Shown one piece after another: positions 1 through 64,000 of a stretch of 64,000 bases of DNA. The notes under the pieces are model-generated. The model saw only the letters and a program-made list of their open reading frames with translations, made no database searches and was not told the origin of the DNA. A program made the translations under genes and the position numbers. The DNA is taken from assembly GCF_001436395.1 (NCBI RefSeq), contig NZ_AZGJ01000002.1:1-64000 (forward strand), in the 5' to 3' direction. This stretch comes from Secundilactobacillus malefermentans DSM 5705 = KCTC 3548 (GTDB lineage: Bacteria; Bacillota; Bacilli; Lactobacillales; Lactobacillaceae). Numbering within the stretch: the first letter of the stretch is position 1; each line of letters begins with the position of its first letter.

Positions 1-35
1 AACTTGACAGGGCCTAGTGCACTGAACGGTATTTT

Positions 36-1700
36 TTATTTTATTTTAAATAAGGTTCTTAACCGGCCCACCCGTGACCCCATAACGCGATCGGCTAATC
101 TTGAATGGAGAGCCAAATAAACGTAGACGTAGCCACCAATTGCTGCGGCAATCAGTACCACAATTAAACTAATGACTTTACCACTGCCTAATCCCAACCA
201 GTTAACTAAGATTTCCAAAAGTCTGGTCATTACCCAAGCAACCGCAAACGTTAATAACGAATACAAGAGTACCCTGTTTGTGTCTCGACTAATTGCATGA
301 TAATTTAAGCCAAATTGACGATTCAGTGATCGAATGATGAGATAATTTGCAACGATAAATCCAGCAGCCGTTGCGACTAATGGGCCAAAACTACCCAAAT
401 AGTAAACAGCCGGCACTTGAACAATAAACTTAACAACCGTTCCAACTAGAAAGTATCTGACGGCCCGTTTATTCTGTGAAATTCCCTGCATAATAGCGGA
501 AGTCACCGTAAAAAGTCCTAAAATAATCGAAACGTATGATGAAAATTCCAGAATTTGTGTTGCCAATTGTGCTTGTTGATGGCCGTAAAAAACGGTATTC
601 AACGGCCCCGCAATCGCGGACATTCCTAAGGCGCTCGGCAACATGATGAATTCAAGCATCAAAAAAACGTTTGTAATTTGTCGGCTGATTTCACCGTGAT
701 CTTTTTTGGTATACGCTTCCGACAGTAACGGAACAGCAGTTATTGCCAACGCTGAGGATAAGGAAACTGTAATCATAATCAATTTATTTGAATTAGCAGC
801 GAACATGGCAAATAAATCATTTAAATAAACTTGCGAATAATTTGCAGCTAATCTCATAATCCTAAAAAAGGTAAATTGATCAATCAGTTGAAAAATTGTA
901 ATTCCAGCTCCCAAGATAATAAACGGAACCGCCTGCTGTAATATTTCACGGTAAAGCTGCTTTGCTGGAACAATAATTTCGTTGCTACTGTTTCTTACTA
1001 GTTCTTGGAATTCATCACGTCTTCGTAAGTAATAAACGCCAAGAATGAGTAGCCCGGCTACAGCGCCAACAAATGCTGCAAATGTTGATTGAGAAACAGC
1101 AGTTACCCAGCTACCGTGCATGACGCGCATAATAACGAACGCCGTCACTAACATGTAGATAACCCGTGCTAATTGCTCAACAAATTGAGAAATCGCAGAT
1201 GGTGCCATTTGCTGATATCCCTGAAAATAGCCCCTAGTCAGACTCATGGTTGGAATGATCAAGACTGCCCAAGCTAGAGAATGAAGAACCGGAATGACAT
1301 TTTTATCGTCTCCAGCAAATATGGGTGCGCCAAAATAAAGTAACAAGGCACAAACGATTCCCGTTGCAGCAGCCAATACTAGCCCAAGCTTGTAAAGTCG
1401 AACGCCAACCCCATATTCATTTAGTGCATTATAATGTGCAACTTGCTTTGCTATTGCTGATGGGATTCCAGCAATCGCCGCAATTAGAAAGAAACTGTAA
1501 ATATTATAACCCTTTGCAAATAGCGCGTTACCTTGAAAGAAGAGGCTACCAAACCAAATACCCCAAGGAATAATGTAAATTGCACCAAGTATTCGTGATA
1601 GAATGCTTCCCGCTGTCATCCAGGCGGAGCCATTGACCATTTGTCGTTGTGCATCAACAGTTGGTTTGCTGGTAGTGTCTTGATTTGAACTCTCAGACAT
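36..1700 (-). CDS. Polysaccharide/lipid flippase-family membrane protein
   Basis: This is a 554-residue polytopic membrane protein of the MOP exporter superfamily (MurJ/SpoVB/MATE-like polysaccharide transporters). An N-terminal segment (NGSAWMTAGSILSRILGAIY, about residues 23-42) has the family's typical first-helix signature, and roughly 14 hydrophobic segments follow. Members flip undecaprenyl-linked cell-wall precursors across the membrane. Lipid II or a related lipid-linked sugar is the likely substrate, but the sequence alone does not separate MurJ-type from SpoVB-type function. The gene appears monocistronic, with a good promoter 35-63 bases upstream. It starts at ATG after an AGTAGGG SD. 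The family is confident; the substrate is inferred. Confidence 0.85.
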   Translation of the reverse strand: MSESSNQDTTSKPTVDAQRQMVNGSAWMTAGSILSRILGAIYIIPWGIWFGSLFFQGNALFAKGYNIYSFFLIAAIAGIPSAIAKQVAHYNALNEYGVGVRLYKLGLVLAAATGIVCALLLYFGAPIFAGDDKNVIPVLHSLAWAVLIIPTMSLTRGYFQGYQQMAPSAISQFVEQLARVIYMLVTAFVIMRVMHGSWVTAVSQSTFAAFVGAVAGLLILGVYYLRRRDEFQELVRNSSNEIIVPAKQLYREILQQAVPFIILGAGITIFQLIDQFTFFRIMRLAANYSQVYLNDLFAMFAANSNKLIMITVSLSSALAITAVPLLSEAYTKKDHGEISRQITNVFLMLEFIMLPSALGMSAIAGPLNTVFYGHQQAQLATQILEFSSYVSIILGLFTVTSAIMQGISQNKRAVRYFLVGTVVKFIVQVPAVYYLGSFGPLVATAAGFIVANYLIIRSLNRQFGLNYHAISRDTNRVLLYSLLTFAVAWVMTRLLEILVNWLGLGSGKVISLIVVLIAAAIGGYVYVYLALHSRLADRVMGSRVGRLRTLFKIK

Positions 1701-1734
1701 TTTGTACCCTACTTTCTATTAATCAATCTTAACT

Positions 1735-1763
1735 ATTCTAATATGAATTTAAAGACTTAGCAA
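1735..1763 (-). promoter_or_regulatory. Sigma-A-type promoter of the flippase gene
   Basis: On the minus strand TTGCTA is followed after 17 bases by TAGAAT, which lies 35 bases upstream of the flippase ATG. Both hexamers are near consensus and the spacing is ideal. Confidence 0.6.
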
Positions 1764-1861
1764 CGACAATTAGAAAAGCTTAACTAGCTTCTCAAAATCG
1801 AGTCTGCTATCATGGGTGCAATACATATAAAATTAAAAAAGTAAGGTCGGTTTGATTTCAA

Positions 1862-2776
1862 TTGAGACGTAAAATTTGGCTATCCCTATTAATACTAGTT
1901 GTAATTGTGTCGATTGTTCTTGGTATCAACACAATTCATTTAAAAAAAGCGAAACTTAAGAAAACTTATTCCTTCAATTCTACCCCAACGCTCTTTGTTC
2001 ACGGATGGACTGGAAGCTTAAAATCAGAATCACAAATGGTTAAAACTGCTGAAAAAATTGGCGTGGCAAAAACTGAATTAATCATTCATGTTAAGCCCAA
2101 CGGTAAACTTAACTACATCGGACACTATCATCAACACGTCAAAAACCCAATCATTGAAATTGTATTCGATAACAATCGGGCTGGCGAGTTCAAAGATGCC
2201 GCTTGGATTAAATCTGTTATTAAGTCCTTAAAAAATAGGTACCATATCAAGCGATTTAATGCCGTTGGCCATTCAATGGGGAGTTATGCCCTTCTATACT
2301 ATTGCTTGCTGAATGGTAAAAACCCCAACCTTCCCAAGCCCAATAAACTGGTCTTAATTGCAGGTCCATATGACGGCATCATCAATAATCATAAGCTAAA
2401 TCAACCACAAACTGCGCCACTTAGCAATCTTTGGGAAGACAAGCCTAATGAAAATGCACTTTTAGCAAATGGCCGTCCAAAGATTGTTCATCCGGAATAC
2501 CGTCGACTCCTTCGATTGAGAAAAAATATTCCCCGAAATATTCGCGTTTTAAATATCTATGGAAATTTGGAAAACGGCTCTAACTCTGATGGCGTCGTCA
2601 CAATCACGTCGGCAAGATCACTTGGCTTTCTATTACGTGGACGAATTGCGAAATATAAAGAACTAAAAGTCGTTGGCGAAAATGCACAGCATAGCAAATT
2701 ACACAAAAACAACTTTGATGTTAATAGAGGATTAATTTCCTTCCTATGGAAAAAGGAAAAGCTTGAGACCAAATAG
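1862..2776 (+). CDS. DUF915-type alpha/beta hydrolase, membrane-anchored or secreted
   Basis: This 304-residue protein has an N-terminal hydrophobic segment (about residues 5-24) that acts as a signal anchor. An alpha/beta-hydrolase core follows: the strand-turn TPTLFVHGWTGS (oxyanion region, near residue 42), the nucleophile elbow GHSMGS (near residue 136), an acidic region SNSDGVV and a late His (NAQHSKLHK). That arrangement matches the DUF915 group of lactobacillar cell-surface hydrolases, of unknown substrate. It starts at TTG with only a weak AAGGTCGG SD about 11 bases upstream; no better in-frame start is visible. It converges on leuS and shares a terminator with it. The fold is confident, the substrate unknown. 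Confidence 0.8.
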   Translation: MRRKIWLSLLILVVIVSIVLGINTIHLKKAKLKKTYSFNSTPTLFVHGWTGSLKSESQMVKTAEKIGVAKTELIIHVKPNGKLNYIGHYHQHVKNPIIEIVFDNNRAGEFKDAAWIKSVIKSLKNRYHIKRFNAVGHSMGSYALLYYCLLNGKNPNLPKPNKLVLIAGPYDGIINNHKLNQPQTAPLSNLWEDKPNENALLANGRPKIVHPEYRRLLRLRKNIPRNIRVLNIYGNLENGSNSDGVVTITSARSLGFLLRGRIAKYKELKVVGENAQHSKLHKNNFDVNRGLISFLWKKEKLETK

Positions 2777-2791
2777 TCTCAAGCTTTTTTT
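2759..2791. terminator. Bidirectional intrinsic terminator between the hydrolase gene and leuS
   Basis: A perfect 11-bp stem (2759-2769 with 2776-2786) has a 6-base loop, T-run on the plus strand and A-run on the other side. It overlaps the hydrolase stop codon and ends 5 bases from the leuS stop. Confidence 0.9.
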
Positions 2792-2795
2792 GTGG

Positions 2796-5216
2796 TTAAC
2801 CAACCACAATATTCACAATTTTATTTGGAATAACAATCACTTTTCGAACCGTAACATCTTGTAAGTGCATCTTAACATTTTCATCTGCCAAGGCGATCTT
2901 TTCAATTTCATCCTTTGTTGCCTTAGTTGCTACCTTGATATGAGAACGAACTTTTCCGTTAACTTGAACGGCCAGCTCTACTTCATCCACAACTAATTTA
3001 GACTCATCAAACGTAGGCCATTGGGCATACGTGATTGTTTCAGTGTGTCCCAATAGTTGCCATAGCTCTTCAGTAATATGTGGGGCAATTGGCGAAAGCA
3101 TCTTTACCAATCCCTCCATATAGATGATTGGCAAGTTGTCAGCTTTATACGCCTCGTTTACAAAGACCATCATCTGTGAAATGGCAACATTAAACCTTAA
3201 ATTGGTCATATCGTCAGTCACGATTTTAACTGTTTCATTATAAATTTTATCGAGTTTATGATCATTCACCGTTGTTACGCGGTCGCGAAGATGATTATTA
3301 TCATCGATCATAAGTCGCCAAACGCGGTCCAACCATTTATGCGCACCAGAAATTCCCTCAGTACTCCATGGCTTAGAAGCATCCAACGGGCCCATAAACA
3401 TTTCGTAAATACGTAAAGTATCTGCACCATATGCGTTTACAATTTCATCAGGGTTGATGACGTTTCCTTTAGATTTAGACATCTTTTCGTGATTAGTTCC
3501 CAAAATCATTCCTTGGTTAACAAGCTTGTGGAATGGTTCCTTAGTTGGAACAACACCCAAATCATAAAGGACTTTGTGCCAGAATCTCGCGTAAAGTAAA
3601 TGTAAGACGGCGTGCTCGGCACCACCAATATAAAGATCTACCGGTAACCAATACTTTAATTTTTCTGGGTCAGCGACAGCTTTGTCATTATGTGGATCGA
3701 TATAGCGGAGGAAGTACCATGAGCTACCAGCCCATTGTGGCATTGTATTTGTTTCTCGCTTCCCCTTACGGCCATTCTCATCCACAACATTAACCCAGTC
3801 ATCCAAATTAGCTAATGGGCTCTCACCGGTCCCTGAAGGCTCTAATTGATGAGTTGCGGGTAATTTCAACGGTAATTCATCTTCTGGAATTAGTGTTGTT
3901 TCGCCATCCTCCCAATGAATAACAGGAATTGGCTCACCCCAGTATCGTTGTCGAGAGAAAATCCAGTCTCTTAGACGGAAGTTAACCTTTTTCTTACCAA
4001 CATTATGAGACTCTAACCAATCGATTGCCTTTGAAACGGCTTCTTTCTTGCCTAAACCATTCAAAAAGTCGGAGTTTATATGCACACCATCGCCAGTATA
4101 AGCTTCGTTTGCAACATCGCCGCCTTCAATAACTGGAAGAATTGGTAACTCAAATTTCTTGGCAAAATCATAATCTCGTTCATCATGAGCAGGCACGGCC
4201 ATGATTGCACCCGTCCCATATGAGGCAAGTACGTAATCACCAATCCAAATTGGAACTTGTTTGCCATTAATTGGATTAATCCCATACGCACCCGTAAATA
4301 CACCTGATTTATTTTTATTTAAATCAGTTCGTTCAAGATCAGACTTACTTTCAATTTGTTGCTTATAGGCATTCACCGCTTCACGCTGTTCGTCAGTTGT
4401 AATTTCGTCAACTAACTCATGTTCCGGTGCTAAAACCATGTAAGAAGCACCAAATAACGTATCGGGTCTAGTCGTAAAGACCTCAATCTTTTGATCATCA
4501 CTGCCCGCCACATTGAAGAAAACGCTAGCTCCTTCAGAACGGCCAATCCAATTACGTTGTTGTTCTTTAATACTTTCAGGCCAATCCAAATCATCTAGAT
4601 CATCAATCAGTCGGTCAGCATAAGCAGTAATCCGTAAAACCCATTGTCGCATTGGCACTCGGTATACGGGATAACCGCCTCGTTCTGTTTTACCGTCAAT
4701 AACCTCTTCATTAGCAACTACCGTACCGCCCATGAAGTCAGGTGCCCAGTTAACCATAATTTTATCTTCGTATGCTAACCCTTTTTTATAAAGTTGCTCG
4801 AAAATCCATTGCGTCCATTTATAGTACGATGGATCCGTGGTATTAATTTCACGATCCCAATCGTATGAAAAACCAAGTGATTTAATTTGGCGTTTAAATG
4901 TTTTAATATTTTGAGCTGTAAAGTCCTTAGGATTATGCCCAGTTTTGAGCGCATATTGTTCAGCAGGTAATCCAAACGCATCCCAACCCATTGGATGAAG
5001 CACGTTATAGCCTTGCATGCGTTTCATTCGAGAAACAATGTCAGTCGCCGTATAACCTTCAGGGTGACCAACGTGTAATCCTTGACCAGATGGATAAGGA
5101 AACATATCAAGTGCGTAAAACTTCTTTTTTGATGAATCATCATACGTCTTGAAAGTTTTGTTTTCCTTCCAATAGTGTTGCCACTTTCGTTCAATAACCT
5201 CGTGATTATAAGCCAA
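2796..5216 (-). CDS. leuS: Leucyl-tRNA synthetase
   Basis: This cytoplasmic class I aminoacyl-tRNA synthetase (806 residues, a usual bacterial length) charges tRNA-Leu. The HIGH-like motif GLHVGHPEG is near residue 45 and KMSKSKGN is near residue 577. Between them lies the CP1 editing region with a TTRPDTLFG motif, and an anticodon-binding domain ends the protein. The start is TTG, about 11 bases downstream of a GGGAG SD. A leucine T-box leader precedes the gene, so expression should rise when tRNA-Leu is uncharged. It is transcribed alone and converges on the hydrolase gene. Confidence 0.98.
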
Positions 5217-5266
5217 ATTTAAACGCTCCCTCTCAAAATAATAAAAATAATTTTTTTAATTTATAC

Positions 5267-5490
5267 AAAAAAAGCCTACAAGAAGTTATCACTCCTTGTA
5301 GGACGAACTAGCCGCGGTACCACCTACGATTCCCAAAAAATGGGCTCTTAAATTCGTAACGCGAACTAAACGTCCTGATCTACTACAATTCAACCAGAAA
5401 TCAATCAAGGTGAGTTCGGTTAATGAATGGGCTAAGTTCACAGCAACCACTTAGTTTCTGAACGCAATCATTTGCCTACTATTCCTCTAA
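5267..5490 (-). ncRNA. T-box riboswitch leader of leuS
   Basis: On the minus strand the leader carries the invariant T-box sequence AGGTGGTACCGCGG (5312-5325). A terminator follows at once: CCTACAAG at 5295-5302 pairs with CTTGTAGG at 5275-5282 and a T-run follows. The alternative antiterminator would use the T-box bases to bind the uncharged tRNA 3' end. Upstream, within the expected stem I region, GAACTCACC offers CTC (5412-5414), a leucine codon, as specifier. The specifier call rests on position and codon identity only, since I did not fold the full stem. Confidence 0.93.
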
Positions 5491-5498
5491 AGATTAAA

Positions 5499-5526
5499 AT
5501 TTTATAAGATGTCCTAATGCTACCAA
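5499..5526 (-). promoter_or_regulatory. Candidate promoter of the leuS T-box transcript
   Basis: On the minus strand TTGGTA (5521-5526) is followed after 16 bases by TAAAAT (5499-5504), just upstream of the leader. The hexamers are moderate matches. Confidence 0.45.
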
Positions 5527-5561
5527 AGCTATCCTCAAAAAGCAAGGTAGCTCAAGATAAT

Positions 5562-5590
5562 TTGGCACTTTCTTCGTGCTATACTATGAC
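5562..5590 (+). promoter_or_regulatory. Candidate promoter of the PAP2 phosphatase gene
   Basis: TTGGCA (5562-5567), a 17-base spacer and TATGAC (5585-5590) end 25 bases before the SD-supported TTG start. Confidence 0.45.
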
Positions 5591-5615
5591 TAGTTTATGA
5601 ATGGGAGGACTCCTT

Positions 5616-6272
5616 TTGCAATCAAACTCACTAACAACTGAATGGAAAGTTTCCGGTATTCGCTGGTTGTTCGCCATCATTTCATTATTATTGTTCTGCA
5701 TCATAGCGGTGGCCGTCAGTAAGCATCAATATTGGATTTCAGTCTTTGACTCTTGGATTATTAATCATGTGCGAGCACCTGAATTTAACTCGTATAAGCA
5801 ACTAGGCATTTTTGTGACTAAAACTGGTAACCAGACCCCAGCTGGTATTCTGACGTTTGCGATCGTCGTCATTGCGTCAATTTTTAAAAACTACCGGTAC
5901 GCCACTTTTTTGCTTGTTAATGTTTTACTGTTGGGCGGCCTGGGAAATTCGATTATCAAAGAAATCGTAAAACGACCACGTCCGGATGAAAATCCTTTTT
6001 TACATTTAACTTCATACAGTTTTCCAAGCGGCCATTCAATCACTGCAATGTTAACCTTTGGAACCCTTATCCTACTGATTCGCCATTTGATAAGGTCAAA
6101 GAAAATTCAAATTCCGCTTATCTTCGTCCTATGCATATGGATACTCATCATTGGAATGAGCCGAATTTATGTTGGCGTTCACTATCCAAGTGATGTATTG
6201 GCCGGATTCTTACTGGGTTACTTTTTTTTAACCCTTTCTCAAACTTTTTTCTATGGTATCAAATGGAAATAA
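5616..6272 (+). CDS. PAP2-family membrane phosphatase
   Basis: This 218-residue membrane protein has about six hydrophobic segments and the three PAP2 phosphatase signatures: KRPRPDENP, SFPSGHS and SRIYVGVHYPSDVLAG. The last two carry the catalytic histidines. Family members dephosphorylate undecaprenyl pyrophosphate, phosphatidic acid or phosphatidylglycerol phosphate at the outer membrane face. A BcrC-like role in recycling the wall carrier lipid is plausible but not proven. I place the start at TTG 5616 because GGGAGGA lies 6-7 bases upstream; the earlier in-frame ATG at 5601 overlaps that SD and has none of its own. Confidence 0.9.
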   Translation: MQSNSLTTEWKVSGIRWLFAIISLLLFCIIAVAVSKHQYWISVFDSWIINHVRAPEFNSYKQLGIFVTKTGNQTPAGILTFAIVVIASIFKNYRYATFLLVNVLLLGGLGNSIIKEIVKRPRPDENPFLHLTSYSFPSGHSITAMLTFGTLILLIRHLIRSKKIQIPLIFVLCIWILIIGMSRIYVGVHYPSDVLAGFLLGYFFLTLSQTFFYGIKWK

Positions 6273-6329
6273 TAAAATTTGAATTTTACCAAGTTTCACG
6301 CTAATTAAGGATTACTAATCAGACAAAGC

Positions 6330-6368
6330 AAAAGGCTTAGCACATTTTACAATATGCCAAGCCTTTTT
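6330..6368. terminator. Terminator between the PAP2 gene and the drug exporter
   Basis: Stem AAAGGCTT (6331-6338) pairs with AAGCCTTT (6359-6366), with partial pairing inside the loop, and TTTTT follows on the plus strand. It may serve both convergent genes. Confidence 0.75.
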
Positions 6369-6372
6369 ATGT

Positions 6373-7845
6373 CTACTCTAACTTATCTTGCTTTATTTCT
6401 GGTCGATCAAACCAGTTGGTTACAAATGCAATCAGAATCAAACAAACTCCCAAAATAAAGACATAATGAATTCCTTGATACAAAATATGTCGTAGAATTG
6501 GTAAAAGTTTTTCCTGAAGATCTGTTGCAGTTTTAGGATTAATTAACTTATTCATCATTGACATGGATGTCGATTGATGCGAATTAACGCCCTTCGCCAT
6601 GGTCACATTCAACACAATTCCAAATACGGAAACCATCAGCGTTTGTCCAAGTGTTCGACTAAGCGTATTTAATGAAGTTGCGATTCCAATGTCCTTGGCG
6701 GAAACTTCATTTTGAACAGTAACCGTTGTTGTTGTAATCGTAATTCCAAACCCAGTTCCGCAAATTGCGGCGACTAAGTAGAACCAGCCAAATCCTGTTG
6801 AATATGGAAAGAGCGCAAAAATAGCAGATCCAATTAAAATAATCGTCAGACTAATCATCACCACTCGTTTGGGGGTCAAACTCAATAACAGTTTTCCTGC
6901 AATAAAGGACCCCACCATCCACATAATTGAGCTAGGCGCTAAAGCAAATCCGGCAATCGTAGCTGGCAAACCTTTGATTCCCTGAGCCCACATTGGAATG
7001 TAAACATCAAAACCAATAAGATAACCACTAATCAGCGCCGCAACCAAATTTTGAGTGACAAATGTTCTGTCCTTAAATAGTTCAAGAGGAATGATCGGAT
7101 AGCTAACTCGTTTCTCTCGACGAATAAATAAATAGCCAGTTATAATTGCTAACACAAAAGTCCCGACCACCATGAACCAGTTTATGGTCGTTTCACTGAG
7201 CATTTGAAAAATATACATAATTGCTAACAAGGTAACTGATAGCCATAAACTCCCTTGATAATCCATCTTTGTTTTTCGAGGGACAAAGGTTTCGTGATGA
7301 AAAATAATAATTAATGCAATGACAATAATGCCAATTGGAACGTTGATAAAGAAAATCCAGTGCCACGTTAACTGATCAACAATGAACCCTCCAATTAACG
7401 GCGCTACAATAGATGCAATTCCCCATGAGGCTCCGTTAAAGCCAAGAACTTTGGCGCGCTTTTCGAATGGATAAATATCAGCAATAATCGTAAACGTCAC
7501 TGGCATAATAGCACCAGCACCTATCCCTTGTACTGCCCGCCACATAATAAGCGTTCCCATGCTTTCAGATAAACCGGAGAGAGTTGACCCTATGATAAAT
7601 ACTGAGAGCCCAAAGACCAACACTTTTTTCCGCCCAATTGTATCTGAGAGTTTTCCGTATATCGGTGTAGCAATTGCGTTTGTCAGTAGATAGATAGAGA
7701 AAATCCAGTTCATGATTGAAACACCATGCAAATCACCAACAATCGTTGGCATTGCGGTTGAAACAATGGTCCCCTCAATTGCAGACATGAATGAAGCCAC
7801 AAAAACGGCAATTGTCACAATGACGACATTACTCTTCTTTTCCAA
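6373..7845 (-). CDS. MFS drug-export permease, DHA2 (EmrB/QacA) family
   Basis: This is a 490-residue proton-coupled multidrug exporter of the 14-helix DHA2 family. Visible signatures include the motif A-like loop GKLSDTIGRKKVLVFG after the second helix, the motif C-like stretch GASWGIASIVAPLIGG in helix 5 and the N-terminal IVSTAMPTIVGDL. The substrate cannot be read from sequence. The start is set at TTG 7845 because GGAGGTG lies 6-7 bases upstream; an in-frame ATG at 7887 would run through that SD and sits inside the metK terminator. No adjacent TetR or MarR regulator is present. Confidence 0.92.
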   Translation of the reverse strand: MEKKSNVVIVTIAVFVASFMSAIEGTIVSTAMPTIVGDLHGVSIMNWIFSIYLLTNAIATPIYGKLSDTIGRKKVLVFGLSVFIIGSTLSGLSESMGTLIMWRAVQGIGAGAIMPVTFTIIADIYPFEKRAKVLGFNGASWGIASIVAPLIGGFIVDQLTWHWIFFINVPIGIIVIALIIIFHHETFVPRKTKMDYQGSLWLSVTLLAIMYIFQMLSETTINWFMVVGTFVLAIITGYLFIRREKRVSYPIIPLELFKDRTFVTQNLVAALISGYLIGFDVYIPMWAQGIKGLPATIAGFALAPSSIMWMVGSFIAGKLLLSLTPKRVVMISLTIILIGSAIFALFPYSTGFGWFYLVAAICGTGFGITITTTTVTVQNEVSAKDIGIATSLNTLSRTLGQTLMVSVFGIVLNVTMAKGVNSHQSTSMSMMNKLINPKTATDLQEKLLPILRHILYQGIHYVFILGVCLILIAFVTNWFDRPEIKQDKLE

Positions 7846-7872
7846 AATTTCACCTCCGTGTTTCATCTCAAT

Positions 7873-7915
7873 AAAAAACAGTGACAATTTTGTCAGAAAA
7901 CAAAATTTATCGCTG
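7873..7915 (-). terminator. Intrinsic terminator of metK
   Basis: On the minus strand just after the metK stop, AATTTTGT and ACAAAATT (7900-7907 and 7886-7893) form an 8-bp stem. It is extended by GA/TC and CAG/CTG pairs across small internal loops, and TTTTTT follows. It lies upstream of the exporter's SD. Confidence 0.75.
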
Positions 7916-7922
7916 TCCTTTT

Positions 7923-9116
7923 TTAGTTTCTATCGAAAAACTTCTTTAATTCATCAACCTTATCCAAATGTTCCCAAGGCAAATCAATATCTGTACGGCC
8001 AAAATGACCATATGCAGCAGTTTGCTTATAGATTGGGCGCTTCAAATCAAGCATTTTAATAATTCCTGCTGGACGAAGATCAAAAATTTGACGAATAGCA
8101 CTCGTTAGCTTAACTTCCGAAACGTTTCCAGTTTCAAACGTATTAACAGAAATAGAAACTGGTTGTGCCACACCAATTGCATATGCTAATTGAACTTCAA
8201 CTTGGTGAGCCAATCCTGCAGCAACAATGTTTTTTGCAATGTAGCGAGCAGCATAACTAGCTGAACGGTCTACTTTAGTGGCATCCTTTCCTGAGAAAGC
8301 ACCACCACCATGACGTGCGTAACCGCCGTAGGTATCCACGATGATTTTACGGCCGGTTAGGCCTGCATCACCTTGTGGTCCACCAATCACAAAACGACCA
8401 GTTGGGTTAATGAAAAATTTTGTTTTATCATCAAGTAACTTAGCTGGAATAACAGCTTTAACGACTTGATCGATAACGTCTTTTCGAATTGTGCTTAACT
8501 CAACATCTGGATCATGTTGGGTACTAAGAACAACGGTGTCTACTCTAATTGGTTGATTATCATCATCATACTCAACCGTCACTTCAGCCTTAGCATCTGG
8601 CCGTAAGTAACTGATAACACCATCTTTTCGTAACGCAGCAATTTTTCTCATCAACCGGTGGCTTAATGAAATTGGAAGTGGCATCAGTTCAGGTGTCTCA
8701 TCAATTGCATAACCGAACATCATACCCTGATCTCCGGCACCAATTTGGTCAAGTGGATCCTCATCACCCTTACGAGTCTCCAGAGAATCATCAACTCCTT
8801 GAGCAATATCCGGTGACTGCTCGTCAATCGCAACCATAACGGCACAGTTATCGCCGTCAAAGCCATACCGACCATCTGTGTAACCAATACTCTTAATGGT
8901 TTGACGAACAACATGTTGAATGTCGACATATGCCTTTGTTGAAATTTCACCAAAAACGAGTACGAGACCCGTCGTAACTGAAGTTTCACAGGCAACCCGC
9001 GCATCAGGGTCTTGTTCAAGCATCGCATCTAGGATTGCATCACTGATTTGATCAGCGATTTTATCGGGATGCCCTTCTGATACAGATTCTGAAGTAAATA
9101 AATGTTTTTCTTGCAC
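7923..9116 (-). CDS. metK: S-adenosylmethionine synthetase
   Basis: This 397-residue cytoplasmic enzyme makes S-adenosylmethionine (SAM) from methionine and ATP, a usual length. It begins with the family's [19 protein letters not shown] motif (catalytic His near residue 16). [12 protein letters not shown] is near residue 126 and the P-loop-like [17 protein letters not shown] is near residue 270. The start is GTG, preceded 9 bases upstream by AGGGGG, which is also part of the S-MK box. Translation should therefore be shut off when SAM is abundant. A strong terminator follows, so it is monocistronic. Confidence 0.98.
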
Positions 9117-9120
9117 TTTA

Positions 9121-9195
9121 AAATTCCCCCTATGGATTAAATACGGTTACAAGGCTTCTTCACATGAAGTGAATCCTATCGGGAATGGAAAACTC
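9121..9195 (-). ncRNA. S-MK box (SAM-III) riboswitch of metK
   Basis: The metK leader contains the conserved elements of the lactic-acid-bacterial S-MK box on the minus strand: CCCGATAGGATTC (9171-9183), then GCCTTGTAACCG (9144-9155), then AGGGGGGA-like SD sequence (9126-9131) just before the GTG start. In this family SAM binding pairs the SD with the anti-SD and blocks ribosome entry. Element order, spacing and the metK context agree with the known class. Confidence 0.92.
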
Positions 9196-9206
9196 ATAAC
9201 TTTACA

Positions 9207-9235
9207 ATCTTAGCACAATTAATACCCTGATGTAA
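9207..9235 (-). promoter_or_regulatory. Promoter of metK
   Basis: On the minus strand TTACAT (9230-9235) is followed after exactly 17 bases by TAAGAT (9207-9212), placing the start of transcription just ahead of the S-MK box. Confidence 0.6.
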
Positions 9236-9264
9236 CGGCGAATTTTTCTAAACAGGATAATCCT

Positions 9265-9293
9265 TTATCACCAATAAAAAAATGCGTTATAAT
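9265..9293 (+). promoter_or_regulatory. Promoter of the unknown membrane-protein gene
   Basis: TTATCA (9265-9270), a 17-base spacer and a perfect TATAAT (9288-9293) lie 39 bases upstream of the GTG start. Confidence 0.6.
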
Positions 9294-9331
9294 AATGCCT
9301 ATAATTCTAAAAGTTATGGAGTAATTTAATA

Positions 9332-10051
9332 GTGAAATTTAACCTTGGATCACTAAATAAACAAAAGAAACTTCGAGAAATGCTCATCTACTGTTTTCTT
9401 GAAACGACAGCATGGTGGTTAATTATTTCTCGATTTACAGGTGCAAATCCTCTATCTTCCCTCACAACCCGTACGGTATCGCTCATGACCTTTAGTCTGA
9501 TCAGTGCTTTCTTGATTGCTTTTATCATGGATACTAATTTCTCTTCAAATTTAATCTTGCCGATTGGAATCATCGGTTTGATTCCGATTATTCTTGATAT
9601 TGAAAAGTTAACATTCCCAATCTTTGGGTTACTACTTTTGCTAATTATCGGGCTATTCGCCTCGTGCATCCCGCAATTACAACTGCAAAATTATTTTGGC
9701 CTACTTACTATCTCACTTTTAGTCGTAGCTGTTGTGCCAATTACCATCTATTATGGTCAATATCATTATTTTCCAAATGCACTGTTCACGAGTTTCATTG
9801 CTTTTTGGTTTCTAACGGCCTTTTTCTTAGAACCATATTTTACGAAAAAAACACAGTCCATCTCAATCACATCAATTGTTTTATTGGGTGCAACAGTGGT
9901 CGCTATTTTCTTCTTATCCCATATTTTTCTTGCTTTCGTCTCTGTCATATTGTTACTGGTTTCCTGGTACGCAAAACCGCTATTGCTCAAATCGCATTGG
10001 TGGTTAATCATATTTGGAATTTTACAGATTATTATCTCTTTCGCGCTTTAA
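9332..10051 (+). CDS. Polytopic membrane protein of unknown function
   Basis: I do not recognise this 239-residue protein. It has a basic, hydrophilic N-terminus (to about residue 20), then about seven or eight closely spaced hydrophobic segments with short loops and almost no soluble domain. The only charged stretches are the N-terminal tail and a KKTQS loop near residue 170. No transporter signature or catalytic motif is visible. It has its own promoter, a GTG start with a GGAGTAA SD about 10 bases upstream, and a strong terminator at the stop codon. It therefore looks like an intact single-gene unit. Confidence 0.75.
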   Translation: MKFNLGSLNKQKKLREMLIYCFLETTAWWLIISRFTGANPLSSLTTRTVSLMTFSLISAFLIAFIMDTNFSSNLILPIGIIGLIPIILDIEKLTFPIFGLLLLLIIGLFASCIPQLQLQNYFGLLTISLLVVAVVPITIYYGQYHYFPNALFTSFIAFWFLTAFFLEPYFTKKTQSISITSIVLLGATVVAIFFLSHIFLAFVSVILLLVSWYAKPLLLKSHWWLIIFGILQIIISFAL

Positions 10052-10079
10052 GCCTTCGTCATTATGATGAGGGCTTTTT
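10050..10079 (+). terminator. Terminator of the unknown membrane-protein gene
   Basis: A 13-bp stem (10050-10062 with 10064-10076, two G-U pairs on the RNA) carries a T-run and overlaps the stop codon. The minus-strand side lacks a T-run. Confidence 0.85.
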
Positions 10080-10482
10080 ATAATGCGATGAATAAGTTTG
10101 GAAAGATAACGCCAGGCTTTTTTAATTTGATGTTCATTTGTAGTTGGTCATCCAGTGTGGTCATTAAATCCTCAAATTCAAGACGTTCGTCACCAATCCA
10201 CCCTTTAAAATCAACCATTTTACATTCACCCTCGACTATTGCGTACTCCTTCTTAATGAGCAAGCCTATTCCTTCAATTGTCACCTCAATATGTAATTCC
10301 CCATCACTCATCAACATTTCTTTTAATAATTTCATACCATCATTTACCAACATAATTTCCTCCTTATTTCGACTATTTATCACTTTTACTCTAAAAATTG
10401 CTTGATTCTCCTCTTTCAAAAACTTATTACATGCTTCTAACGATCTTAAATGGGTCTGAATTGTTCTCGAAAATGAGGACAA
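10078..10482 (-). CDS. Hypothetical 134-residue cytoplasmic protein
   Basis: I do not recognise this family. The protein is soluble and mixed alpha/beta, with a helical N-terminal 25 residues (rich in Lys/Glu), beta-like segments near residues 30-45 and 60-85, and a short acidic helix (RLEFEDLMTTLDDQL) near residue 100. The reading frame is supported by a TTG start 9 bases after a clear AAGGAG SD and by ordinary codon use. Opposing frames in the same place encode low-complexity Ser/Ile-rich text. Two cre-like repeats lie 68-104 bases upstream, hinting at carbon-source control. Function unknown. Confidence 0.65.
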   Translation of the reverse strand: MSSFSRTIQTHLRSLEACNKFLKEENQAIFRVKVINSRNKEEIMLVNDGMKLLKEMLMSDGELHIEVTIEGIGLLIKKEYAIVEGECKMVDFKGWIGDERLEFEDLMTTLDDQLQMNIKLKKPGVIFPNLFIAL

Positions 10483-10549
10483 ATAGGTTCACTCCTTCTG
10501 CTTTATTACAATCTATACTAATGAATGAGAACAAAAAAACAAAGTGCTC

Positions 10550-10586
10550 TTGCAAACCCTTTCAAGTTGTCTTACAAACGCTTCCA
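10550..10586 (-). promoter_or_regulatory. Two cre-like operators in tandem, 22 bases apart
   Basis: TTGCAAACCCTTTCA (10550-10564) and TTACAAACGCTTCCA (10572-10586) each match the CcpA cre consensus WTGNAANCGNWNNCW with one mismatch. They sit in an imperfect 22-base direct repeat (10553-10596), so both would lie on the same face of the helix. They are upstream of the 134-residue protein gene. A different LacI-type regulator could also use such sites. Confidence 0.4.
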
Positions 10587-10596
10587 AGTTCACTTT

Positions 10597-10855
10597 CGTT
10601 TTAATCGTTTTTTAATCGAGTCTAACAATCCTTACTCTCCCATGGGATAAGCAAATGAGAAAAAAACGGCCAAATGCGGAAAAAAACGCTAAAGTGAAAA
10701 AGGCCTTTATTTTTAAATTACGAATCCTATTAAACTGGGAAAGTGCTTTTTTTCAAGTGCACCGCAACCCCGAAAAAACGTTTTCACAACTTTTGGAATT
10801 TTCTCTTTTTTTAGCGTATTATGAAGTTGAAACCGGAAAAATATTATAATTTAAT
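10597..10855. other. Gene-poor A/T-rich intergenic stretch
   Basis: No convincing gene lies here. A 64-codon open frame (10655-10849) has no SD and reads as low-complexity Lys/Phe text. A perfect TATAAT at 10845-10850 sits just before the SD of the 29-residue peptide gene and may be part of a promoter, though no good -35 hexamer is at the right distance. No structured RNA was recognised. Confidence 0.5.
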
Positions 10856-10869
10856 GAGGTGGTTTTCTA

Positions 10870-10959
10870 ATGAAACTTTTCCGATTCAGTTTGATTACAA
10901 TATTAAGTACGTTATTCTTTTCAATTTTATTTAATTTAAAGCCTAGACGGATAAAATAA
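10870..10959 (+). CDS. Putative 29-residue membrane peptide
   Basis: A short ORF starts at ATG 10870, 7 bases after a strong GAGGTGG SD, and ends at TAA 10957-10959. The peptide begins MKLFRFSLITILSTLFFSIL, a single hydrophobic segment with a basic start, and ends in a basic tail (KPRRIK). It reads as a one-pass membrane miniprotein. It lies 42 bases upstream of the YbjQ-family gene and probably shares its transcript. It could alternatively be a leader peptide for that gene. Not confirmed by any family I know. Confidence 0.5.
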   Translation: MKLFRFSLITILSTLFFSILFNLKPRRIK

Positions 10960-11001
10960 TTTTCGATGGCTTTAATGGCTGACTACAAGGAGGAGATCAT
11001 A

Positions 11002-11322
11002 ATGACTGAAATACTAATCACTACGACAGAACACATCCCTGGTAAAGAATATGAGGTCATCGGCGAGGTATTTGGCCTTACAACCCAATCCAAAAATGTT
11101 TTTAGGAATATTGGTGCTGGATTGAAGAACGTCGTTGGCGGTGAAATTAAAGATTACACCAACATGCTAACCGAATCTCGAGACATTGCGATTGACCGCT
11201 TAAGGAAAAATGCGGCTGACATGGGCGGCGATGCCGTCGTTATGATGCGCTTTGACTCTGGATCAATTGGTACTGACATGCAATCAGTCGCCGCTTATGG
11301 AACTGCAGTTAAATTTATATAA
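11002..11322 (+). CDS. YbjQ/UPF0145-family protein
   Basis: This 106-residue soluble protein belongs to the YbjQ (UPF0145, DUF74) family, which forms small homo-oligomers of undefined function sometimes described as heavy-metal-binding. Family landmarks are the [12 protein letters not shown] strand near residue 16, the central helix ([23 protein letters not shown]) and the C-terminal YGTAVKF strand. The start is ATG 11002 because AAGGAGGAG lies 7 bases upstream; an earlier in-frame ATG at 10966 has no SD. A 21-bp hairpin terminator follows directly. Confidence 0.9.
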
Positions 11323-11326
11323 AACA

Positions 11327-11375
11327 AAAGGGCCTATTAAAGTATGATAATCATACTTTAATAGGCCCTTTTTAG
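11327..11375. terminator. Strong terminator between the YbjQ-family gene and tRNA-Ser
   Basis: A perfect 21-bp stem (11327-11347 with 11351-11371) has a 3-base loop and T-runs on both strands. It ends four bases from the tRNA 3' end, so it probably terminates both convergent units. Confidence 0.92.
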
Positions 11376-11378
11376 TAA

Positions 11379-11465
11379 GGAGAGTACAGGATTTGAACCT
11401 GCGCGCCGGTATAAGCCGGTTCGACGGATTTCGAGTCCGTTGCATTACCACTCTGCCAACTCTCC
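11379..11465 (-). tRNA. tRNA-Ser (anticodon CGA)
   Basis: The 87-base cloverleaf on the minus strand has acceptor stem GGAGAGT/ACTCTCC, anticodon stem ACGGA/TCCGT with loop CTCGAAA (anticodon CGA, reading UCG), a long variable arm with a CCGG/CCGG stem typical of class II serine tRNAs, and a T-arm with TTCAAAT. CCA is not encoded and the base after the acceptor stem is T. It is a single-gene unit with its own promoter. Confidence 0.96.
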
Positions 11466-11484
11466 ATAAGTAGCGTACTTATTA

Positions 11485-11513
11485 AGTATAGCAATTTTGA
11501 CAACTTCTGCCAA
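11485..11513 (-). promoter_or_regulatory. Promoter of tRNA-Ser
   Basis: On the minus strand TTGGCA (11508-11513), a 17-base spacer and TATACT (11485-11490) lie 20 bases before the mature tRNA 5' end. Confidence 0.65.
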
Positions 11514-11545
11514 GTTGGACTTAACAAAAATAGTACGCTTTATTA

Positions 11546-12064
11546 TTAATATTCCATCAAACTAAAAATATCGTAATCGCTTATCTTTTCACGACCATGC
11601 AGATCCTTTAATTCAATGATAAAGGCGGTTCCAACAACAATGCCACCCAATTCCTCAACCAGTTTAATGGTTGCACTGATTGTGCCACCAGTAGCCAACA
11701 AATCATCAGTTACTAGGACCTTTTGACCTGGCTTGATAGCATCTTTATGCAGATAAAGAGCTGAAGTACCATACTCAAGATCATACGTTGCTTTCACGGT
11801 CTCTCGAGGTAGCTTTCCCTGTTTACGAGCGGGTGCGAAGCCAATACCAAGTTCATAGGCAATTGGACAACCAACAATAAAGCCTCTCGCTTCTGGGCCA
11901 ACAACCATTTCAGCACCTTTATCCTTTGCATAATCGACCAACTTATCCGTTGCTTCACGGTAAGCCGCGCCATCAGCCATCAAAGGTGAAATATCTCGAA
12001 AAATAACGCCCTTTTCTGGGTAATCAGGTACACTCGCAATATATTTGGTTAAATCCAATGCCAT
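11546..12064 (-). CDS. apt: Adenine phosphoribosyltransferase
   Basis: This 172-residue cytoplasmic purine-salvage enzyme converts adenine and PRPP to AMP. The PRPP-binding loop [13 protein letters not shown] is near residue 115. The N-terminal region [17 protein letters not shown]-like ([20 protein letters not shown]) and [10 protein letters not shown] (residues 55-64) are typical of Apt. It starts at ATG with a GGAG SD. It lies 23 bases downstream of recJ, the usual Firmicutes arrangement, and is the last gene of the rnz-recJ-apt run. Confidence 0.97.
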
Positions 12065-12087
12065 TAAATAGCAACTCCTTTAATTCG

Positions 12088-14409
12088 TTAAACTAGCTGC
12101 GTTTGCAACCAAACTTTTAGCTCATTTGCATTACTTAGCAGTAGTTTTTCTTCTGTTTCAATTTGTTGTTCTCTTAATTGATAGCTTGGAGCAGCTGCTA
12201 AATCGACTCTACTTGGTTTAGCAGCGCCACTCATTAGGCCTTGACTAACCTGAACGAACCCTACCTCAAAGAAAACTTGTATCATAAATACTAATACGTT
12301 CCGATTAATTTCTAAATACTTTGCCAATTCATCCATTTGATGGGCAATATCAACATTTCTGTGTGTTTCCACGAACTTAAACAGTTTAGCATACTGAGCG
12401 CGTTCTGGCATCCCCAAAAGCGAAATAGGCTGCTTTTTGTACAAATACAGCACAATTTTGCTAGGTTTTACTTGTTTAAGAATGCCCCCTAGGTCTTCAA
12501 TTGTATCTGGACAATCAACAATATAGATAACCGTTTCCGGATTAACTTGCTGGATTGAAAAATCTTCAAAAAGGATACCTTGGGCATTCTCTCCTATAAA
12601 CGGAAGCAATTGGGTCATTATTTTCTTATGGAAAAAGAGGTAAACACCAGGTTTTTGAAACATTTGTTGGTTTAATTGATTCGTTCGTTTAATAAAGAGC
12701 TGAGTCCCACTCACAAGAACATCCTTTACCATTACTTGTAGGGTAGATCTACCTTTCCAAACGTTAAGATCTAGGCAACCAATAATTTCAGTGTCATTCG
12801 GGCCATTCTGAATGTCTTTTGCAAGCGATCCTTTTCCAAACGCAATGGCGTCTAAGGATTTCCCATTCTGTCCTAATTTAAAACGTAAATGCGTTTTATC
12901 TGCACCCATTACCTTTACGCCAGAAATACTGTCTGGGTCAAATCGAAAAAGTGGTTCAAGGTTATCAGTTCCAAACGGTGCAAGTCGCTTCATCAAGTGG
13001 AAAAAGTCCATTGTTGTATCGGCTAAATTTAGCGTAGCTGCAACCTTAACTTGCGACCTTTCTTGCTCACTTAATTTTTGCTTGTCGGCTTCTTGCTCAA
13101 GTGCCTCTCGAACTTGATTAATGTTATCAATAGTCGTGGTCATTCCCACGGCCATCGCATGACCACCAAAATTGACCATTAAATCACGATGTCCATCTAA
13201 AGCAGAAAAAAGATCGAAGCCATCAACGCTTCTCCCCGATCCCTTGGCCCGTCCGGTTGTAGAATCACGATTTAAAACAATGGTCGGTTTTCCCGTTTTT
13301 TCAACGATACGACTCGCAACTATTCCTAAAACACCTTCATGCCAATTATTACCATCAATAATTAACGTTTGGCTGTTACGATTAGTTTCTGTGTCAGCCT
13401 GCGCTTCAGCTTCTAAACTGATTTGTTTAACTAATTCCTGTCGTTCTTTATTTTGGCTTTCAACATCTCGAGCGAGTTCTGTTGCTCGATCTTCATCAAC
13501 CGTTGTTAGGAGCTCAACCGCTGGTGCAGCATCATTTAGTCGACCTAACGCGTTCAGTCTTGGTGCGATGCCAAATCCAATACTTTGCTCATCAAGTTCT
13601 TCAGGATTAATTTTGGCTTCTTTAATCAAAGCTGATAACCCTAACCTGGCAGTTTGCGAAATTGCTTGTAACCCATAATAAACGAGTACTCGATTTTCTC
13701 CAGTCATTGGCACTAAATCAGCAACTGTCCCAATTGCCACTAAATCAAGTGCGTCCTGTGGTATCTCTTGTAGAAGTGCGGTCACCACTTTAAACGCAAC
13801 ACCTGCCCCTGAAAGGCCCCCAAATGGATAGTTACTTCCTGGAAATCTGGGGTGAATAATCGCGTAAGCATCTGGTAGTTGTTCAGGTAATTCGTGATGA
13901 TCGGTTACAACAACATCACAGTTCAACTTATTGGCGGCGGCGATGGCTTCATTACCAGAAACCCCATTATCTACTGTAATAATTAAAGTTGTCCCGTTCT
14001 CGATTATTTTTTTTAAGGCTTCGACGTTTGGCCCATAACCATCACTAAATCGATTTGGAATATAAAACTCAACCTCAGCGCCAAGCTGGTCCAATGCCTC
14101 ATACATAATGGCGGTGCTAGTGACGCCATCAGCATCATAGTCCCCGTAAACGGTTATTTTTTCGCTGTTTGAAACAGCTTCCTCAATACGATCAATTCCA
14201 CGTTGCATATCATGCATTAATAAAGGATCAGCTAATTGATCAGGATTCGGATTCAAAAAGTTTTGAATTGAATCTGCATCTTCATAGCCTCTATTAATTA
14301 ATATTTGGCAAATAATCGGATCAAGTTCTAATTCCTGACCTAATTTTTTTGCTTCATCAGATGGTTGATCAACATTTTTAACATTCCATTTATATTGTGA
14401 TTTTATCAA
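12088..14409 (-). CDS. recJ: Single-stranded-DNA-specific 5'-3' exonuclease RecJ
   Basis: This 773-residue nuclease takes part in recombinational and mismatch repair. The DHH domain carries motif I VYGDYDADGVTST (near residue 82), the metal-ligand DHH in VVTDHHELP (near residue 168), then the DHHA1 domain with NFGGHAMAVGM (near residue 415), and an OB-like domain. A long C-terminal extension (about residues 570-773) matches the RecJ_C form found in Firmicutes. It starts at TTG, 11 bases after GGGAG, and lies between rnz and apt with no terminators. Confidence 0.96.
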   Translation of the reverse strand: MIKSQYKWNVKNVDQPSDEAKKLGQELELDPIICQILINRGYEDADSIQNFLNPNPDQLADPLLMHDMQRGIDRIEEAVSNSEKITVYGDYDADGVTSTAIMYEALDQLGAEVEFYIPNRFSDGYGPNVEALKKIIENGTTLIITVDNGVSGNEAIAAANKLNCDVVVTDHHELPEQLPDAYAIIHPRFPGSNYPFGGLSGAGVAFKVVTALLQEIPQDALDLVAIGTVADLVPMTGENRVLVYYGLQAISQTARLGLSALIKEAKINPEELDEQSIGFGIAPRLNALGRLNDAAPAVELLTTVDEDRATELARDVESQNKERQELVKQISLEAEAQADTETNRNSQTLIIDGNNWHEGVLGIVASRIVEKTGKPTIVLNRDSTTGRAKGSGRSVDGFDLFSALDGHRDLMVNFGGHAMAVGMTTTIDNINQVREALEQEADKQKLSEQERSQVKVAATLNLADTTMDFFHLMKRLAPFGTDNLEPLFRFDPDSISGVKVMGADKTHLRFKLGQNGKSLDAIAFGKGSLAKDIQNGPNDTEIIGCLDLNVWKGRSTLQVMVKDVLVSGTQLFIKRTNQLNQQMFQKPGVYLFFHKKIMTQLLPFIGENAQGILFEDFSIQQVNPETVIYIVDCPDTIEDLGGILKQVKPSKIVLYLYKKQPISLLGMPERAQYAKLFKFVETHRNVDIAHQMDELAKYLEINRNVLVFMIQVFFEVGFVQVSQGLMSGAAKPSRVDLAAAPSYQLREQQIETEEKLLLSNANELKVWLQTQLV

Positions 14410-14460
14410 TTGACCAAACGCTCCCTACTCTCAATGACGATTTTTTGCGAGTTGTTCCCA

Positions 14461-15399
14461 TTAATGTCTAGATTTATCAAATGGAACTTCTATCTCATCA
14501 AAATCCTTCACAACTTTAGTGTCTGAAAATACCTTTTTGGCTTCTTTTTCAAGTTCATGCGCCATTTTAGAGGTATATCTTGCTGAAATGTGCGTTAGTA
14601 AAAGTTTCTTAACGCCCACCTTCTTCGCAACTTGAGCAGCTTGGATGTTAGTTGAATGATAATAGTTATAGGCCAAGTTGCCCTCACCTTTTCCAAAAGT
14701 ACTTTCATGAACTAATACATCAGCATTAGTCGCAAGCTCTGCAATATTAGCCGTTTTTCTCGTATCACTAATAACGGTAATAATTCGGCCTTTTTGTGCG
14801 TTACCAATAAAATCTTGACCATCTAAAACGCGACCATCAGGGAGTTCAACCGTTTCCCCTTTCTTAAGTCGACCGTAAAGTGGTCCAAAGGGAACGTTGG
14901 CTGCCTTTACCTTATCTGCCATTAGCTCACCTGGATGATCTTTTTCAACAACTCGGTAGCCAAAACAATCTATCTTATGATCTAAAGGTGCCATATAGAC
15001 GGTAAATTTATCATCATCATAAATTTCCCCAGGCTTTTCTAACTCTTCAAACTTAATAAAATAGGACAGTTTTGTTTCTGTGACGTGTAAACTCGTCATG
15101 ACAAAATTTTTAATTCCTTTTGGTCCGTATATCGTTAACGGTGTTTCTCCACCTTGAAATGAGCGGCTACTTAACAAGCCAGGTAATCCAAAAATATGAT
15201 CCCCATGCAAATGTGAGATAAATATTTTATCAATCTTTCTCGGTTTTAATGTTGTTCGAAGTATTTGCTGTTGTGTCCCTTCTCCACAATCGAAGAGCCA
15301 CACTGAGTTCCGCTCTTCCAGGAGCTTTAAAGCAAGACTTGAAACGTTTCTAAACTTTCCTGGTACACCTGCACCAGTTCCTAAGAATTCTAATTGCAT
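14461..15399 (-). CDS. rnz: Ribonuclease Z (tRNA 3' processing endonuclease)
   Basis: This 312-residue zinc metallo-hydrolase cuts the 3' trailer of tRNA precursors. The beta-lactamase-fold motif [13 protein letters not shown] is near residue 62, later ligands are in [19 protein letters not shown] and LTHISARY, and an exosite region [15 protein letters not shown] is typical of bacterial RNase Z. This fits a genome whose tRNA-Ser lacks an encoded CCA. It starts at ATG with an AAAAGGA SD and is the first gene of the rnz-recJ-apt run. Confidence 0.97.
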
Positions 15400-15532
15400 A
15401 TTGTTATCCTTTTCTAACTTAATAGTCTACTTTTATAATTAATCCATTTAAATTTTACTTTCATTTTTGCCTTATCAATTGTAGCATACATATAGGAAAT
15501 TGCGATTTATTAATCGCGGAATTGAGGATAAA

Positions 15533-15808
15533 ATGCAGCTTTCAGACTTTCGAATAATGAGCTCTGATCTAAGACCTGACCTACTAATATACGTCGAGTA
15601 TCTCGGTAAACAATTACCGGTTGTCGATACTTTCCTAAATAAAAATACTCTGGTACTCTTAGGTGGTGACAAAGAACCGCTATCCTTAACCTCATTACTT
15701 AATATCACGAAAGAATTGTCCGAATCTCTTAGTATTTTTGTAAAAAAAGATTCGCCGACTCGGGTTTATGGATTCAAAATTGAAGGAAATAAAATTATCA
15801 TTAATTAG
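15533..15808 (+). CDS. Hypothetical 91-residue protein, upstream partner of a lipoprotein gene
   Basis: I do not recognise this soluble 91-residue protein. It appears mixed alpha/beta, starting MQLSDFRIMSSDLRPDLLIY, with strand-like segments and a terminal GFKIEGNKIIIN. The start is ATG 15533, 5 bases after GAGG; an earlier in-frame TTG at 15500 has no SD and lies in a small palindrome. The stop is 10 bases before the lipoprotein start, so the two are probably co-transcribed. No enzymatic motif or signal peptide is seen. Confidence 0.65.
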   Translation: MQLSDFRIMSSDLRPDLLIYVEYLGKQLPVVDTFLNKNTLVLLGGDKEPLSLTSLLNITKELSESLSIFVKKDSPTRVYGFKIEGNKIIIN

Positions 15809-15818
15809 GAGACCATCC

Positions 15819-16562
15819 ATGAATAAAAAGTTTTTAGTAACCGCAATATTGCTGCCATTACTCCTTTTGGCAGGATGTCAATCTACGAGCAAACCATCAG
15901 AGAATGATAGCAGTCACAATTCAGTAAAAACTTCCGAATCCTCTAAAGCAAGCGAATCAAGTAAACTTCAAGCTTCGAAGAACGAGACTCAAGCCAACTT
16001 TTCCGTTCCATCAAAGGATAAAAAGAGTGAACAATACGTTAAGAGTGGTAAATTGACTAAAATTAATCAATTTAGTTATGATTCGTTAGGAACTAAGCTC
16101 ACCCTAAAAAGCAGTAAAACGAGTCATTTAATCACCCAAAATAAGCAAATTAAATATGAACTGACCAACCATAAAATTTATCAGAATAAAGCGACTACTA
16201 GTCGAGCAGTCGATGCAGCAGAAACTGCCTTTTCTACCGTAAAGATAGGATCTTCTTATACCACGCTTCAGCTAAAATTCACGGTCACTAATTATTTAAA
16301 CAAACCTATTTTAATAGATGGTGTCAGTCGAATTAAGTTTAATAATGCAGGAACAGTTAGTTCTGCGTCTGGACTGAGTGATTCAAGTGCCGGCCAACAA
16401 ATCAAGGCGAATTCATCAAAAAGTTTTTTTGCCATGGCACTGCTACCTAATGATCGTTTGAAAAAGCTTAATCCCGTTTCAATCAGTTTTTCTGGTGGAT
16501 ATAATTCTACCGGTTCCCAAATTGCTAAAACACCAGCAACTCTTCAATTACAATTGGAATAA
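15819..16562 (+). CDS. Secreted lipoprotein with a DUF4352-like domain
   Basis: This 247-residue lipoprotein has a basic N-terminus, a hydrophobic stretch and the lipobox LLLAGC (Cys20), so it should be lipid-anchored to the outer membrane face. A Ser/Lys-rich linker runs to about residue 60. The rest is beta-rich with alternating polar residues, and LKFTVTNYLNKPILIDG resembles DUF4352/DUF5067 immunoglobulin-like domains. The start is ATG 15819 after AGGAGA, not the longer in-frame frame. Its ligand is unknown. It is co-directional with the 91-residue protein gene and followed by a good terminator. Confidence 0.8.
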   Translation: MNKKFLVTAILLPLLLLAGCQSTSKPSENDSSHNSVKTSESSKASESSKLQASKNETQANFSVPSKDKKSEQYVKSGKLTKINQFSYDSLGTKLTLKSSKTSHLITQNKQIKYELTNHKIYQNKATTSRAVDAAETAFSTVKIGSSYTTLQLKFTVTNYLNKPILIDGVSRIKFNNAGTVSSASGLSDSSAGQQIKANSSKSFFAMALLPNDRLKKLNPVSISFSGGYNSTGSQIAKTPATLQLQLE

Positions 16563-16563
16563 T

Positions 16564-16608
16564 AAAAAGACAAAATCGACCTGCACAGGAAGATTTTGTC
16601 TTTTTTTA
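16564..16608. terminator. Terminator shared by the lipoprotein and acyltransferase genes
   Basis: AAAAAGACAAAATC pairs with GATTTTGTCTTTTT, with A- and T-runs on both sides. It sits between the two convergent stop codons. Confidence 0.85.
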
Positions 16609-18528
16609 TTTCTCAGTTTTTGTCATTGATCTAGCAACTAAACCAGCCAAATATTTGTTACCCGTCGGATTAGGGTGAACGTGGTCATCATAGAACCATT
16701 TACTTTGATTTTTACTAATTGAATGCCAATCAATAATCTTCAAATTATCATAGTGTGCAGGCGCTTCCTGCAGTTTTTGATTAACTTCACGTTCCCAATT
16801 TCGCGTTGGCACATGCGTATTAATCCAATAGACATGCCGTTTAGGACCAATTGCCTTCATAACGTCATCCAGTTGATCATCAGACATTGGGCTGTTCGTA
16901 CCTAGATTAATCAGAACCGTATCATTTAACTGACCTTTCGCAGCCAGCCCCTTAATAACATCGGGAGCATCCCAAATTTGACGTCCAACTTTTGCAGAAA
17001 TAATCATTTGTGGAAAAATCCGTTGCAAATCTGCTGAATTATCCGCCAAAATTGAATCACCCACTGCTGTCACTTTCATAACTTTAGCCTTGTCCAATTC
17101 AGTTTTAGATAGTTGATAATCCGTTGCAATTGCTTTTTCCTCACCAGTTAGACTGGCAGTTTTTTTAGATTCCAGCTTTTCAGTTGCTTGTGAGGAGCTT
17201 TTAGATTCGGCTTGTTTTTTCTTGATTGCTTTATTGCGTGCATTGGCAGCTTTTGTGTTGGTAGCAATTTTCTTTTGAAGTGCCAAATCGCCTTGATTTG
17301 CTCGACTTGGCTTCGTCACAGCACCCGTCATGGCAACAATTAGGATTAAGATAGCGGGAACCAACCATAGACGTTTCCATCCATACGGAGACTGCTTCTT
17401 AACAAACCTTCGAATCGAAGTACCTATATGACGATAGTGATACTTTCGAAGTGGCCCTTCTAGATATCGATATGAAAGATCACTTGCTACTAAAATTAAA
17501 ATAACTTCGATAGCCGCGTGAAAAAGTGGATGAGCTGCAATATTAGTCATTTTGGCTTCGTAAAAAATCATAATTGGAAATTGATACAAATAAATACCAT
17601 AGCTCCGCTTTCCTACCCAACTGAAAACGGGATTGGAAAATAATCGATTCATATCCGCACCCGGATGGGCGATTGTGGCAACTAAAATCGTTGAGAAAAT
17701 AGTGAAAAGGAACATCCCACCAACATAGGTGAATCGGCTTTGACCTGACATTAAGAAAAACATCGCAATAATAATGATTAGACTAGCCACGCCCACACCG
17801 TTTAATGTAAATCGCAACCTTTGCGAGATGACTGGTTTTAACTTAGTAGCCGGCCAAACAAACGCAAGCGCAACACCAAACAGAACAGCAAATAATCTAG
17901 TATCAGTCCCGTAATAAACCCGATTGGATGATGCACCGCCGATTGTTAAAGCTGCCATCAAAATTCCGGACAAAATTGCTAATGAAAGTAAAATTTGAAA
18001 AATCTGCTTTCGTTGCTTAACGAGTGCAAGCAGTCCAATTAAGAGCAGTGGCCAAATAAAGTAGAATTGGCCTTCAATCGAAAGTGACCATAAATGAGTA
18101 AACGGAGACTCACCATTAAATCTATCAAAATAGGACTGTCCGTGACCAATTTCCCACCAATTATAAATGTACAGGAAATTAGTCCAAATGATATCTTTTA
18201 ACCCGGTCAGAAGACTTCGCTGAAACAGCGTAATATACGCGGCAGTTGCTAAAACCATTGCAACCAGTGCCGGATACAACCGCTTTAATCGCCGTTCATA
18301 AAAACCCACTAAATCAATTCGTCGGTTTTGTTCATATTCTTGTAAAAGTAAATCCGTAATCAAGTATCCAGATACCACAAAGAAAATGGGTACTCCTAGA
18401 TATCCCCCTTGAAGTCGGTACGGTAGCAAATGATAGACAATGACACCAATTACCGCCAGCGTCCTAATACCATCAAAGCCAGTGATGTAACGACTATTTT
18501 TAAGTCGTCGCTCATTTGTCTTTTCCAT
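16606..18528 (-). CDS. Acyltransferase-3/SGNH fusion, peptidoglycan O-acetyltransferase-like (OatA type)
   Basis: This 640-residue membrane protein has an N-terminal acyltransferase-3 domain (about residues 15-390) of roughly 10-11 membrane segments. It begins with the family's ITGFDGIRTLAVIGVIVYHL and RRLKRLYPALV motifs. A transmembrane segment near residue 400 and a charged linker follow. The extracellular SGNH domain shows VTAVGDSILA (catalytic Ser), LINLGTNS and DWHSISKNQSKWFYDDHVHP (Asp/His pair). Such enzymes move acetyl groups onto N-acetylmuramic acid outside the cell, giving lysozyme resistance. Another glycopolymer is a possible target. It starts at ATG with AAGGGGA, 44 bases downstream of obgE. 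Confidence 0.88.
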   Translation of the reverse strand: MEKTNERRLKNSRYITGFDGIRTLAVIGVIVYHLLPYRLQGGYLGVPIFFVVSGYLITDLLLQEYEQNRRIDLVGFYERRLKRLYPALVAMVLATAAYITLFQRSLLTGLKDIIWTNFLYIYNWWEIGHGQSYFDRFNGESPFTHLWSLSIEGQFYFIWPLLLIGLLALVKQRKQIFQILLSLAILSGILMAALTIGGASSNRVYYGTDTRLFAVLFGVALAFVWPATKLKPVISQRLRFTLNGVGVASLIIIIAMFFLMSGQSRFTYVGGMFLFTIFSTILVATIAHPGADMNRLFSNPVFSWVGKRSYGIYLYQFPIMIFYEAKMTNIAAHPLFHAAIEVILILVASDLSYRYLEGPLRKYHYRHIGTSIRRFVKKQSPYGWKRLWLVPAILILIVAMTGAVTKPSRANQGDLALQKKIATNTKAANARNKAIKKKQAESKSSSQATEKLESKKTASLTGEEKAIATDYQLSKTELDKAKVMKVTAVGDSILADNSADLQRIFPQMIISAKVGRQIWDAPDVIKGLAAKGQLNDTVLINLGTNSPMSDDQLDDVMKAIGPKRHVYWINTHVPTRNWEREVNQKLQEAPAHYDNLKIIDWHSISKNQSKWFYDDHVHPNPTGNKYLAGLVARSMTKTEK

Positions 18529-18572
18529 TAAAACTTCCCCTTTTTATCGGCCCCTATTTGCCAATGACAACT

Positions 18573-19871
18573 CTATTCCACGTACTCAAAAGTGAAATCT
18601 TCAATTTGAACAAGATCACCATTTTTTGCACCCATTTCTTGCAGTTCATCATCGATACCCATTCCACGCATCTGCCTTGAGAATCTAGTTAAACTAGCCT
18701 CATGGTTTAAATCTGTCATTTGGAATAATTTCTCAATTCGCTGACCAGTTAATACCCAGGTTCCATCTTCATCTTGATTAATTTCAAAATCTGGAACGTT
18801 CTCAGGAATAACATCTTCTTCTGTCTCCAAATCATCAAGACCCTTAACTGGGAATTGAGGCGTCTTATCCAATAACTCAACAGTTTGAATAATTAATTGC
18901 TTCAGTCCGCTATGAGTCACAGCCGATATGGCAAAGATTTGCGGTTGATTTGGTAATGTTGTATCTTCCGCAAGCTGCTTTTTGAACTCTTCTAAATTTT
19001 CCGCAGCCTCTGGAATATCCATCTTTGTCGCCACAATAATTTGTGGTCTATCAAGAAGGCCTTCATCATACTTCCTTAACTCATCGTTAATTTTGTGAAA
19101 GTCATCAAATGGATCGCGATCTTCTGCCCCACTCATGTCAATTAAATGAAGCAACACACGAGTTCGTTCAATATGACGCAAGAATTGAATTCCTAGGCCA
19201 ACACCATCTGCAGCCCCTTCAATCAGACCGGGCAAATCTGCAACAGCAAAATCACGGCCATCATCAAGCTTTACCATCCCTAAGTTAGGGACTAATGTCG
19301 TAAAGTGATATTCTCCGATCTTAGGCCTTGCACTTGTAATAACTGACAGTAACGTCGACTTTCCAACCGATGGGAATCCAATCAACCCAACATCGGCCAA
19401 CATTTTAAGTTCAAGTTTAACTCGACGTTCTACTCCTGGTTCACCATTTTCTGCAAACTCAGGTGCCGGATTCTTTGGTGAGGCAAATCGAATATTACCT
19501 CTTCCACCGCGACCACCTGCGGCCACAATAATCTGATCATTAGAATCTACCAAGTCACCGATAACAGCGTTGGTTTCTTCATCGATTACAGTTGTTCCTT
19601 GAGGGACACGAATAATCCGATCATCGGCTCCTGCGCCTGTCATCCCTTTTATACCACCATTGGTTCCACTATTAGCTTTAAATTTTTGATTATATCTAAA
19701 GTCCATCAGGGTTCTTAGCCCCTCGTCTGCTCTAAAGACAACGTTGCCGCCACGGCCGCCATCGCCACCGGCTGGGCCACCATTTGGAACGTACTTTTCT
19801 CGTCTAAAGGCAACCATTCCGTTGCCGCCATTACCAGCTTTTACGTTTATTGTTACTTGATCTACAAACAT
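18573..19871 (-). CDS. obgE: Ribosome-associated GTPase ObgE
   Basis: This 432-residue GTPase acts in 50S subunit assembly and stress signalling. The glycine-rich Obg fold (residues 1-158, with [20 protein letters not shown]) precedes the G domain, with P-loop [11 protein letters not shown] near residue 165, DLPGLIEGA and the ATKMD specificity motif. A C-terminal OCT domain (about residues 350-432) is present, as usual in Firmicutes. It starts at ATG after AGGAA. It lies upstream of the acyltransferase gene and downstream of uvrC. Confidence 0.98.
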
Positions 19872-19963
19872 TTATATTCCTCATTCTCTATCTGACGTTT
19901 TTCCTTTTTCCGAAGTTGTTATCCCCAAGATTATAACATGTTCTCCAACTGCTTCATAGTTGG

Positions 19964-21754
19964 TTATTGGCTGGTTTCATTCTGCTTTAGCGTTACTTTG
20001 ATGGTGTCGACAACTGTGGTTGAAATACCAAGTTCTTTTAATTCATCAGGAGCGGCTTCAGCAATTTTTTTGATTGATCCAAATTTTCTAAGCAATTTAT
20101 TTCTCGTTTTTGGGCCAACTCCTGGAATATCATCCAGTCTAGAGCTCAAAGAATGCTTTGAATGAACTTGCCGATGAAATGTTATTGCAAATCGATGAAC
20201 CTCATCCTGAATTCTTTGAAGCAAATAGAACCCTTGAGATTTTGGATCCAAATGAAGCGGCGTATCACCTTCACTTGCAAGTAAATCTGCTGTTTTATGT
20301 TTATCATTTTTAACCATTGCAGCAACTGGGATATCTAAGCCCAGTTCATTTTCCATCACATCTTTTGCCGCATTAAGTTGAATATCGCCACCATCCATCA
20401 AAACGAGGTCTGGCATCTTAGCGTGCTCCTTCAGTAAACGTGTGTAACGCCGTCGAATGACTTCACGTGTACTGGCAGCTTCATCGGCGTGATCCACCGT
20501 TCGCAATTTATATTTACGATACAAGCTTTTATTAGGTTGTCCATCAATAAAGACGACCATCGCGGATACTAAATCAGCACCTTGAATATGAGAATGATCA
20601 AACGCCTCAATTTTATGGCCAGGCGCAATTCCTAGTGCCTTAGTAATCTCTTCCATTGCGCCAACCGTTTTCTGCTCATCAAGTTCCAGTAAACGAAACT
20701 TCTCTTCTAGCACGAGTCTGGAGTTCTTACCGGCCATTTCTAGCAATGATCGCTTTTCTCCCCTGACTGGAGTTCTAACTGGTAACTGTAAAATATCACT
20801 TAGAATTTCGTGGGGAATTTCTTTTGGAACCAGTATCTCTCGTGGTAACACATTATTTTTCCGATTATAAAATTGAAGGATAAAAGTGGTCATTTCCTCA
20901 ATAGCATCGTTAACAACTGGGAATAGCCGTTTTTCACGTTTCATTAGGCGCGACTGGCGAATAAAGAATACCTGAATTGAAAGCCACCCTTTATCAAAGT
21001 AGAAGTTAAAAATATCTCTCGGTGTTCGGTCATTTGAAATAATTTTTTGCTTTTCAACAGTGACTTCGATGTAGTGAATCTGATCGCGCAATTCTGCTGC
21101 TCGTTCAAATTCCATGCTTTGCGCTGCTTTATCCATTCTTATTTTCAAATCTTTCTTTACATCTGCGACATTACCATTTAAGAAAGATTTTATTTTCTTT
21201 ATTTGCTCTTCATATTCCTCAACTGGGACCTCTTTAAAGCAAGCCCCCAGACATTGTCCCATGTGATAGTAAAGACAAGGACGATGCTGGTAACCATTAC
21301 AACGTCGCAACGGATAAACTTTTTCAAGGAAGTGTAACGTTTCTTCAGCTGCATAAACATTTGGATAAGGTCCAAAGTAAAACCCACCATCTTTACGAAC
21401 GCTACTAACAATCTTCAATTGAGGATCACGTTCATTCGTAATTTTAATATATGGGTATCCAGTTCCCTGTTTGAGTTTAATATTGTAATGTGGTTGATGT
21501 TTTTGAATTAATGTAATTTCAAGAAGAAAGGCTTCTTTATCAGTGGAGGTAATAATCGTTTCAAAATCAGCTATTTCAGACACCAAATGGGCTGTTTTCC
21601 CATCATGATGACTTTTAAAATAGGACCGCACCCGATTCTTTAAATTTTTTGCCTTCCCAACGTAAATAATTTTGCCATTTATGTTCTTCATCAAATAACA
21701 ACCAGGAAGTCCAGGAAGTAGTGCTAGCTTATGTTCAATATGCTCTGAAGCCAT
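19964..21754 (-). CDS. uvrC: Excinuclease ABC subunit C
   Basis: This nuclease of nucleotide excision repair (596 residues) incises on both sides of the lesion marked by UvrAB. The GIY-YIG domain is at the N-terminus (GCYLMKNINGKIIYVGKAKN), followed by a Cys cluster, a UVR motif near residue 200 (AAQSMEFERAAELRDQI), the RNase H-like endonuclease domain (FDHSHIQGADLVSAMVVF; LVLMDGGDIQL) and tandem C-terminal helix-hairpin-helix motifs (DDIPGVGPKTRNKLLRKFGS). I use ATG 21754, 6 bases after GGGGGG; an adjacent TTG one codon earlier is possible. Confidence 0.97.
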   Translation of the reverse strand: MASEHIEHKLALLPGLPGCYLMKNINGKIIYVGKAKNLKNRVRSYFKSHHDGKTAHLVSEIADFETIITSTDKEAFLLEITLIQKHQPHYNIKLKQGTGYPYIKITNERDPQLKIVSSVRKDGGFYFGPYPNVYAAEETLHFLEKVYPLRRCNGYQHRPCLYYHMGQCLGACFKEVPVEEYEEQIKKIKSFLNGNVADVKKDLKIRMDKAAQSMEFERAAELRDQIHYIEVTVEKQKIISNDRTPRDIFNFYFDKGWLSIQVFFIRQSRLMKREKRLFPVVNDAIEEMTTFILQFYNRKNNVLPREILVPKEIPHEILSDILQLPVRTPVRGEKRSLLEMAGKNSRLVLEEKFRLLELDEQKTVGAMEEITKALGIAPGHKIEAFDHSHIQGADLVSAMVVFIDGQPNKSLYRKYKLRTVDHADEAASTREVIRRRYTRLLKEHAKMPDLVLMDGGDIQLNAAKDVMENELGLDIPVAAMVKNDKHKTADLLASEGDTPLHLDPKSQGFYLLQRIQDEVHRFAITFHRQVHSKHSLSSRLDDIPGVGPKTRNKLLRKFGSIKKIAEAAPDELKELGISTTVVDTIKVTLKQNETSQ

Positions 21755-21841
21755 CAAAATCCCCCCTATAGTCTTTAAATTCAGCTATTTGATTATAACC
21801 CGAATAAACGTTTGGTTCAATTATCACATCTTGAATCAAAA

Positions 21842-21868
21842 AGGAATCGGAATAATATTATTCCGACC
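21842..21868 (-). terminator. Terminator of the amino acid transporter operon
   Basis: On the minus strand GGTCGGAATAATATTATTCCGA folds into a near-perfect hairpin and a T-run follows. It is just downstream of the ATP-binding gene. Confidence 0.8.
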
Positions 21869-21881
21869 CTTTATGCCACTA

Positions 21882-22628
21882 CTAACTATTAATAATCTTA
21901 CTAATAAAATCTTTTGCTCGGTCAGTTTTAGGATGATCAAATACTTCAGTCGGCGTCCCTTGTTCTTGAATATAACCGTCCGCCATAAACCAAATTTCAT
22001 CTGCCACCTGCTTAGCAAATCCCATTTCATGGGTCACAACGACCATTGTCATTCCTTCTTCGGCCAGCTCTTTCATCACTGCAAGTACTTCTCCAACCAT
22101 CTCTGGGTCCAAAGCGCTAGTGGGCTCATCAAAAAGCATTACTTGTGGATTCATTGCCAGTGCCCGGGCAATTGCTACCCGCTGTTGCTGACCTCCAGAG
22201 AGACTATCAGGATATGCATTTGCTTTTTCTTCTAGGCCAACCCGTTTGAGTAATGAACGGGCCTCTTTTTCAGCGTCTTGGCTGCTCATTTTTTTAACCT
22301 TAATTGGGGCGAGTACTAAATTCTGAATGACCGTCATGTTCGGAAATAAATTAAAATTTTGAAAAACCATTCCCATTTTTTCACGCACCGTACTTAGTTC
22401 TTTTTCAGATAGCGTCGTTATTTCGGTCCCATTAAACTTAATCTGGCCCTTTGTTGGCGACTCTAACTTATTCAGGCAACGAAGGAACGTACTTTTCCCT
22501 GCCCCAGAAGGACCAATCACACAGATAACTTGTCCATCATGAACTTCCTCGGAAATATTCTTTAAAACGTCATTTTTCCCATACTTTTTCGCTAAATCTT
22601 TTACTTCAATTACCGCATTATGAGTCAT
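21882..22628 (-). CDS. glnQ: Polar amino acid ABC transporter, ATP-binding subunit (GlnQ type)
   Basis: This 248-residue ATPase powers the adjacent binding protein-permease. It has Walker [10 protein letters not shown], the Q-loop [18 protein letters not shown], signature [15 protein letters not shown] and Walker [15 protein letters not shown], the pattern of the polar amino acid (GlnQ/HisP) family. I place the start at ATG 22628 after GGGAGGA; this overlaps the 3' end of the upstream gene by 11 bases and supports translational coupling. Glutamine or glutamate/aspartate is the most likely substrate, inferred from the family and not shown. Confidence 0.93.
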
Positions 22629-24090
22629 GTTGCATCCTCCCTTCAAAATGATTCAAAATTCTGGTTAGTCCGAACGTTAAAATAAAGTACAGAACCATCG
22701 CTACAAACACTGGCATAACACCACGATAAGTGTCTGCACGCACGATATTTAGCTGATAAATTAAATCAGTAACCCCAATAATCGACACAATCGAGCTTTC
22801 CTTGATAAGCGAAATAAATTCGTTCCCCAACGCTGGCCAAATATTTTTAAGTGCCTGAGGTAAAATAACGGAACGCATGATATCCGTCTTCGACAATCCC
22901 AGACTTTTTGCTGCCTCGTCTTGCCCCTTAGAAACTGAGTCAATTCCACCTCTAATAATTTCAGCTATATACGCTCCACTGTTTAGGGAAACTGCTATTA
23001 TTCCTGAAACGAGTGCAGGTAAATTGATGATAACCCCAACACCAAAGTAGACGAACAAGACTTGAACCATAAGTGGTGTCCCACGAACAAATTCAATATA
23101 CCCCACTGCAATTCCCTTCAATAGTTTATTGTTGGCAAGTCGCATTAAGGCTAAAATAACTCCCAATAAAACACCAATGATTCCTGAAACAGCTGCTATG
23201 ATTAGGGTATATTCAACCCCCTCTGCGAAATACTTCCAGTAATGGCCCATTGAGGTGTTCGCAGTATTAACTTTCAAATATTTTCCAGCTTGATTCAAAT
23301 AAACCTTATTAATTAGATCATCTTTCTTTATTTCGCGAATACTTTTGTTTGCGGCCGCAACTAGACTATCAGAACCTTTTCTAAACGCAATGGCGGAACC
23401 CGTACTATTTTTATCTAACTTATAGGAAGAGTGAATCGCAATAACGCTGGAATCGTTCTTGGCGTATGCCTCTGCCGTTGGCTTTTCCATCCCTACTGCT
23501 TCCAATTTATGCGTTTTAAGTGCTAATACCAAATCTGTTCCTTTATCCATTCCCTTAATCGTAACTCCAGGGATATATTTTTTTGCCAAATTATATTGTA
23601 GTGTCCCCGTTTGAGCCCCAATTTTTTGGTTTGCTAACGATTTTTGATTTGGATATTTGCTTGCATCCGCTTTATTAATAAGGAAGTCTTGCCCACCCAT
23701 ATAATAAATGTCTGAGAAATCAACGCTTTGTCGACGAGATGGGGTTGGATTCATTCCTCCCAAAACCATATCCGCTTTACCGGTTTCAAGGGCAACCAGC
23801 AACGAATCAAACGTCATACTCTTAATCACTAGTTTGACGTGGATGTCTTTCGCTATTTTCTTTGCGATTGAGACATCCATCCCTACTATTTTGCTCTTAC
23901 CTTTTTGATTAACCTGAAACTCATATGGCGGATAATCAGGGCTCGTCGCTAATACCAAAGTTCCCTTTTTTTGTACTGCTGCAAGTGAATTATCCGTCGC
24001 AGCATGAACGCTACTTGGCGCCATAGACATTGCAGTAATTCCCACTATGACCATTGCCATCATTATTAATAACTGTTTTAGTTCCTTCAT
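22618..24090 (-). CDS. glnP: Fused substrate-binding protein and permease of a polar amino acid ABC transporter (GlnP type)
   Basis: This 490-residue fusion has a signal-like N-terminal helix (residues 1-30). One periplasmic-type binding domain follows (about 40-270, with [16 protein letters not shown] and [20 protein letters not shown]). The rest is a HisM/GlnP-type permease domain (about 285-485, with [11 protein letters not shown] and the EAA loop [23 protein letters not shown]). Binding-domain fusion to the permease is typical of lactic acid bacteria. It is followed at once by the ATPase gene, so two proteins make the complete importer. Lactococcal GlnP has two binding domains; this one has one. 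Confidence 0.93.
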
Positions 24091-24173
24091 TATTCTATTC
24101 CTCTTTATTTTTCAATTTTCCTGATAGCAATATTTCAATGTTTTATAAGATTCTGACTCAGATGGCAAACCAT

Positions 24174-24202
24174 ATGACAAACAACATTTTTTCTGCTATG
24201 AT
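24174..24202 (+). promoter_or_regulatory. Promoter of the 56-residue protein gene
   Basis: ATGACA (24174-24179), a 17-base spacer and extended -10 TGCTATGAT (TATGAT 24197-24202) form a good promoter, 26 bases before the start codon. Confidence 0.65.
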
Positions 24203-24227
24203 AGCGTCAAAGTAAGGAGATGGAGAA

Positions 24228-24398
24228 ATGGCTATTAAAGTTAAACGTCAAGATGACTTAGACGCTATGTTTGGAAAATTTGCTCGAATGGATCCAAAAG
24301 ACGCTAAACGTGATAAATTTCTAAAGCACGATGAAGCACATAAGGACCTCAAAAAGGCTAAGCCATTACTTGATCGGGACGATCATTTTCATAAATAA
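24228..24398 (+). CDS. Small charged protein of unknown function (56 residues)
   Basis: This short gene runs from ATG 24228 to TAA 24396-24398. The protein is soluble, without Cys or a membrane segment, and very rich in Lys and Asp, starting MAIKVKRQDDLDAMFGKFAR and ending DRDDHFHK. A central helix-like region (KDAKRDKFLKHDEAHKDLKKA) follows. A good promoter, AAGGAG and GGAGA SD sequences just upstream and a terminator downstream all support it. I know no family for it. It is probably a small conserved lactobacillar protein, an inference from how well the signals fit. Confidence 0.75.
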   Translation: MAIKVKRQDDLDAMFGKFARMDPKDAKRDKFLKHDEAHKDLKKAKPLLDRDDHFHK

Positions 24399-24426
24399 TT
24401 AGTTAATTTTCGAAAAATGGTTAAAT

Positions 24427-24475
24427 AAAATAAGGACTAGGATAAGCTCAGTGCTTGCCTTAGCCCTTATTTTTT
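24427..24475. terminator. Terminator shared by the 56-residue protein gene and argH
   Basis: AAATAAGGACTAGGATAAG pairs with the complementary CTTGCCTTAGCCCTTATTTT, with T-runs on both strands. Confidence 0.8.
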
Positions 24476-25853
24476 ATTGATTTAATTCTACTTTCGCTAA
24501 TTCAATTTGTTTCTTAACCTGATCAAATCCAGTTCCACCTTCAGAATGACGGCGTTCTACCGCAATGGTTGGTTTCAAAACTTCATACACTTGCTGGTCA
24601 ATTTTTGGATTTATTTTTTTATAATCCGTCAATGAAATGTCTTGTAAGTTTTGATGGTTTTGAATTCCCTTAAGGACTAATTCACCAACAATTTTGTGCG
24701 CTTCCCTAAATGGAATCCCCTTTGTTGCCAAATAATCAGCTAACTCCGTCGCGTTAGAGAAGTCATTTTCAACTGCCGCATGCATCTTGTCCTTATTTAC
24801 CTTTAACGATTTCAACATTCCGTTCAGGACTTTTAAGGATGGTAGAATCGTCTTGATTGTGTCAAAAGTTCCCTCTTTATCTTCCTGAAGATCCTTGTTA
24901 TAAGCAAGTGGCAAAGATTTCATTGTCGCAAGGAGACCCATCAAGTGGCCATATACTCGACCACTCTTACCACGAATAAGCTCTGCCATATCTGGATTCT
25001 TCTTTTGAGGCATGATTGAACTTCCGGTTGTGAAAGCGTCACTGAGCTCAATGTAGTTAAATTCATAGCTCACCCACATACTAAGCTCCTCACAGAATCG
25101 TGATAAATGCATCATTAAGATTGAAGCATTACTTAAGAATTCTAAGGCAAAATCTCTATCTGATACTGCATCTAGGGAATTTGCATATACTTTACTAAAT
25201 CCCAATTCTCTGGCAACAAACTGACGATCAATCGGAAAAGTTGTGCCTGCCAGCGCTGCAGCACCTAATGGCAACATGTCTGTATGTTCTTCATTAAAAG
25301 TAAATCGCTCTTTATCTCGCTTTAGCATTTGATAATATGCCATTAAATAATGGCCATAAGAAATTGGTTGGGCATGTTGCAAGTGGGTATAACCCGGCAT
25401 AATAGTCTCAACATTTTCTTCAGCTAGCTTAACTAACGTACTCTGAACCATGCCAATTTCATCGATAATTTTTGGTAATCGGTTCTTTAAATACAAATGA
25501 AAATCCGTCGCAACCTGATCGTTGCGAGAGCGGGCTGTGTGAATTTTGCCTGCAACCGGACCAATTCTGTCCGTTAAAATCGATTCAATGTTCATGTGGA
25601 CATCTTCGTTAACAGTTGAGAATTCAATCTTACCGGCATGTAAATCGCTTTGGATGCCTTCAAGACCTACAATAATTTGCTGAACATCTGAATCAGGCAA
25701 AATTCCTGTTTTACCAAGCATTTTAACGTGAGCCAGTGACCCTTCAACATCTTCATCCGCCATTAATTGATCGAAATTAATTGAAGCACCAAAATCGTTT
25801 ACCCAACTGGCACTTTCTTCTTGAAAACGACCACCCCATAATTTAGTGCTCAT
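24474..25853 (-). CDS. argH: Argininosuccinate lyase
   Basis: This 459-residue cytoplasmic enzyme splits argininosuccinate into arginine and fumarate, the last step of arginine synthesis. The fumarase/aspartase-superfamily signature [12 protein letters not shown] (catalytic Ser loop) is near residue 282, and the family's [25 protein letters not shown] and TLLQHAQP-like region (YTHLQHAQP) are present. It starts at ATG overlapping the last 11 bases of argG, so the two genes are translationally coupled. Confidence 0.97.
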
Positions 25854-27141
25854 ACTTTACCTTCTCGTCCTTTTCTTGACCGGAAACTAAAACTTTTTCT
25901 GCTGTTTTTTCATGTGCAATTTGGTTTAGGAATGCTTTTTGTTTATTTTTAATGTTTACTTGTGAATAAACTTGAGTTGGTAATCCCCAAAGCTTTACGA
26001 AGCCTTTAGCTGCCTCTTGATCAAATGAATCAGCTGAGGTATAAGTGGCAAGATTTTTATCATAAAGTGAGTTGTCAGATTTACGTCCCAAGACGGTCAC
26101 GTTTCCCTTAAATAATTGTAACTTAATTGTCCCATTGACCGATTCTTGGCTTTGTTTTAAGAAGGCCAATAAGCTGTCCATTAGTGGTGAAAACCATAAG
26201 GCATTATAGATAAGTTCAGTCAGTTGTTTTTCAATGACTGGCTTAAAATGAGCTAAATCCCGTTCAAATGTCATGTCTTCAAGTTCTTTATGGGCCTTAA
26301 TTAAAACCGTTGCAGCGGGAGCTTCGTAAATTTCACGAGATTTGATTCCTACTAATCGATTTTCAATATGATCGATTCGGCCAATTCCATGTTTGCCAGC
26401 AATTTTATTTAATTTTTGAATAATATCAGCTAATTTCATTTCTTGATGATCTAGGGTAACGGGAACGCCCTTTTTAAAATCAATTTCAACAACCTCAGGC
26501 TCATTTGGTGTCTCTTCTAAGGGATTAGTCATCGCATAAGCATCTTCTGGAGCTGTTGCCCATGGATCCTCAAGCACACCCGCTTCGTTTGCACGTCCCC
26601 AAATATTTGCATCAATTGAATACGGTGAGTCTAAGTCAATTGGAATCGGAATGTTATTATCTTTAGCGTACTTTATTTCCTCTTCACGTGACCAGTGCCA
26701 ATCTCTCACTGGTGATAATACTTCAAGACTAGGATCCAGTGCATGAATAGCAACTTCAAAACGAACCTGATCATTCCCTTTACCCGTGCAACCGTGTGCA
26801 ACCGCAATTGCATCGTGCTCATGAGCTACTTCGACCAATTTTTTACTAATTAAAGGACGAGATAAAGCCGAAATCAATGGATATGAGCCTTCGTAATAAG
26901 TATGACCTTGCAAAGCGACTAAGGCATAGTTTTCAGCGAATTCATCCAATGTGTCAATCGCATAAGCTTCAACTGCACCTACGTTTAGAGCCTTTTGTTT
27001 GATAAAGTCGAGATCTTTTCCTTCTCCAACGTCAATACAACAAGCAATAACGTCATAGCCTTTATCTTTAAGCCAGGCCACTGCGACTGAAGTATCTAGT
27101 CCACCAGAATATGCCAAAACAACCTTTTTATTCTCTTCCAT
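25843..27141 (-). CDS. argG: Argininosuccinate synthase
   Basis: This 432-residue enzyme joins citrulline and aspartate with ATP to make argininosuccinate. The N-terminal PP-loop [17 protein letters not shown] (near residue 8), the [14 protein letters not shown] motif (near residue 115) and the specificity region [13 protein letters not shown] identify it. The first gene of an argGH operon, it starts at ATG after a GAGGGAA SD. Two TATTCATA repeats upstream suggest ArgR control. No other arginine genes are nearby, so a complete pathway cannot be claimed from this window. Confidence 0.97.
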
Positions 27142-27244
27142 TTTGATTCCCTCATTCTCTAATTATTTTTTAATGAATTTGATAATAAAAAGAGAATATC
27201 ATTATTATACATACTATGCAAGCTTTATACATAAAAAACCGCAA

Positions 27245-27264
27245 TATTCATAGATATATTCATA
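27245..27264 (-). promoter_or_regulatory. Candidate ArgR operator half-sites upstream of argG
   Basis: Two copies of TATTCATA (27245-27252 and 27257-27264), reading TATGAATA on the argG strand and separated by 4 bases, resemble ARG-box half-sites. They lie about 104-123 bases upstream of the argG ATG. A perfect TATAAT (27204-27209, minus strand) lies between them and the gene. Confidence 0.4.
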
Positions 27265-27293
27265 AATTCGGAATATTTTGGTTAATTTAGCCC

Positions 27294-27330
27294 AAAAAAC
27301 AGCTATCCTCATCGAGGATAGCTGTTTTTA
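27294..27330. terminator. Terminator between argG and the ysxC-mazG pair
   Basis: An ideal 16-bp stem (AAAAACAGCTATCCTC with GAGGATAGCTGTTTTT) has a 3-base loop and terminates the ysxC-mazG transcript. Confidence 0.9.
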
Positions 27331-27334
27331 CTTC

Positions 27335-27634
27335 TTAGTTTTGTTGTTGAAATCCGTTTGGATAACGCTTATTTAAGCGTTCAATGTTATCTTTTGCGAC
27401 ATTATCAAATGGAATATCTGCCCATTCCGCAACTTGGGAAAGATACCACATCACGTCACCCATTTCCTTCGTCAACGCTTTTTTATCCAAGTTTTGACTA
27501 TAGAAGGTATATTGTCTAACTAGATCAACGACCTCGCCAACCTCACTTGATAAACCCAAAGCACAGTTAGTTAAAACTTGTTCATTTCCATAAAGCGTAC
27601 GATTAGCCGCCTTTTGATAATCATTAAATTCCAA
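27335..27634 (-). CDS. MazG-like nucleotide pyrophosphohydrolase
   Basis: This 99-residue protein has the all-alpha NTP-PPase (MazG/dUTPase) pattern. Two paired acidic motifs are present, [11 protein letters not shown] and [17 protein letters not shown], which would bind magnesium and the phosphate chain of a non-canonical nucleotide. A house-cleaning role is likely; the actual substrate cannot be read. I choose TTG 27634 because GGAGGT lies 8 bases upstream. The longer frame back to 27736 is the ysxC reading region and has no SD. The first bases overlap the ysxC stop, so the genes are coupled. Confidence 0.85.
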
Positions 27635-28232
27635 CTTCGTTACCTCCAAATGCTTGTGTCTCAATCCATTTCCATATATCTTCCTTACCCATTTTAGTTT
27701 GAGCAGAAAACATAATAAATGAATCTTTTTTATCAAATTCGAGTTTCTTTTTTATGATACTTTCTTGTTTGTTCCATTTGCCTCGCACAATCTTGTCGCT
27801 TTTAGTGGCAACAACTAAGATTGGAATTTCATAGTAGCTCAACCACTGATACATTTGCACGTCTTCTTGAGAGGGCTCGTGTCGTGCATCAACTAACGAG
27901 ATAACTCCTTTTAATTGTTCACGCTGAGTTAAATAGGTTTCAATCATTTCTCCCCATTTTTCTCGTTCTTGCCTTGATACCTTGGCATAGCCATACCCTG
28001 GTACATCCACAAAGTACAGGTCTTCCTCAACTTTATAAAAATTCAAAGTTTGAGTTTTACCGGGCTGGCTAGATGTCCGTGCGTAACTTCTTCTGTTTAT
28101 CAAAACGTTAGTCAATGAAGATTTCCCAACATTTGATCGACCGACTAGTGCAATTTCAGGATAACCTGTTGTTGGATATTGAGTTGGTGATACAGCACTC
28201 ATTACGAGTTCAACGTTATTTACTTCCATCAT
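27624..28232 (-). CDS. ysxC: Ribosome biogenesis GTPase YsxC/EngB
   Basis: This 202-residue GTPase is essential in Bacillus for late 50S subunit assembly. The P-loop [12 protein letters not shown] is near residue 25, followed by switch [14 protein letters not shown] and the ATKSDKI specificity motif near residue 138. The circularly standard TrmE-Era-type layout without extra domains is the YsxC form. ATG 28232 follows AAAGGA at 5 bases; an earlier ATG at 28256 has no SD. Downstream of clpX, as in most Firmicutes. Confidence 0.95.
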
Positions 28233-28283
28233 TTGCGTCCTTTCATTTTCCCTCATACCATTCTACCATACCGTCGGACAAAT

Positions 28284-28313
28284 AAAAAAAGCCGAAATAG
28301 AATATTCCGACTT
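28284..28313 (-). terminator. Terminator of clpX
   Basis: On the minus strand AAGTCGGAATA pairs with TATTTCGGCTT (one mismatch and G-U pairs) and seven T residues follow, immediately after clpX. Confidence 0.8.
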
Positions 28314-28323
28314 AATTATTGGG

Positions 28324-29574
28324 CTATGAAGCCTTTTGATTCTTCAAAACAATCTCTGGCTCAGCCTTTTCCGTAACAGTTTTTGGTGTAATAATGACTT
28401 TCTTAATATCATCTCGTCCTGGTATATCAAACATAATGTCTCGCATAACATCTTCAATAATAGAACGTAAACCACGAGCACCAGTATCACGATCAATGGC
28501 TAACTTTGCCATTTCGCGCAAGCTTTCTTTCTTGAACTCTAGCTCAACGCCGTCAAGTGCAATCAGCTTCGTATATTGCTTTACTAAAGCATTCTTAGGC
28601 TCTGTAAGGATTCGTACCAAATCATCCTCAGAAAGCTTCTCTAAAGCCGTTAGAATTGGTAAACGACCAATAAATTCTGGAATCAAACCAAATTCCAGTA
28701 AGTCTTCTGGGACAACTTGCTGCATAAAGCTCTGATTTTCGTTAATTTTGTTACGTGCTGAATCAGTTCCGAAACCAATTGTTTTGTCACCTAATCGGTT
28801 CTTAACAATTGTTTCAATTCCATCAAATGCACCACCCACAATAAACAAGATATTCGTTGTGTCGATTTGAATAAACTCCTGTTGTGGATGCTTTCGTCCG
28901 CCCTGCGGTGGTACATTAGCAGTTGTTCCTTCAAGGATCTTCAGTAAAGCTTGTTGAACTCCTTCACCAGAAACATCTCGGGTGATAGAAACATTCTCGG
29001 CCTTCTTCGCAATCTTATCGATTTCATCAATATAAACGATTCCTTTTTCAGCTCGTTCAACATCATAATCCGCACTTTGAAGTAGTTTCAATAAAATATT
29101 CTCAACGTCTTCACCAACATAACCAGCTTCAGTAAGTGTTGTTGCATCTGCAATTGCAAAAGGAACGTTTAAGATTTTAGCTAAGGTCTGAGCTAAAAAT
29201 GTTTTACCAGAACCAGTTGGTCCAATCATGCTAATATTACTTTTTTGTAATTCTGGCCCATCTTCGTCTTCTTCTTTGTTTAACTGATTAATTCGTTTGT
29301 AATGATTATATACAGCAACAGAGAGCGTCCGCTTTGCTTCCTCTTGCCCAATTACGTAATCATTTAATGAGTCAACGATTTCTTGAGGAGTTGGTACCTT
29401 GAAATCAGCAGCTTCTTCATTACTAAATTCTTCATCGATAATTTCTTTACATAAATCGATACATTCGTTACAGATATAAACGCCTGGACCTGCAACAATT
29501 TTTTTTACTTGATCTTGTGACTTGCCACAAAAAGAACAATTCACTGGACCATTCGTATCGGTATTTTCAAACAA
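28324..29574 (-). CDS. clpX: ATP-dependent protease ATP-binding subunit ClpX
   Basis: This 416-residue AAA+ unfoldase feeds ClpP. The N-terminal C4 zinc-binding domain (CSFCGKS and CNECIDLC) is present, Walker A GPTGSGKT is near residue 120, and Walker B IVYIDEID is near residue 183. The pore loop GYVGEDV, sensor 2 and the IGF loop (KTIGFG, contact with ClpP) follow. The true start is probably TTG 29574 (protein MFENTDTNG...), 8 bases after AAGGAG; the GTG at 29583 would sit directly on that SD. It lies between tig and ysxC. Confidence 0.97.
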
Positions 29575-29683
29575 GCAACTCACTCCTTCTATTATGAATT
29601 TTATGAACCCTCACGAATAAACAATATAACACAATCATCAAAAAGTAACATCTAAAGGCTTCTCTTCATGATTAAATTATACA

Positions 29684-29727
29684 ACAAAGACCCATGAAAG
29701 AAATAAATTAGCTCTCACAGGTCTTCT
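29684..29727 (-). terminator. Probable terminator of tig
   Basis: On the minus strand AAGACC...TGA pairs with TCA...GGTCTT across a large loop and TTTGTTG follows. It is weaker than the other terminators here. Confidence 0.5.
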
Positions 29728-29753
29728 ATAAAAGCCTCATCAATAATTAAAAA

Positions 29754-31070
29754 TTATTTATTGTCAGCTTTCTTTTCGTCTTTTTTTGCATCTTGTTTTG
29801 CAGAATCAGCAATTAAATCAACAGCCTTTTTAACTGCAATGTCGTGCTGTAGCATGTCATCAGAAAGTGCACTACGTACAGCACTCTCTTCCATGCCATA
29901 TTGGCCAGCCAAGTCTTTCACTTCAGCCTTAATATCGTCTTCTGTTGGTTCAATCTTTTGATCTTCAACAACAGCCTCTAATACAAGGTTAGTCTTTACT
30001 CGACGTTCTGCATCATTTTCAAATTGCTTACGTAAATCAGCTTCTGTTGTCCCAGTGATTTGGTAATATGTCTTAGGATCAATTCCTTGTTGTTGCATGT
30101 TAGCAAGGTATTGGTCAGTTTGACGTTGGATATCTTCTTGCATCATGGCTTCTGGAATATCCTTAACTTCAGCATTGTCAACAGCTGCAGTAATTGCAGC
30201 ATCTTCAATAGCATCGTGGGCTTCCTTAGTCTTTTGATCCTTAAGTTCATCTTTAATCTTAGTCTTTAATTCTTCAAGACTATCTACCTCTTCATCAACA
30301 TCTTTAGCAAATTCATCATCAAGTTCAGGTAATTGCTTCTCCTTAACTTCGTGAATCGTTGTCTTAAAGGTAGCTTCTTTACCTTGTAGGTCTTCGGCTT
30401 GATAATCCTTAGGGAATGTTACTTTTACATCAACATCCTCACCAGCCTTGTGACCAATTAATTGGTCTTCAAAGCCTGGAATAAATGAGTTAGAACCAAG
30501 TTCTAAGGCGTAGTTGTCAGCCTTACCGCCATCAAATGACTTGCCATCAACTGAACCATCAAAGTCGATTGTAACAGTATCACCCTTCTTGGCAGCTTCG
30601 TCTTCTTTCAAGACTAATTCTGCTTGTTGTTGGCGACGCTTTTCAATTTCTGCATCAACATCTTTTTGGTAGACACGTGTGTTTTGCTTTGGAACACTTA
30701 AGCCTTCGTAATCGCCTAATTTTACATCAGGTTTAACGGTAACAACAGCTTTAAGAACCCAAGGCTTGCCTTTTTCCATTGACTCAACGTCAACTTGTGG
30801 TTGGTCTACTGGGTCGATTTCAGTTTCTTTGATAGCTTGCTCATATGCTTCTGGTAAAACGATGTTTAAAGCATCCTGGTATAAAGCTTCTTCACCATAC
30901 ATTTGGTTGAAAATTTGACGAGGAACCTTACCCTTACGGAATCCAGGTACTGAAAGATTCTTCTTTGTTCGATCAAAAGCTTGATCAATACCTTTTTTGA
31001 TTTGCTCAGAGCCAATCTCGAATGTTAATTCGCCTTGATTAGCTTCTTTCTTTTCCCATTTTGCAGTCAT
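29754..31070 (-). CDS. tig: Trigger factor (ribosome-bound chaperone, peptidyl-prolyl isomerase)
   Basis: This 438-residue chaperone has the ribosome-docking signature [12 protein letters not shown] (residues 44-55) in its N-terminal domain. A central FKBP-type isomerase domain follows (about 150-240, with [15 protein letters not shown] and [18 protein letters not shown]). A long helical C-terminal arm ends in an Asp/Lys-rich tail. It catches nascent chains at the ribosome exit. It starts at ATG after CGGAGGA, between tuf and clpX, the usual order in lactobacilli. Confidence 0.98.
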
Positions 31071-31231
31071 TATATTTCCTCCGAAACCTCATGTTATTTA
31101 ATTACAATTCTATTAATTGCATACAAATTTTAGTTTAACGTATCCAAGTCAAAAAGTAAATTACTTTCCAGCAATAACCGCATTCTAACGGTAAAGTTAT
31201 CCAAAATTCATACTCAAAAAACACAATCATG

Positions 31232-31272
31232 AAAAAAGAACTCGAAAAGTTTAACTTTTCGAGTTCTTCTTT
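31232..31272 (-). terminator. Terminator of tuf
   Basis: A 15-bp stem AGAACTCGAAAAGTT/AACTTTTCGAGTTCT has a 1-base-spaced loop region and T-rich flanks on the minus strand (TTTTTTC), just after the tuf stop. Confidence 0.9.
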
Positions 31273-31293
31273 TAGGCCTAAAACTAAAGAGTT

Positions 31294-32481
<1,188 letters not shown>

Positions 32482-32517
32482 TAATGAAACCTCCTGTTTT
32501 TATCGCAAGAATAATCT

Positions 32518-32539
32518 CAGCACCAAAGCCATGGTGCTG
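32518..32539 (-). other. Hairpin in the tuf leader
   Basis: CAGCACCA and TGGTGCTG form an 8-bp stem with a 6-base loop in the 5' untranslated region, about 37-58 bases before the tuf ATG and 18 bases below the proximal -10 box. No T-run follows, so it is not a terminator. It may be an mRNA-stabilising 5' structure. Confidence 0.5.
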
Positions 32540-32556
32540 GCAATCCTTTGAGTATA

Positions 32557-32584
32557 ATTATACTACTTCTTCACAAAAAGACAA
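32557..32584 (-). promoter_or_regulatory. Proximal tuf promoter
   Basis: On the minus strand TTGTCT (32579-32584) is followed after 16 bases by TATAAT (32557-32562). Confidence 0.7.
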
Positions 32585-32615
32585 AATGACGTGTCTCTAG
32601 AAGAATCCTTAAAGT

Positions 32616-32644
32616 ATTATATAGACTGAATCGAGTTTTGTAAA
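32616..32644 (-). promoter_or_regulatory. Distal tuf promoter
   Basis: On the minus strand TTTACA (32639-32644) is followed after 17 bases by a perfect TATAAT (32616-32621). It lies 54 bases above the proximal promoter. Confidence 0.75.
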
Positions 32645-32771
32645 CCAAAAAAAGCGAATTTACGCATTTTTCCTGAAATTTAGCAAAACAAACCAAGTAA
32701 AAGAGCATTTATCTGCTTAATATCTATAAAAATTGCAGGAATTTTCAGATTAAAAATTAATTTTTAAAAAT

Positions 32772-33701
32772 CTATTCTGAATTTTTAAACGATTGAATCA
32801 TACTTTTTGTATATTTTTGCATTTTATTTTGCCATTTTATTATTGCTTTTATTTGTTCGTTTTCTTCATCAATCGTCACTTCAGTATATGAACTAGATAG
32901 AACTTGAATCCAAAGCGTCGAATTGGTAATGACGTTTTCGGCAAAGGGATAAAGGTACATGAGCTGCAACCTTAATTCCTCATGCAGCTGTTCACCCAAA
33001 ATCGGATCGTTTACATCAACTTCTTCATTAAGAATCTGATTAGTTTCTATATAACTCTTAGTTTGCTGGATAGGTAGCAAGTCTCCGGTGTTAAGCGGAT
33101 GCTCTTTTTCATCTAGCCAATACATATTTACTTTTTCTTGCAGTCTCATCTTTTGCATAGACTCTAATACGCTTGAACGAATAATTGGATGAATAAATGG
33201 ATCTAACAATAAAAACCTAGCGCTTTTTAGCCACAATAATAGCGGTAATTTTTTTGCGGTTTGAAAGCGTGCAATTTGGACTGAAATCGGCTCATCAGCC
33301 ATATGATAGAATTGGTTGGCTATTTTTTTGTTAGTCTCTGCCATATTCGATGAACTGCCAATTTCAGCAGATGAAATTTTCTCTAAAACTCTCTCTTTAT
33401 ACTCACCAGGAAAATCTGCTGTACCAATTATTTCTCGAAGCAGAATAAAAGAATCGTTTTTTATTAATACATTTTGAAAGAAGTTAAATAACGGTTCTTC
33501 AGCTAAATAAGCTTCAATTGATTCTAAAACTATTCTTTCGGCTGCCACAAACTGATTATCGAGGTAATAAGCATTACTTAGATAAATGTTGAGCTCCTCT
33601 GTGGGGGACTCTTTGTATAGCTCCTCAAATTTCAAAACTGCTTGATGATACTTTTCACTTGCAAGTGCCTCTTTTGCGCCGTTCAAAAGTTCTTCATTCA
33701 T
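32772..33701 (-). CDS. Helical-repeat (TPR-like) protein of unknown function
   Basis: This 309-residue soluble protein is almost entirely alpha-helical. Its first 100 residues resemble degenerate tetratricopeptide repeats (GAKEALASEKYHQAVLKFEE, then EELNIYLSNAYYLDNQFVAAER), a scaffold for protein contacts. The C-terminal half is helical without a known motif. Similar proteins annotated as TPR proteins sit between rnjB and tuf in many lactobacilli; that is from memory, not a search. It starts at ATG after GGTGGAG, 52 bases downstream of rnjB. Function unknown. Confidence 0.75.
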   Translation of the reverse strand: MNEELLNGAKEALASEKYHQAVLKFEELYKESPTEELNIYLSNAYYLDNQFVAAERIVLESIEAYLAEEPLFNFFQNVLIKNDSFILLREIIGTADFPGEYKERVLEKISSAEIGSSSNMAETNKKIANQFYHMADEPISVQIARFQTAKKLPLLLWLKSARFLLLDPFIHPIIRSSVLESMQKMRLQEKVNMYWLDEKEHPLNTGDLLPIQQTKSYIETNQILNEEVDVNDPILGEQLHEELRLQLMYLYPFAENVITNSTLWIQVLSSSYTEVTIDEENEQIKAIIKWQNKMQKYTKSMIQSFKNSE

Positions 33702-33753
33702 GATAATTCTCCACCTACAAAAAGAACCGAAGCGTGATTACTCCGGTTCCATC

Positions 33754-35493
33754 TTATTTAGATTCATCTTTTTTGTTTTCTACTGCAGCTGTGTTTTCGT
33801 GTTCCTTAGTTGTTTTACTGCGATGATGTTGATTTACTTCCATGATAACGGGCAAAATAACCGGATGACGTTTTGTTTGGTCAAACAAGTAGTGATTTAA
33901 ATTTTCTCTAACATCTTGTTTTAAATGTCCCCAATCAAATTCTTTATGATCTAGATTTGCTTGGACTACTTTCTTAATGATGTCCGAACTTTCATGCATG
34001 AGGTTTTTGTTAGCTTTTACATAAACAAAACCTCTCGACGTAATCTTTGGTTCTGAAATAATTTTCTTTTTCTTTCGATCAATTGTCACAACAGCAACAA
34101 ATATGCCATCTTCCGAAAGCACTTTTCGATCACGCAATACAATATTTCCAATATCACCAACACCAATACCATCAATCATCGTATTGCCAACGTTAATACT
34201 ACTGCCTAAATGCATTTCGCCATCATCATATGTGATAACGTCACCCTTAGCAGTCATGAAAATGTTTTCATTTTTGATGCCAACTTCTTGTGCAGCTTCC
34301 GAATTTGCTTCCAATAAACGATATTCACCTTGAATAGGAACTAAATACTTGGGCTTCAAGATATTAATCAAAAGTTGTAGATCATTCTTACTAGCGTGTC
34401 CTGAAGAATTTAGCTCATCAGAGATAGAAATCACTTCTGCACCAGCACGGTAAATCATATCCCGCGTTTTAGCAACAGTTGTCTCCATTGCATGTGAAGG
34501 TGTTGTCGTAATAAAGACTAAATCCCCTGCTTGAATCTGGGGTCCCTTCTCCTGTTGATTAGCCATTCTTTGGAGAGCTTTTATTGGTTCACCCATTTTT
34601 CCTGTCTGCAATATAATCGTTTCTTCAGGCGCTAATTTATCTAGGTCTGCTTCCTCAACTAATAGATTATCAACAGGTAATATCAACTTATTTAAACGTA
34701 AAGCGGTGTTTACTATTTTTTCTAAGTCATGGCCTGTTAATAAAACTCTACGATTTGTATTAGCAGCCGCATTAAAGACCTGTTGGATTCGGAGAATATT
34801 GGAGGCTACACTGGCAACAATAATACGTCCTTCATGATATCTAAAAGTTTCTTCAACATATTTAGCTATATCACGTTCATTGGTTGTTTCAGCTGGATTT
34901 TCCGCATTAGCAGAGTCACTTAAAAGCGCCAATACACCCTTTTGACCAATTTCAGCTAATCGACCGTAATCTGTTTGAAAATCACGACCTGCTGTCTGGT
35001 CAAACTTAAAGTCCCCAGTATAGACAATTTCTCCTTCATCAGTATCCAAAACAATTCCCATTGATCCAGGAACAGAATGGGTTGTTCGGAAAAACGAAAC
35101 CTTCACATCTCCAAAATCAATTTCAGCATTTGCATCTACAACGTGAAAATCAGAGAACTTTTTGGTTGTTTCATTGCTTTCCACAGACAACTTGGCTAAT
35201 TCGATTGTCATTTTTGAGCCAAAAACTGGCACATTGAATTTATTTAAAAAGTATGGAAGTGCCCCAATTGCATCTGCATGGCCATGGGTTAAGAACACGC
35301 CGACGATTCGATCTTTATTTTCCTCAAGATAAGAAAAATCAGGAATCACAATATCAATTCCCAATAATTCATTTTCCGGGTACTGAAGTCCACAATCCAA
35401 AATATAGATACCATCATTAATGTCAACAACATACATATTTTTGCCGTTCTCACGTACGCCACCAAACGGGCTAATTTTAATTTTACTACTCAT
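33754..35493 (-). CDS. rnjB: Ribonuclease J2
   Basis: This is a 579-residue RNase J paralogue of the metallo-beta-lactamase/beta-CASP family that acts with RNase J1 in mRNA decay and rRNA maturation. The hydrolase motif reads THGHADAIGAL (residues 69-79) instead of the HGHEDHIGG seen in the second copy, so the fourth metal ligand is an Ala. This is the pattern expected of J2, whose catalysis is weak and which supports J1. GHDLEKI and the beta-CASP helix follow, and a C-terminal domain ends in a charged tail. It starts at ATG after GAGGTG. Confidence 0.93.
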   Translation of the reverse strand: MSSKIKISPFGGVRENGKNMYVVDINDGIYILDCGLQYPENELLGIDIVIPDFSYLEENKDRIVGVFLTHGHADAIGALPYFLNKFNVPVFGSKMTIELAKLSVESNETTKKFSDFHVVDANAEIDFGDVKVSFFRTTHSVPGSMGIVLDTDEGEIVYTGDFKFDQTAGRDFQTDYGRLAEIGQKGVLALLSDSANAENPAETTNERDIAKYVEETFRYHEGRIIVASVASNILRIQQVFNAAANTNRRVLLTGHDLEKIVNTALRLNKLILPVDNLLVEEADLDKLAPEETIILQTGKMGEPIKALQRMANQQEKGPQIQAGDLVFITTTPSHAMETTVAKTRDMIYRAGAEVISISDELNSSGHASKNDLQLLINILKPKYLVPIQGEYRLLEANSEAAQEVGIKNENIFMTAKGDVITYDDGEMHLGSSINVGNTMIDGIGVGDIGNIVLRDRKVLSEDGIFVAVVTIDRKKKKIISEPKITSRGFVYVKANKNLMHESSDIIKKVVQANLDHKEFDWGHLKQDVRENLNHYLFDQTKRHPVILPVIMEVNQHHRSKTTKEHENTAAVENKKDESK

Positions 35494-35719
35494 AATTCAC
35501 CTCATACGAACTGTATTTTCGTCTAATAACTATCATTCGGGGATAATTAAGCAATTGCTAGAATTATCGACCTGCTACCTTCATCCAATTTCTTGGAAAC
35601 GATCTTATTTAAACTGAATACAGTGTACCATATTTTAGAGAAATACAATATATAATGGTGTTTTTTGTGACTTGATGGGATAAAAAAAAGCCCTCTAATT
35701 GAGGACTCTTAGAATAGAA

Positions 35720-35989
35720 TTAACGACGTAATCCTAAGCTATTAATAAGATCATGGTAACGTTGAACATCCTTGCCACGTAAGTAAGCAAGTAAGTTACG
35801 ACGGTGACCAATCTTCTTCATCAATCCACGTTGTGAATGGAAGTCTTTTCTATGAGTTTGCATATGAGTGTTGATTTCAGTAATGTCGGCTGTTAAAACA
35901 GCGATTTGAACTTCTGCTGAACCAGTGTCTCCATCATGTCGTGCATACTTTTTAATAATTTCGTTTTTTTGCGTTTGAGTAATTGCCAT
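35720..35989 (-). CDS. rpsO: 30S ribosomal protein S15
   Basis: This 89-residue protein, the family's exact usual length, binds 16S rRNA helices 20-22 early in small-subunit assembly. [20 protein letters not shown] and the [29 protein letters not shown] region are diagnostic. ATG 35989 follows AAAGGTGG at about 10 bases; a longer in-frame start at 36010 would overlap that SD. It has its own promoter and a leader that may be autoregulatory. Confidence 0.98.
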
Positions 35990-36084
35990 TGTGTAATACC
36001 CACCTTTCAAATTTTTTTGTCCCCTTCACTGAGTAAAACGGCTGTGAGTGTCCGTTAAACTAAGTTAGGGATAGTTATCACACT
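35990..36084 (-). promoter_or_regulatory. Untranslated leader of rpsO, possible S15 autoregulatory RNA
   Basis: The roughly 95-base leader contains AACGG/CCGTT with a 10-base loop, then ACTCAGTGAAGGGGAC and the A/T-rich SD region. In other bacteria S15 binds its own leader to repress translation, and Firmicutes rpsO leaders are known to vary in form. The RNA fold and protein contact here are inferred. Confidence 0.35.
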
Positions 36085-36090
36085 TTTTCT

Positions 36091-36119
36091 ATTATATCTT
36101 AGCCATCAAAGACATGCAA
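36091..36119 (-). promoter_or_regulatory. Promoter of rpsO
   Basis: On the minus strand TTGCAT (36114-36119), a 17-base spacer and a perfect TATAAT (36091-36096). Confidence 0.75.
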
Positions 36120-36180
36120 GATATTTTAACTTTTGACTTTACTATCAAGTAAAAAACCTTTACATTAAAAGGGAGAAGTG

Positions 36181-36209
36181 TTGCAATCGGTGATTCTATT
36201 CTGTATAAT
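36181..36209 (+). promoter_or_regulatory. Promoter of rpsT
   Basis: TTGCAA (36181-36186), a 17-base spacer and a perfect TATAAT (36204-36209), 63 bases before the ATG. The two small-subunit protein promoters are divergent. Confidence 0.75.
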
Positions 36210-36271
36210 TACATACGTTGAAAAAAATCGATAACCAGGCAACGGTTTTCTACTTGTTGGAGGTGAAATTA

Positions 36272-36535
36272 ATGCCAATTATTAAATCTGCGATTGAACG
36301 TGCACGCACTAACGTTAAGGCTAACAAACGTAATGCGCCACAACTTAGCGTAATGAGAACGACTGTTAAGCAATTTGAAAAAGCAGTTACTGCTGGAAGC
36401 GACAACGTTACAGAATTGTACCGTGCTGCTTCAAGTGCTGTTGATCATGCTGCTTCAAAGGGCCTAATCAAAAAGAACAAGGCTTCACGTGATAAATCAC
36501 GTATGGCTGCTCGACTTGCTAAAGTTGCTAAGTAA
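36272..36535 (+). CDS. rpsT: 30S ribosomal protein S20
   Basis: This 87-residue basic helical protein binds 16S rRNA in the lower body of the small subunit. The pattern [20 protein letters not shown], repeated Ala and Lys residues and the [18 protein letters not shown] tail are typical of S20. ATG 36272 follows GGAGGTG at about 7 bases; the longer frame starting at 36218 has no SD. It is divergent from rpsO and convergent on holA. Confidence 0.97.
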
Positions 36536-36540
36536 ATAAA

Positions 36541-36574
36541 AAAAGCTCTGATCAAATGATCAGAGCTTTTTTTA
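36541..36574. terminator. Terminator shared by rpsT and holA
   Basis: AAAAGCTCTGATC pairs perfectly with GATCAGAGCTTTT across a 4-base loop, with A- and T-runs on either side. Confidence 0.92.
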
Positions 36575-37606
36575 TGCCGTCATAACCTCATCTGTAAACT
36601 GTACCATAAATAATTCAAACAATGTTTCGGGATCCTGAGTTGTTGATTTTAATTTCTTTTCAACATCAATTAATCCAAGATAGGCTTTTTGCAATAATAA
36701 AACATTGAAATGCTTAACTGTTTGCAGTGATAGTTTGACTCTATATGGATGGACCTTTAACGTACTTGCTAACGTTCCCTGACTATAGCCATGTCGCGTA
36801 AGTATCTGCACCTGTAACAATAATCGAAACTGGCTCACCAATATGGCATTTATTTGTAACGGTTCCACCTTTGAAAGTAATAGTTCCTGATATAGTCTGA
36901 TTGCGCGTGCAGTATTTTGACTCAGCACTGCTCCTACCAAATCAAATACGTTCTGGTCTAGCGTTTTCGTAACGAGTCCCCTCACTGCATCATCATCAAC
37001 TAACTTTGAGGAATGGCAATAAAGCTTTAATTTTGGCAATTCATTCATGATCAACGTTAAATCACCATTAGTTCTTTCGAGAAGTAACTGCTCTGCAGAT
37101 GGCTTAATTTGAAAATTATCCTGTTCAAGTTCGTTCTTTATTATTCGTTTAATTTGTGGCTCTTTTAGATTGCTGATATCAATTATTTCTGCAACAGATT
37201 TTAATTGCTTTGAAATTTTTTTGCGAGAATCAAGCTTATCATATGGTGCAAAGAAAACTAGGATAGTACTTGGCTCAGGATGCTGTAAGTAATCGAGTAG
37301 ATCATCTAAGTTATGATTAACTTTGCTTCCTTTGTGAGTTGATCCCGTAAAGAAATATGGGTTATTAACAAAAACCAGTCTTTTCTCTCCAAAAAAAGGT
37401 GCTGATGAGGCATCCGAAATTGCCTGGGAAATGGAAGTCGTTTCCATGTCATAACTGGCAAAATTCATGGTAAGCTCGTCCGCTGGAATAAGGGTCTTTA
37501 AATTCTTTTTAATTTTTTGCTGTAAATAAGACTGATCACCAAGAACTAAAGCAACATTCTTAATTTTATTTGAATCAATTTGTTTTAAAAACTCATCAAA
37601 AGTCAT
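36572..37606 (-). CDS. holA: DNA polymerase III delta subunit (HolA)
   Basis: This 344-residue clamp-loader subunit opens the beta clamp. The N-terminal domain (MTFDEFLKQIDSNKIKNVAL) carries a degenerate, non-ATP-binding P-loop region, the central region LLLERTNGDLTLIMNELPKL is typical of HolA, and a helical C-terminal domain closes the protein. ATG 37606 follows AAGGAGG at 7 bases, choosing against a frame beginning 27 bases earlier. The A of its ATG is the last base of the comEC stop codon, so the two are coupled. Confidence 0.94.
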   Translation of the reverse strand: MTFDEFLKQIDSNKIKNVALVLGDQSYLQQKIKKNLKTLIPADELTMNFASYDMETTSISQAISDASSAPFFGEKRLVFVNNPYFFTGSTHKGSKVNHNLDDLLDYLQHPEPSTILVFFAPYDKLDSRKKISKQLKSVAEIIDISNLKEPQIKRIIKNELEQDNFQIKPSAEQLLLERTNGDLTLIMNELPKLKLYCHSSKLVDDDAVRGLVTKTLDQNVFDLVGAVLSQNTARAIRLYQELLLSKVEPLQINAILVSQFRLLLQVQILTRHGYSQGTLASTLKVHPYRVKLSLQTVKHFNVLLLQKAYLGLIDVEKKLKSTTQDPETLFELFMVQFTDEVMTA

Positions 37607-39831
37607 CAGTTCCTCCTTAAAAAGGTATGCCATTTTCCAATATGGTTTCCTTCAAATACATATGAAATCATACCATCTGTTTGTGTATTAAAATATGGGA
37701 TCCCCTGTTTTTTTAACGTTTGTAGTGTTTCTTCATTAGGATGTCCGTACCGATTTTCTCTCCCAGCAGATATTATTCCTAATTTTGGCGATATTTGCTT
37801 GAGTACCTTTGGATCTGAGGCTGTCTTACTACCATGATGGCCTAATTTTAAAACATCCACCTTAAGTGTCGGGTATTGCTCAATAATATCTCTCTCCCCT
37901 TGCCTATCCAAATCACCCGTAAACAGCCACCGCTTTTTTCCTAGCCAGCAGGTCAAAGCCATGGAATCACCATTTTCGCCAATTCCAGAGTGAAACGGAT
38001 GCAATACTTCAAAGGGAGATTTGTTGGGAATACTACCGGCGCGTAAAGGTTTAATATTGCTTAAGGAAATGAAATTTTTAACTTTATTAATAAAGGCCGG
38101 ATTTTTCTGCATACCCAGTGGAACATACAAGTTATCAACGTTCAAGTTAGCCAATACAACTGGCGCATCCCCAGTATGATCCGCGTCTTTATGACTTAAA
38201 TATAACCCATTTAAATGTGAAATTCCTTTACTTTTTAAATAATTAATCGTAATTGTTTCTGCTCGACTTCTCGCTTTTGTGGTTTCCTTAAACTTCGAAT
38301 TTCCGAAAGCCAGTCGTCCACCCGTATCAATCATTGAGACGCTGCGGTTAAACGGTTCCCTCACTAAAAAGCAATCACCCTGTCCAATATCAAAGTAGGT
38401 AACCTCTCCATGGATTGGTAAATGAATCATCCCAAACATTCCTAGATATACAACTAATATTGTGCTCAATAAACCTAAACTTTTTTCCTTTTGACCAATC
38501 AAAATTAGCGTCGCAATAAAAACAAAAGCCAGTCCTCCAAGTGCAGGCTTACCAAAAGTAATGAGGCCTGGAAGTTTTGCAACATTATTTAAACCTGCGT
38601 TAAATATTCCAATTAGCAAATTGGCAATTTGTCCAATGAACGTAAACTTTAAGCCCAATATACCGCCCATAAATGTTAATGGAAAAATGAAGGCACTAAA
38701 GAACGGTAAAATTAGTAGATTGGCTAGTAAGGACAAAACATGCCATTCAAAAATATGGAACAAAATGAAGGGTAAGCTTATCAGGTTCATTAAAAATGTT
38801 TGTACCCAGAATTTTTCATGGCTAACAAACATTAAACAAAAAGCTAGCCCAAAACTCAACTGATTTCCCATTTGCATGATTAGTGCAGGTTGAATAGCCG
38901 TACAAATCATCAATGTCACACCAAAATTGTCCATTGGTAAAATTTGTTTCCCAAATTTTAAGAATAATAATCTCATCTCCGCCATTATTATTGCTCTTAA
39001 AAGGCCAGTTGCGCCACCCGTAAATATGAAATATAGGGGTAAAGCAACGATTAAAAGCCACTGAATCAAGTTTTTTGAGCGACGGAATAGTGTTAGCAGT
39101 CTCTCAATCAGCATTAGAAAAATGGATACGTGTAAACCTGAGATGCTAAATAAATGAATGAGTCCCAATTGTTTAACACCAGTTAATTGCTGATAAAAGT
39201 CCTGAGTTCTGGCACCCAAAATCAGACCTTGAAAATATAGTTTTAATTCTTTAGGTAGCCTTTGAGATTGAGAAACAGCTAAACATCGCCAAATGTGGCA
39301 CTGATTAATCACGCTTTGAATAATGTTTGTTGCTTTTGCAGATTGAATATTAAGAATCTGATTAATTTTGATCGTATTTAAAATACCATTTTGTTCATCA
39401 TATTTTCGCCGATCAAATTCATTTACGTTTGTCGCTTGAACGGGCAGCGCCACATCACCCTTTACAGAAAACAGAATAGGCACTTTAATTCTTTTATAGC
39501 GCCTTATTTCACTTGGTGAGTTACTAAAATATATTGCTGAAATTTTGGTGCCATTACTAAGTCTGCCCATCAACCTAAGTTGATTCCCAACCACCGTTAC
39601 GTTATCTGGTTGAACGAACAAGCTTACCCGAACATTTTCAACGGGCGTAATTTGGGATTGATTCTGCCGGATATTAAAACAAAAGAAGTACCCTGAGAAA
39701 ATCAAAAATCCAATCACACAACTGATTAAAATTTTAATGTTTTTGAGATAAATAATCCTAATTAGCCAGTATATTAGTACACATAAGCCTAAAACCTTAT
39801 TTCCATAGCAAAAAATTGCCAAACCACTCAC
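37606..39831 (-). CDS. comEC: DNA uptake channel protein ComEC/Rec2
   Basis: This 741-residue membrane protein forms the channel that takes single-stranded DNA into competent cells. An N-terminal soluble/OB-like region follows the first helices, and the central competence domain has the signature GLIHLFSISGLHVSIFLMLI (near residue 230). The C-terminal metallo-beta-lactamase domain has YFDIGQGDCFLV, LSHKDADHTGD and LKLGHHGSKTASD, so its nuclease residues look intact. The annotated start is GTG, without a good SD; the homologous-looking text continues upstream in frame, so the real start may be earlier. It lies between comEB and holA. Confidence 0.93.
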   Translation of the reverse strand: MSGLAIFCYGNKVLGLCVLIYWLIRIIYLKNIKILISCVIGFLIFSGYFFCFNIRQNQSQITPVENVRVSLFVQPDNVTVVGNQLRLMGRLSNGTKISAIYFSNSPSEIRRYKRIKVPILFSVKGDVALPVQATNVNEFDRRKYDEQNGILNTIKINQILNIQSAKATNIIQSVINQCHIWRCLAVSQSQRLPKELKLYFQGLILGARTQDFYQQLTGVKQLGLIHLFSISGLHVSIFLMLIERLLTLFRRSKNLIQWLLIVALPLYFIFTGGATGLLRAIIMAEMRLLFLKFGKQILPMDNFGVTLMICTAIQPALIMQMGNQLSFGLAFCLMFVSHEKFWVQTFLMNLISLPFILFHIFEWHVLSLLANLLILPFFSAFIFPLTFMGGILGLKFTFIGQIANLLIGIFNAGLNNVAKLPGLITFGKPALGGLAFVFIATLILIGQKEKSLGLLSTILVVYLGMFGMIHLPIHGEVTYFDIGQGDCFLVREPFNRSVSMIDTGGRLAFGNSKFKETTKARSRAETITINYLKSKGISHLNGLYLSHKDADHTGDAPVVLANLNVDNLYVPLGMQKNPAFINKVKNFISLSNIKPLRAGSIPNKSPFEVLHPFHSGIGENGDSMALTCWLGKKRWLFTGDLDRQGERDIIEQYPTLKVDVLKLGHHGSKTASDPKVLKQISPKLGIISAGRENRYGHPNEETLQTLKKQGIPYFNTQTDGMISYVFEGNHIGKWHTFLRRN

Positions 39832-39869
39832 ATTAATTGCCGGAAATATCCAATAACCACGTTCAATAA

Positions 39870-40349
39870 TTAATCAGTTAGATAAGTTTCCAATGATGCT
39901 TCATCAAGAATATCGGAAGTAAGCGATACTTTTTCTAGTGCAACGTTTTTAAGCTTAATCAGTTTTTCAGCATACGGATCATTATGATAATTTCTTAGAT
40001 AGTAAATTTTAACAATCCCCGCCTGTAACAGCATTTTAGTACATTGTAAGCATGGAAAATCAGTGACATATATTTCTGCCCCATCAGTCGATTCACCAAA
40101 CTTAGCACACTGCAAAATAGCATTCATTTCTGCGTGAATGGTTCTCATGCAGTGGCCATCTACCAAGTAACAACCCTCATCAATACAGTGTGTATCTCCT
40201 GCAACTGAGCCATTATACCCGCCTGCAATAATTCGTCGATCCCTGACTAAGGTTGCACCAACAGAAAGACGATTGCACGTACTTCTTGAAGCCAATAGGA
40301 CCGCTTGTATCATAAAATATTGGTTCCAAGGGATTCTTTTTTTATCCAA
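39870..40349 (-). CDS. comEB: dCMP deaminase-family protein ComEB
   Basis: This 159-residue zinc deaminase is the second gene of the late-competence comE cluster. The zinc-binding HAEMNAIL motif is near residue 74 and PCLQCTKML is near residue 100, with GSVAGDTHC between. The reaction is deoxycytidylate deamination to dUMP; comEB is not needed for DNA uptake in Bacillus. It starts at TTG with AAAGGAGATC just upstream. The unit is separate from comEA by 68 bases. Confidence 0.94.
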   Translation of the reverse strand: MDKKRIPWNQYFMIQAVLLASRSTCNRLSVGATLVRDRRIIAGGYNGSVAGDTHCIDEGCYLVDGHCMRTIHAEMNAILQCAKFGESTDGAEIYVTDFPCLQCTKMLLQAGIVKIYYLRNYHNDPYAEKLIKLKNVALEKVSLTSDILDEASLETYLTD

Positions 40350-40417
40350 GATTAAAGATCTCCTTTTAAAAGTTTTCCCTCCTAGTATAGCAAATTTCTA
40401 ACCTTAAAATCTTACAA

Positions 40418-41143
40418 TTATACAGTCGCGGTTTCTGAAATTTTTTCAACTGTTTTATCACCAAACCCGCTAATTTTTGTCAAATCGTTGACGCTCTTAA
40501 ACTCTCCGTGTGCTTCGCGATATTGAATAATATCTTCTGCTTTTTTCTCTCCAATTCCCGAAAGCTCCTGTAATTGCGATGCATCAGCCTGATTTAAATT
40601 AACCTTAGCCCCTCCAGCATCCGGGGAGCCATTAGAAGAATTCGGAGTCTCGCTGGGATTACTACTTGAACTCTCAACTGGTGTTCCCGTCATTGCGCCC
40701 GGTTCACCTTTAACCTCCCCCTTCACTGGAACGTATACTACTTGCTGATCCGTCAAGGATTGTGCCAAATTTATGTGCTTTTGATCGGCAGACCTATTAA
40801 AGCCACCAGCCAAATCAATTGCATCGTTCACCCGCATATTAGCCGTCACTTGGTAGACACCTGGATTTTTGACTGCGCCTTTAACATCAATGTAGATTTG
40901 TTTATGTCCGTCTGAACTGGCTGTTTGTTGAAAACCACTAGACTGGGTTGATGCTGATGACCCACTAACTTTTCTAGGACTTACCATGGAATTGCCAGTT
41001 TGTGTGCCATTCAAAGTTGGGCTATCTGTCCCCCCTTTTTGATTGAGCATGAAGAAACTAATAGCTACTAAAATAAGGACTGCAATAATTCCGCCAATTA
41101 TTTGAATCCGATATTCTTGATATAATTCCTTTACCTTATCCAA
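40418..41143 (-). CDS. comEA: DNA-binding competence protein ComEA
   Basis: This 241-residue protein is anchored by one N-terminal membrane helix (about residues 14-32). An SLBB domain follows (IYIDVKGAVKNPGVYQVTAN, near residue 84), then a Gly/Ser-rich linker. The C-terminal double helix-hairpin-helix DNA-binding domain (VNLNQADASQLQELSGIGEK, about residues 178-241) binds incoming double-stranded DNA. It starts at TTG, 6 bases after GGAGGTGG, and a terminator separates it from the protease upstream, so it is probably its own unit with comEB and comEC. Confidence 0.95.
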   Translation of the reverse strand: MDKVKELYQEYRIQIIGGIIAVLILVAISFFMLNQKGGTDSPTLNGTQTGNSMVSPRKVSGSSASTQSSGFQQTASSDGHKQIYIDVKGAVKNPGVYQVTANMRVNDAIDLAGGFNRSADQKHINLAQSLTDQQVVYVPVKGEVKGEPGAMTGTPVESSSSNPSETPNSSNGSPDAGGAKVNLNQADASQLQELSGIGEKKAEDIIQYREAHGEFKSVNDLTKISGFGDKTVEKISETATV

Positions 41144-41182
41144 CTTGCCACCTCCTTCACTGTTAAGTACGAAAAATAGTCG

Positions 41183-41220
41183 AAAAAAAATCAGTTAGAT
41201 TATTCTCTAACTGATTTTTT
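41183..41220. terminator. Terminator between the SepM-like protease gene and comEA
   Basis: AAAATCAGTTAGA pairs with TCTAACTGATTTT, with A- and T-runs on the outer sides. It overlaps the protease stop. Confidence 0.85.
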
Positions 41221-42262
41221 ATTTTTCTAAATAATCTAATGCATCCTTAAAGGTTTGTACTGGTACTACTTTCATCCCCGGCGCATATTTTTTAGCAGTC
41301 TTTTTTGCCTGTTCATAGTTAGTTAAATGATTTGGCTCATATTTGAGCACTTCTTTGCTTGGCTTTAAGTAAGGGGCGAAAAATATCTTTGCTCCTGCTT
41401 TATGTGCGGCAATAATTTTCTTATCAATTCCGCCAATTTCGCCAACTGAACCATCAGGATTAATCGTTCCAGTACCCGCTATTTTTTGTCCATGCCTAAT
41501 GTTTTTCCCAGTTAACTGGCTGTATATTTGTAGGCTAAACATTAATCCACCTGAAGGCCCACCAATATCCCCAGGGTTAACCTTTATCGGAATTTTAGTA
41601 TGAACTTTTATATTATCAGTGAGCGTAATTCCAATTCCAGGAGTTCCCTTTGCAATATCAATTAACTTACCGGTTGCTTGCTGCGAGTGGCCATTGTGTG
41701 TAAAAGAAATTGTCATTTTCTGATTTACTTTTTGTTTCCGAATGTACTTCTGAAAGCCATATGCACTTGAGAAATGTTGTTTATTTACTCTGGTTACAGT
41801 GTCTCCCACGCTTAATTTTGAACGAAAATTAGAATTTTTACTAATATTTAAAACGTAAATTCCAAGATATTTTCTGGAAACTTGTTTGTTTGCCGCCTTA
41901 TATGCGGTTGCAATTGCCTGATTGATGGCACTTTGCATGTAAAAATTTTGAACTTTCTCATAGGTTTTACCAGTTTGCCCACCGGTAACTGCCTCTTCGC
42001 TTTCAATTGAATAGTAATCAGGTTTAAGCTTTGCGAGTGCCATCGTAATCGGGCGGGCTTTTGAGATTCTGACATATGTAATCATAAAGGAACCTTTATT
42101 CTTGTCAGGATGCTTAGAAATCTTTACAAATGAACTCAAATCATCCGCTGATCCAGGTGCCTCGATATACTTAGACATTGGCCAAAATAAAGCGATTACG
42201 AGCGCTAATAAAAAAACCGAGACGAGGATCGTCCGATTTATAAAATGTTTATTATTTTTCAT
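41219..42262 (-). CDS. SepM-family membrane serine protease (PDZ and Lon catalytic domains)
   Basis: This 347-residue protein has one N-terminal membrane helix, a PDZ domain (about residues 115-200) and a C-terminal Lon-type protease domain. Catalytic Ser is in GPSGGLMFSL and catalytic Lys in GGIDKKIIAAHKAGAK. It matches YlbL of Bacillus and SepM of streptococci, which trims a competence pheromone. No such pheromone is visible here, so the target is open. ATG 42262 follows GGTGAG, choosing against the 11-codon longer frame. The gene overlaps the 3' end of coaD. Confidence 0.93.
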   Translation of the reverse strand: MKNNKHFINRTILVSVFLLALVIALFWPMSKYIEAPGSADDLSSFVKISKHPDKNKGSFMITYVRISKARPITMALAKLKPDYYSIESEEAVTGGQTGKTYEKVQNFYMQSAINQAIATAYKAANKQVSRKYLGIYVLNISKNSNFRSKLSVGDTVTRVNKQHFSSAYGFQKYIRKQKVNQKMTISFTHNGHSQQATGKLIDIAKGTPGIGITLTDNIKVHTKIPIKVNPGDIGGPSGGLMFSLQIYSQLTGKNIRHGQKIAGTGTINPDGSVGEIGGIDKKIIAAHKAGAKIFFAPYLKPSKEVLKYEPNHLTNYEQAKKTAKKYAPGMKVVPVQTFKDALDYLEK

Positions 42263-42737
42263 TTGGCTCACCAGCTTCGAGGGCACTTGCAACAATTGGT
42301 GGCACTAGATCACTTAAATTCCCGTTGAAATGGGCAACTTCCTTCAACAAACTAGAAGCAACAAAATCATACTTAGAATCAGCCACCATAAATAGTGTCT
42401 CCACGTTACTATCTAAATATTGATTCATTCCAGCAATCTTTTTTTCAAACTCAAAATCAGTATTATCTCGAATTCCTCGAATAATAATTTTGGCGTTGAT
42501 GGATTTCAAAAAGGTGACCGTAAGACCCGTTTCAATTCTTGCAGTGACATTTGGTAGCCCTTTTGTACTGTCTTTAATAAAAGAAAGCCGTTGCTCACTT
42601 GAAAAAAGTGATTTTTTTGAAGTGTTAGTACCAACTACTACCACTACCTCATCAAAAATTTGGCTCGCTCTTTTAATGATATTTAAGTGTCCGTTTGTAA
42701 TGGGATCAAAGCTTCCTGGATACACTGCTATTGTCAT
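42252..42737 (-). CDS. coaD: Phosphopantetheine adenylyltransferase
   Basis: This 161-residue enzyme carries out the fourth step of coenzyme A synthesis, joining ATP and 4'-phosphopantetheine. The nucleotidyltransferase motif GSFDPITNGHLNIIKRA is at residues 7-23, RGIRDNTDFEFE is near residue 90 and the family's YDFVASSLLKEVA ends the active site. It starts at ATG after GGAGGA, overlapping the rsmD stop by 4 bases, and is itself overlapped by the protease gene. Confidence 0.97.
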   Translation of the reverse strand: MTIAVYPGSFDPITNGHLNIIKRASQIFDEVVVVVGTNTSKKSLFSSEQRLSFIKDSTKGLPNVTARIETGLTVTFLKSINAKIIIRGIRDNTDFEFEKKIAGMNQYLDSNVETLFMVADSKYDFVASSLLKEVAHFNGNLSDLVPPIVASALEAGEPNEK

Positions 42738-43297
42738 CCGTGTTCCTCCTCGCCAAATCGATAAATATTAATTTCCGTAATTCCATAATCTTTTTTTTCA
42801 ACCAACCGGAAGCCTTCTTGTTGTCCAAGCTTGGCATCTTGATCAGTTTCACAAGCAATAATAGCGTCATCACTAAGTAAGTCTAACTTTTTAAGGCTTG
42901 CCATTTGGTCGCTTATTTTTTGTTCTTTATAAGGCGGGTCAAAGAAAACAAGCGAAAATTTTATGTTTTGCTTAGAGAATTGCTTCAATGCTAAATTAGC
43001 ATCTCGCTTTAAAATTGAAAATTGATTAGGAGATTTCGTGACTTCAATATTTTGCTTAATTGTTTTAATGGCTAGGCCCTGACGATCCACTAAATAGGCC
43101 ATGTCAATTCCTCTAGAGACCGCCTCAATACTTAACCCACCGGAACCCGCAAATAGGTCCAAACTGTTACCACCCTCAAAATAAGGGCCAATAATGTTAA
43201 ATAATGATTCTTTTATCTTATCGGTTGTTGGCCGAGTTTTCGTTCCTGGCACTGCTTTTAATCGACGACCACCAAATTGACCTGCAACTACACGCAT
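42734..43297 (-). CDS. rsmD: 16S rRNA guanine-N2 methyltransferase RsmD
   Basis: This 187-residue enzyme methylates G966 (E. coli numbering) of 16S rRNA with SAM. It has the opening MRVVAGQFGGRRLKAVPG, the SAM-binding NSLDLFAGSGGLSIEAVSRG and the catalytic DPPYKEQ motif near residue 117. It starts at ATG overlapping the ylbG stop by one base (TAATG), so the run ylbG-rsmD-coaD-protease is tightly coupled. Confidence 0.96.
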   Translation of the reverse strand: MRVVAGQFGGRRLKAVPGTKTRPTTDKIKESLFNIIGPYFEGGNSLDLFAGSGGLSIEAVSRGIDMAYLVDRQGLAIKTIKQNIEVTKSPNQFSILKRDANLALKQFSKQNIKFSLVFFDPPYKEQKISDQMASLKKLDLLSDDAIIACETDQDAKLGQQEGFRLVEKKDYGITEINIYRFGEEEHG

Positions 43298-43590
43298 TAA
43301 TCTTCCTCCGTTAAACTATTATCAACAGCTTTAAGCGGATCATTCCGATCTTGTTTCCTAAACCAAGTATCCAATTCTGCTCGTGGAGATTCGACCAGTC
43401 GTTTCACAAAATGGAGTTGTTCTAATTGCTTTTTTGTTTCTGCAATTTTTTCTTGGTGCACAAAAATGACAGCATACCTCATTCGTTTTGAAATATACGT
43501 AATTTCTCCAAATCGCTTTAACTGGCGCATTTGCTTAAGATTATACGTATAAACAATCAGTTCTTCTCTTTGTTCAACTTTAAAATCCAT
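43297..43590 (-). CDS. YlbG-family protein (DUF2129)
   Basis: This 97-residue cytoplasmic protein belongs to the small YlbG/DUF2129 family found next to rsmD in Firmicutes. The conserved text includes LIVYTYNLKQMRQLKRFGEI and AVIFVHQEKIAETKKQLEQL. No activity is known. It starts at ATG after AAGGTG and lies 11 bases downstream of ftsW. Confidence 0.85.
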   Translation of the reverse strand: MDFKVEQREELIVYTYNLKQMRQLKRFGEITYISKRMRYAVIFVHQEKIAETKKQLEQLHFVKRLVESPRAELDTWFRKQDRNDPLKAVDNSLTEED

Positions 43591-43601
43591 AAAATCACCT
43601 T

Positions 43602-44759
43602 TTATTCTCGATTATATTTTTCTTTCGCACTAATATTCAAGAGTGTCCCAATTGCAACACTTGCTGTAATCATACTAGAGCCCCCATAACTCACAAATGG
43701 AAAGGTTACTCCAGTAATTGGTAACATTCCCAATACCCCACCTAAATTGAAAAACGTTTGGACGGAAAGATAAGTAGCAATGCCATAGCAAAGAAGTGAG
43801 TAAAAATTGTTTTTGCTACGAATTCCAATTAAAACCGCTCTTCCAATAATAACCATCAGTAATAAAATAAGTGCAAGACAGAATAACAGACCTAATTCTT
43901 CCGCAGTTATTGCGATAATAAAATCAGTGTTGGGTTCAGGCAGGTAGCCAGTTTTTTGAATTGAGCGGCCAAGGCCGACACCAAACAATCCACCATTGCT
44001 CAAAGCATAATATGAATTGACTAATTGTTGCCCGACTGTCTGAGCATGCGCAAATGGATTTTCAAACGCAATAATCCGTTGTAACTTGTATGACTTAACA
44101 ATTCCACTATTTGCCAGTATTCCGGCTAAAGGAAGTAAGATGAAATAAACCGCAATAAGTGACCCTATTAGCCAACTAGCACTCTTTTTTATTCCCATGC
44201 CACTGGCCAACCAAATAACGGCTATTGCAGCAAAGTTAATCACCGCACCACCCAAATCAGGTTGAAGTAAAATCAGCAAAATTTGTAGCATGCTTAAAAT
44301 CATTGGCGCCTTTAACTCATCCCACCAATTTTTTACTGATAAATGCATTTCTGATTGTCTACGGGCATTAGCCACGTAGTACGCATTTAAGAAAATTAAG
44401 AAATACTTGGAAAACTCAGCTGGTTGAATACTAAACGAGCCAAAAGAAATCCATCCCGCCGCACCGTTAACTGTTTTTCCAAAGAATAAGAGCCCTAACA
44501 GAACGACCATAAAAACAACCCAAATGCTGAATAGCGTTTTGGCTTTTCTGAATCTCTCAAGATTTAATCGATAAACGACATATGCTAGTCCAAGTCCGAT
44601 AATCACAAATGTCGATTGTCGCTTTAAATAACCCAGTGGTGTTCCACCACTTTGTACTGCAATGTTTGAACTTGAAGAATATACCATCACTATTCCGATA
44701 GCACACAAGATAATAAATGGCACAAAAATAAAATAGTCTAAATATTTAAGTTTTTTCAT
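43602..44759 (-). CDS. ftsW: FtsW/RodA-family cell-wall polymerase (SEDS)
   Basis: This 385-residue ten-helix membrane protein belongs to the SEDS family of peptidoglycan glycosyltransferases. Signature stretches include the N-terminal YSSSSNIAVQSGG-like region, the helix-5 PAEFSKYF (contains the conserved Glu/Lys region), the loop NPFAHAQTVGQQLVNSYYAL and the C-terminal SYGGSSMI. The genome position, upstream of ylbG and downstream of typA, is that of ftsW in lactobacilli. It starts at ATG with only a weak SD. FtsW is likelier than RodA from context and the short C-terminus. Confidence 0.92.
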   Translation of the reverse strand: MKKLKYLDYFIFVPFIILCAIGIVMVYSSSSNIAVQSGGTPLGYLKRQSTFVIIGLGLAYVVYRLNLERFRKAKTLFSIWVVFMVVLLGLLFFGKTVNGAAGWISFGSFSIQPAEFSKYFLIFLNAYYVANARRQSEMHLSVKNWWDELKAPMILSMLQILLILLQPDLGGAVINFAAIAVIWLASGMGIKKSASWLIGSLIAVYFILLPLAGILANSGIVKSYKLQRIIAFENPFAHAQTVGQQLVNSYYALSNGGLFGVGLGRSIQKTGYLPEPNTDFIIAITAEELGLLFCLALILLLMVIIGRAVLIGIRSKNNFYSLLCYGIATYLSVQTFFNLGGVLGMLPITGVTFPFVSYGGSSMITASVAIGTLLNISAKEKYNRE

Positions 44760-44883
44760 ACGTACTCACTCATCCACAACATTATGAGGCTTGCCCCTAC
44801 TGTAATTAATTGACATTATTATATCATAATCACACTGCATATTTTCTTTTTTTAAAATTCAAGAGACAATCTTAGAACAAATT

Positions 44884-44914
44884 AAAAAGCCGCTGAAAAA
44901 ATTCAGCGGCTTTT
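44884..44914 (-). terminator. Terminator of typA
   Basis: AAAAGCCGCTGAA pairs with TTCAGCGGCTTTT on the minus strand and a T-run follows. Confidence 0.9.
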
Positions 44915-44919
44915 ATAGC

Positions 44920-46761
44920 TTATTTAGAGCTTGATCGGTTCTTCTTAGCATTCTTTTCTCGGAGACTTGAATCAAGAGTTTGCTTACGTAAACGAACACT
45001 CTCAGGTGTTACTTCACAGTACTCATCATCATTCAAGAACTCTAATGATTCTTCAAGTGAAAGATGCGTAGGAGTCTTAATCCGTGATGCATCATCAGAA
45101 CCAGCTGCACGAACGTTGGTTAAGTTCTTACCCTTTGTGATATTAACTGTAATATCATTTTCACGGCTATTTTCACCGACAATCATTCCTTCGTACACTT
45201 CGGTACCAGGTTCGATTAACAATGTACCACGACTTTCAATACCCATCATCGCGTATAAAGTAGCCTTACCAGAATTCATAGAAACCAAAGTACCCTTTGA
45301 ACGGCCAGGATGCCAGTTTCTAATAACTGGTGCATATTTCTTAAATGTATGGTTCATGATTCCGTATCCACGAGTCATTGACATAAATTCGGTTGAGTAA
45401 CCAATTAATCCACGTGAAGGTGCAAGGAATGTCAAACGAGTTTGTCCGTTTTCAGTTGATTCCATGTTTTGCATTTCACCTTTACGTTGTGAAAGACTAT
45501 CAATAACGCCACCAGTATATTCTTCTGGTGTATCAATTTGGACCTCTTCAAAAGGTTCACTATTAACACCTTCAACGTCTCGGTAAATAACTTCTGGACG
45601 AGATACTTGTAATTCAAAGCCTTCACGACGAAGGGTTTCAACCAAGATTGAAAGGTGAAGCTCACCACGACCTGATACAACCCAAGCAGCTGGTTCACTG
45701 GTATCTTCAACTCGAAGTGATACATCAGTCTGCAACTCACGCTTTAGACGATCTTCAAGTTGGCGACCAGTAACAAACTTACCTTCGCGACCAGCAAATG
45801 GTGAATCATTCGTTCTGAAAGTCATTTGAAGGGTTGGCTCGTCAATACGAAGTACTGGCAATGCCTCTTGCGTTTGAGGATCAACAACAGTCTCACCAAC
45901 GTTAATGTCTTCCATTCCTGAAATGGCAATTAAATCTCCGGCTTTAGCTTCATCAATTTCAAGTCGTTTTAATCCAAAGTAACCGAAAAGCTTCGTTACA
46001 CGGAAGTTCTTTGTTGAACCGTCAAGCTTCATCAAGGTAACGTTGTCTCCAACCTTAATCTTGCCTCGGAAAATACGGCCAATTCCAACACGACCAACGA
46101 AATCATTATAATCTAGCATTGCCACTTGGAATTGAAGAGGTTCATCTTCGTTATCAAGGGGTGATGGAATACTCTTAATGATTGTGTCAAAGACAGGCTT
46201 CATTGTGTGTTCTTGTGAATCCAATTCTGGATCATAACTTGAAGTTCCATTCATAGCTGAAGCATAAATAACTGGGAAATCAAGTTGGTCTTCATCAGCA
46301 CCAAGTTCAATAAAGAGATCAAGCACTTCATCAACAACTTCTGAAGGACGAGCACCTGGACGGTCAACCTTGTTAATGACAACAATTGGTGTCAAATGTT
46401 GGTCCAAAGCTTTTTTAAGCACAAAACGAGTTTGTGGCATAGTTCCTTCAAAAGCATCAACAACTAATAGAACACCATCAACCATACGCATGATTCGTTC
46501 AACTTCGCCACCGAAGTCGGCATGTCCTGGTGTGTCCAAAATATTAATTTGCTTATCACCGTAACGGACAGCTGTGTTCTTTGATAAAATCGTGATGCCT
46601 CGTTCACGCTCAATGGCGTTTGAATCAAGGGCACGGTCCTCAATCTGGACATGCTCGTCAAGGGTATCTGACTGCTTTAATAACTCATTCACTAAAGTAG
46701 TCTTACCGTGGTCAACGTGGGCAATAATGGCAATGTTACGAATATCATCTCTGGTTTTCAA
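44920..46761 (-). CDS. typA: Ribosome-associated GTPase TypA/BipA
   Basis: This 613-residue translational GTPase works in ribosome assembly and stress adaptation. The P-loop [10 protein letters not shown] is near residue 13, with [17 protein letters not shown], an EF-G-like domain III/V and the C-terminal BipA domain ([16 protein letters not shown]). TTG 46761 gives 613 residues and follows AAAGGAAG at 8 bases, so I use it. The longer frame from 46803 would add a 14-residue tail unlike the family. Confidence 0.96.
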
Positions 46762-46857
46762 AATGTTCTTCCTTTCGTTATCTAACTCTAATTTAGTAAT
46801 CAACTACGTTCATTTGACTAACAGACGAACTTGATCAGTAATTCATAGTAGTTCGCA

Positions 46858-46886
46858 TAAAAAAACTGTGACCTAATTGTCACAGT
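46858..46886 (-). terminator. Terminator of the inositol-phosphatase-family gene
   Basis: ACTGTGAC and GTCACAGT form an 8-bp stem with a 6-base loop, and seven T residues follow on the minus strand. Confidence 0.88.
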
Positions 46887-47671
46887 CAGACGTTCTCTTT
46901 TACAATTTTTCGAATGTCTTGTTGTGCTTTCTCTGTCGTTACCAATACAAGGTTAGATGATAACATATCTAACGGCGTTCCGTCAACCTTCGTGCATACT
47001 AGTCCGAGAGTGCTGGCCAAAATATTACCTGCTGCAACATCCCACGGCTTTAAATATGAAATGTATCCAACTGTTTTGCCAAGAAGCACGTGAATAAATT
47101 CAATCCCGGCTGAACCGTATATTCGCATCCCAGCACTATTTCTTATAATTGACTGCATCCCAAATTTATTTTCAATGACAAGGGGACCACTCGCCCCAAA
47201 TAAGCCACTTCGTAAATTCACGTTTTCCGGATTCTGTAATTTTTGTTCGTTTGCAAAAACACCAATTGCGGGGCCTCCAGAATACAAAACATTTTTAGGC
47301 ACATCATATATATATCCCAAAATCCCCTGCCCGTCTTGGTAGAGAGCTAACATAATTGCGTAATGATCTCGCTGCTTGACAAAGTTCATCGTTCCGTCAA
47401 GCGGATCAATAATCCAAACCGAGCCCTTCATCGAAGTTAGCCGATCACCTTGACCTTCCTCACCCAAAATTTTACTGTCAGGATCAAAAGTACGGATTTT
47501 ATCAATTAGAAATCGCTCACTTGCTTTATCCACATTTGTCACTAAGTCGCGCGGACCAGTTTTAGTTGAAATATCTAATTTAGACTGCATCATTTTATTA
47601 ATTAAATCGTAATCAGCCTGAAGCCACTTCTTAACAGTCTGATTAATTCGACCAATCTCTATCTTATCCAT
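46886..47671 (-). CDS. Inositol monophosphatase-family protein (SuhB-like)
   Basis: This 261-residue enzyme has the family's metal-binding motifs in order: GEEG near residue 75, IDPLDGTMNF near residue 92 and KPWDVAAGNIL near residue 211. It should hydrolyse a sugar or inositol phosphate with magnesium, though bisphosphate nucleotides are possible too. I choose ATG 47671. A TTG at 47680 is only 3 bases from the GGAGG SD and would be poorly placed, so 264 residues remain possible. It lies directly downstream of the UPF0223 gene, which it nearly overlaps. Confidence 0.88.
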   Translation of the reverse strand: MDKIEIGRINQTVKKWLQADYDLINKMMQSKLDISTKTGPRDLVTNVDKASERFLIDKIRTFDPDSKILGEEGQGDRLTSMKGSVWIIDPLDGTMNFVKQRDHYAIMLALYQDGQGILGYIYDVPKNVLYSGGPAIGVFANEQKLQNPENVNLRSGLFGASGPLVIENKFGMQSIIRNSAGMRIYGSAGIEFIHVLLGKTVGYISYLKPWDVAAGNILASTLGLVCTKVDGTPLDMLSSNLVLVTTEKAQQDIRKIVKENV

Positions 47672-47676
47672 TTTAT

Positions 47677-47970
47677 TCAATGGCCTCCAGACATTTTCAC
47701 TCTTTTTTTAGTCGTCTGCTTACCTTCTTTAACCGTCCGATAAATACTATAGCCGCCACTAACTTGTTCAAAGCTACGGTCCAGCTGCTTTTCTTGTGCT
47801 TTAGTAGGTACAACCTGTTTAAACCTTGCATATGCGCTAATTAAGTCGTCTTTTAAAATTCCGGCATTGTTTTCATAGGCTTCCTCAACGTTTCTGTACA
47901 AATTGGTTACCGCAATAATGTCCGCACTATCCCAATCTTCTTCGAGTGGGTACTGATAATTAGTTTTCAT
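47677..47970 (-). CDS. UPF0223-family protein
   Basis: This 97-residue cytoplasmic protein belongs to the UPF0223 (YktA) family of Firmicutes, with the signature MKTNYQYPLEEDWDSADIIA at its start and a helical, Lys-rich C-terminus. Its function is unknown. ATG 47970 follows a GGAG about 10 bases upstream; the ORF extends 10 codons earlier, where family similarity is lost. Its start overlaps the last bases of the upstream lactate-dehydrogenase-like gene, suggesting coupled translation. Confidence 0.88.
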   Translation of the reverse strand: MKTNYQYPLEEDWDSADIIAVTNLYRNVEEAYENNAGILKDDLISAYARFKQVVPTKAQEKQLDRSFEQVSGGYSIYRTVKEGKQTTKKRVKMSGGH

Positions 47971-48919
47971 CCACTTTGGTCTCCAATCCACCATTTTCAA
48001 TCGTATTTATTAATGTTTTTATTTTCTTTTCAATTTGCTCATATTGGGATTGTTCATTTTCAGATAATGTTAAATCGGTTAATTTGGTTACACCTCGATG
48101 ATCAACTAATACTGGTGTACTGGAAGCAAATGAGTCACTGGGGTTTTCAGCCTCTTGGATATTAGAAACACTCATGATAGCTGATTTCTTTAAAGTGATT
48201 GCTCTTAAAATATCCATTACCGCGAGACCTTGAAGCGTTTGGTTATTAATTAAATCAATTGCCGTCGTCTCCGCCTCTAAAGCTGCCAGATCCTGTGCAC
48301 TAAAATTAGAGTCATCATTCGCCAAATACATTAATAACGGAGTTGGCCCCACATATGTCCGACTCCATGCAATCAAAGGCTCACTTGCTCGGCCAACCAC
48401 CGAAACGTTAACATCTTGCTTTCCAACCACAAGCTGATCCTGAATAAGCGACTGAAGCAGTAAGCTTTGAGGGTAGGCACCAGCACCAATAATACTAGTC
48501 TTATCCATTCCCGAAAAACGCCATGCAAAGTAAGTCAGAATTTCATCTAAAAATCCAGAAATAATGAATTTCCCACCAAAACCGTTTTCAATAGCCTCGT
48601 TGATTCTTTGCCTAAACTTAGGCAAATTCTTTTGTAAAACTTCAAGTTCATTGGGAAAACTCTCAAGTTTAACGTTTTCAGGTAAATTACGTTGGAAAAT
48701 AATTGCAATTTTTGAATCAGAAAAATCCGCCGTAGCACCCATTGAAATGTCAATCTGATCAACCACTTGACTGGCAGTAATAATGCCTTGTAATGACTCA
48801 ACATCTGCCTCATCGTCAGGTAAAACCACTAAATTTAGTGGGAGTTTCGCCCCTATAGCAAGCTTAAGAAAATTACGGATATAGTCTGATTCACCAGCTA
48901 ACACAATTTTAACTGCCAT
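47960..48919 (-). CDS. Lactate/malate dehydrogenase-like protein lacking catalytic residues
   Basis: This 319-residue protein follows the lactate/malate dehydrogenase fold. KIVLAGESDY replaces the usual glycine-rich NAD motif, EILTYFAWRFSGMDKTSIIGAG (residues 126-147, split here for length) matches the central LDH region, and GRASEPLIAWSRTY (176-189) matches the active-site loop. Key residues look lost: the catalytic His (GEHGDS in LDH) is Ala, and the substrate-binding Arg/Asp positions near residues 150-155 read PQSLLL. It is probably a non-catalytic or redirected relative. A cre-like site lies 23 bases upstream of the start, and UPF0223 and an inositol-phosphatase-family gene follow. Confidence 0.72.
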   Translation of the reverse strand: MAVKIVLAGESDYIRNFLKLAIGAKLPLNLVVLPDDEADVESLQGIITASQVVDQIDISMGATADFSDSKIAIIFQRNLPENVKLESFPNELEVLQKNLPKFRQRINEAIENGFGGKFIISGFLDEILTYFAWRFSGMDKTSIIGAGAYPQSLLLQSLIQDQLVVGKQDVNVSVVGRASEPLIAWSRTYVGPTPLLMYLANDDSNFSAQDLAALEAETTAIDLINNQTLQGLAVMDILRAITLKKSAIMSVSNIQEAENPSDSFASSTPVLVDHRGVTKLTDLTLSENEQSQYEQIEKKIKTLINTIENGGLETKVDEN

Positions 48920-48941
48920 TTAATTTCCTCCAAATCAAAAC

Positions 48942-48956
48942 TTGAAAACGCTTTGT
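48942..48956 (-). promoter_or_regulatory. Candidate cre site upstream of the LDH-like gene
   Basis: TTGAAAACGCTTTGT matches the CcpA consensus WTGNAANCGNWNNCW with one mismatch and has the TGAAAACG core. It lies just below a TATAAT at 48965-48970 (minus strand) and above the SD. A block by CcpA during growth on preferred sugars is expected. Confidence 0.5.
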
Positions 48957-49010
48957 ATTTCTTAATTATAAATTTATTTCAGCGAATAGCAAGATTGTGG
49001 AATTTAGGCA

Positions 49011-49043
49011 AAAAAAACACACCCCTTTACGAGATGTGTTTTT
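49011..49043 (-). terminator. Terminator of the pdh operon
   Basis: On the minus strand AAAACACATCTC pairs with GGGGTGTGTTTT (G-U pairs) and a T-run follows, right after the dihydrolipoamide dehydrogenase gene. Confidence 0.85.
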
Positions 49044-49049
49044 CGGCAT

Positions 49050-50474
49050 TTAAATGTGAGTAGGGAACCCAATAGCAATGTCAGCTGCTTCTTGGATTGG
49101 TTCACTCAAGGTTGGATGTGGATGAATCGTTAATGCGATATCCTCTGCATTCATACCTGAGTTAACAGCTAAACTCAGCTCAGCAATTAAGTCACTTGCG
49201 CCTGGTCCAACCACTTGGGCACCTACAAGCGTATTTTCATCTTTGGTCGTAACCAAACGAACAAATCCATCTGGTTGATCAAGTGAAACGGCACGTGCAT
49301 TACCAGCAAATGGGAACTTGGCAGCAGAAACTTCAAGACCTTTATCTTTAGCTTCACTTTGGCTTAAACCAACAGTTGCTAATTCGGGATCTGCAAAGCA
49401 GACGGCAGGAACGCCAACGTAATCGTTAGCAGTCTTGTTTCCTGAAATGGCACCTGCGGCAACTTTACCTTGGAAAAAGGCTTTATGAGCCAAAGCAGGA
49501 CCAGATGCGATATCACCAATTGCAAAAATGTGTGGTGAATCTGTACGACCTTGAATGTCAGTTTGAACAATTCCGTGATCATCCGTCTTGGCACTCGTAA
49601 ATTCAAGACCGATATCATCAGTATTGGCTTTACGTCCAACAGTAACCATGCAGTAATCTGCTTTAACTGTTGATGCCTTTCCATCGACTTCATAAGTCAC
49701 AGTGACACTGTTAGCATCTTGTTCTGAACTCTTGGCCATAGCATTGGTAACAATGTCTACACCCTTCTTCTTTAAACTCTTAACAACGATAGAAACCATG
49801 TCTTTATCGAAGTTAGGAAGAATAGAGTTAGTTCCTTCAAGAATGGTAACGTGAGAACCAAGGTTAGCATATGCACCAGCTAATTCAGTACCTACATAAC
49901 CACCACCGATTACAACAAATTCTTTTGGAATTTCAGGTAAGCTTAAGCCACCAGTTGAATCGATAACGCGATCCTTAAATTTAAATCCAGGAATTTCAAT
50001 TGGACGGCTACCTGTAGCGATAATCAAGTCCTTGAATTCGATTGTTAGACCGTCATCAGCACTCATAAACTGCTTAGGGCCAGTAGAAACTACTCGAAGT
50101 CGAGTGTCGCTGTCAAGAACGGCTTCACCTTGAATGATTTCAACCTTATGCTTCTTTAAAAGCATCTTGACACCGCTGGTCATCCGATCAACGACTTTCT
50201 TTTGTTTCCATTCCTGAGTCTTAGCAAAATCAATTGTGGCAGGTTGTGTTGTTATTCCAAATGTTGAAGCATCGTTTGCTTCTTGTAAACGGTGACCAGC
50301 ATTAATCAAAGCCTTAGAAGGAACACAGCCCACGTTCAAACAGACACCACCGAGCGTCTCCGATTTTTCGACAATTGTTACTTTTTGACCCAATTCTGCA
50401 GCACGAATGGCTGCAACGTATCCACCAGGGCCAGCTCCGATAATAACGGTGTCCCTCTTCTCAGCATCAGCCAT
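49050..50474 (-). CDS. pdhD: Dihydrolipoamide dehydrogenase (E3 of pyruvate dehydrogenase)
   Basis: This 474-residue flavoenzyme reoxidises the lipoyl group of E2 and passes electrons to NAD. The FAD motif VIIGAGPGGYVAAI is near residue 10, the redox Cys pair is in GVCLNVGCVPSK (Cys45 and Cys50), the NAD motif VVIGGGYVGTELA is near residue 180, and the C-terminal HPHPTLSEPI carries the catalytic His-Glu pair. It is the last gene of pdhABCD, starting with ATG 7 bases after the E2 gene. Confidence 0.97.
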   Translation of the reverse strand: MADAEKRDTVIIGAGPGGYVAAIRAAELGQKVTIVEKSETLGGVCLNVGCVPSKALINAGHRLQEANDASTFGITTQPATIDFAKTQEWKQKKVVDRMTSGVKMLLKKHKVEIIQGEAVLDSDTRLRVVSTGPKQFMSADDGLTIEFKDLIIATGSRPIEIPGFKFKDRVIDSTGGLSLPEIPKEFVVIGGGYVGTELAGAYANLGSHVTILEGTNSILPNFDKDMVSIVVKSLKKKGVDIVTNAMAKSSEQDANSVTVTYEVDGKASTVKADYCMVTVGRKANTDDIGLEFTSAKTDDHGIVQTDIQGRTDSPHIFAIGDIASGPALAHKAFFQGKVAAGAISGNKTANDYVGVPAVCFADPELATVGLSQSEAKDKGLEVSAAKFPFAGNARAVSLDQPDGFVRLVTTKDENTLVGAQVVGPGASDLIAELSLAVNSGMNAEDIALTIHPHPTLSEPIQEAADIAIGFPTHI

Positions 50475-50481
50475 ATTTAAA

Positions 50482-51786
50482 TCATCCTTCCATTAATAAC
50501 ATATCTGGATCATGAAGAAGTGAAGTTAACTCGTTTAAAGCACGTTGAGCAGTAGCACCATCAATCAAACGGTGATCATAGCTTAATGAAAGCTTCAACA
50601 TGTTTCCGACAACAATTTCGCCATCTTCGTTAACAATTGGCTCTTTAGCAATCTTACCAACACCTAAAATAGCAACTTCAGGGTAGTTGATAACTGGAGT
50701 AAACCAGCCACCACCAATTGATCCAACGTTACTGATTGTAATTGAACCACCAGACATCTGCTTTGCACTCAATTTGTTATCTTGTGCTGCTTGGGTGTTG
50801 TCAGTGATTTCTTTTGCAATTTCAAACATACCCTTTGAATCTGCGTTCTTAACATTAGGAACGTATAGACCATGTGGTGTGTCCGTTGCAATTCCGATAT
50901 TGTAATAATGCTTGTAGACAATTTCTTGGGTTGAATCATCAATAGATGCATTCAATTCTGGGAAATCTTTCAAAACGGCTACAAGTGCCTTTGCAACGTA
51001 TGGTAAGAAGGTCAAGTGAATGTCGCGGTCAGCGGCAGTTTGTTTATACTTCTTACGATTTGCCATCAAAGCAGTTACGTCAACATCATCAAATGAGGTA
51101 ACGTGAGGTGCCGTAAACTTAGAAGTCGTCATTGCCTTAGCAATAGCTTTTCTAGTCATTGACATTGGTTCACGAGTTTCCTCTTCTGGAGTAGCTGAAA
51201 CGTAAGGCTTGATTGGTTGAGCAGCAGTTGCTGCAGGAGCTGCGGATGCACTTGCAGCTGCTGGAGCAGTAGCGCCTGAACCTGCACCATCAATATCAGC
51301 TTTTAAGATTTGGCCGTGGTTACCAGTTGGTGTAACAGTGGTAATATCCACACCCTTATCACGAGCGTATTGACGAACTGATGGCATTGCCAAAACTAAT
51401 TTGTTAGGATCTGATGCTGCAGGAACACCGGTTGGTGCAGCTGCGGCTGGTGCGGGAGCTGCTGCAGGAGCTGCAGCTGGTGCTGCTTCTTCTTTAGGTG
51501 CTTCTGCTGGTGCAGCCTCACTTGATCCTGAATCTCCAGTATCTGGTGATCCATCATCAATTTCAACTAGGACATCGCCAATTTCGGCGGTTTCGCCCTC
51601 TTGTTTTAGAATTTTCTTAATTGTACCGGCAACTGGAGAAGGTAATTCAGAGACTGATTTATCGTTTTGGATTTCAACTAAAACGTCATCTTCCTTAACG
51701 GTGTCTCCTTCTTTAACATCCCATGAAGAAATTTCACCTTCGGCCATTCCTTCTCCGAGTTCTGGGAGCTTGAACTGATAAGCCAT
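50482..51786 (-). CDS. pdhC: Dihydrolipoamide acetyltransferase (E2 of pyruvate dehydrogenase)
   Basis: This 434-residue core protein has one N-terminal lipoyl domain (Lys43 in [13 protein letters not shown]). An Ala/Pro-rich linker is near residues 85-125, then a peripheral-subunit-binding domain ([20 protein letters not shown], about residues 135-155) and a second Ala-rich linker. The catalytic acetyltransferase domain has YDHRLIDGA (His about residue 405). It moves acetyl groups to coenzyme A. A single lipoyl domain is a common arrangement in lactobacilli. Confidence 0.97.
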
Positions 51787-51852
51787 GAGACAACTTCCTT
51801 TCTCTTACAAAATAATGATTAAATTCACTTACTAAATTGAATTCGCTTTCAA

Positions 51853-52830
51853 TTAGTAATTTACTAAATCACGTACCTTAGCTTCAATATCATCGGCATT
51901 TGGAATCCAATCATTTTCAGCTTGAGCCCATGGATAAATTGTATCTGGGGCAGCAACACGTCCGATAGGTGCGTCCAATGATAAAATGACATTTTCAGCA
52001 ATATCAGAAGCAACAACTGCACCAACACCGGCCATTCTTTGTGCTTCTTGTACAACGACGACTTTATGAGTCTTCTTGACAGAAGCAAAAATGGTATCAG
52101 TATCAATTGGAGAAAGTGAACGTAGGTCAATCACTTCGACTGAGATATTTTCCTTCTCTAACTTGTCAGCAACCTTGAGTGCTTCGTTAACTTCAGCACT
52201 GTAAGCGACAACCGTAACATCGGTACCTTCGCGAACAACTTTTGCTGAATCTAGCGGAACAGTATAATGGCCTTCTGGAACTTCATCCTTCATTGAACGA
52301 TAAAGTTTCAAGTTTTCCATAAATAACACTGGGTCGTTGTTTTCAACAGCTGAAATAACAAGTCCCTTTGCATCATATGGGTTACTTGGTGTAACAACAC
52401 GTAAGCCTGGAACTCCTGTAAAGAAGTTTTCTAGGTTATCAGAATGCATTTCAGCGGTATGAGTACCACCACCAAATGGTGTACGAATTGTTACTGGCAT
52501 TGCACGTTTGCCACTGAAACGGAATCGGTTACGAGCCATTTGGCCTGCAATTGAGTCCACAGCTTCAAAAGTGAATCCCATAAATTGAATTTCTGGAATT
52601 GGACGCCAGCCGGTCCATGCAAGACCAATTGACATACCTAAGATTCCTGATTCAGCTAAAGGTGTATCGAAAACTCGATCTTCACCGTACTTGTCTTGAA
52701 GTCCAACAGTTGTACGGAAAACACCACCGTTTTTACCAACATCTTCACCGAAGATAAGTGTCTTTGGATCGTCGCCTAAGACTTGATCCAAACCATCAGT
52801 AATAGCTTTAATATAAGTTAGTTTAGCCAT
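51853..52830 (-). CDS. pdhB: Pyruvate dehydrogenase E1 beta subunit
   Basis: This 325-residue transketolase-like subunit has the E1-beta text TLIFGEDVGKNGGVFRTTVG near residue 23, FDTPLAESGILG near residue 54, and VIDLRSLSPIDTDTI near residue 235. With PdhA it forms the thiamine-diphosphate-dependent E1 enzyme. It starts at ATG after AAGGAG and lies 2 bases downstream of the pdhA stop, between pdhA and pdhC. Confidence 0.97.
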   Translation of the reverse strand: MAKLTYIKAITDGLDQVLGDDPKTLIFGEDVGKNGGVFRTTVGLQDKYGEDRVFDTPLAESGILGMSIGLAWTGWRPIPEIQFMGFTFEAVDSIAGQMARNRFRFSGKRAMPVTIRTPFGGGTHTAEMHSDNLENFFTGVPGLRVVTPSNPYDAKGLVISAVENNDPVLFMENLKLYRSMKDEVPEGHYTVPLDSAKVVREGTDVTVVAYSAEVNEALKVADKLEKENISVEVIDLRSLSPIDTDTIFASVKKTHKVVVVQEAQRMAGVGAVVASDIAENVILSLDAPIGRVAAPDTIYPWAQAENDWIPNADDIEAKVRDLVNY

Positions 52831-52832
52831 GG

Positions 52833-53954
52833 TTATTTCGACTCCTTTGCTTCGAATTCAGCAATTTGTTTCTTAATGTTTGGCGTTGGAACTTCAAACG
52901 TCGTCTTCAACATTTCAGTAACAGTTTGCTTTGGTGTTGCTTCTGCATCTTTCATTTCTTGTTTGAAGCTATCTTTATATTCTTCAACAAGCTTGTCTTC
53001 TTGTTCTTGTGACCATAATTTCTTATCAGTCAAGATTTTACGTAATCTGATTAGTGGATCACGGTCGAACCATGGTTGTTCTTCTTCTTTAGTACGGTAA
53101 CGACTAGGATCATCACCAGCAGATGAATGAGCACCATAACGATAAGTTAAGGTTTCAAGCATAACTGGACCATTTCCAGCGGTTACGTAATCACGAGCTT
53201 CTTTAGTAGCTTGGTAAACTGCTAAGATATCCATACCATCAACTTGGATAGATGGAATACCCATGGCAACAGCTTTTTGAGCTAAGGTTTCAGCACCAGT
53301 TTGAGTCTTACGAGGAACTGAAATTGCCCAGCCGTTATTTTGAACAAAGAAAAGTGCTGGAGCTTGGAATGAAGATGCAAAGTTCATACCTTCATAAAAG
53401 TCACCCTGTGATGTACCACCATCACCAGTATAAGTAAATGCAACTGTATCTTTGTCGCCATTCTTCTTGATACCAAGTGCGGCACCAGCGGTTTCAACAT
53501 ATTGTGCACCAATGATAATTTGTGGCATCCATGCTCGAGTATCGCCGTAATCGTTACCAACAGCGTTACCTTTTGACCATAAGAAACCTTGTTTAACACT
53601 TGCGCCATGCTGAATTAATTGAGGCAGATCACGATAAGCTGGGAAGAGATAATCATTCGAACTCATTGCTGAGATTGAACCCATTTCACTGGCTTCCTCA
53701 CCTTCCGTTGGAGCATAGAAACCTAAACGTCCCTGACGTGAGAAGTTCATAGTTTGTTCGTGCAATGCACGCTCCCAAACCATTTTCTTCATGAAGTCAA
53801 CAAGTTGATCGTCTGAGAAGTTATCAAATAGTTTTTGATTAACTATCTTGGCGTTCTCGTCAACAATCTGAAGAGGGGTTTTATATGGATCGCTCATCGT
53901 TGATTTGATTTTATCAAAATCAACAGCCGTTGCTTCTTTCTTTGTCGCTGCCAT
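52833..53954 (-). CDS. pdhA: Pyruvate dehydrogenase E1 alpha subunit
   Basis: This 373-residue thiamine-diphosphate enzyme decarboxylates pyruvate. The cofactor-binding motif AFTYTGDGGTSQGDFYEGMN (split for length, near residue 170) and the phosphorylation-loop-like region YRYGAHSSAGDDPSRYR (near residue 275) are typical. ATG 53954 follows GGAAAG at about 9 bases; the earlier frame would start inside the promoter region. First gene of the pdh operon, divergent from def. The operon gives acetyl-CoA and may be sugar-regulated. Confidence 0.97.
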   Translation of the reverse strand: MAATKKEATAVDFDKIKSTMSDPYKTPLQIVDENAKIVNQKLFDNFSDDQLVDFMKKMVWERALHEQTMNFSRQGRLGFYAPTEGEEASEMGSISAMSSNDYLFPAYRDLPQLIQHGASVKQGFLWSKGNAVGNDYGDTRAWMPQIIIGAQYVETAGAALGIKKNGDKDTVAFTYTGDGGTSQGDFYEGMNFASSFQAPALFFVQNNGWAISVPRKTQTGAETLAQKAVAMGIPSIQVDGMDILAVYQATKEARDYVTAGNGPVMLETLTYRYGAHSSAGDDPSRYRTKEEEQPWFDRDPLIRLRKILTDKKLWSQEQEDKLVEEYKDSFKQEMKDAEATPKQTVTEMLKTTFEVPTPNIKKQIAEFEAKESK

Positions 53955-53979
53955 AAATAACACTTTCCTTTCCGTGGTT

Positions 53980-53995
53980 ATGTAAACACTGTTTG
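53980..53995 (-). promoter_or_regulatory. Weak cre-like sequence before pdhA
   Basis: ATGTAAACACTGTTTG matches the cre consensus with two mismatches and lies 26 bases upstream of the pdhA ATG. Listed as a lead only. Confidence 0.25.
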
Positions 53996-54249
53996 CGCAA
54001 TTTCCATAATTTATGAAAACAACAACAAACAATGAAATACAATTTAACTACGGTTCTAATCTACCATTTTTTTCTGGACCTTGCAAGCCCTTTCACTAGC
54101 ATAAAGTCACTATTTTCATGAAAATGGTGATAAACCAGCTTTTACAAAATACAATGAAATTATCTTTGATTATTTTTTCAAAAAGTGCTTCGAAAACAGA
54201 GAAAACTATGATAAAATTGACTGGTTTAGTATGCGTGGAGGTAATAAAT

Positions 54250-54810
54250 TTGATATTAATGAAAGATATTGTTCGCGATGGAGATGTTGTCCTTCGGTCA
54301 GAAGCGCAACAAGTTACTTTTCCATTAAATGAAGAAGATAAGAAACTTGCGTCCGAAATGATGGAATATTTAGAAGTTAGTCAAGACCCCGAACAATGCA
54401 AAAAGTTCGGACTACGAGCAGGCGTTGGCCTTGCTGCACCACAAGTTGGCGTTTCCAAGATGATGGCTGCCGTTCTTGTTCCGCCAGAAAAAGAAGGCGC
54501 AAAATCACCATTTAAGGACGTTATTATCAACCCGGTTATCGTCAGTAATTCAGTTCAATCTGGCGCTTTGGTCGAGGGCGAAGGTTGTCTTTCTGTTGAT
54601 AAAGAAGTGCCAGGATACGTTCCCCGCTATGATCGAATTACCTTAAGGTATCAAAATCAGGATGGTGAAATGAAGAAAGTACGTTTGCGTGATTATCCAG
54701 CAATTGTTTGCCAACATGAAATAGATCATTTACATGGAATCCTTTTTTATGACCACATCAACAAAGAGAACCCCTTTAAAGCACCCGAAGATACAGTTAT
54801 GCTTGAATAA
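54250..54810 (+). CDS. def: Peptide deformylase
   Basis: This 186-residue metalloenzyme removes the formyl group from new proteins. All three active-site motifs are present: [24 protein letters not shown] and [10 protein letters not shown], and the insert near residue 85-100 suits the type 2 form common in Firmicutes. The start is TTG 54250, 7 bases after GGAGGT; the ORF runs back to 54118 with no family match. It is followed by a terminator and lies divergent from pdhA. Confidence 0.96.
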
Positions 54811-54814
54811 AGAA

Positions 54815-54842
54815 AGAGCTGCCAACTTATGGCAGCTCTTTT
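54815..54842. terminator. Terminator shared by def and the membrane-anchored protein gene
   Basis: AGAGCTGCCA pairs with TGGCAGCTCT across a 5-base loop and T-runs follow. It overlaps the last bases of the convergent gene. Confidence 0.88.
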
Positions 54843-55327
54843 TCTTCATCTAATTTTTTTAAATCTCTTAAATACTCCACAGTTGATTCATTCATTAGAT
54901 AGGCAACATCAACGTGAAGCTCATTTTTGTATAACCACATGTCAGTAACTGAAAACGCATCGGTTCCTTCCATTGCATGAACCTTATTTTCCTTCGAATA
55001 AATTTGTAATGAAGAATTGAGAGCTTCTTTGATATGACTGGCCAACTTTTGATCTGGACTTATCGGCTTCAACGTGTATTCAAAGGCCATCACCCCTCTG
55101 CCCCACACATCGGCAACCCCTTTTGAATTGACAGATTTCCTTTGACGATTAGAAATCAATCCTTGTCCTTCTGTCTGTTCTAATGCCCAAGCCATCGCAC
55201 GGTCGGTCTGCCGTTTGGCATCATCTCTCAAACGATTAGTCATTCGTCTGAGTAAGAATCTTCTTATGAACCAGAGAATAAAAAGTGCAATCAACAGTGC
55301 GATAACAATTTCCAAAGTCATCTTCAT
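54827..55327 (-). CDS. Membrane-anchored protein of unknown function (166 residues)
   Basis: This 166-residue protein has a single N-terminal membrane helix (about residues 4-22: LEIVIALLIALFILWFI), then an Arg-rich juxtamembrane segment. A soluble domain of mixed fold follows with an acidic helix at the end. I recognise no family or catalytic motif. Topology suggests that the soluble domain faces the cytoplasm because of the basic stretch after the helix. It starts at ATG, 6 bases after AAAGGAG. Confidence 0.7.
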   Translation of the reverse strand: MKMTLEIVIALLIALFILWFIRRFLLRRMTNRLRDDAKRQTDRAMAWALEQTEGQGLISNRQRKSVNSKGVADVWGRGVMAFEYTLKPISPDQKLASHIKEALNSSLQIYSKENKVHAMEGTDAFSVTDMWLYKNELHVDVAYLMNESTVEYLRDLKKLDEEKELP

Positions 55328-55543
55328 TTTTAATCTCCTTTCATAAGAACGGTTTTTTACCTCTTTAGGTTTATTTTATCATTACTATTGCAAAACAGGT
55401 AATTCTATACTTACCATGTAACTTATGCTAAAATTGACGTTAATTGTTGTGTAAAACAACCCGATGTTCGGAATAATGTTTCAATGAATTAAATTGGCCA
55501 TTAACTTTAATGGTTAAAATCAATATAAAGGAGTCATCAATGA

Positions 55544-55762
55544 ATGATTTTTAAAGTTTACTATCAAGAGGATAATATTCGAAACCCCAAGCGAGAAACA
55601 ACCAAGTCTCTATTTCTCGAGGCAGATACCGAAGTTGATGCTCGAACACTAATTGAAGAAAATACGGATCATAATGTCGAATTCATAGAACCTTTAGAGG
55701 GTAAGTTTCTAGAATACGAACAAAACGAATCAGGCTACAAATTAACGGAGTTTAATTCTTAA
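55544..55762 (+). CDS. rpoY: RNA polymerase epsilon subunit RpoY (YkzG, DUF1447)
   Basis: This 72-residue protein is the small epsilon subunit of Firmicutes RNA polymerase. The fold text [40 protein letters not shown] and the C-terminal [14 protein letters not shown] match the family. ATG 55544 has AAAGGAG 9 bases upstream. The stop overlaps the rnjA start (TAATG), the classic rpoY-rnjA pairing, so it is translationally coupled. Confidence 0.95.
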
Positions 55763-57438
55763 TGACAAAGTTAAATATCAAGAATAACGAAGCTGCCATC
55801 TACGGTGTTGGTGGCCTCGGAGAAATTGGTAAGAATACTTATGGTATCCAGTTTCAAGATGAAATAATTCTTGTAGACGCTGGTATTAAATTCCCTGAAG
55901 ATGAGCTTTTGGGAATTGATTATGTTATTCCTGACTATCAATATCTAGTTGCTAATCAACAAAAGATTAAAGCACTAGTTATTACTCATGGTCATGAAGA
56001 TCACATAGGTGGTATTCCTTACCTACTGAAAGACCTGCACGTGCCAGTTTATGCTGGACCCTTAGCACTTGCATTAATTAAGAACAAGCTCGACGAACAC
56101 GGGTTATTAAAAACAACTGAATTACACACAATTGATGAAGATACGGTTCTAAAGTTCAGAAAAATGAGCGTTTCATTTTTCAGAACTACCCACTCAATTC
56201 CAGATACGCTTGGAATTGCCGTCCATACACCGGTTGGCGTTATTGTGCATACTGGAGATTTTAAATTCGATCTTACGCCAGTAACGCACCAGCCACCGAA
56301 TCTTCAAAAGATGGCGCGCTTAGGTGAAGAAGGTGTTCTTTGCTTAATGGCTGATAGCACCAATGCCGAGCGCCCTATTTGGACTAAATCCGAAAAATGG
56401 GTCGGAAAATCAATTCGTAAAATATTTGATCAAGTAGAAGGTAGAATTATATTTGCTACCTTTGCCTCAAATATTTCGCGAATTGAAACAGCTTGTGAAG
56501 TTGCCCTTGCACACGGTCGAAAGGTTGCAGTGTTTGGTCGTAGTATGGAAGCTGCAATTGTTAATGGTCGAGAGTTAGGCTATCTTAATTTGCCGGACGA
56601 AGCAATTGTTGATGCCAACGACATAAAATCAATGCCTGCTAATAAAGTCATGATTTTGTGTACTGGATCTCAGGGTGAGCCTATGGCTGCCCTCTCTAGA
56701 ATTGCAAATGGTACCCACCGTCAAATCTCAATTCAACCCGACGACACGGTTGTTTTCTCAAGTAATCCCATCCCTGGTAACACAATTAGCGTTAACCACG
56801 TGATTAATGAACTAGAGGAAGCTGGCGCTCGTGTCATTCATGGCAAGGTAAACAACATTCATACTTCCGGTCATGGTGGACAAGAGGAACAGAAACTAAT
56901 GCTACGCTTGATGCAGCCTAAGTTCTTCATGCCAATTCATGGTGAGTATCGAATGCTTAAAATTCATACTGAGCTTGCAGAAGAATGTGGTGTTCCCCTT
57001 GATCATAGCTTTATCATGGAGAACGGTGATGTCTTGGCGCTCACAAAGGATTCTGCTAGAATGGCAGGACACTTTAATGCCGGCGATGTTTACATCGATG
57101 GTAACGGAATTGGCGATATCGGAAACGTTGTACTTCGTGACCGTCAGTTACTTTCCGAAGAAGGCCTTGTCGTCGTTGTTGCAACAATCAACCTGAAGGA
57201 TAAAGAAATTCAAGCTGGGCCTGATCTCTTATCACGTGGATTTGTTTATATGCGTGAATCTGGAGAATTGTTAAATGAAGGTCGACGTCTTGTCTTTAGA
57301 ACTATTCGAAGAGCGATGCGGTCTAATAAAGCTAATGAAGCTTCCATTAGAAACGCAATTATCGATGATTTGCAGAACTTCCTGTTTGAAAAAACAGAAC
57401 GTCACCCTATGATTCTACCAATGCTAATTATGAAATAA
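55762..57438 (+). CDS. rnjA: Ribonuclease J1
   Basis: This 558-residue 5'-3' exonuclease/endonuclease governs mRNA turnover and 16S rRNA 5' maturation. The active-site motif [13 protein letters not shown] (residues 75-87) has all metal ligands, and the beta-[17 protein letters not shown] and [15 protein letters not shown] (near residue 370) motifs follow. It is the catalytic copy beside the degenerate J2 elsewhere in the window. It starts overlapping the rpoY stop and is followed by a terminator. Confidence 0.97.
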
Positions 57439-57442
57439 AAAT

Positions 57443-57478
57443 AACACCTAAATCAAAATCTGATTTAGGTGTTTTCTT
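57443..57478 (+). terminator. Terminator of rpoY-rnjA
   Basis: AACACCTAAATCA pairs with TGATTTAGGTGTT across a 5-base loop and TTTTC follows. Confidence 0.88.
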
Positions 57479-57581
57479 TCTGAATAAAATAAATATTTTG
57501 TTTGATTTCATTATTAGGTGTACCATCATTTAAAAATTGGTTATAATTTAACTTAGTTTAGTTTTAGAAAAGAGGATTAAG

Positions 57582-58541
57582 TTGGCAACCTACTTTTACA
57601 TAATCATTAATGAAACTGCTGGCGGCGGAAAAACTCGGCGCTTATGGCCGGAAATCAAACAGGAATTAGATCAAAGAAACATCAATTATGACTTTACCTT
57701 TTCAACTTATCACAAACATGCGGTTCAACTTGCTGAGCAATGGGCCAAACACATTGATTACAATAAAATCCCTAACCCAGTTTTACTAGCGATTGGTGGC
57801 GATGGAACCTTTCACGAATCGTTAACGGGTTTAATTAATGCCCATGTATCTCCTCAGATCCCAATAGGCTACGTGCCCATTGGCTCTGGTAATGATTTTG
57901 CTAGAGGTATGAAAATGAGCCTAGATTGGCGTCATGCACTTACCCAAATATTAAACTGTACGCATGAAAATATCATTAATATTGGGACTTATAATGACAC
58001 GCTCAAACATGAACGTGGTATTTTTACAAATAATCTTGGAATCGGATTCGATGCTGCTGTGGTTTCAAGAGCCAACCACTCCAAGAAAAAAGGATTACTC
58101 AATCGATTCCACTTGGGATCAATTAGCTATCTCGCTTCCTTAATTGGTGTCCTTTACAATCAAGAAGCATTTCCATTAACCGTTCATATTGATGATAAAC
58201 GGGATATATACCCCAAAGCCTTTTTAGTAACTACCTCAAATCATCCCTTCTTTGGTGGCGGTGTTAAAATACTGCCCCCTGCTTCCGTAAAGGATGAGGC
58301 CTTGGACCTAATAATCATCGAACGCCAAAATATCTTCGTTCTACTCTTCCTATTAATTATGATCTTTATTGGAAAACACCTCAATTTTAAAGCCGTCCAT
58401 CATTACCATGGAAAAAAGATTCAATTATCAATTTCTTCAATTGAATTCGGGCAAATAGATGGTGAAGAAATGGGTGGCAGATACTGGGATGTTTATTTGG
58501 GTGTTCAATCTTACCCCGTGTGGATTGACCCAACTATTTAA
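57582..58541 (+). CDS. Diacylglycerol kinase-family lipid kinase (YegS/BmrU-like)
   Basis: This 319-residue cytoplasmic kinase has the fold's key motifs: the N-terminal IIINETAGGGKT, the catalytic GGDGTFHE (near residue 73), IGYVPIGSGNDFARGM (near residue 94) and a late GQIDGEEMGGRYWDV. Family members phosphorylate diacylglycerol (DgkB in Bacillus) or other lipids. Which lipid is used here is inferred. It starts at TTG after AGAGGA. The next gene, an ADP-ribosylglycohydrolase, begins 12 bases after its stop, so they likely share an operon. Confidence 0.92.
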   Translation: MATYFYIIINETAGGGKTRRLWPEIKQELDQRNINYDFTFSTYHKHAVQLAEQWAKHIDYNKIPNPVLLAIGGDGTFHESLTGLINAHVSPQIPIGYVPIGSGNDFARGMKMSLDWRHALTQILNCTHENIINIGTYNDTLKHERGIFTNNLGIGFDAAVVSRANHSKKKGLLNRFHLGSISYLASLIGVLYNQEAFPLTVHIDDKRDIYPKAFLVTTSNHPFFGGGVKILPPASVKDEALDLIIIERQNIFVLLFLLIMIFIGKHLNFKAVHHYHGKKIQLSISSIEFGQIDGEEMGGRYWDVYLGVQSYPVWIDPTI

Positions 58542-58553
58542 GGAGTGTTTTTA

Positions 58554-59504
58554 TTGAATGAGGCCTACATCAAAAATGTTATATATGGTGTTGCAATCGG
58601 CGATGCTCTTGGAATGCCCCATCAATTTAAACCGCGAAACTCATTTATGACTCATCCAGTTACTAACATGACTGGTTTTGGTGCGTTTAATTTGCCTGCA
58701 GGAACGTGGTCAGATGATACAAGTATGACCCTTGCTGCTTTGGATTCCCTAAATGATGGACTCAATTATCCTAAAATGATGGAAAACTTTGTGCGTTGGA
58801 TTGAAAATGGCGCTTATACACCAACTGGGTATGCCTTTGATATCGGCAAAGGAACGCAAGATGCCATTTCTGCTTTTCAAAAGGGAACGCCCCCTCTTTC
58901 ATCAGGTTCAACTGATGAAACTAATAACGGCAATGGTGCGTTAATGCGACTAACCCCGATTGCACTTTATCTTGCAGTGTCACCTCATTCTGAATCCAGT
59001 ACATTTGAAATTATACGGAACTTCACTCGCCTGACGCATGGTCATTCCCGTTCAATAGTTGCTTCAGGCATACTTACAAATATTATGTTACAGGTTATTA
59101 ACCACCCTAAGCGACCCATTTTAGAAAACCTGACCAACGGAATCAATCAAGCGCGACGCTATTACGATAGGAAACCTGTTTACCAAGCTGAGTTGCACTA
59201 TTTTTCAAGACTCTTTAACCTTGCCCAGCTATCTGACATGTCCCAATCTTCAATAAAGAGTAGTGGCTACGTTGTTGATACTTTAGAATCAGTCTGTTGG
59301 TGTTTGCTGACGGAGCCTAATTCTTCTAAATGTTTATTGAAAGCCGTCAACCTTGGAGATGATACCGATACAATTGCATCTATTCTTGGGGGACTGCTCA
59401 GTATGAATCCTCAAACTAACTTTCCAATAGACTGGCAACGACAGCTTCAGGGCCAAAATCAACTGAATACAATTATTAAAAATAGTTCAAATTACCTTAA
59501 ATAA
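58554..59504 (+). CDS. ADP-ribosylglycohydrolase-family protein (DraG-like)
   Basis: This 316-residue all-helical metalloenzyme has the family's magnesium-binding elements GTWSDDTSMTLAALD (near residue 45), NGNGALMRLTPIALYL (near residue 123) and NLGDDTDTIASILGGL (near residue 267). Relatives remove ADP-ribose from proteins or split free ADP-ribosyl compounds. Its real substrate is unknown. I set the start at TTG 58554, 7 bases after AAGGAG, since the longer frame from 58545 begins inside that SD. The gene follows the lipid kinase gene. Confidence 0.9.
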   Translation: MNEAYIKNVIYGVAIGDALGMPHQFKPRNSFMTHPVTNMTGFGAFNLPAGTWSDDTSMTLAALDSLNDGLNYPKMMENFVRWIENGAYTPTGYAFDIGKGTQDAISAFQKGTPPLSSGSTDETNNGNGALMRLTPIALYLAVSPHSESSTFEIIRNFTRLTHGHSRSIVASGILTNIMLQVINHPKRPILENLTNGINQARRYYDRKPVYQAELHYFSRLFNLAQLSDMSQSSIKSSGYVVDTLESVCWCLLTEPNSSKCLLKAVNLGDDTDTIASILGGLLSMNPQTNFPIDWQRQLQGQNQLNTIIKNSSNYLK

Positions 59505-59545
59505 AGAGCCAAAACCTGAAAGTACCTCAGATTTTGACTCTTATT
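59504..59545. terminator. Terminator of the lipid kinase and glycohydrolase genes
   Basis: AAGAGCCAAAACCTGA pairs with TCAGATTTTGACTCTT across a 7-base loop, with a few mismatches, and T-rich sequence follows. Confidence 0.7.
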
Positions 59546-59550
59546 TATTA

Positions 59551-59751
59551 TTAATCCTCAGAGGCAGCAATCGCCTCTAAAATCATTTCTAATTGATCAC
59601 ACTTCCGACTGAGATTATGGGCTCTCTCATTGACGTTATTTTTAATTGTCTGGGTAGTGCTAGTGACATATCCGTGTTCTCGGTTTTCGAGTTCATTTAA
59701 TTCCCGATTAGCGGCCTTATATTCAGCCAAAATTTCGAATTTATTACTCAC
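59551..59751 (-). CDS. Small coiled-coil-like protein of unknown function (66 residues)
   Basis: This short protein is strongly helical and polar, rich in Glu, Asn and Arg, with a heptad-like stretch in LAEYKAANRELNELENR and NERAHNLSRKCDQLEMIL. One Cys is present and no membrane segment in this shorter form. I choose GTG 59751, 10 bases after AGGAG, since an ATG at 59811 has no SD. Function unknown. Confidence 0.6.
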   Translation of the reverse strand: MSNKFEILAEYKAANRELNELENREHGYVTSTTQTIKNNVNERAHNLSRKCDQLEMILEAIAASED

Positions 59752-59867
59752 CTCATACACACTCCTTTTTTTCAAAATTAGTATATAGATAATAAGCGAA
59801 TTGCTTAACAAGAGAAATATAACACTTCATTCGTATTTTGTTAACACTTTTCAGAAATATTTTTTGC

Positions 59868-59899
59868 AAAAAAAAAATCTCAAAAATGAGGTATTTTTC
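59868..59899 (-). terminator. Terminator of the LysM-NlpC endopeptidase gene
   Basis: On the minus strand a small CTCA/TGAG stem flanked by A-rich and ten-T runs lies just after the stop. The stem is short, but the T-run is long. Confidence 0.6.
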
Positions 59900-59902
59900 C
59901 TT

Positions 59903-60856
59903 TTAATTAACTGTCCCAGCAAAACTAGGCATAAAGTACTTACTAATTGTTTCGATTTCCACGTTTTGCCCTGGGGTCGGTGCAGCAACATATTGTCCGT
60001 TACCAATGTAAATTGCATCATGATAAGTTGAGCCCTTACTGCCCCAGAATAAAATATCGCCAGGAACCGCTTTGGCTACGCTGTGCGTTGTAACATGTGA
60101 TTCTTGTTGAACTGTATTATGTGGCAAAGAAACGCCAGCAGCATTCTTATAAACATACATAACTAATCCAGAACAGTCCATTCCCTTTAATGAAGCGCCA
60201 CCCCAAACATATGGGATGTTCTCTCCAGCCAATTTAACTGCTAATGCAGCTACTGAGGTTGTTGACGCATCATTCGTAGTCGTGACTGTTGTATCCTTGC
60301 TTGAGCTTGCCGTAGCCGTATTCGTTGAAGAACTCGTTGAATCATCGGTATCCACATGATTATCTTGCTTAGCAACTGTTCCGCTGACGGTTAGCTTTTG
60401 ACCAGCATAAATGGTACTACCAGAAATTTTATTAAGCTTTTGCAGCTTTGCAACGGTTGTGTCGTATTTTGAAGCAATCTTTGAAAGTGTATCGCCTGAT
60501 TTAACTTTATATGTATTCGTAGCAGACGAAACCTTATTACTTGTTTCAGTAACCGTTGTTGTCTTTGTCGATGTTTTAACTTGAGTGGTCGCTTTGACAG
60601 TTTTGCTAGTTTGCTGTTTAATCGTCAATTTCTGACCAACAAAAATGACATCATTTTGACTTGCATTCTTTTTGATTGAGTTAGCTGACTCAATACTTTT
60701 GACAGAAACGTTGTACTTTTTAGCAATGCTCCAAACCGTATCGTTTGATTTTACTGTAACCGTTTTTGCGCTTGCCGACTGGCTTGTTACCAAAAGAAAT
60801 CCAGCGGCACTCGCAACACCAGCCAATACCTTTACCGTGTTATGACTATGTCCCAT
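59903..60856 (-). CDS. Secreted LysM and NlpC/P60 peptidoglycan endopeptidase
   Basis: This 317-residue secreted enzyme has an Ala-rich signal peptide (cut near SASA-KTV, residue 30) and two LysM peptidoglycan-binding domains (about residues 33-79 and 115-158). A Ser/Thr-rich linker then leads to a C-terminal NlpC/P60 domain with catalytic Cys228 (GMDCSG) and His278 (YHDAIYIG). Such enzymes split gamma-D-Glu-meso-diaminopimelate or Lys-containing stem peptides during growth and separation. It starts at ATG after GGGAGTG. Monocistronic, with terminators at both ends. Confidence 0.95.
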   Translation of the reverse strand: MGHSHNTVKVLAGVASAAGFLLVTSQSASAKTVTVKSNDTVWSIAKKYNVSVKSIESANSIKKNASQNDVIFVGQKLTIKQQTSKTVKATTQVKTSTKTTTVTETSNKVSSATNTYKVKSGDTLSKIASKYDTTVAKLQKLNKISGSTIYAGQKLTVSGTVAKQDNHVDTDDSTSSSTNTATASSSKDTTVTTTNDASTTSVAALAVKLAGENIPYVWGGASLKGMDCSGLVMYVYKNAAGVSLPHNTVQQESHVTTHSVAKAVPGDILFWGSKGSTYHDAIYIGNGQYVAAPTPGQNVEIETISKYFMPSFAGTVN

Positions 60857-61012
60857 TAAATTTCACTCCCTCAGAGAAGATGGTCTTTAATACGAAAGCT
60901 GACAATGTAACTGCTTCCACATAACCACATATTAACACATCTTGTTCAATTTGTTTCAATAAAGGTTAAGAAATAATAAAGGTATGTACCAAGTATTTAA
61001 CTTGGGGTATGC

Positions 61013-61047
61013 AAAAAGGGTTACCAACGCAAAGTTGATAACCCTTC
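61013..61047 (-). terminator. Terminator of the DUF1002 gene
   Basis: On the minus strand AAGGGTTATCAAC pairs with GTTGGTAACCCTT and TTTTT follows. Confidence 0.85.
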
Positions 61048-61049
61048 TG

Positions 61050-62048
61050 TTAATTAAATAAACTATTAAAGAAATCAGTGATTTTTTGCCACAAACTCTG
61101 TAAAAAATTCTGAGCTTTTTTTGCATCCGCACTATTTGCGAAGTCTTTCAACGATGCCATTTTATCTCCAATAGAGGATTTTAAATCATTGGCAACATTC
61201 GTGACGTTGTTAATATACGTTTTAGTTGTTGAAACGGGTGCTTTTTGAACATTGCTTAGCGCTATGACGATATTATTAATTGAAGAACTAGGCGTCTTAC
61301 TCGTAATATCATGATCTGCTAATGCTTCTTCTAACATTTGCTTAATATCTGCTTTCGTTGCTAAATTATTATCCGATTGGCGTTGTTTTGCAAGTTTCGC
61401 GGAAACATCACCCACAGCAGACATTAATTTCCCTGGATAACTAGTATCGTCACTATTTGAATTAATGGCTGGTTGTGTCGCATCAAGCACATCATTGGCA
61501 GCCTGTGTGTTTTCAGCATTCAACGATAAGCCATCTGCAGCTAAGGCCTTGTAGACACCCGTTAAGGCTGATTCACCAGAGACTGACTTATCGGCCGTCA
61601 CCGTGATAATAACGTCCTTTACTCCTGCCATAGTTGCAACCATGGCATACTGTTGAGAAGTAACCTGTGAAATATTATTTTGGCCATTAAATTTTTCAAT
61701 ATTAACTTTAACGCCACTTCCAGGATCGGCAGGTGCTAACGAAACCGAGCTAATCATGCTTGCATCGGTTGTACCAGCAGAATTTAGATAAGTAGCATAA
61801 TCATTTCCCGTCGCAGTCAATGATTCATAATTTGACTTCACTCCTAGGGCAGTTGCAATATCATCCTTATCTTCACTTGCTAGACCGGCCCCATAGACAA
61901 CGTACGGCTTTGAAAGTGCTTTTGTTTGTACTGCTGATGAACTTGACGAGTCCGTCGTATCAGCAGAAGCTAGCTGACTTGTTATCCCCAATGTACCAAC
62001 AAAGACTAACCCGACAAATAGGTTAACTAATATCTTTCGCAGTTTCAT
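61050..62048 (-). CDS. Secreted DUF1002-family protein
   Basis: This 332-residue exported protein has a signal peptide (about residues 1-29, ending QLASA) and no lipobox. The body matches DUF1002 (YpuA family), with the family-like opening PYVVYGAGLASEDKDDIATA, VNIEKFNGQNNISQVTSQQY and TVTADKSVSGESALTGVYKA. The last about 70 residues are helical with an SLWQKITDFFNSLFN amphipathic end. Function is unknown; the domain is seen in several Gram-positive surface proteins. It starts at ATG after GAGGAA. Confidence 0.88.
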   Translation of the reverse strand: MKLRKILVNLFVGLVFVGTLGITSQLASADTTDSSSSSAVQTKALSKPYVVYGAGLASEDKDDIATALGVKSNYESLTATGNDYATYLNSAGTTDASMISSVSLAPADPGSGVKVNIEKFNGQNNISQVTSQQYAMVATMAGVKDVIITVTADKSVSGESALTGVYKALAADGLSLNAENTQAANDVLDATQPAINSNSDDTSYPGKLMSAVGDVSAKLAKQRQSDNNLATKADIKQMLEEALADHDITSKTPSSSINNIVIALSNVQKAPVSTTKTYINNVTNVANDLKSSIGDKMASLKDFANSADAKKAQNFLQSLWQKITDFFNSLFN

Positions 62049-62093
62049 AAACTATTCCTCATTTCACTTTGATAAAGTAATTGTACCCTATCC

Positions 62094-62124
62094 AATTAGT
62101 TTTAATGTGTATTTCAAACTAATT
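62094..62124. repeat. Inverted repeat between the DUF1002 gene and the serine hydrolase gene
   Basis: AATTAGTTT (62094-62102) and AAACTAATT (62116-62124) form a perfect 9-base inverted repeat separated by 13 bases, 46 bases upstream of the DUF1002 start. No T-run follows on either strand, so it is more likely an operator than a terminator. Confidence 0.35.
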
Positions 62125-62163
62125 TTAATGAATCTGAAAGCCCTTTAGCATTCCGTAATCATT

Positions 62164-62919
62164 TCACATATCCAATTCATAATTAGCAATGGATAATCCC
62201 ACTTGCTGCATCATTTGTAGCGTCTTAGTTCTATCACTCTGACTTGTGCTCAGCACCGCAACATCAGTAATGTGATTAGTCGTGATAAATCGTGCAACAT
62301 CATGATCAACGCCATTTCCTTCACCAGTTTTATTGAATACCTGAATTGGCCACCCTAATTCATCAAAGGCGCCAGGTAATTTATAGCGTGCTTGCTGATT
62401 CAAGAACCAGTCTTTCGTCTGCTTATCCGCCTTTTTTGAGATTAATTCTAATAGTCTTAAGGCTTCACTTGCAGTTGTCCTGTTATCAATCCCTTTTTCC
62501 AATGCCGATACATCCATTAGGTACCTATTTAAATGAGTTTCAGGAAAACCATTCCCTTGTAGCCATGAATTAACTTTTTTCATACCAAGTTCGTTGATAA
62601 TCAAATTAGCCGCCGTATTATCCGACACAGAAATCATTAACCCAAGTATCTGAGAAACTGTAAACTCACCCGACTGTAAAATCTGTAAAACGCCGGCACC
62701 TCCGACAATATTTGACTTCTTAAGTGAAATTAGGTCTTCAAAATTCAGATTTTCCATGGCACACGCCAAAATTGGCAATTTAATCAATGAGGCCGCCGGA
62801 AAACTAACATTTAAATTCTTTTCAAATACAATTCTGTCGTCAATTTTGACAATGACAGCACAATTTGCAAAGCCATCCAATTCGTCATGTAGTTCATCAA
62901 CAAGTTCAGTCATGTTCAT
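62164..62919 (-). CDS. Class A beta-lactamase-like serine hydrolase without signal peptide
   Basis: This 251-residue protein has the active-site set of penicillin-recognising enzymes: Ser44-x-x-Lys47 (ASLIK), Ser98-Asp-Asn100 and Lys196-Thr-Gly198. Its omega loop lacks Glu166: where class A has RWEP, it reads RYLM with Leu133. It also has no export signal, so it is probably cytosolic. That points to a peptidase or amidase role rather than antibiotic resistance. Its ATG overlaps the stop of the preceding peptidase gene (ATGA), after AGGAGA, so it is strongly coupled to that enzyme. Confidence 0.82.
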   Translation of the reverse strand: MNMTELVDELHDELDGFANCAVIVKIDDRIVFEKNLNVSFPAASLIKLPILACAMENLNFEDLISLKKSNIVGGAGVLQILQSGEFTVSQILGLMISVSDNTAANLIINELGMKKVNSWLQGNGFPETHLNRYLMDVSALEKGIDNRTTASEALRLLELISKKADKQTKDWFLNQQARYKLPGAFDELGWPIQVFNKTGEGNGVDHDVARFITTNHITDVAVLSTSQSDRTKTLQMMQQVGLSIANYELDM

Positions 62920-63809
62920 CGCCAGTATCTCCTAGCGCCTTCAAGTTCAGGAGCATAACGCATTTCAGTAAGCGTTCCAATATCAATGTTCTTTCCAATC
63001 GTTCGTGACTGAATCATTTGGCCATTTCCCATATAAATTCCAACATGGTGGACATAGCCTGTTCCGTGGTCATAGGCAAAAAACAACAGGTCGCCGGGTA
63101 AAAGTTCTTCGGGAGAAACGGGCATGCCATTTTGGCTTTGATCATCTGCGTCCCTAGGAATTTGAATTTCTAAAACTCGGTGTAAATTATAGGTCAAACC
63201 GGAACAATCAAATCCATACGAGCTTATTCCTGCCCACAGATATCGTAGGCCCATATATTGCTCAGCCATTTTAACAATAGTTTCGCCCACATTTCCGCCA
63301 ACGACGGGCAATTTAATTGAATCCGCTTGAATAAATCCACTTCCAAACGGGGTTTGAACTTTAAGCAAATTATCTTCCTCAGCAATCTGTTTAAAAGTTG
63401 TTCCCATACTAATATCCATTAAAGGTTGTTTCTGAGCGTCGAATAGAGTGGTACTTTTCACAGCTACTTTTACTTCTGCCGTTGTCTTATTAACAGATGT
63501 TAGCGCTTCAGGACCCAATAATTTAGTCGGAACCCAGCCACTATAGCCATCTAAGCTTTTATCATCAGGTTGCCCTAAAACGGAAACTTTTGCCCAGCCA
63601 CCCTCAGTATAGTCTACTAGCACCTGATCATTAAACAGTGCTTGGGTTGCCAGCCGATTGCCGTCAGCAAGGTCAATTGAACTTTCTAATGACATTTCAC
63701 TTACCCATTTTTTGACATCTCCAGTCAATGCCAGCTGATCTTCTTTACGTGGGGCATCTTTGCTTGTCCAAATAGTTGCAACCGGTACAATCACTCGTTT
63801 AATTTCCAT
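62916..63809 (-). CDS. NlpC/P60 dipeptidase with SH3 domains, YkfC-like
   Basis: This 297-residue protein has two SH3b-like domains (about residues 35-100 and 110-165), then an NlpC/P60 domain with Cys202 (FDCSG) and His255 (HHVGIYMG). It has no signal peptide, matching cytosolic YkfC-type gamma-D-glutamyl-L-diamino-acid dipeptidases that break down murein tripeptides. ATG 63809 follows GGAAGCGGGG; an in-frame start at 63848 has weaker SD support. Coupled to the serine hydrolase gene. The partial gene upstream resembles an L-Ala-D/L-Glu epimerase, which supports a murein-recycling role. Confidence 0.88.
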   Translation of the reverse strand: MEIKRVIVPVATIWTSKDAPRKEDQLALTGDVKKWVSEMSLESSIDLADGNRLATQALFNDQVLVDYTEGGWAKVSVLGQPDDKSLDGYSGWVPTKLLGPEALTSVNKTTAEVKVAVKSTTLFDAQKQPLMDISMGTTFKQIAEEDNLLKVQTPFGSGFIQADSIKLPVVGGNVGETIVKMAEQYMGLRYLWAGISSYGFDCSGLTYNLHRVLEIQIPRDADDQSQNGMPVSPEELLPGDLLFFAYDHGTGYVHHVGIYMGNGQMIQSRTIGKNIDIGTLTEMRYAPELEGARRYWR

Positions 63810-63877
63810 GAGAATTTCCCCGCTTCCTTTTCTATCAATATACAACATTCAACCGCTTTTCAAAAGGTAAGACCATC

Positions 63878-63914
63878 AAAAGGACACCAAGCGTTTTTCA
63901 CGTTTGGTGTCCTC
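63878..63914 (-). terminator. Probable terminator of the partial upstream gene
   Basis: AGGACACCAA (63881-63890) pairs with TTGGTGTCCT, with extra CG pairing inside, and a TTTT run follows on the minus strand. Confidence 0.65.
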
Positions 63915-63926
63915 TCATTAATATGC

Positions 63927-64000
63927 CTAACCCAAACCCAAGCCAATCTTATCAGGTAATGTAATATTTTCGCCTGATACTTCAATACCACCGGCAATTG
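63927..64000 (-). CDS. C-terminus of a probable dipeptide epimerase (partial)
   Basis: A frame entering from the right edge ends at TAG 63927-63929. The visible residues IAGGIEVSGENITLPDKIG plus the ending LGLG resemble the C-terminal end of enolase-superfamily dipeptide (L-Ala-D/L-Glu) epimerases, which finish in a GGhxhxxxxhxhPxxPGLGh pattern. The call rests on 23 residues and the YkfC-like neighbour. It could be another enolase-superfamily member. The rest lies outside the window. Confidence 0.5.
   Translation of the reverse strand, partial: IAGGIEVSGENITLPDKIGLGLG

Follow-up and report, generated by a model that had tools for sequence, protein, structure and literature searches.

A serine hydrolase of class A beta-lactamase fold, linked to murein-peptide salvage genes in Secundilactobacillus malefermentans and other Bacilli, as a candidate cytosolic DD-peptidase

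A gene for a serine hydrolase (SH) resembling class A beta-lactamases overlaps a ykfC-like gene in Secundilactobacillus malefermentans, which raises the question of what an enzyme of the penicillin-binding fold does among genes for peptide salvage. The window analysed here is a stretch of 64,000 nucleotides, the first 64 kb of a contig of 88,882 bases. The SH gene (62164..62919, minus strand) encodes a protein of 251 aa that matches PF13354 (Beta-lactamase2) with an E value of 7.5e-42. The ykfC open reading frame extends over 62916-63848 on the minus strand, and the gene itself is likely to comprise 62916..63809, starting with the ATG at 63809 behind GGAAGCGGGGA. The stop codon of ykfC and the start codon of SH share the ATGA at 62916..62919 (minus strand), as an earlier note on this DNA had read from the sequence. 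AGGAGA at 62928..62933 (minus strand), within ykfC and 8 nt upstream of the SH start, is the likely SH ribosome-binding site.

The earlier note had also tentatively assigned these genes to muropeptide salvage and had likened a gene fragment at the edge of the window to the C-terminus of an L-Ala-D/L-Glu epimerase. Reading past 64000 bore this out: on the same contig the fragment (63927..64000, minus strand) continues into a complete gene (G000:C65:63927-65000), of which it forms the 3' end and which encodes a 357-aa epimerase. The gene for an OppA lipoprotein lies upstream of it (G000:C65:65012-66646). The peptide transporter sought in this region was found in part: the binding lipoprotein is present, but permease and ATPase genes are absent from the immediate locus in this genome. 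OppA, the epimerase and YkfC are all encoded on one strand; past OppA come an Lrp/AsnC regulator on the opposite strand, then a C39-like peptidase and an S58 peptidase. The genes for the C39-like cysteine peptidase and the S58 (DmpA-type) peptidase overlap (L002:7351-9001, equivalent to G000:C65:67351-69001), and the pair precedes OppA in the window genome, in S. oryzae, in genome G027 and in most Lentilactobacillus loci; these peptidases may belong to the peptide module as well. On the other side, beyond SH, the window encodes a DUF1002 protein that is secreted and a cell-wall hydrolase of the LysM-NlpC/P60 type (59903-60856 and 61050-62048, minus strand), and a similar pair of open reading frames follows SH in several Secundilactobacillus genomes.

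The best solved relative of the epimerase is the B. subtilis L-Ala-D/L-Glu epimerase 1JPM (E 7e-102). Residues K162, K164, D193, E221, D246, K270 and D325 were invariant in our alignment (A6) and D323 was conserved in >90% of the sequences, such that the KxK motif of the enolase superfamily, the metal ligands, the second catalytic Lys and the C-terminal DxD of YkfB-type enzymes are all present. The score against NF041118 was 252.9, below the cut-off of 500, and the name of this model (Thtga) points to another subgroup. Among solved structures, YkfC matches B. cereus YkfC 3H41 best (3e-52). The YkfC subfamily of NlpC/P60 proteins combines SH3b and NlpC/P60 domains and is characterized by a Cys-His dyad, the amine-binding residue Asp256 and Tyr118 of the SH3b domain (PMC2954226). 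The window protein has these features, with Cys202, His255, Asp220 and Tyr89 aligning with Cys238, His291, Asp256 and Tyr118 of 3H41, but its third triad residue is Gln where 3H41 has His303. Inspection revealed no export signal in either YkfC or SH. Encoding a genuine epimerase and YkfC together with a lipoprotein that binds peptides, the locus has the composition of a ykf-type murein-peptide operon, in which epimerase and YkfC accompany a peptide importer, here through OppA.

Whether all of these genes form one operon is a separate matter. The earlier note had spoken of a possible operon. A terminator-like hairpin (63877..63917, minus strand; −23.7 kcal/mol, z −6.2) with a short T-run behind it sits in the gap between the epimerase and ykfC genes. 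Because of this hairpin, a single operon from oppA to SH is doubtful, as is the inclusion of the epimerase gene in the same operon as SH, and ykfC and SH may constitute a two-gene transcription unit of their own. An automatic terminator scan did not list the hairpin, probably because its T-run is short. S. oryzae and L. kisonensis also have hairpins between these two genes, but of different sequence. In L. hilgardii the site that carries the hairpin in the other species, between the epimerase gene and ykfC, is occupied by a gene for a TnpB/OrfB-like transposase (L086:5768-6862).

The catalytic motifs of SH are intact. The SxxK motif (Ser44-Lys47; 62779..62790), the SDN motif (residues 99-101; 62617..62625) and the KTG motif (residues 197-199; 62323..62331) are all encoded on the minus strand, and Ser44, Lys47, SDN, Lys197 and Gly199 are invariant in 37 aligned relatives. 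Leu134 (62518..62520, minus strand) occupies the position of the class A omega-loop residue Glu166 and of Leu158 of PBP-A, the residue altered in the L158E crystal structure. The alignments agree with the earlier note in placing a Leu at this position; the idea that it is an oddity of the window gene was rejected, as position 166 is Leu, Met or Phe in all 117 homologues collected. An AlphaFold2 model of SH had a pLDDT of 97.4. Foldseek returned 4HES, PBP-A and 4EWF as top matches, and VIA-align ranked 4HES first (Z 32.9, 2.2 Å over 247 residues), 4EWF second (31.0) and PBP-A sixth (29.4), with the class A precursor LRA-5 at 30.6. By these scores, obtained with the predicted structure, PBP-A and some class A proteins cannot be told apart on fold alone. 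A profile built from the 37 relatives, on the other hand, placed 4HES, 4EWF and PBP-A (9e-44) well above any true beta-lactamase.

The best match in both sequence and structure, 4HES (a Veillonella parvula ‘beta-lactamase class A-like protein’), is 28% identical to SH, shares an R-x-x-M-D motif with it and has Met at position 166; a literature search found no functional characterization of this protein. The closest characterized relative is PBP-A (Tll2115) of Thermosynechococcus elongatus. Both proteins have the structural features of a PBP-A-like DD-peptidase, i.e. the class A fold, SxxK, SDN and KTG motifs, and a non-acidic residue, Leu in each case, at position 166. The two differ in that they are only 22% identical, Glu96 of PBP-A is replaced by Gly74, and SH lacks an export signal and is encoded in a peptide salvage locus.

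These comparisons bear on two alternatives. The class A-like fold and the similarity to PF13354 and bla_class_A would suit a working beta-lactamase conferring resistance, yet with Leu at position 166, no export signal, linkage to salvage genes and only 60.5 bits against an NCBIfam cut-off of 200, this is extremely improbable. SH could also be a sensor or regulator, a role suggested for the class A-like protein BlaB of Streptomyces cacaoi, and would then bind muropeptides or beta-lactams but not turn them over. BlaB (2WUQ, ‘beta-lactamase regulatory protein’) is among both the sequence and the fold matches, and one homologue has lost the Ser, SDN and KTG; however, BlaB ranks below 4HES and PBP-A, none of the 37 aligned relatives departs from the catalytic motifs and no signalling partner was seen at the loci, making a sensor role quite improbable. 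The homologue in question (L056:9388-10176, genome G037, near a contig end) has Asn in place of the catalytic Ser, while its SDN and KTG motifs read SDH and KTE, and its sequence suggests that it is probably a dead enzyme.

An export signal of the class A type was not found in SH; the protein has no hydrophobic N-terminal stretch and its catalytic Ser is already residue 44. This result, obtained from hydropathy rather than from a trained predictor, agrees with the earlier note that SH has no signal peptide. By the same measure, the hydrophobic stretch was absent from 53 of 54 distinct SH proteins encoded at linked loci, the single exception being an open reading frame with an over-long start, compared to 24 of 52 unlinked proteins; the other 28 unlinked proteins have such an N-terminus.

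The earlier note had suggested looking for SH next to ykfC homologues, and the association does recur in Secundilactobacillus and in other Bacilli. The epimerase-YkfC-SH arrangement is present in all 15 Secundilactobacillus genomes examined and in G027. Within a sample of 60 genomes of relatives, with the genome of the window counted in, SH lies beside YkfC in 19 of 20 other YkfC-bearing genomes, the exception being G029. SH genes also occur in murein-peptide loci of Lentilactobacillus (epimerase-YkfC-SH, with S58-C39-OppA upstream), Sporolactobacillus (LdcA-epimerase-YkfC-SH), Bacillaceae (OppA-LdcA-epimerase-YkfC-OppF-SH), Enterococcus (OppA-epimerase-YkfC-SH), Carnobacterium (SH-YkfC-OppA), Mammaliicoccus, where SH is convergent with YkfC-epimerase-LdcA, and Listeria, where the order is YkfC-SH-OppA-DppA and the nearby DppA is a D-aminopeptidase (M55). 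In one other genome an M19 dipeptidase adjoins SH. Outside these groups, SH is paired with an epimerase in Synergistaceae and forms LysA-M20-SH on a Cetobacterium plasmid with a glutamate racemase nearby; one Fusobacterium record contained a match, the record itself being without annotation. Such proteins are mostly named ‘serine hydrolase’ in public plasmid records.

A survey of 399 Bacilli genomes, counting only near-full-length SH matches among those listed, used cut-offs of 1e-40 for YkfC and 1e-20 for SH, which divergent copies may escape. SH lay within 6 kb of YkfC in 15 genomes from eight families, compared to 0.25 expected under uniform placement, with the reservation that related species are not independent. 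Among the matches listed, LdcA was also present in 8 of these 15 genomes, and in five more LdcA and SH were adjacent without a canonical YkfC; OppABCDF was present at both of the latter loci that were read out. Linkage is far from universal, since SH lies away from both YkfC and LdcA in 67 of the 89 SH-bearing genomes, again among the matches listed. NlpC/P60 proteins neighbouring SH at three loci (L188, L203 and L206) had low scores in the YkfC search. A tree built by a quick method from 126 rows placed the SH of the window in a group of 42 (SH-aLRT 96), 40 of which are linked. The linked label changed 17 times on this tree compared to 42 times in shuffles, and although deep branches are weakly supported, linkage has on these sequences been gained or lost several times.

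The B. subtilis ykfABCD operon is the obvious model for this locus. The YkfB-type epimerase and YkfC are common to both, and Bacillaceae relatives keep the order LdcA-YkfB-YkfC-Opp ATPase, followed by SH. The B. subtilis operon as published, however, has four genes and no SH (PMC3305447), whereas the window locus has SH in a genome with no match to YkfA or S66. The earlier note had considered that SH might take the slot of YkfA, an LD-carboxypeptidase. By convergence, SH could remove D-Ala from tetrapeptides or split the mDAP-D-Ala left by YkfC. S66 matches were absent from G027 and from all 15 Secundilactobacillus genomes, that of the window included, and Acinetobacter ElsL provides a precedent in an unrelated cytoplasmic LD-carboxypeptidase (PMC8649774). 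Nevertheless, LdcA/YkfA is in one operon with SH in Sutcliffiella, Cytobacillus, other Bacillaceae and Sporolactobacillus and adjoins SH elsewhere, S66 matches occur in 8 of 20 SH-bearing genomes of the genus of G027 (LdcA and MccF types being separated only beside YkfB/YkfC or SH), and the SH fold is known for D,D-type substrates. A takeover of the YkfA reaction is accordingly unlikely, and as a general role of SH it was rejected because LdcA and SH coexist in one operon; a local substitution in the genome of the window is conceivable. LdcA/YkfA and SH are alike in being cytosolic and in acting, or being expected to act, on imported stem peptides, and they are often neighbours, but SH has no S66 domain (PF02016), matching PF13354 instead, and the co-occurrence of the two implies that they are not equivalent. 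Since they share operons, SH is not simply YkfA renamed; it looks like an extra step in salvage.

We estimate at about 0.5 the probability that SH is a cytosolic DD-peptidase of the PBP-A type, acting on imported stem peptides within a murein stem-peptide salvage module. We favour a DD-peptidase step because it best joins the fold, the motifs, the nearest characterized relative and the neighbouring genes. Its substrate, the bond cleaved, its place in the pathway and its deacylation route are proposed as follows. OppA would capture stem peptides and an Opp-type ABC transporter would import them. Before or beside the LdcA and YkfC steps, Ser44 of SH, activated by Lys47 with Ser99 and Lys197, would be acylated by the D-alanyl bond of an imported peptide, and water would deacylate the acyl-enzyme without Glu166. 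As a DD-carboxypeptidase, SH would strip pentapeptides of their last residue, D-Ala (or D-Lac); as an endopeptidase, it would open D-Ala cross-bridges. The substrates of LdcA are tetrapeptides, and those of DppA are D-Ala peptides. Judging from its conserved substrate-binding residues, YkfC would cut peptides whose N-terminal L-Ala is free, at the bond following L-Ala-gamma-D-Glu, and the epimerase, by close homology, would convert L-Ala-D-Glu to L-Ala-L-Glu. PBP-A is both a DD-carboxypeptidase and a DD-endopeptidase on muropeptides, with a preference for amidated ones (PMC11189452). The substrate of SH may differ, as Glu96, by which PBP-A selects amidated D-iGln, aligns with Gly74, a residue nearly invariant in SH relatives. 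Moreover, the DD step is not strictly needed, as B. subtilis YkfC already takes tetra- and pentapeptides (PMC2954226). A cytosolic DD-peptidase would also endanger UDP-MurNAc-pentapeptide unless it were selective for free peptides, and we identified no residue that would ensure such selectivity.

Many Firmicutes amidate their stem peptides, and D-amino acid amidases of the penicillin fold are known. Both facts count for another D-specific hydrolase, either an amidase that takes the carboxamide off amidated mDAP or D-iGln, or an esterase acting on D-Ala-D-Lac ends, that would prepare imported peptides for YkfC and the epimerase. That PBP-A reads the amidation state of stem peptides (PMC11189452), and that Gly74 stands in place of its selectivity residue, are consistent with such an activity. 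We consider it a minor possibility, given that the relatives found include no characterized amidase in the class A/PBP-A branch. Any function of SH, the DD-peptidase step included, must also accommodate loci in which an epimerase gene adjoins SH with no YkfC nearby, as in two Lactobacillus MAGs (L109 and L116, ~7000-8700).

Both this type of operon and the fold were known previously; searches of the open-access literature found no description of a cytosolic member lacking Glu166 and recurrent in murein-peptide operons. Accounts of murein-peptide recycling in Gram-positive bacteria are built on YkfA-D, and the conservation of a further enzyme suggests that they lack a step. More tentatively than for the single protein, SH may represent a widespread and hitherto unassigned cytosolic DD-peptidase of the penicillin-binding fold that regularly takes part in the recycling of murein peptides by Gram-positive bacteria and, being selective for free peptides, spares the cell's own UDP-MurNAc-pentapeptide. 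A cytosolic peptidase of this fold raises the question of how cell-wall precursors are spared. Our results also reveal an intracellular group among the Glu166-less relatives of class A beta-lactamases, whose genes are easily mis-annotated as resistance genes. Two loci have a different composition. At L192 (G157:C33:112600-125300) SH adjoins a permease-like protein with no Pfam match, an M20 peptidase and an epimerase-like protein, and the Synergistaceae locus L154 combines an epimerase, a GntP/Na-H antiporter-like permease and SH. These may be peptide salvage loci of another type, not based on Opp.
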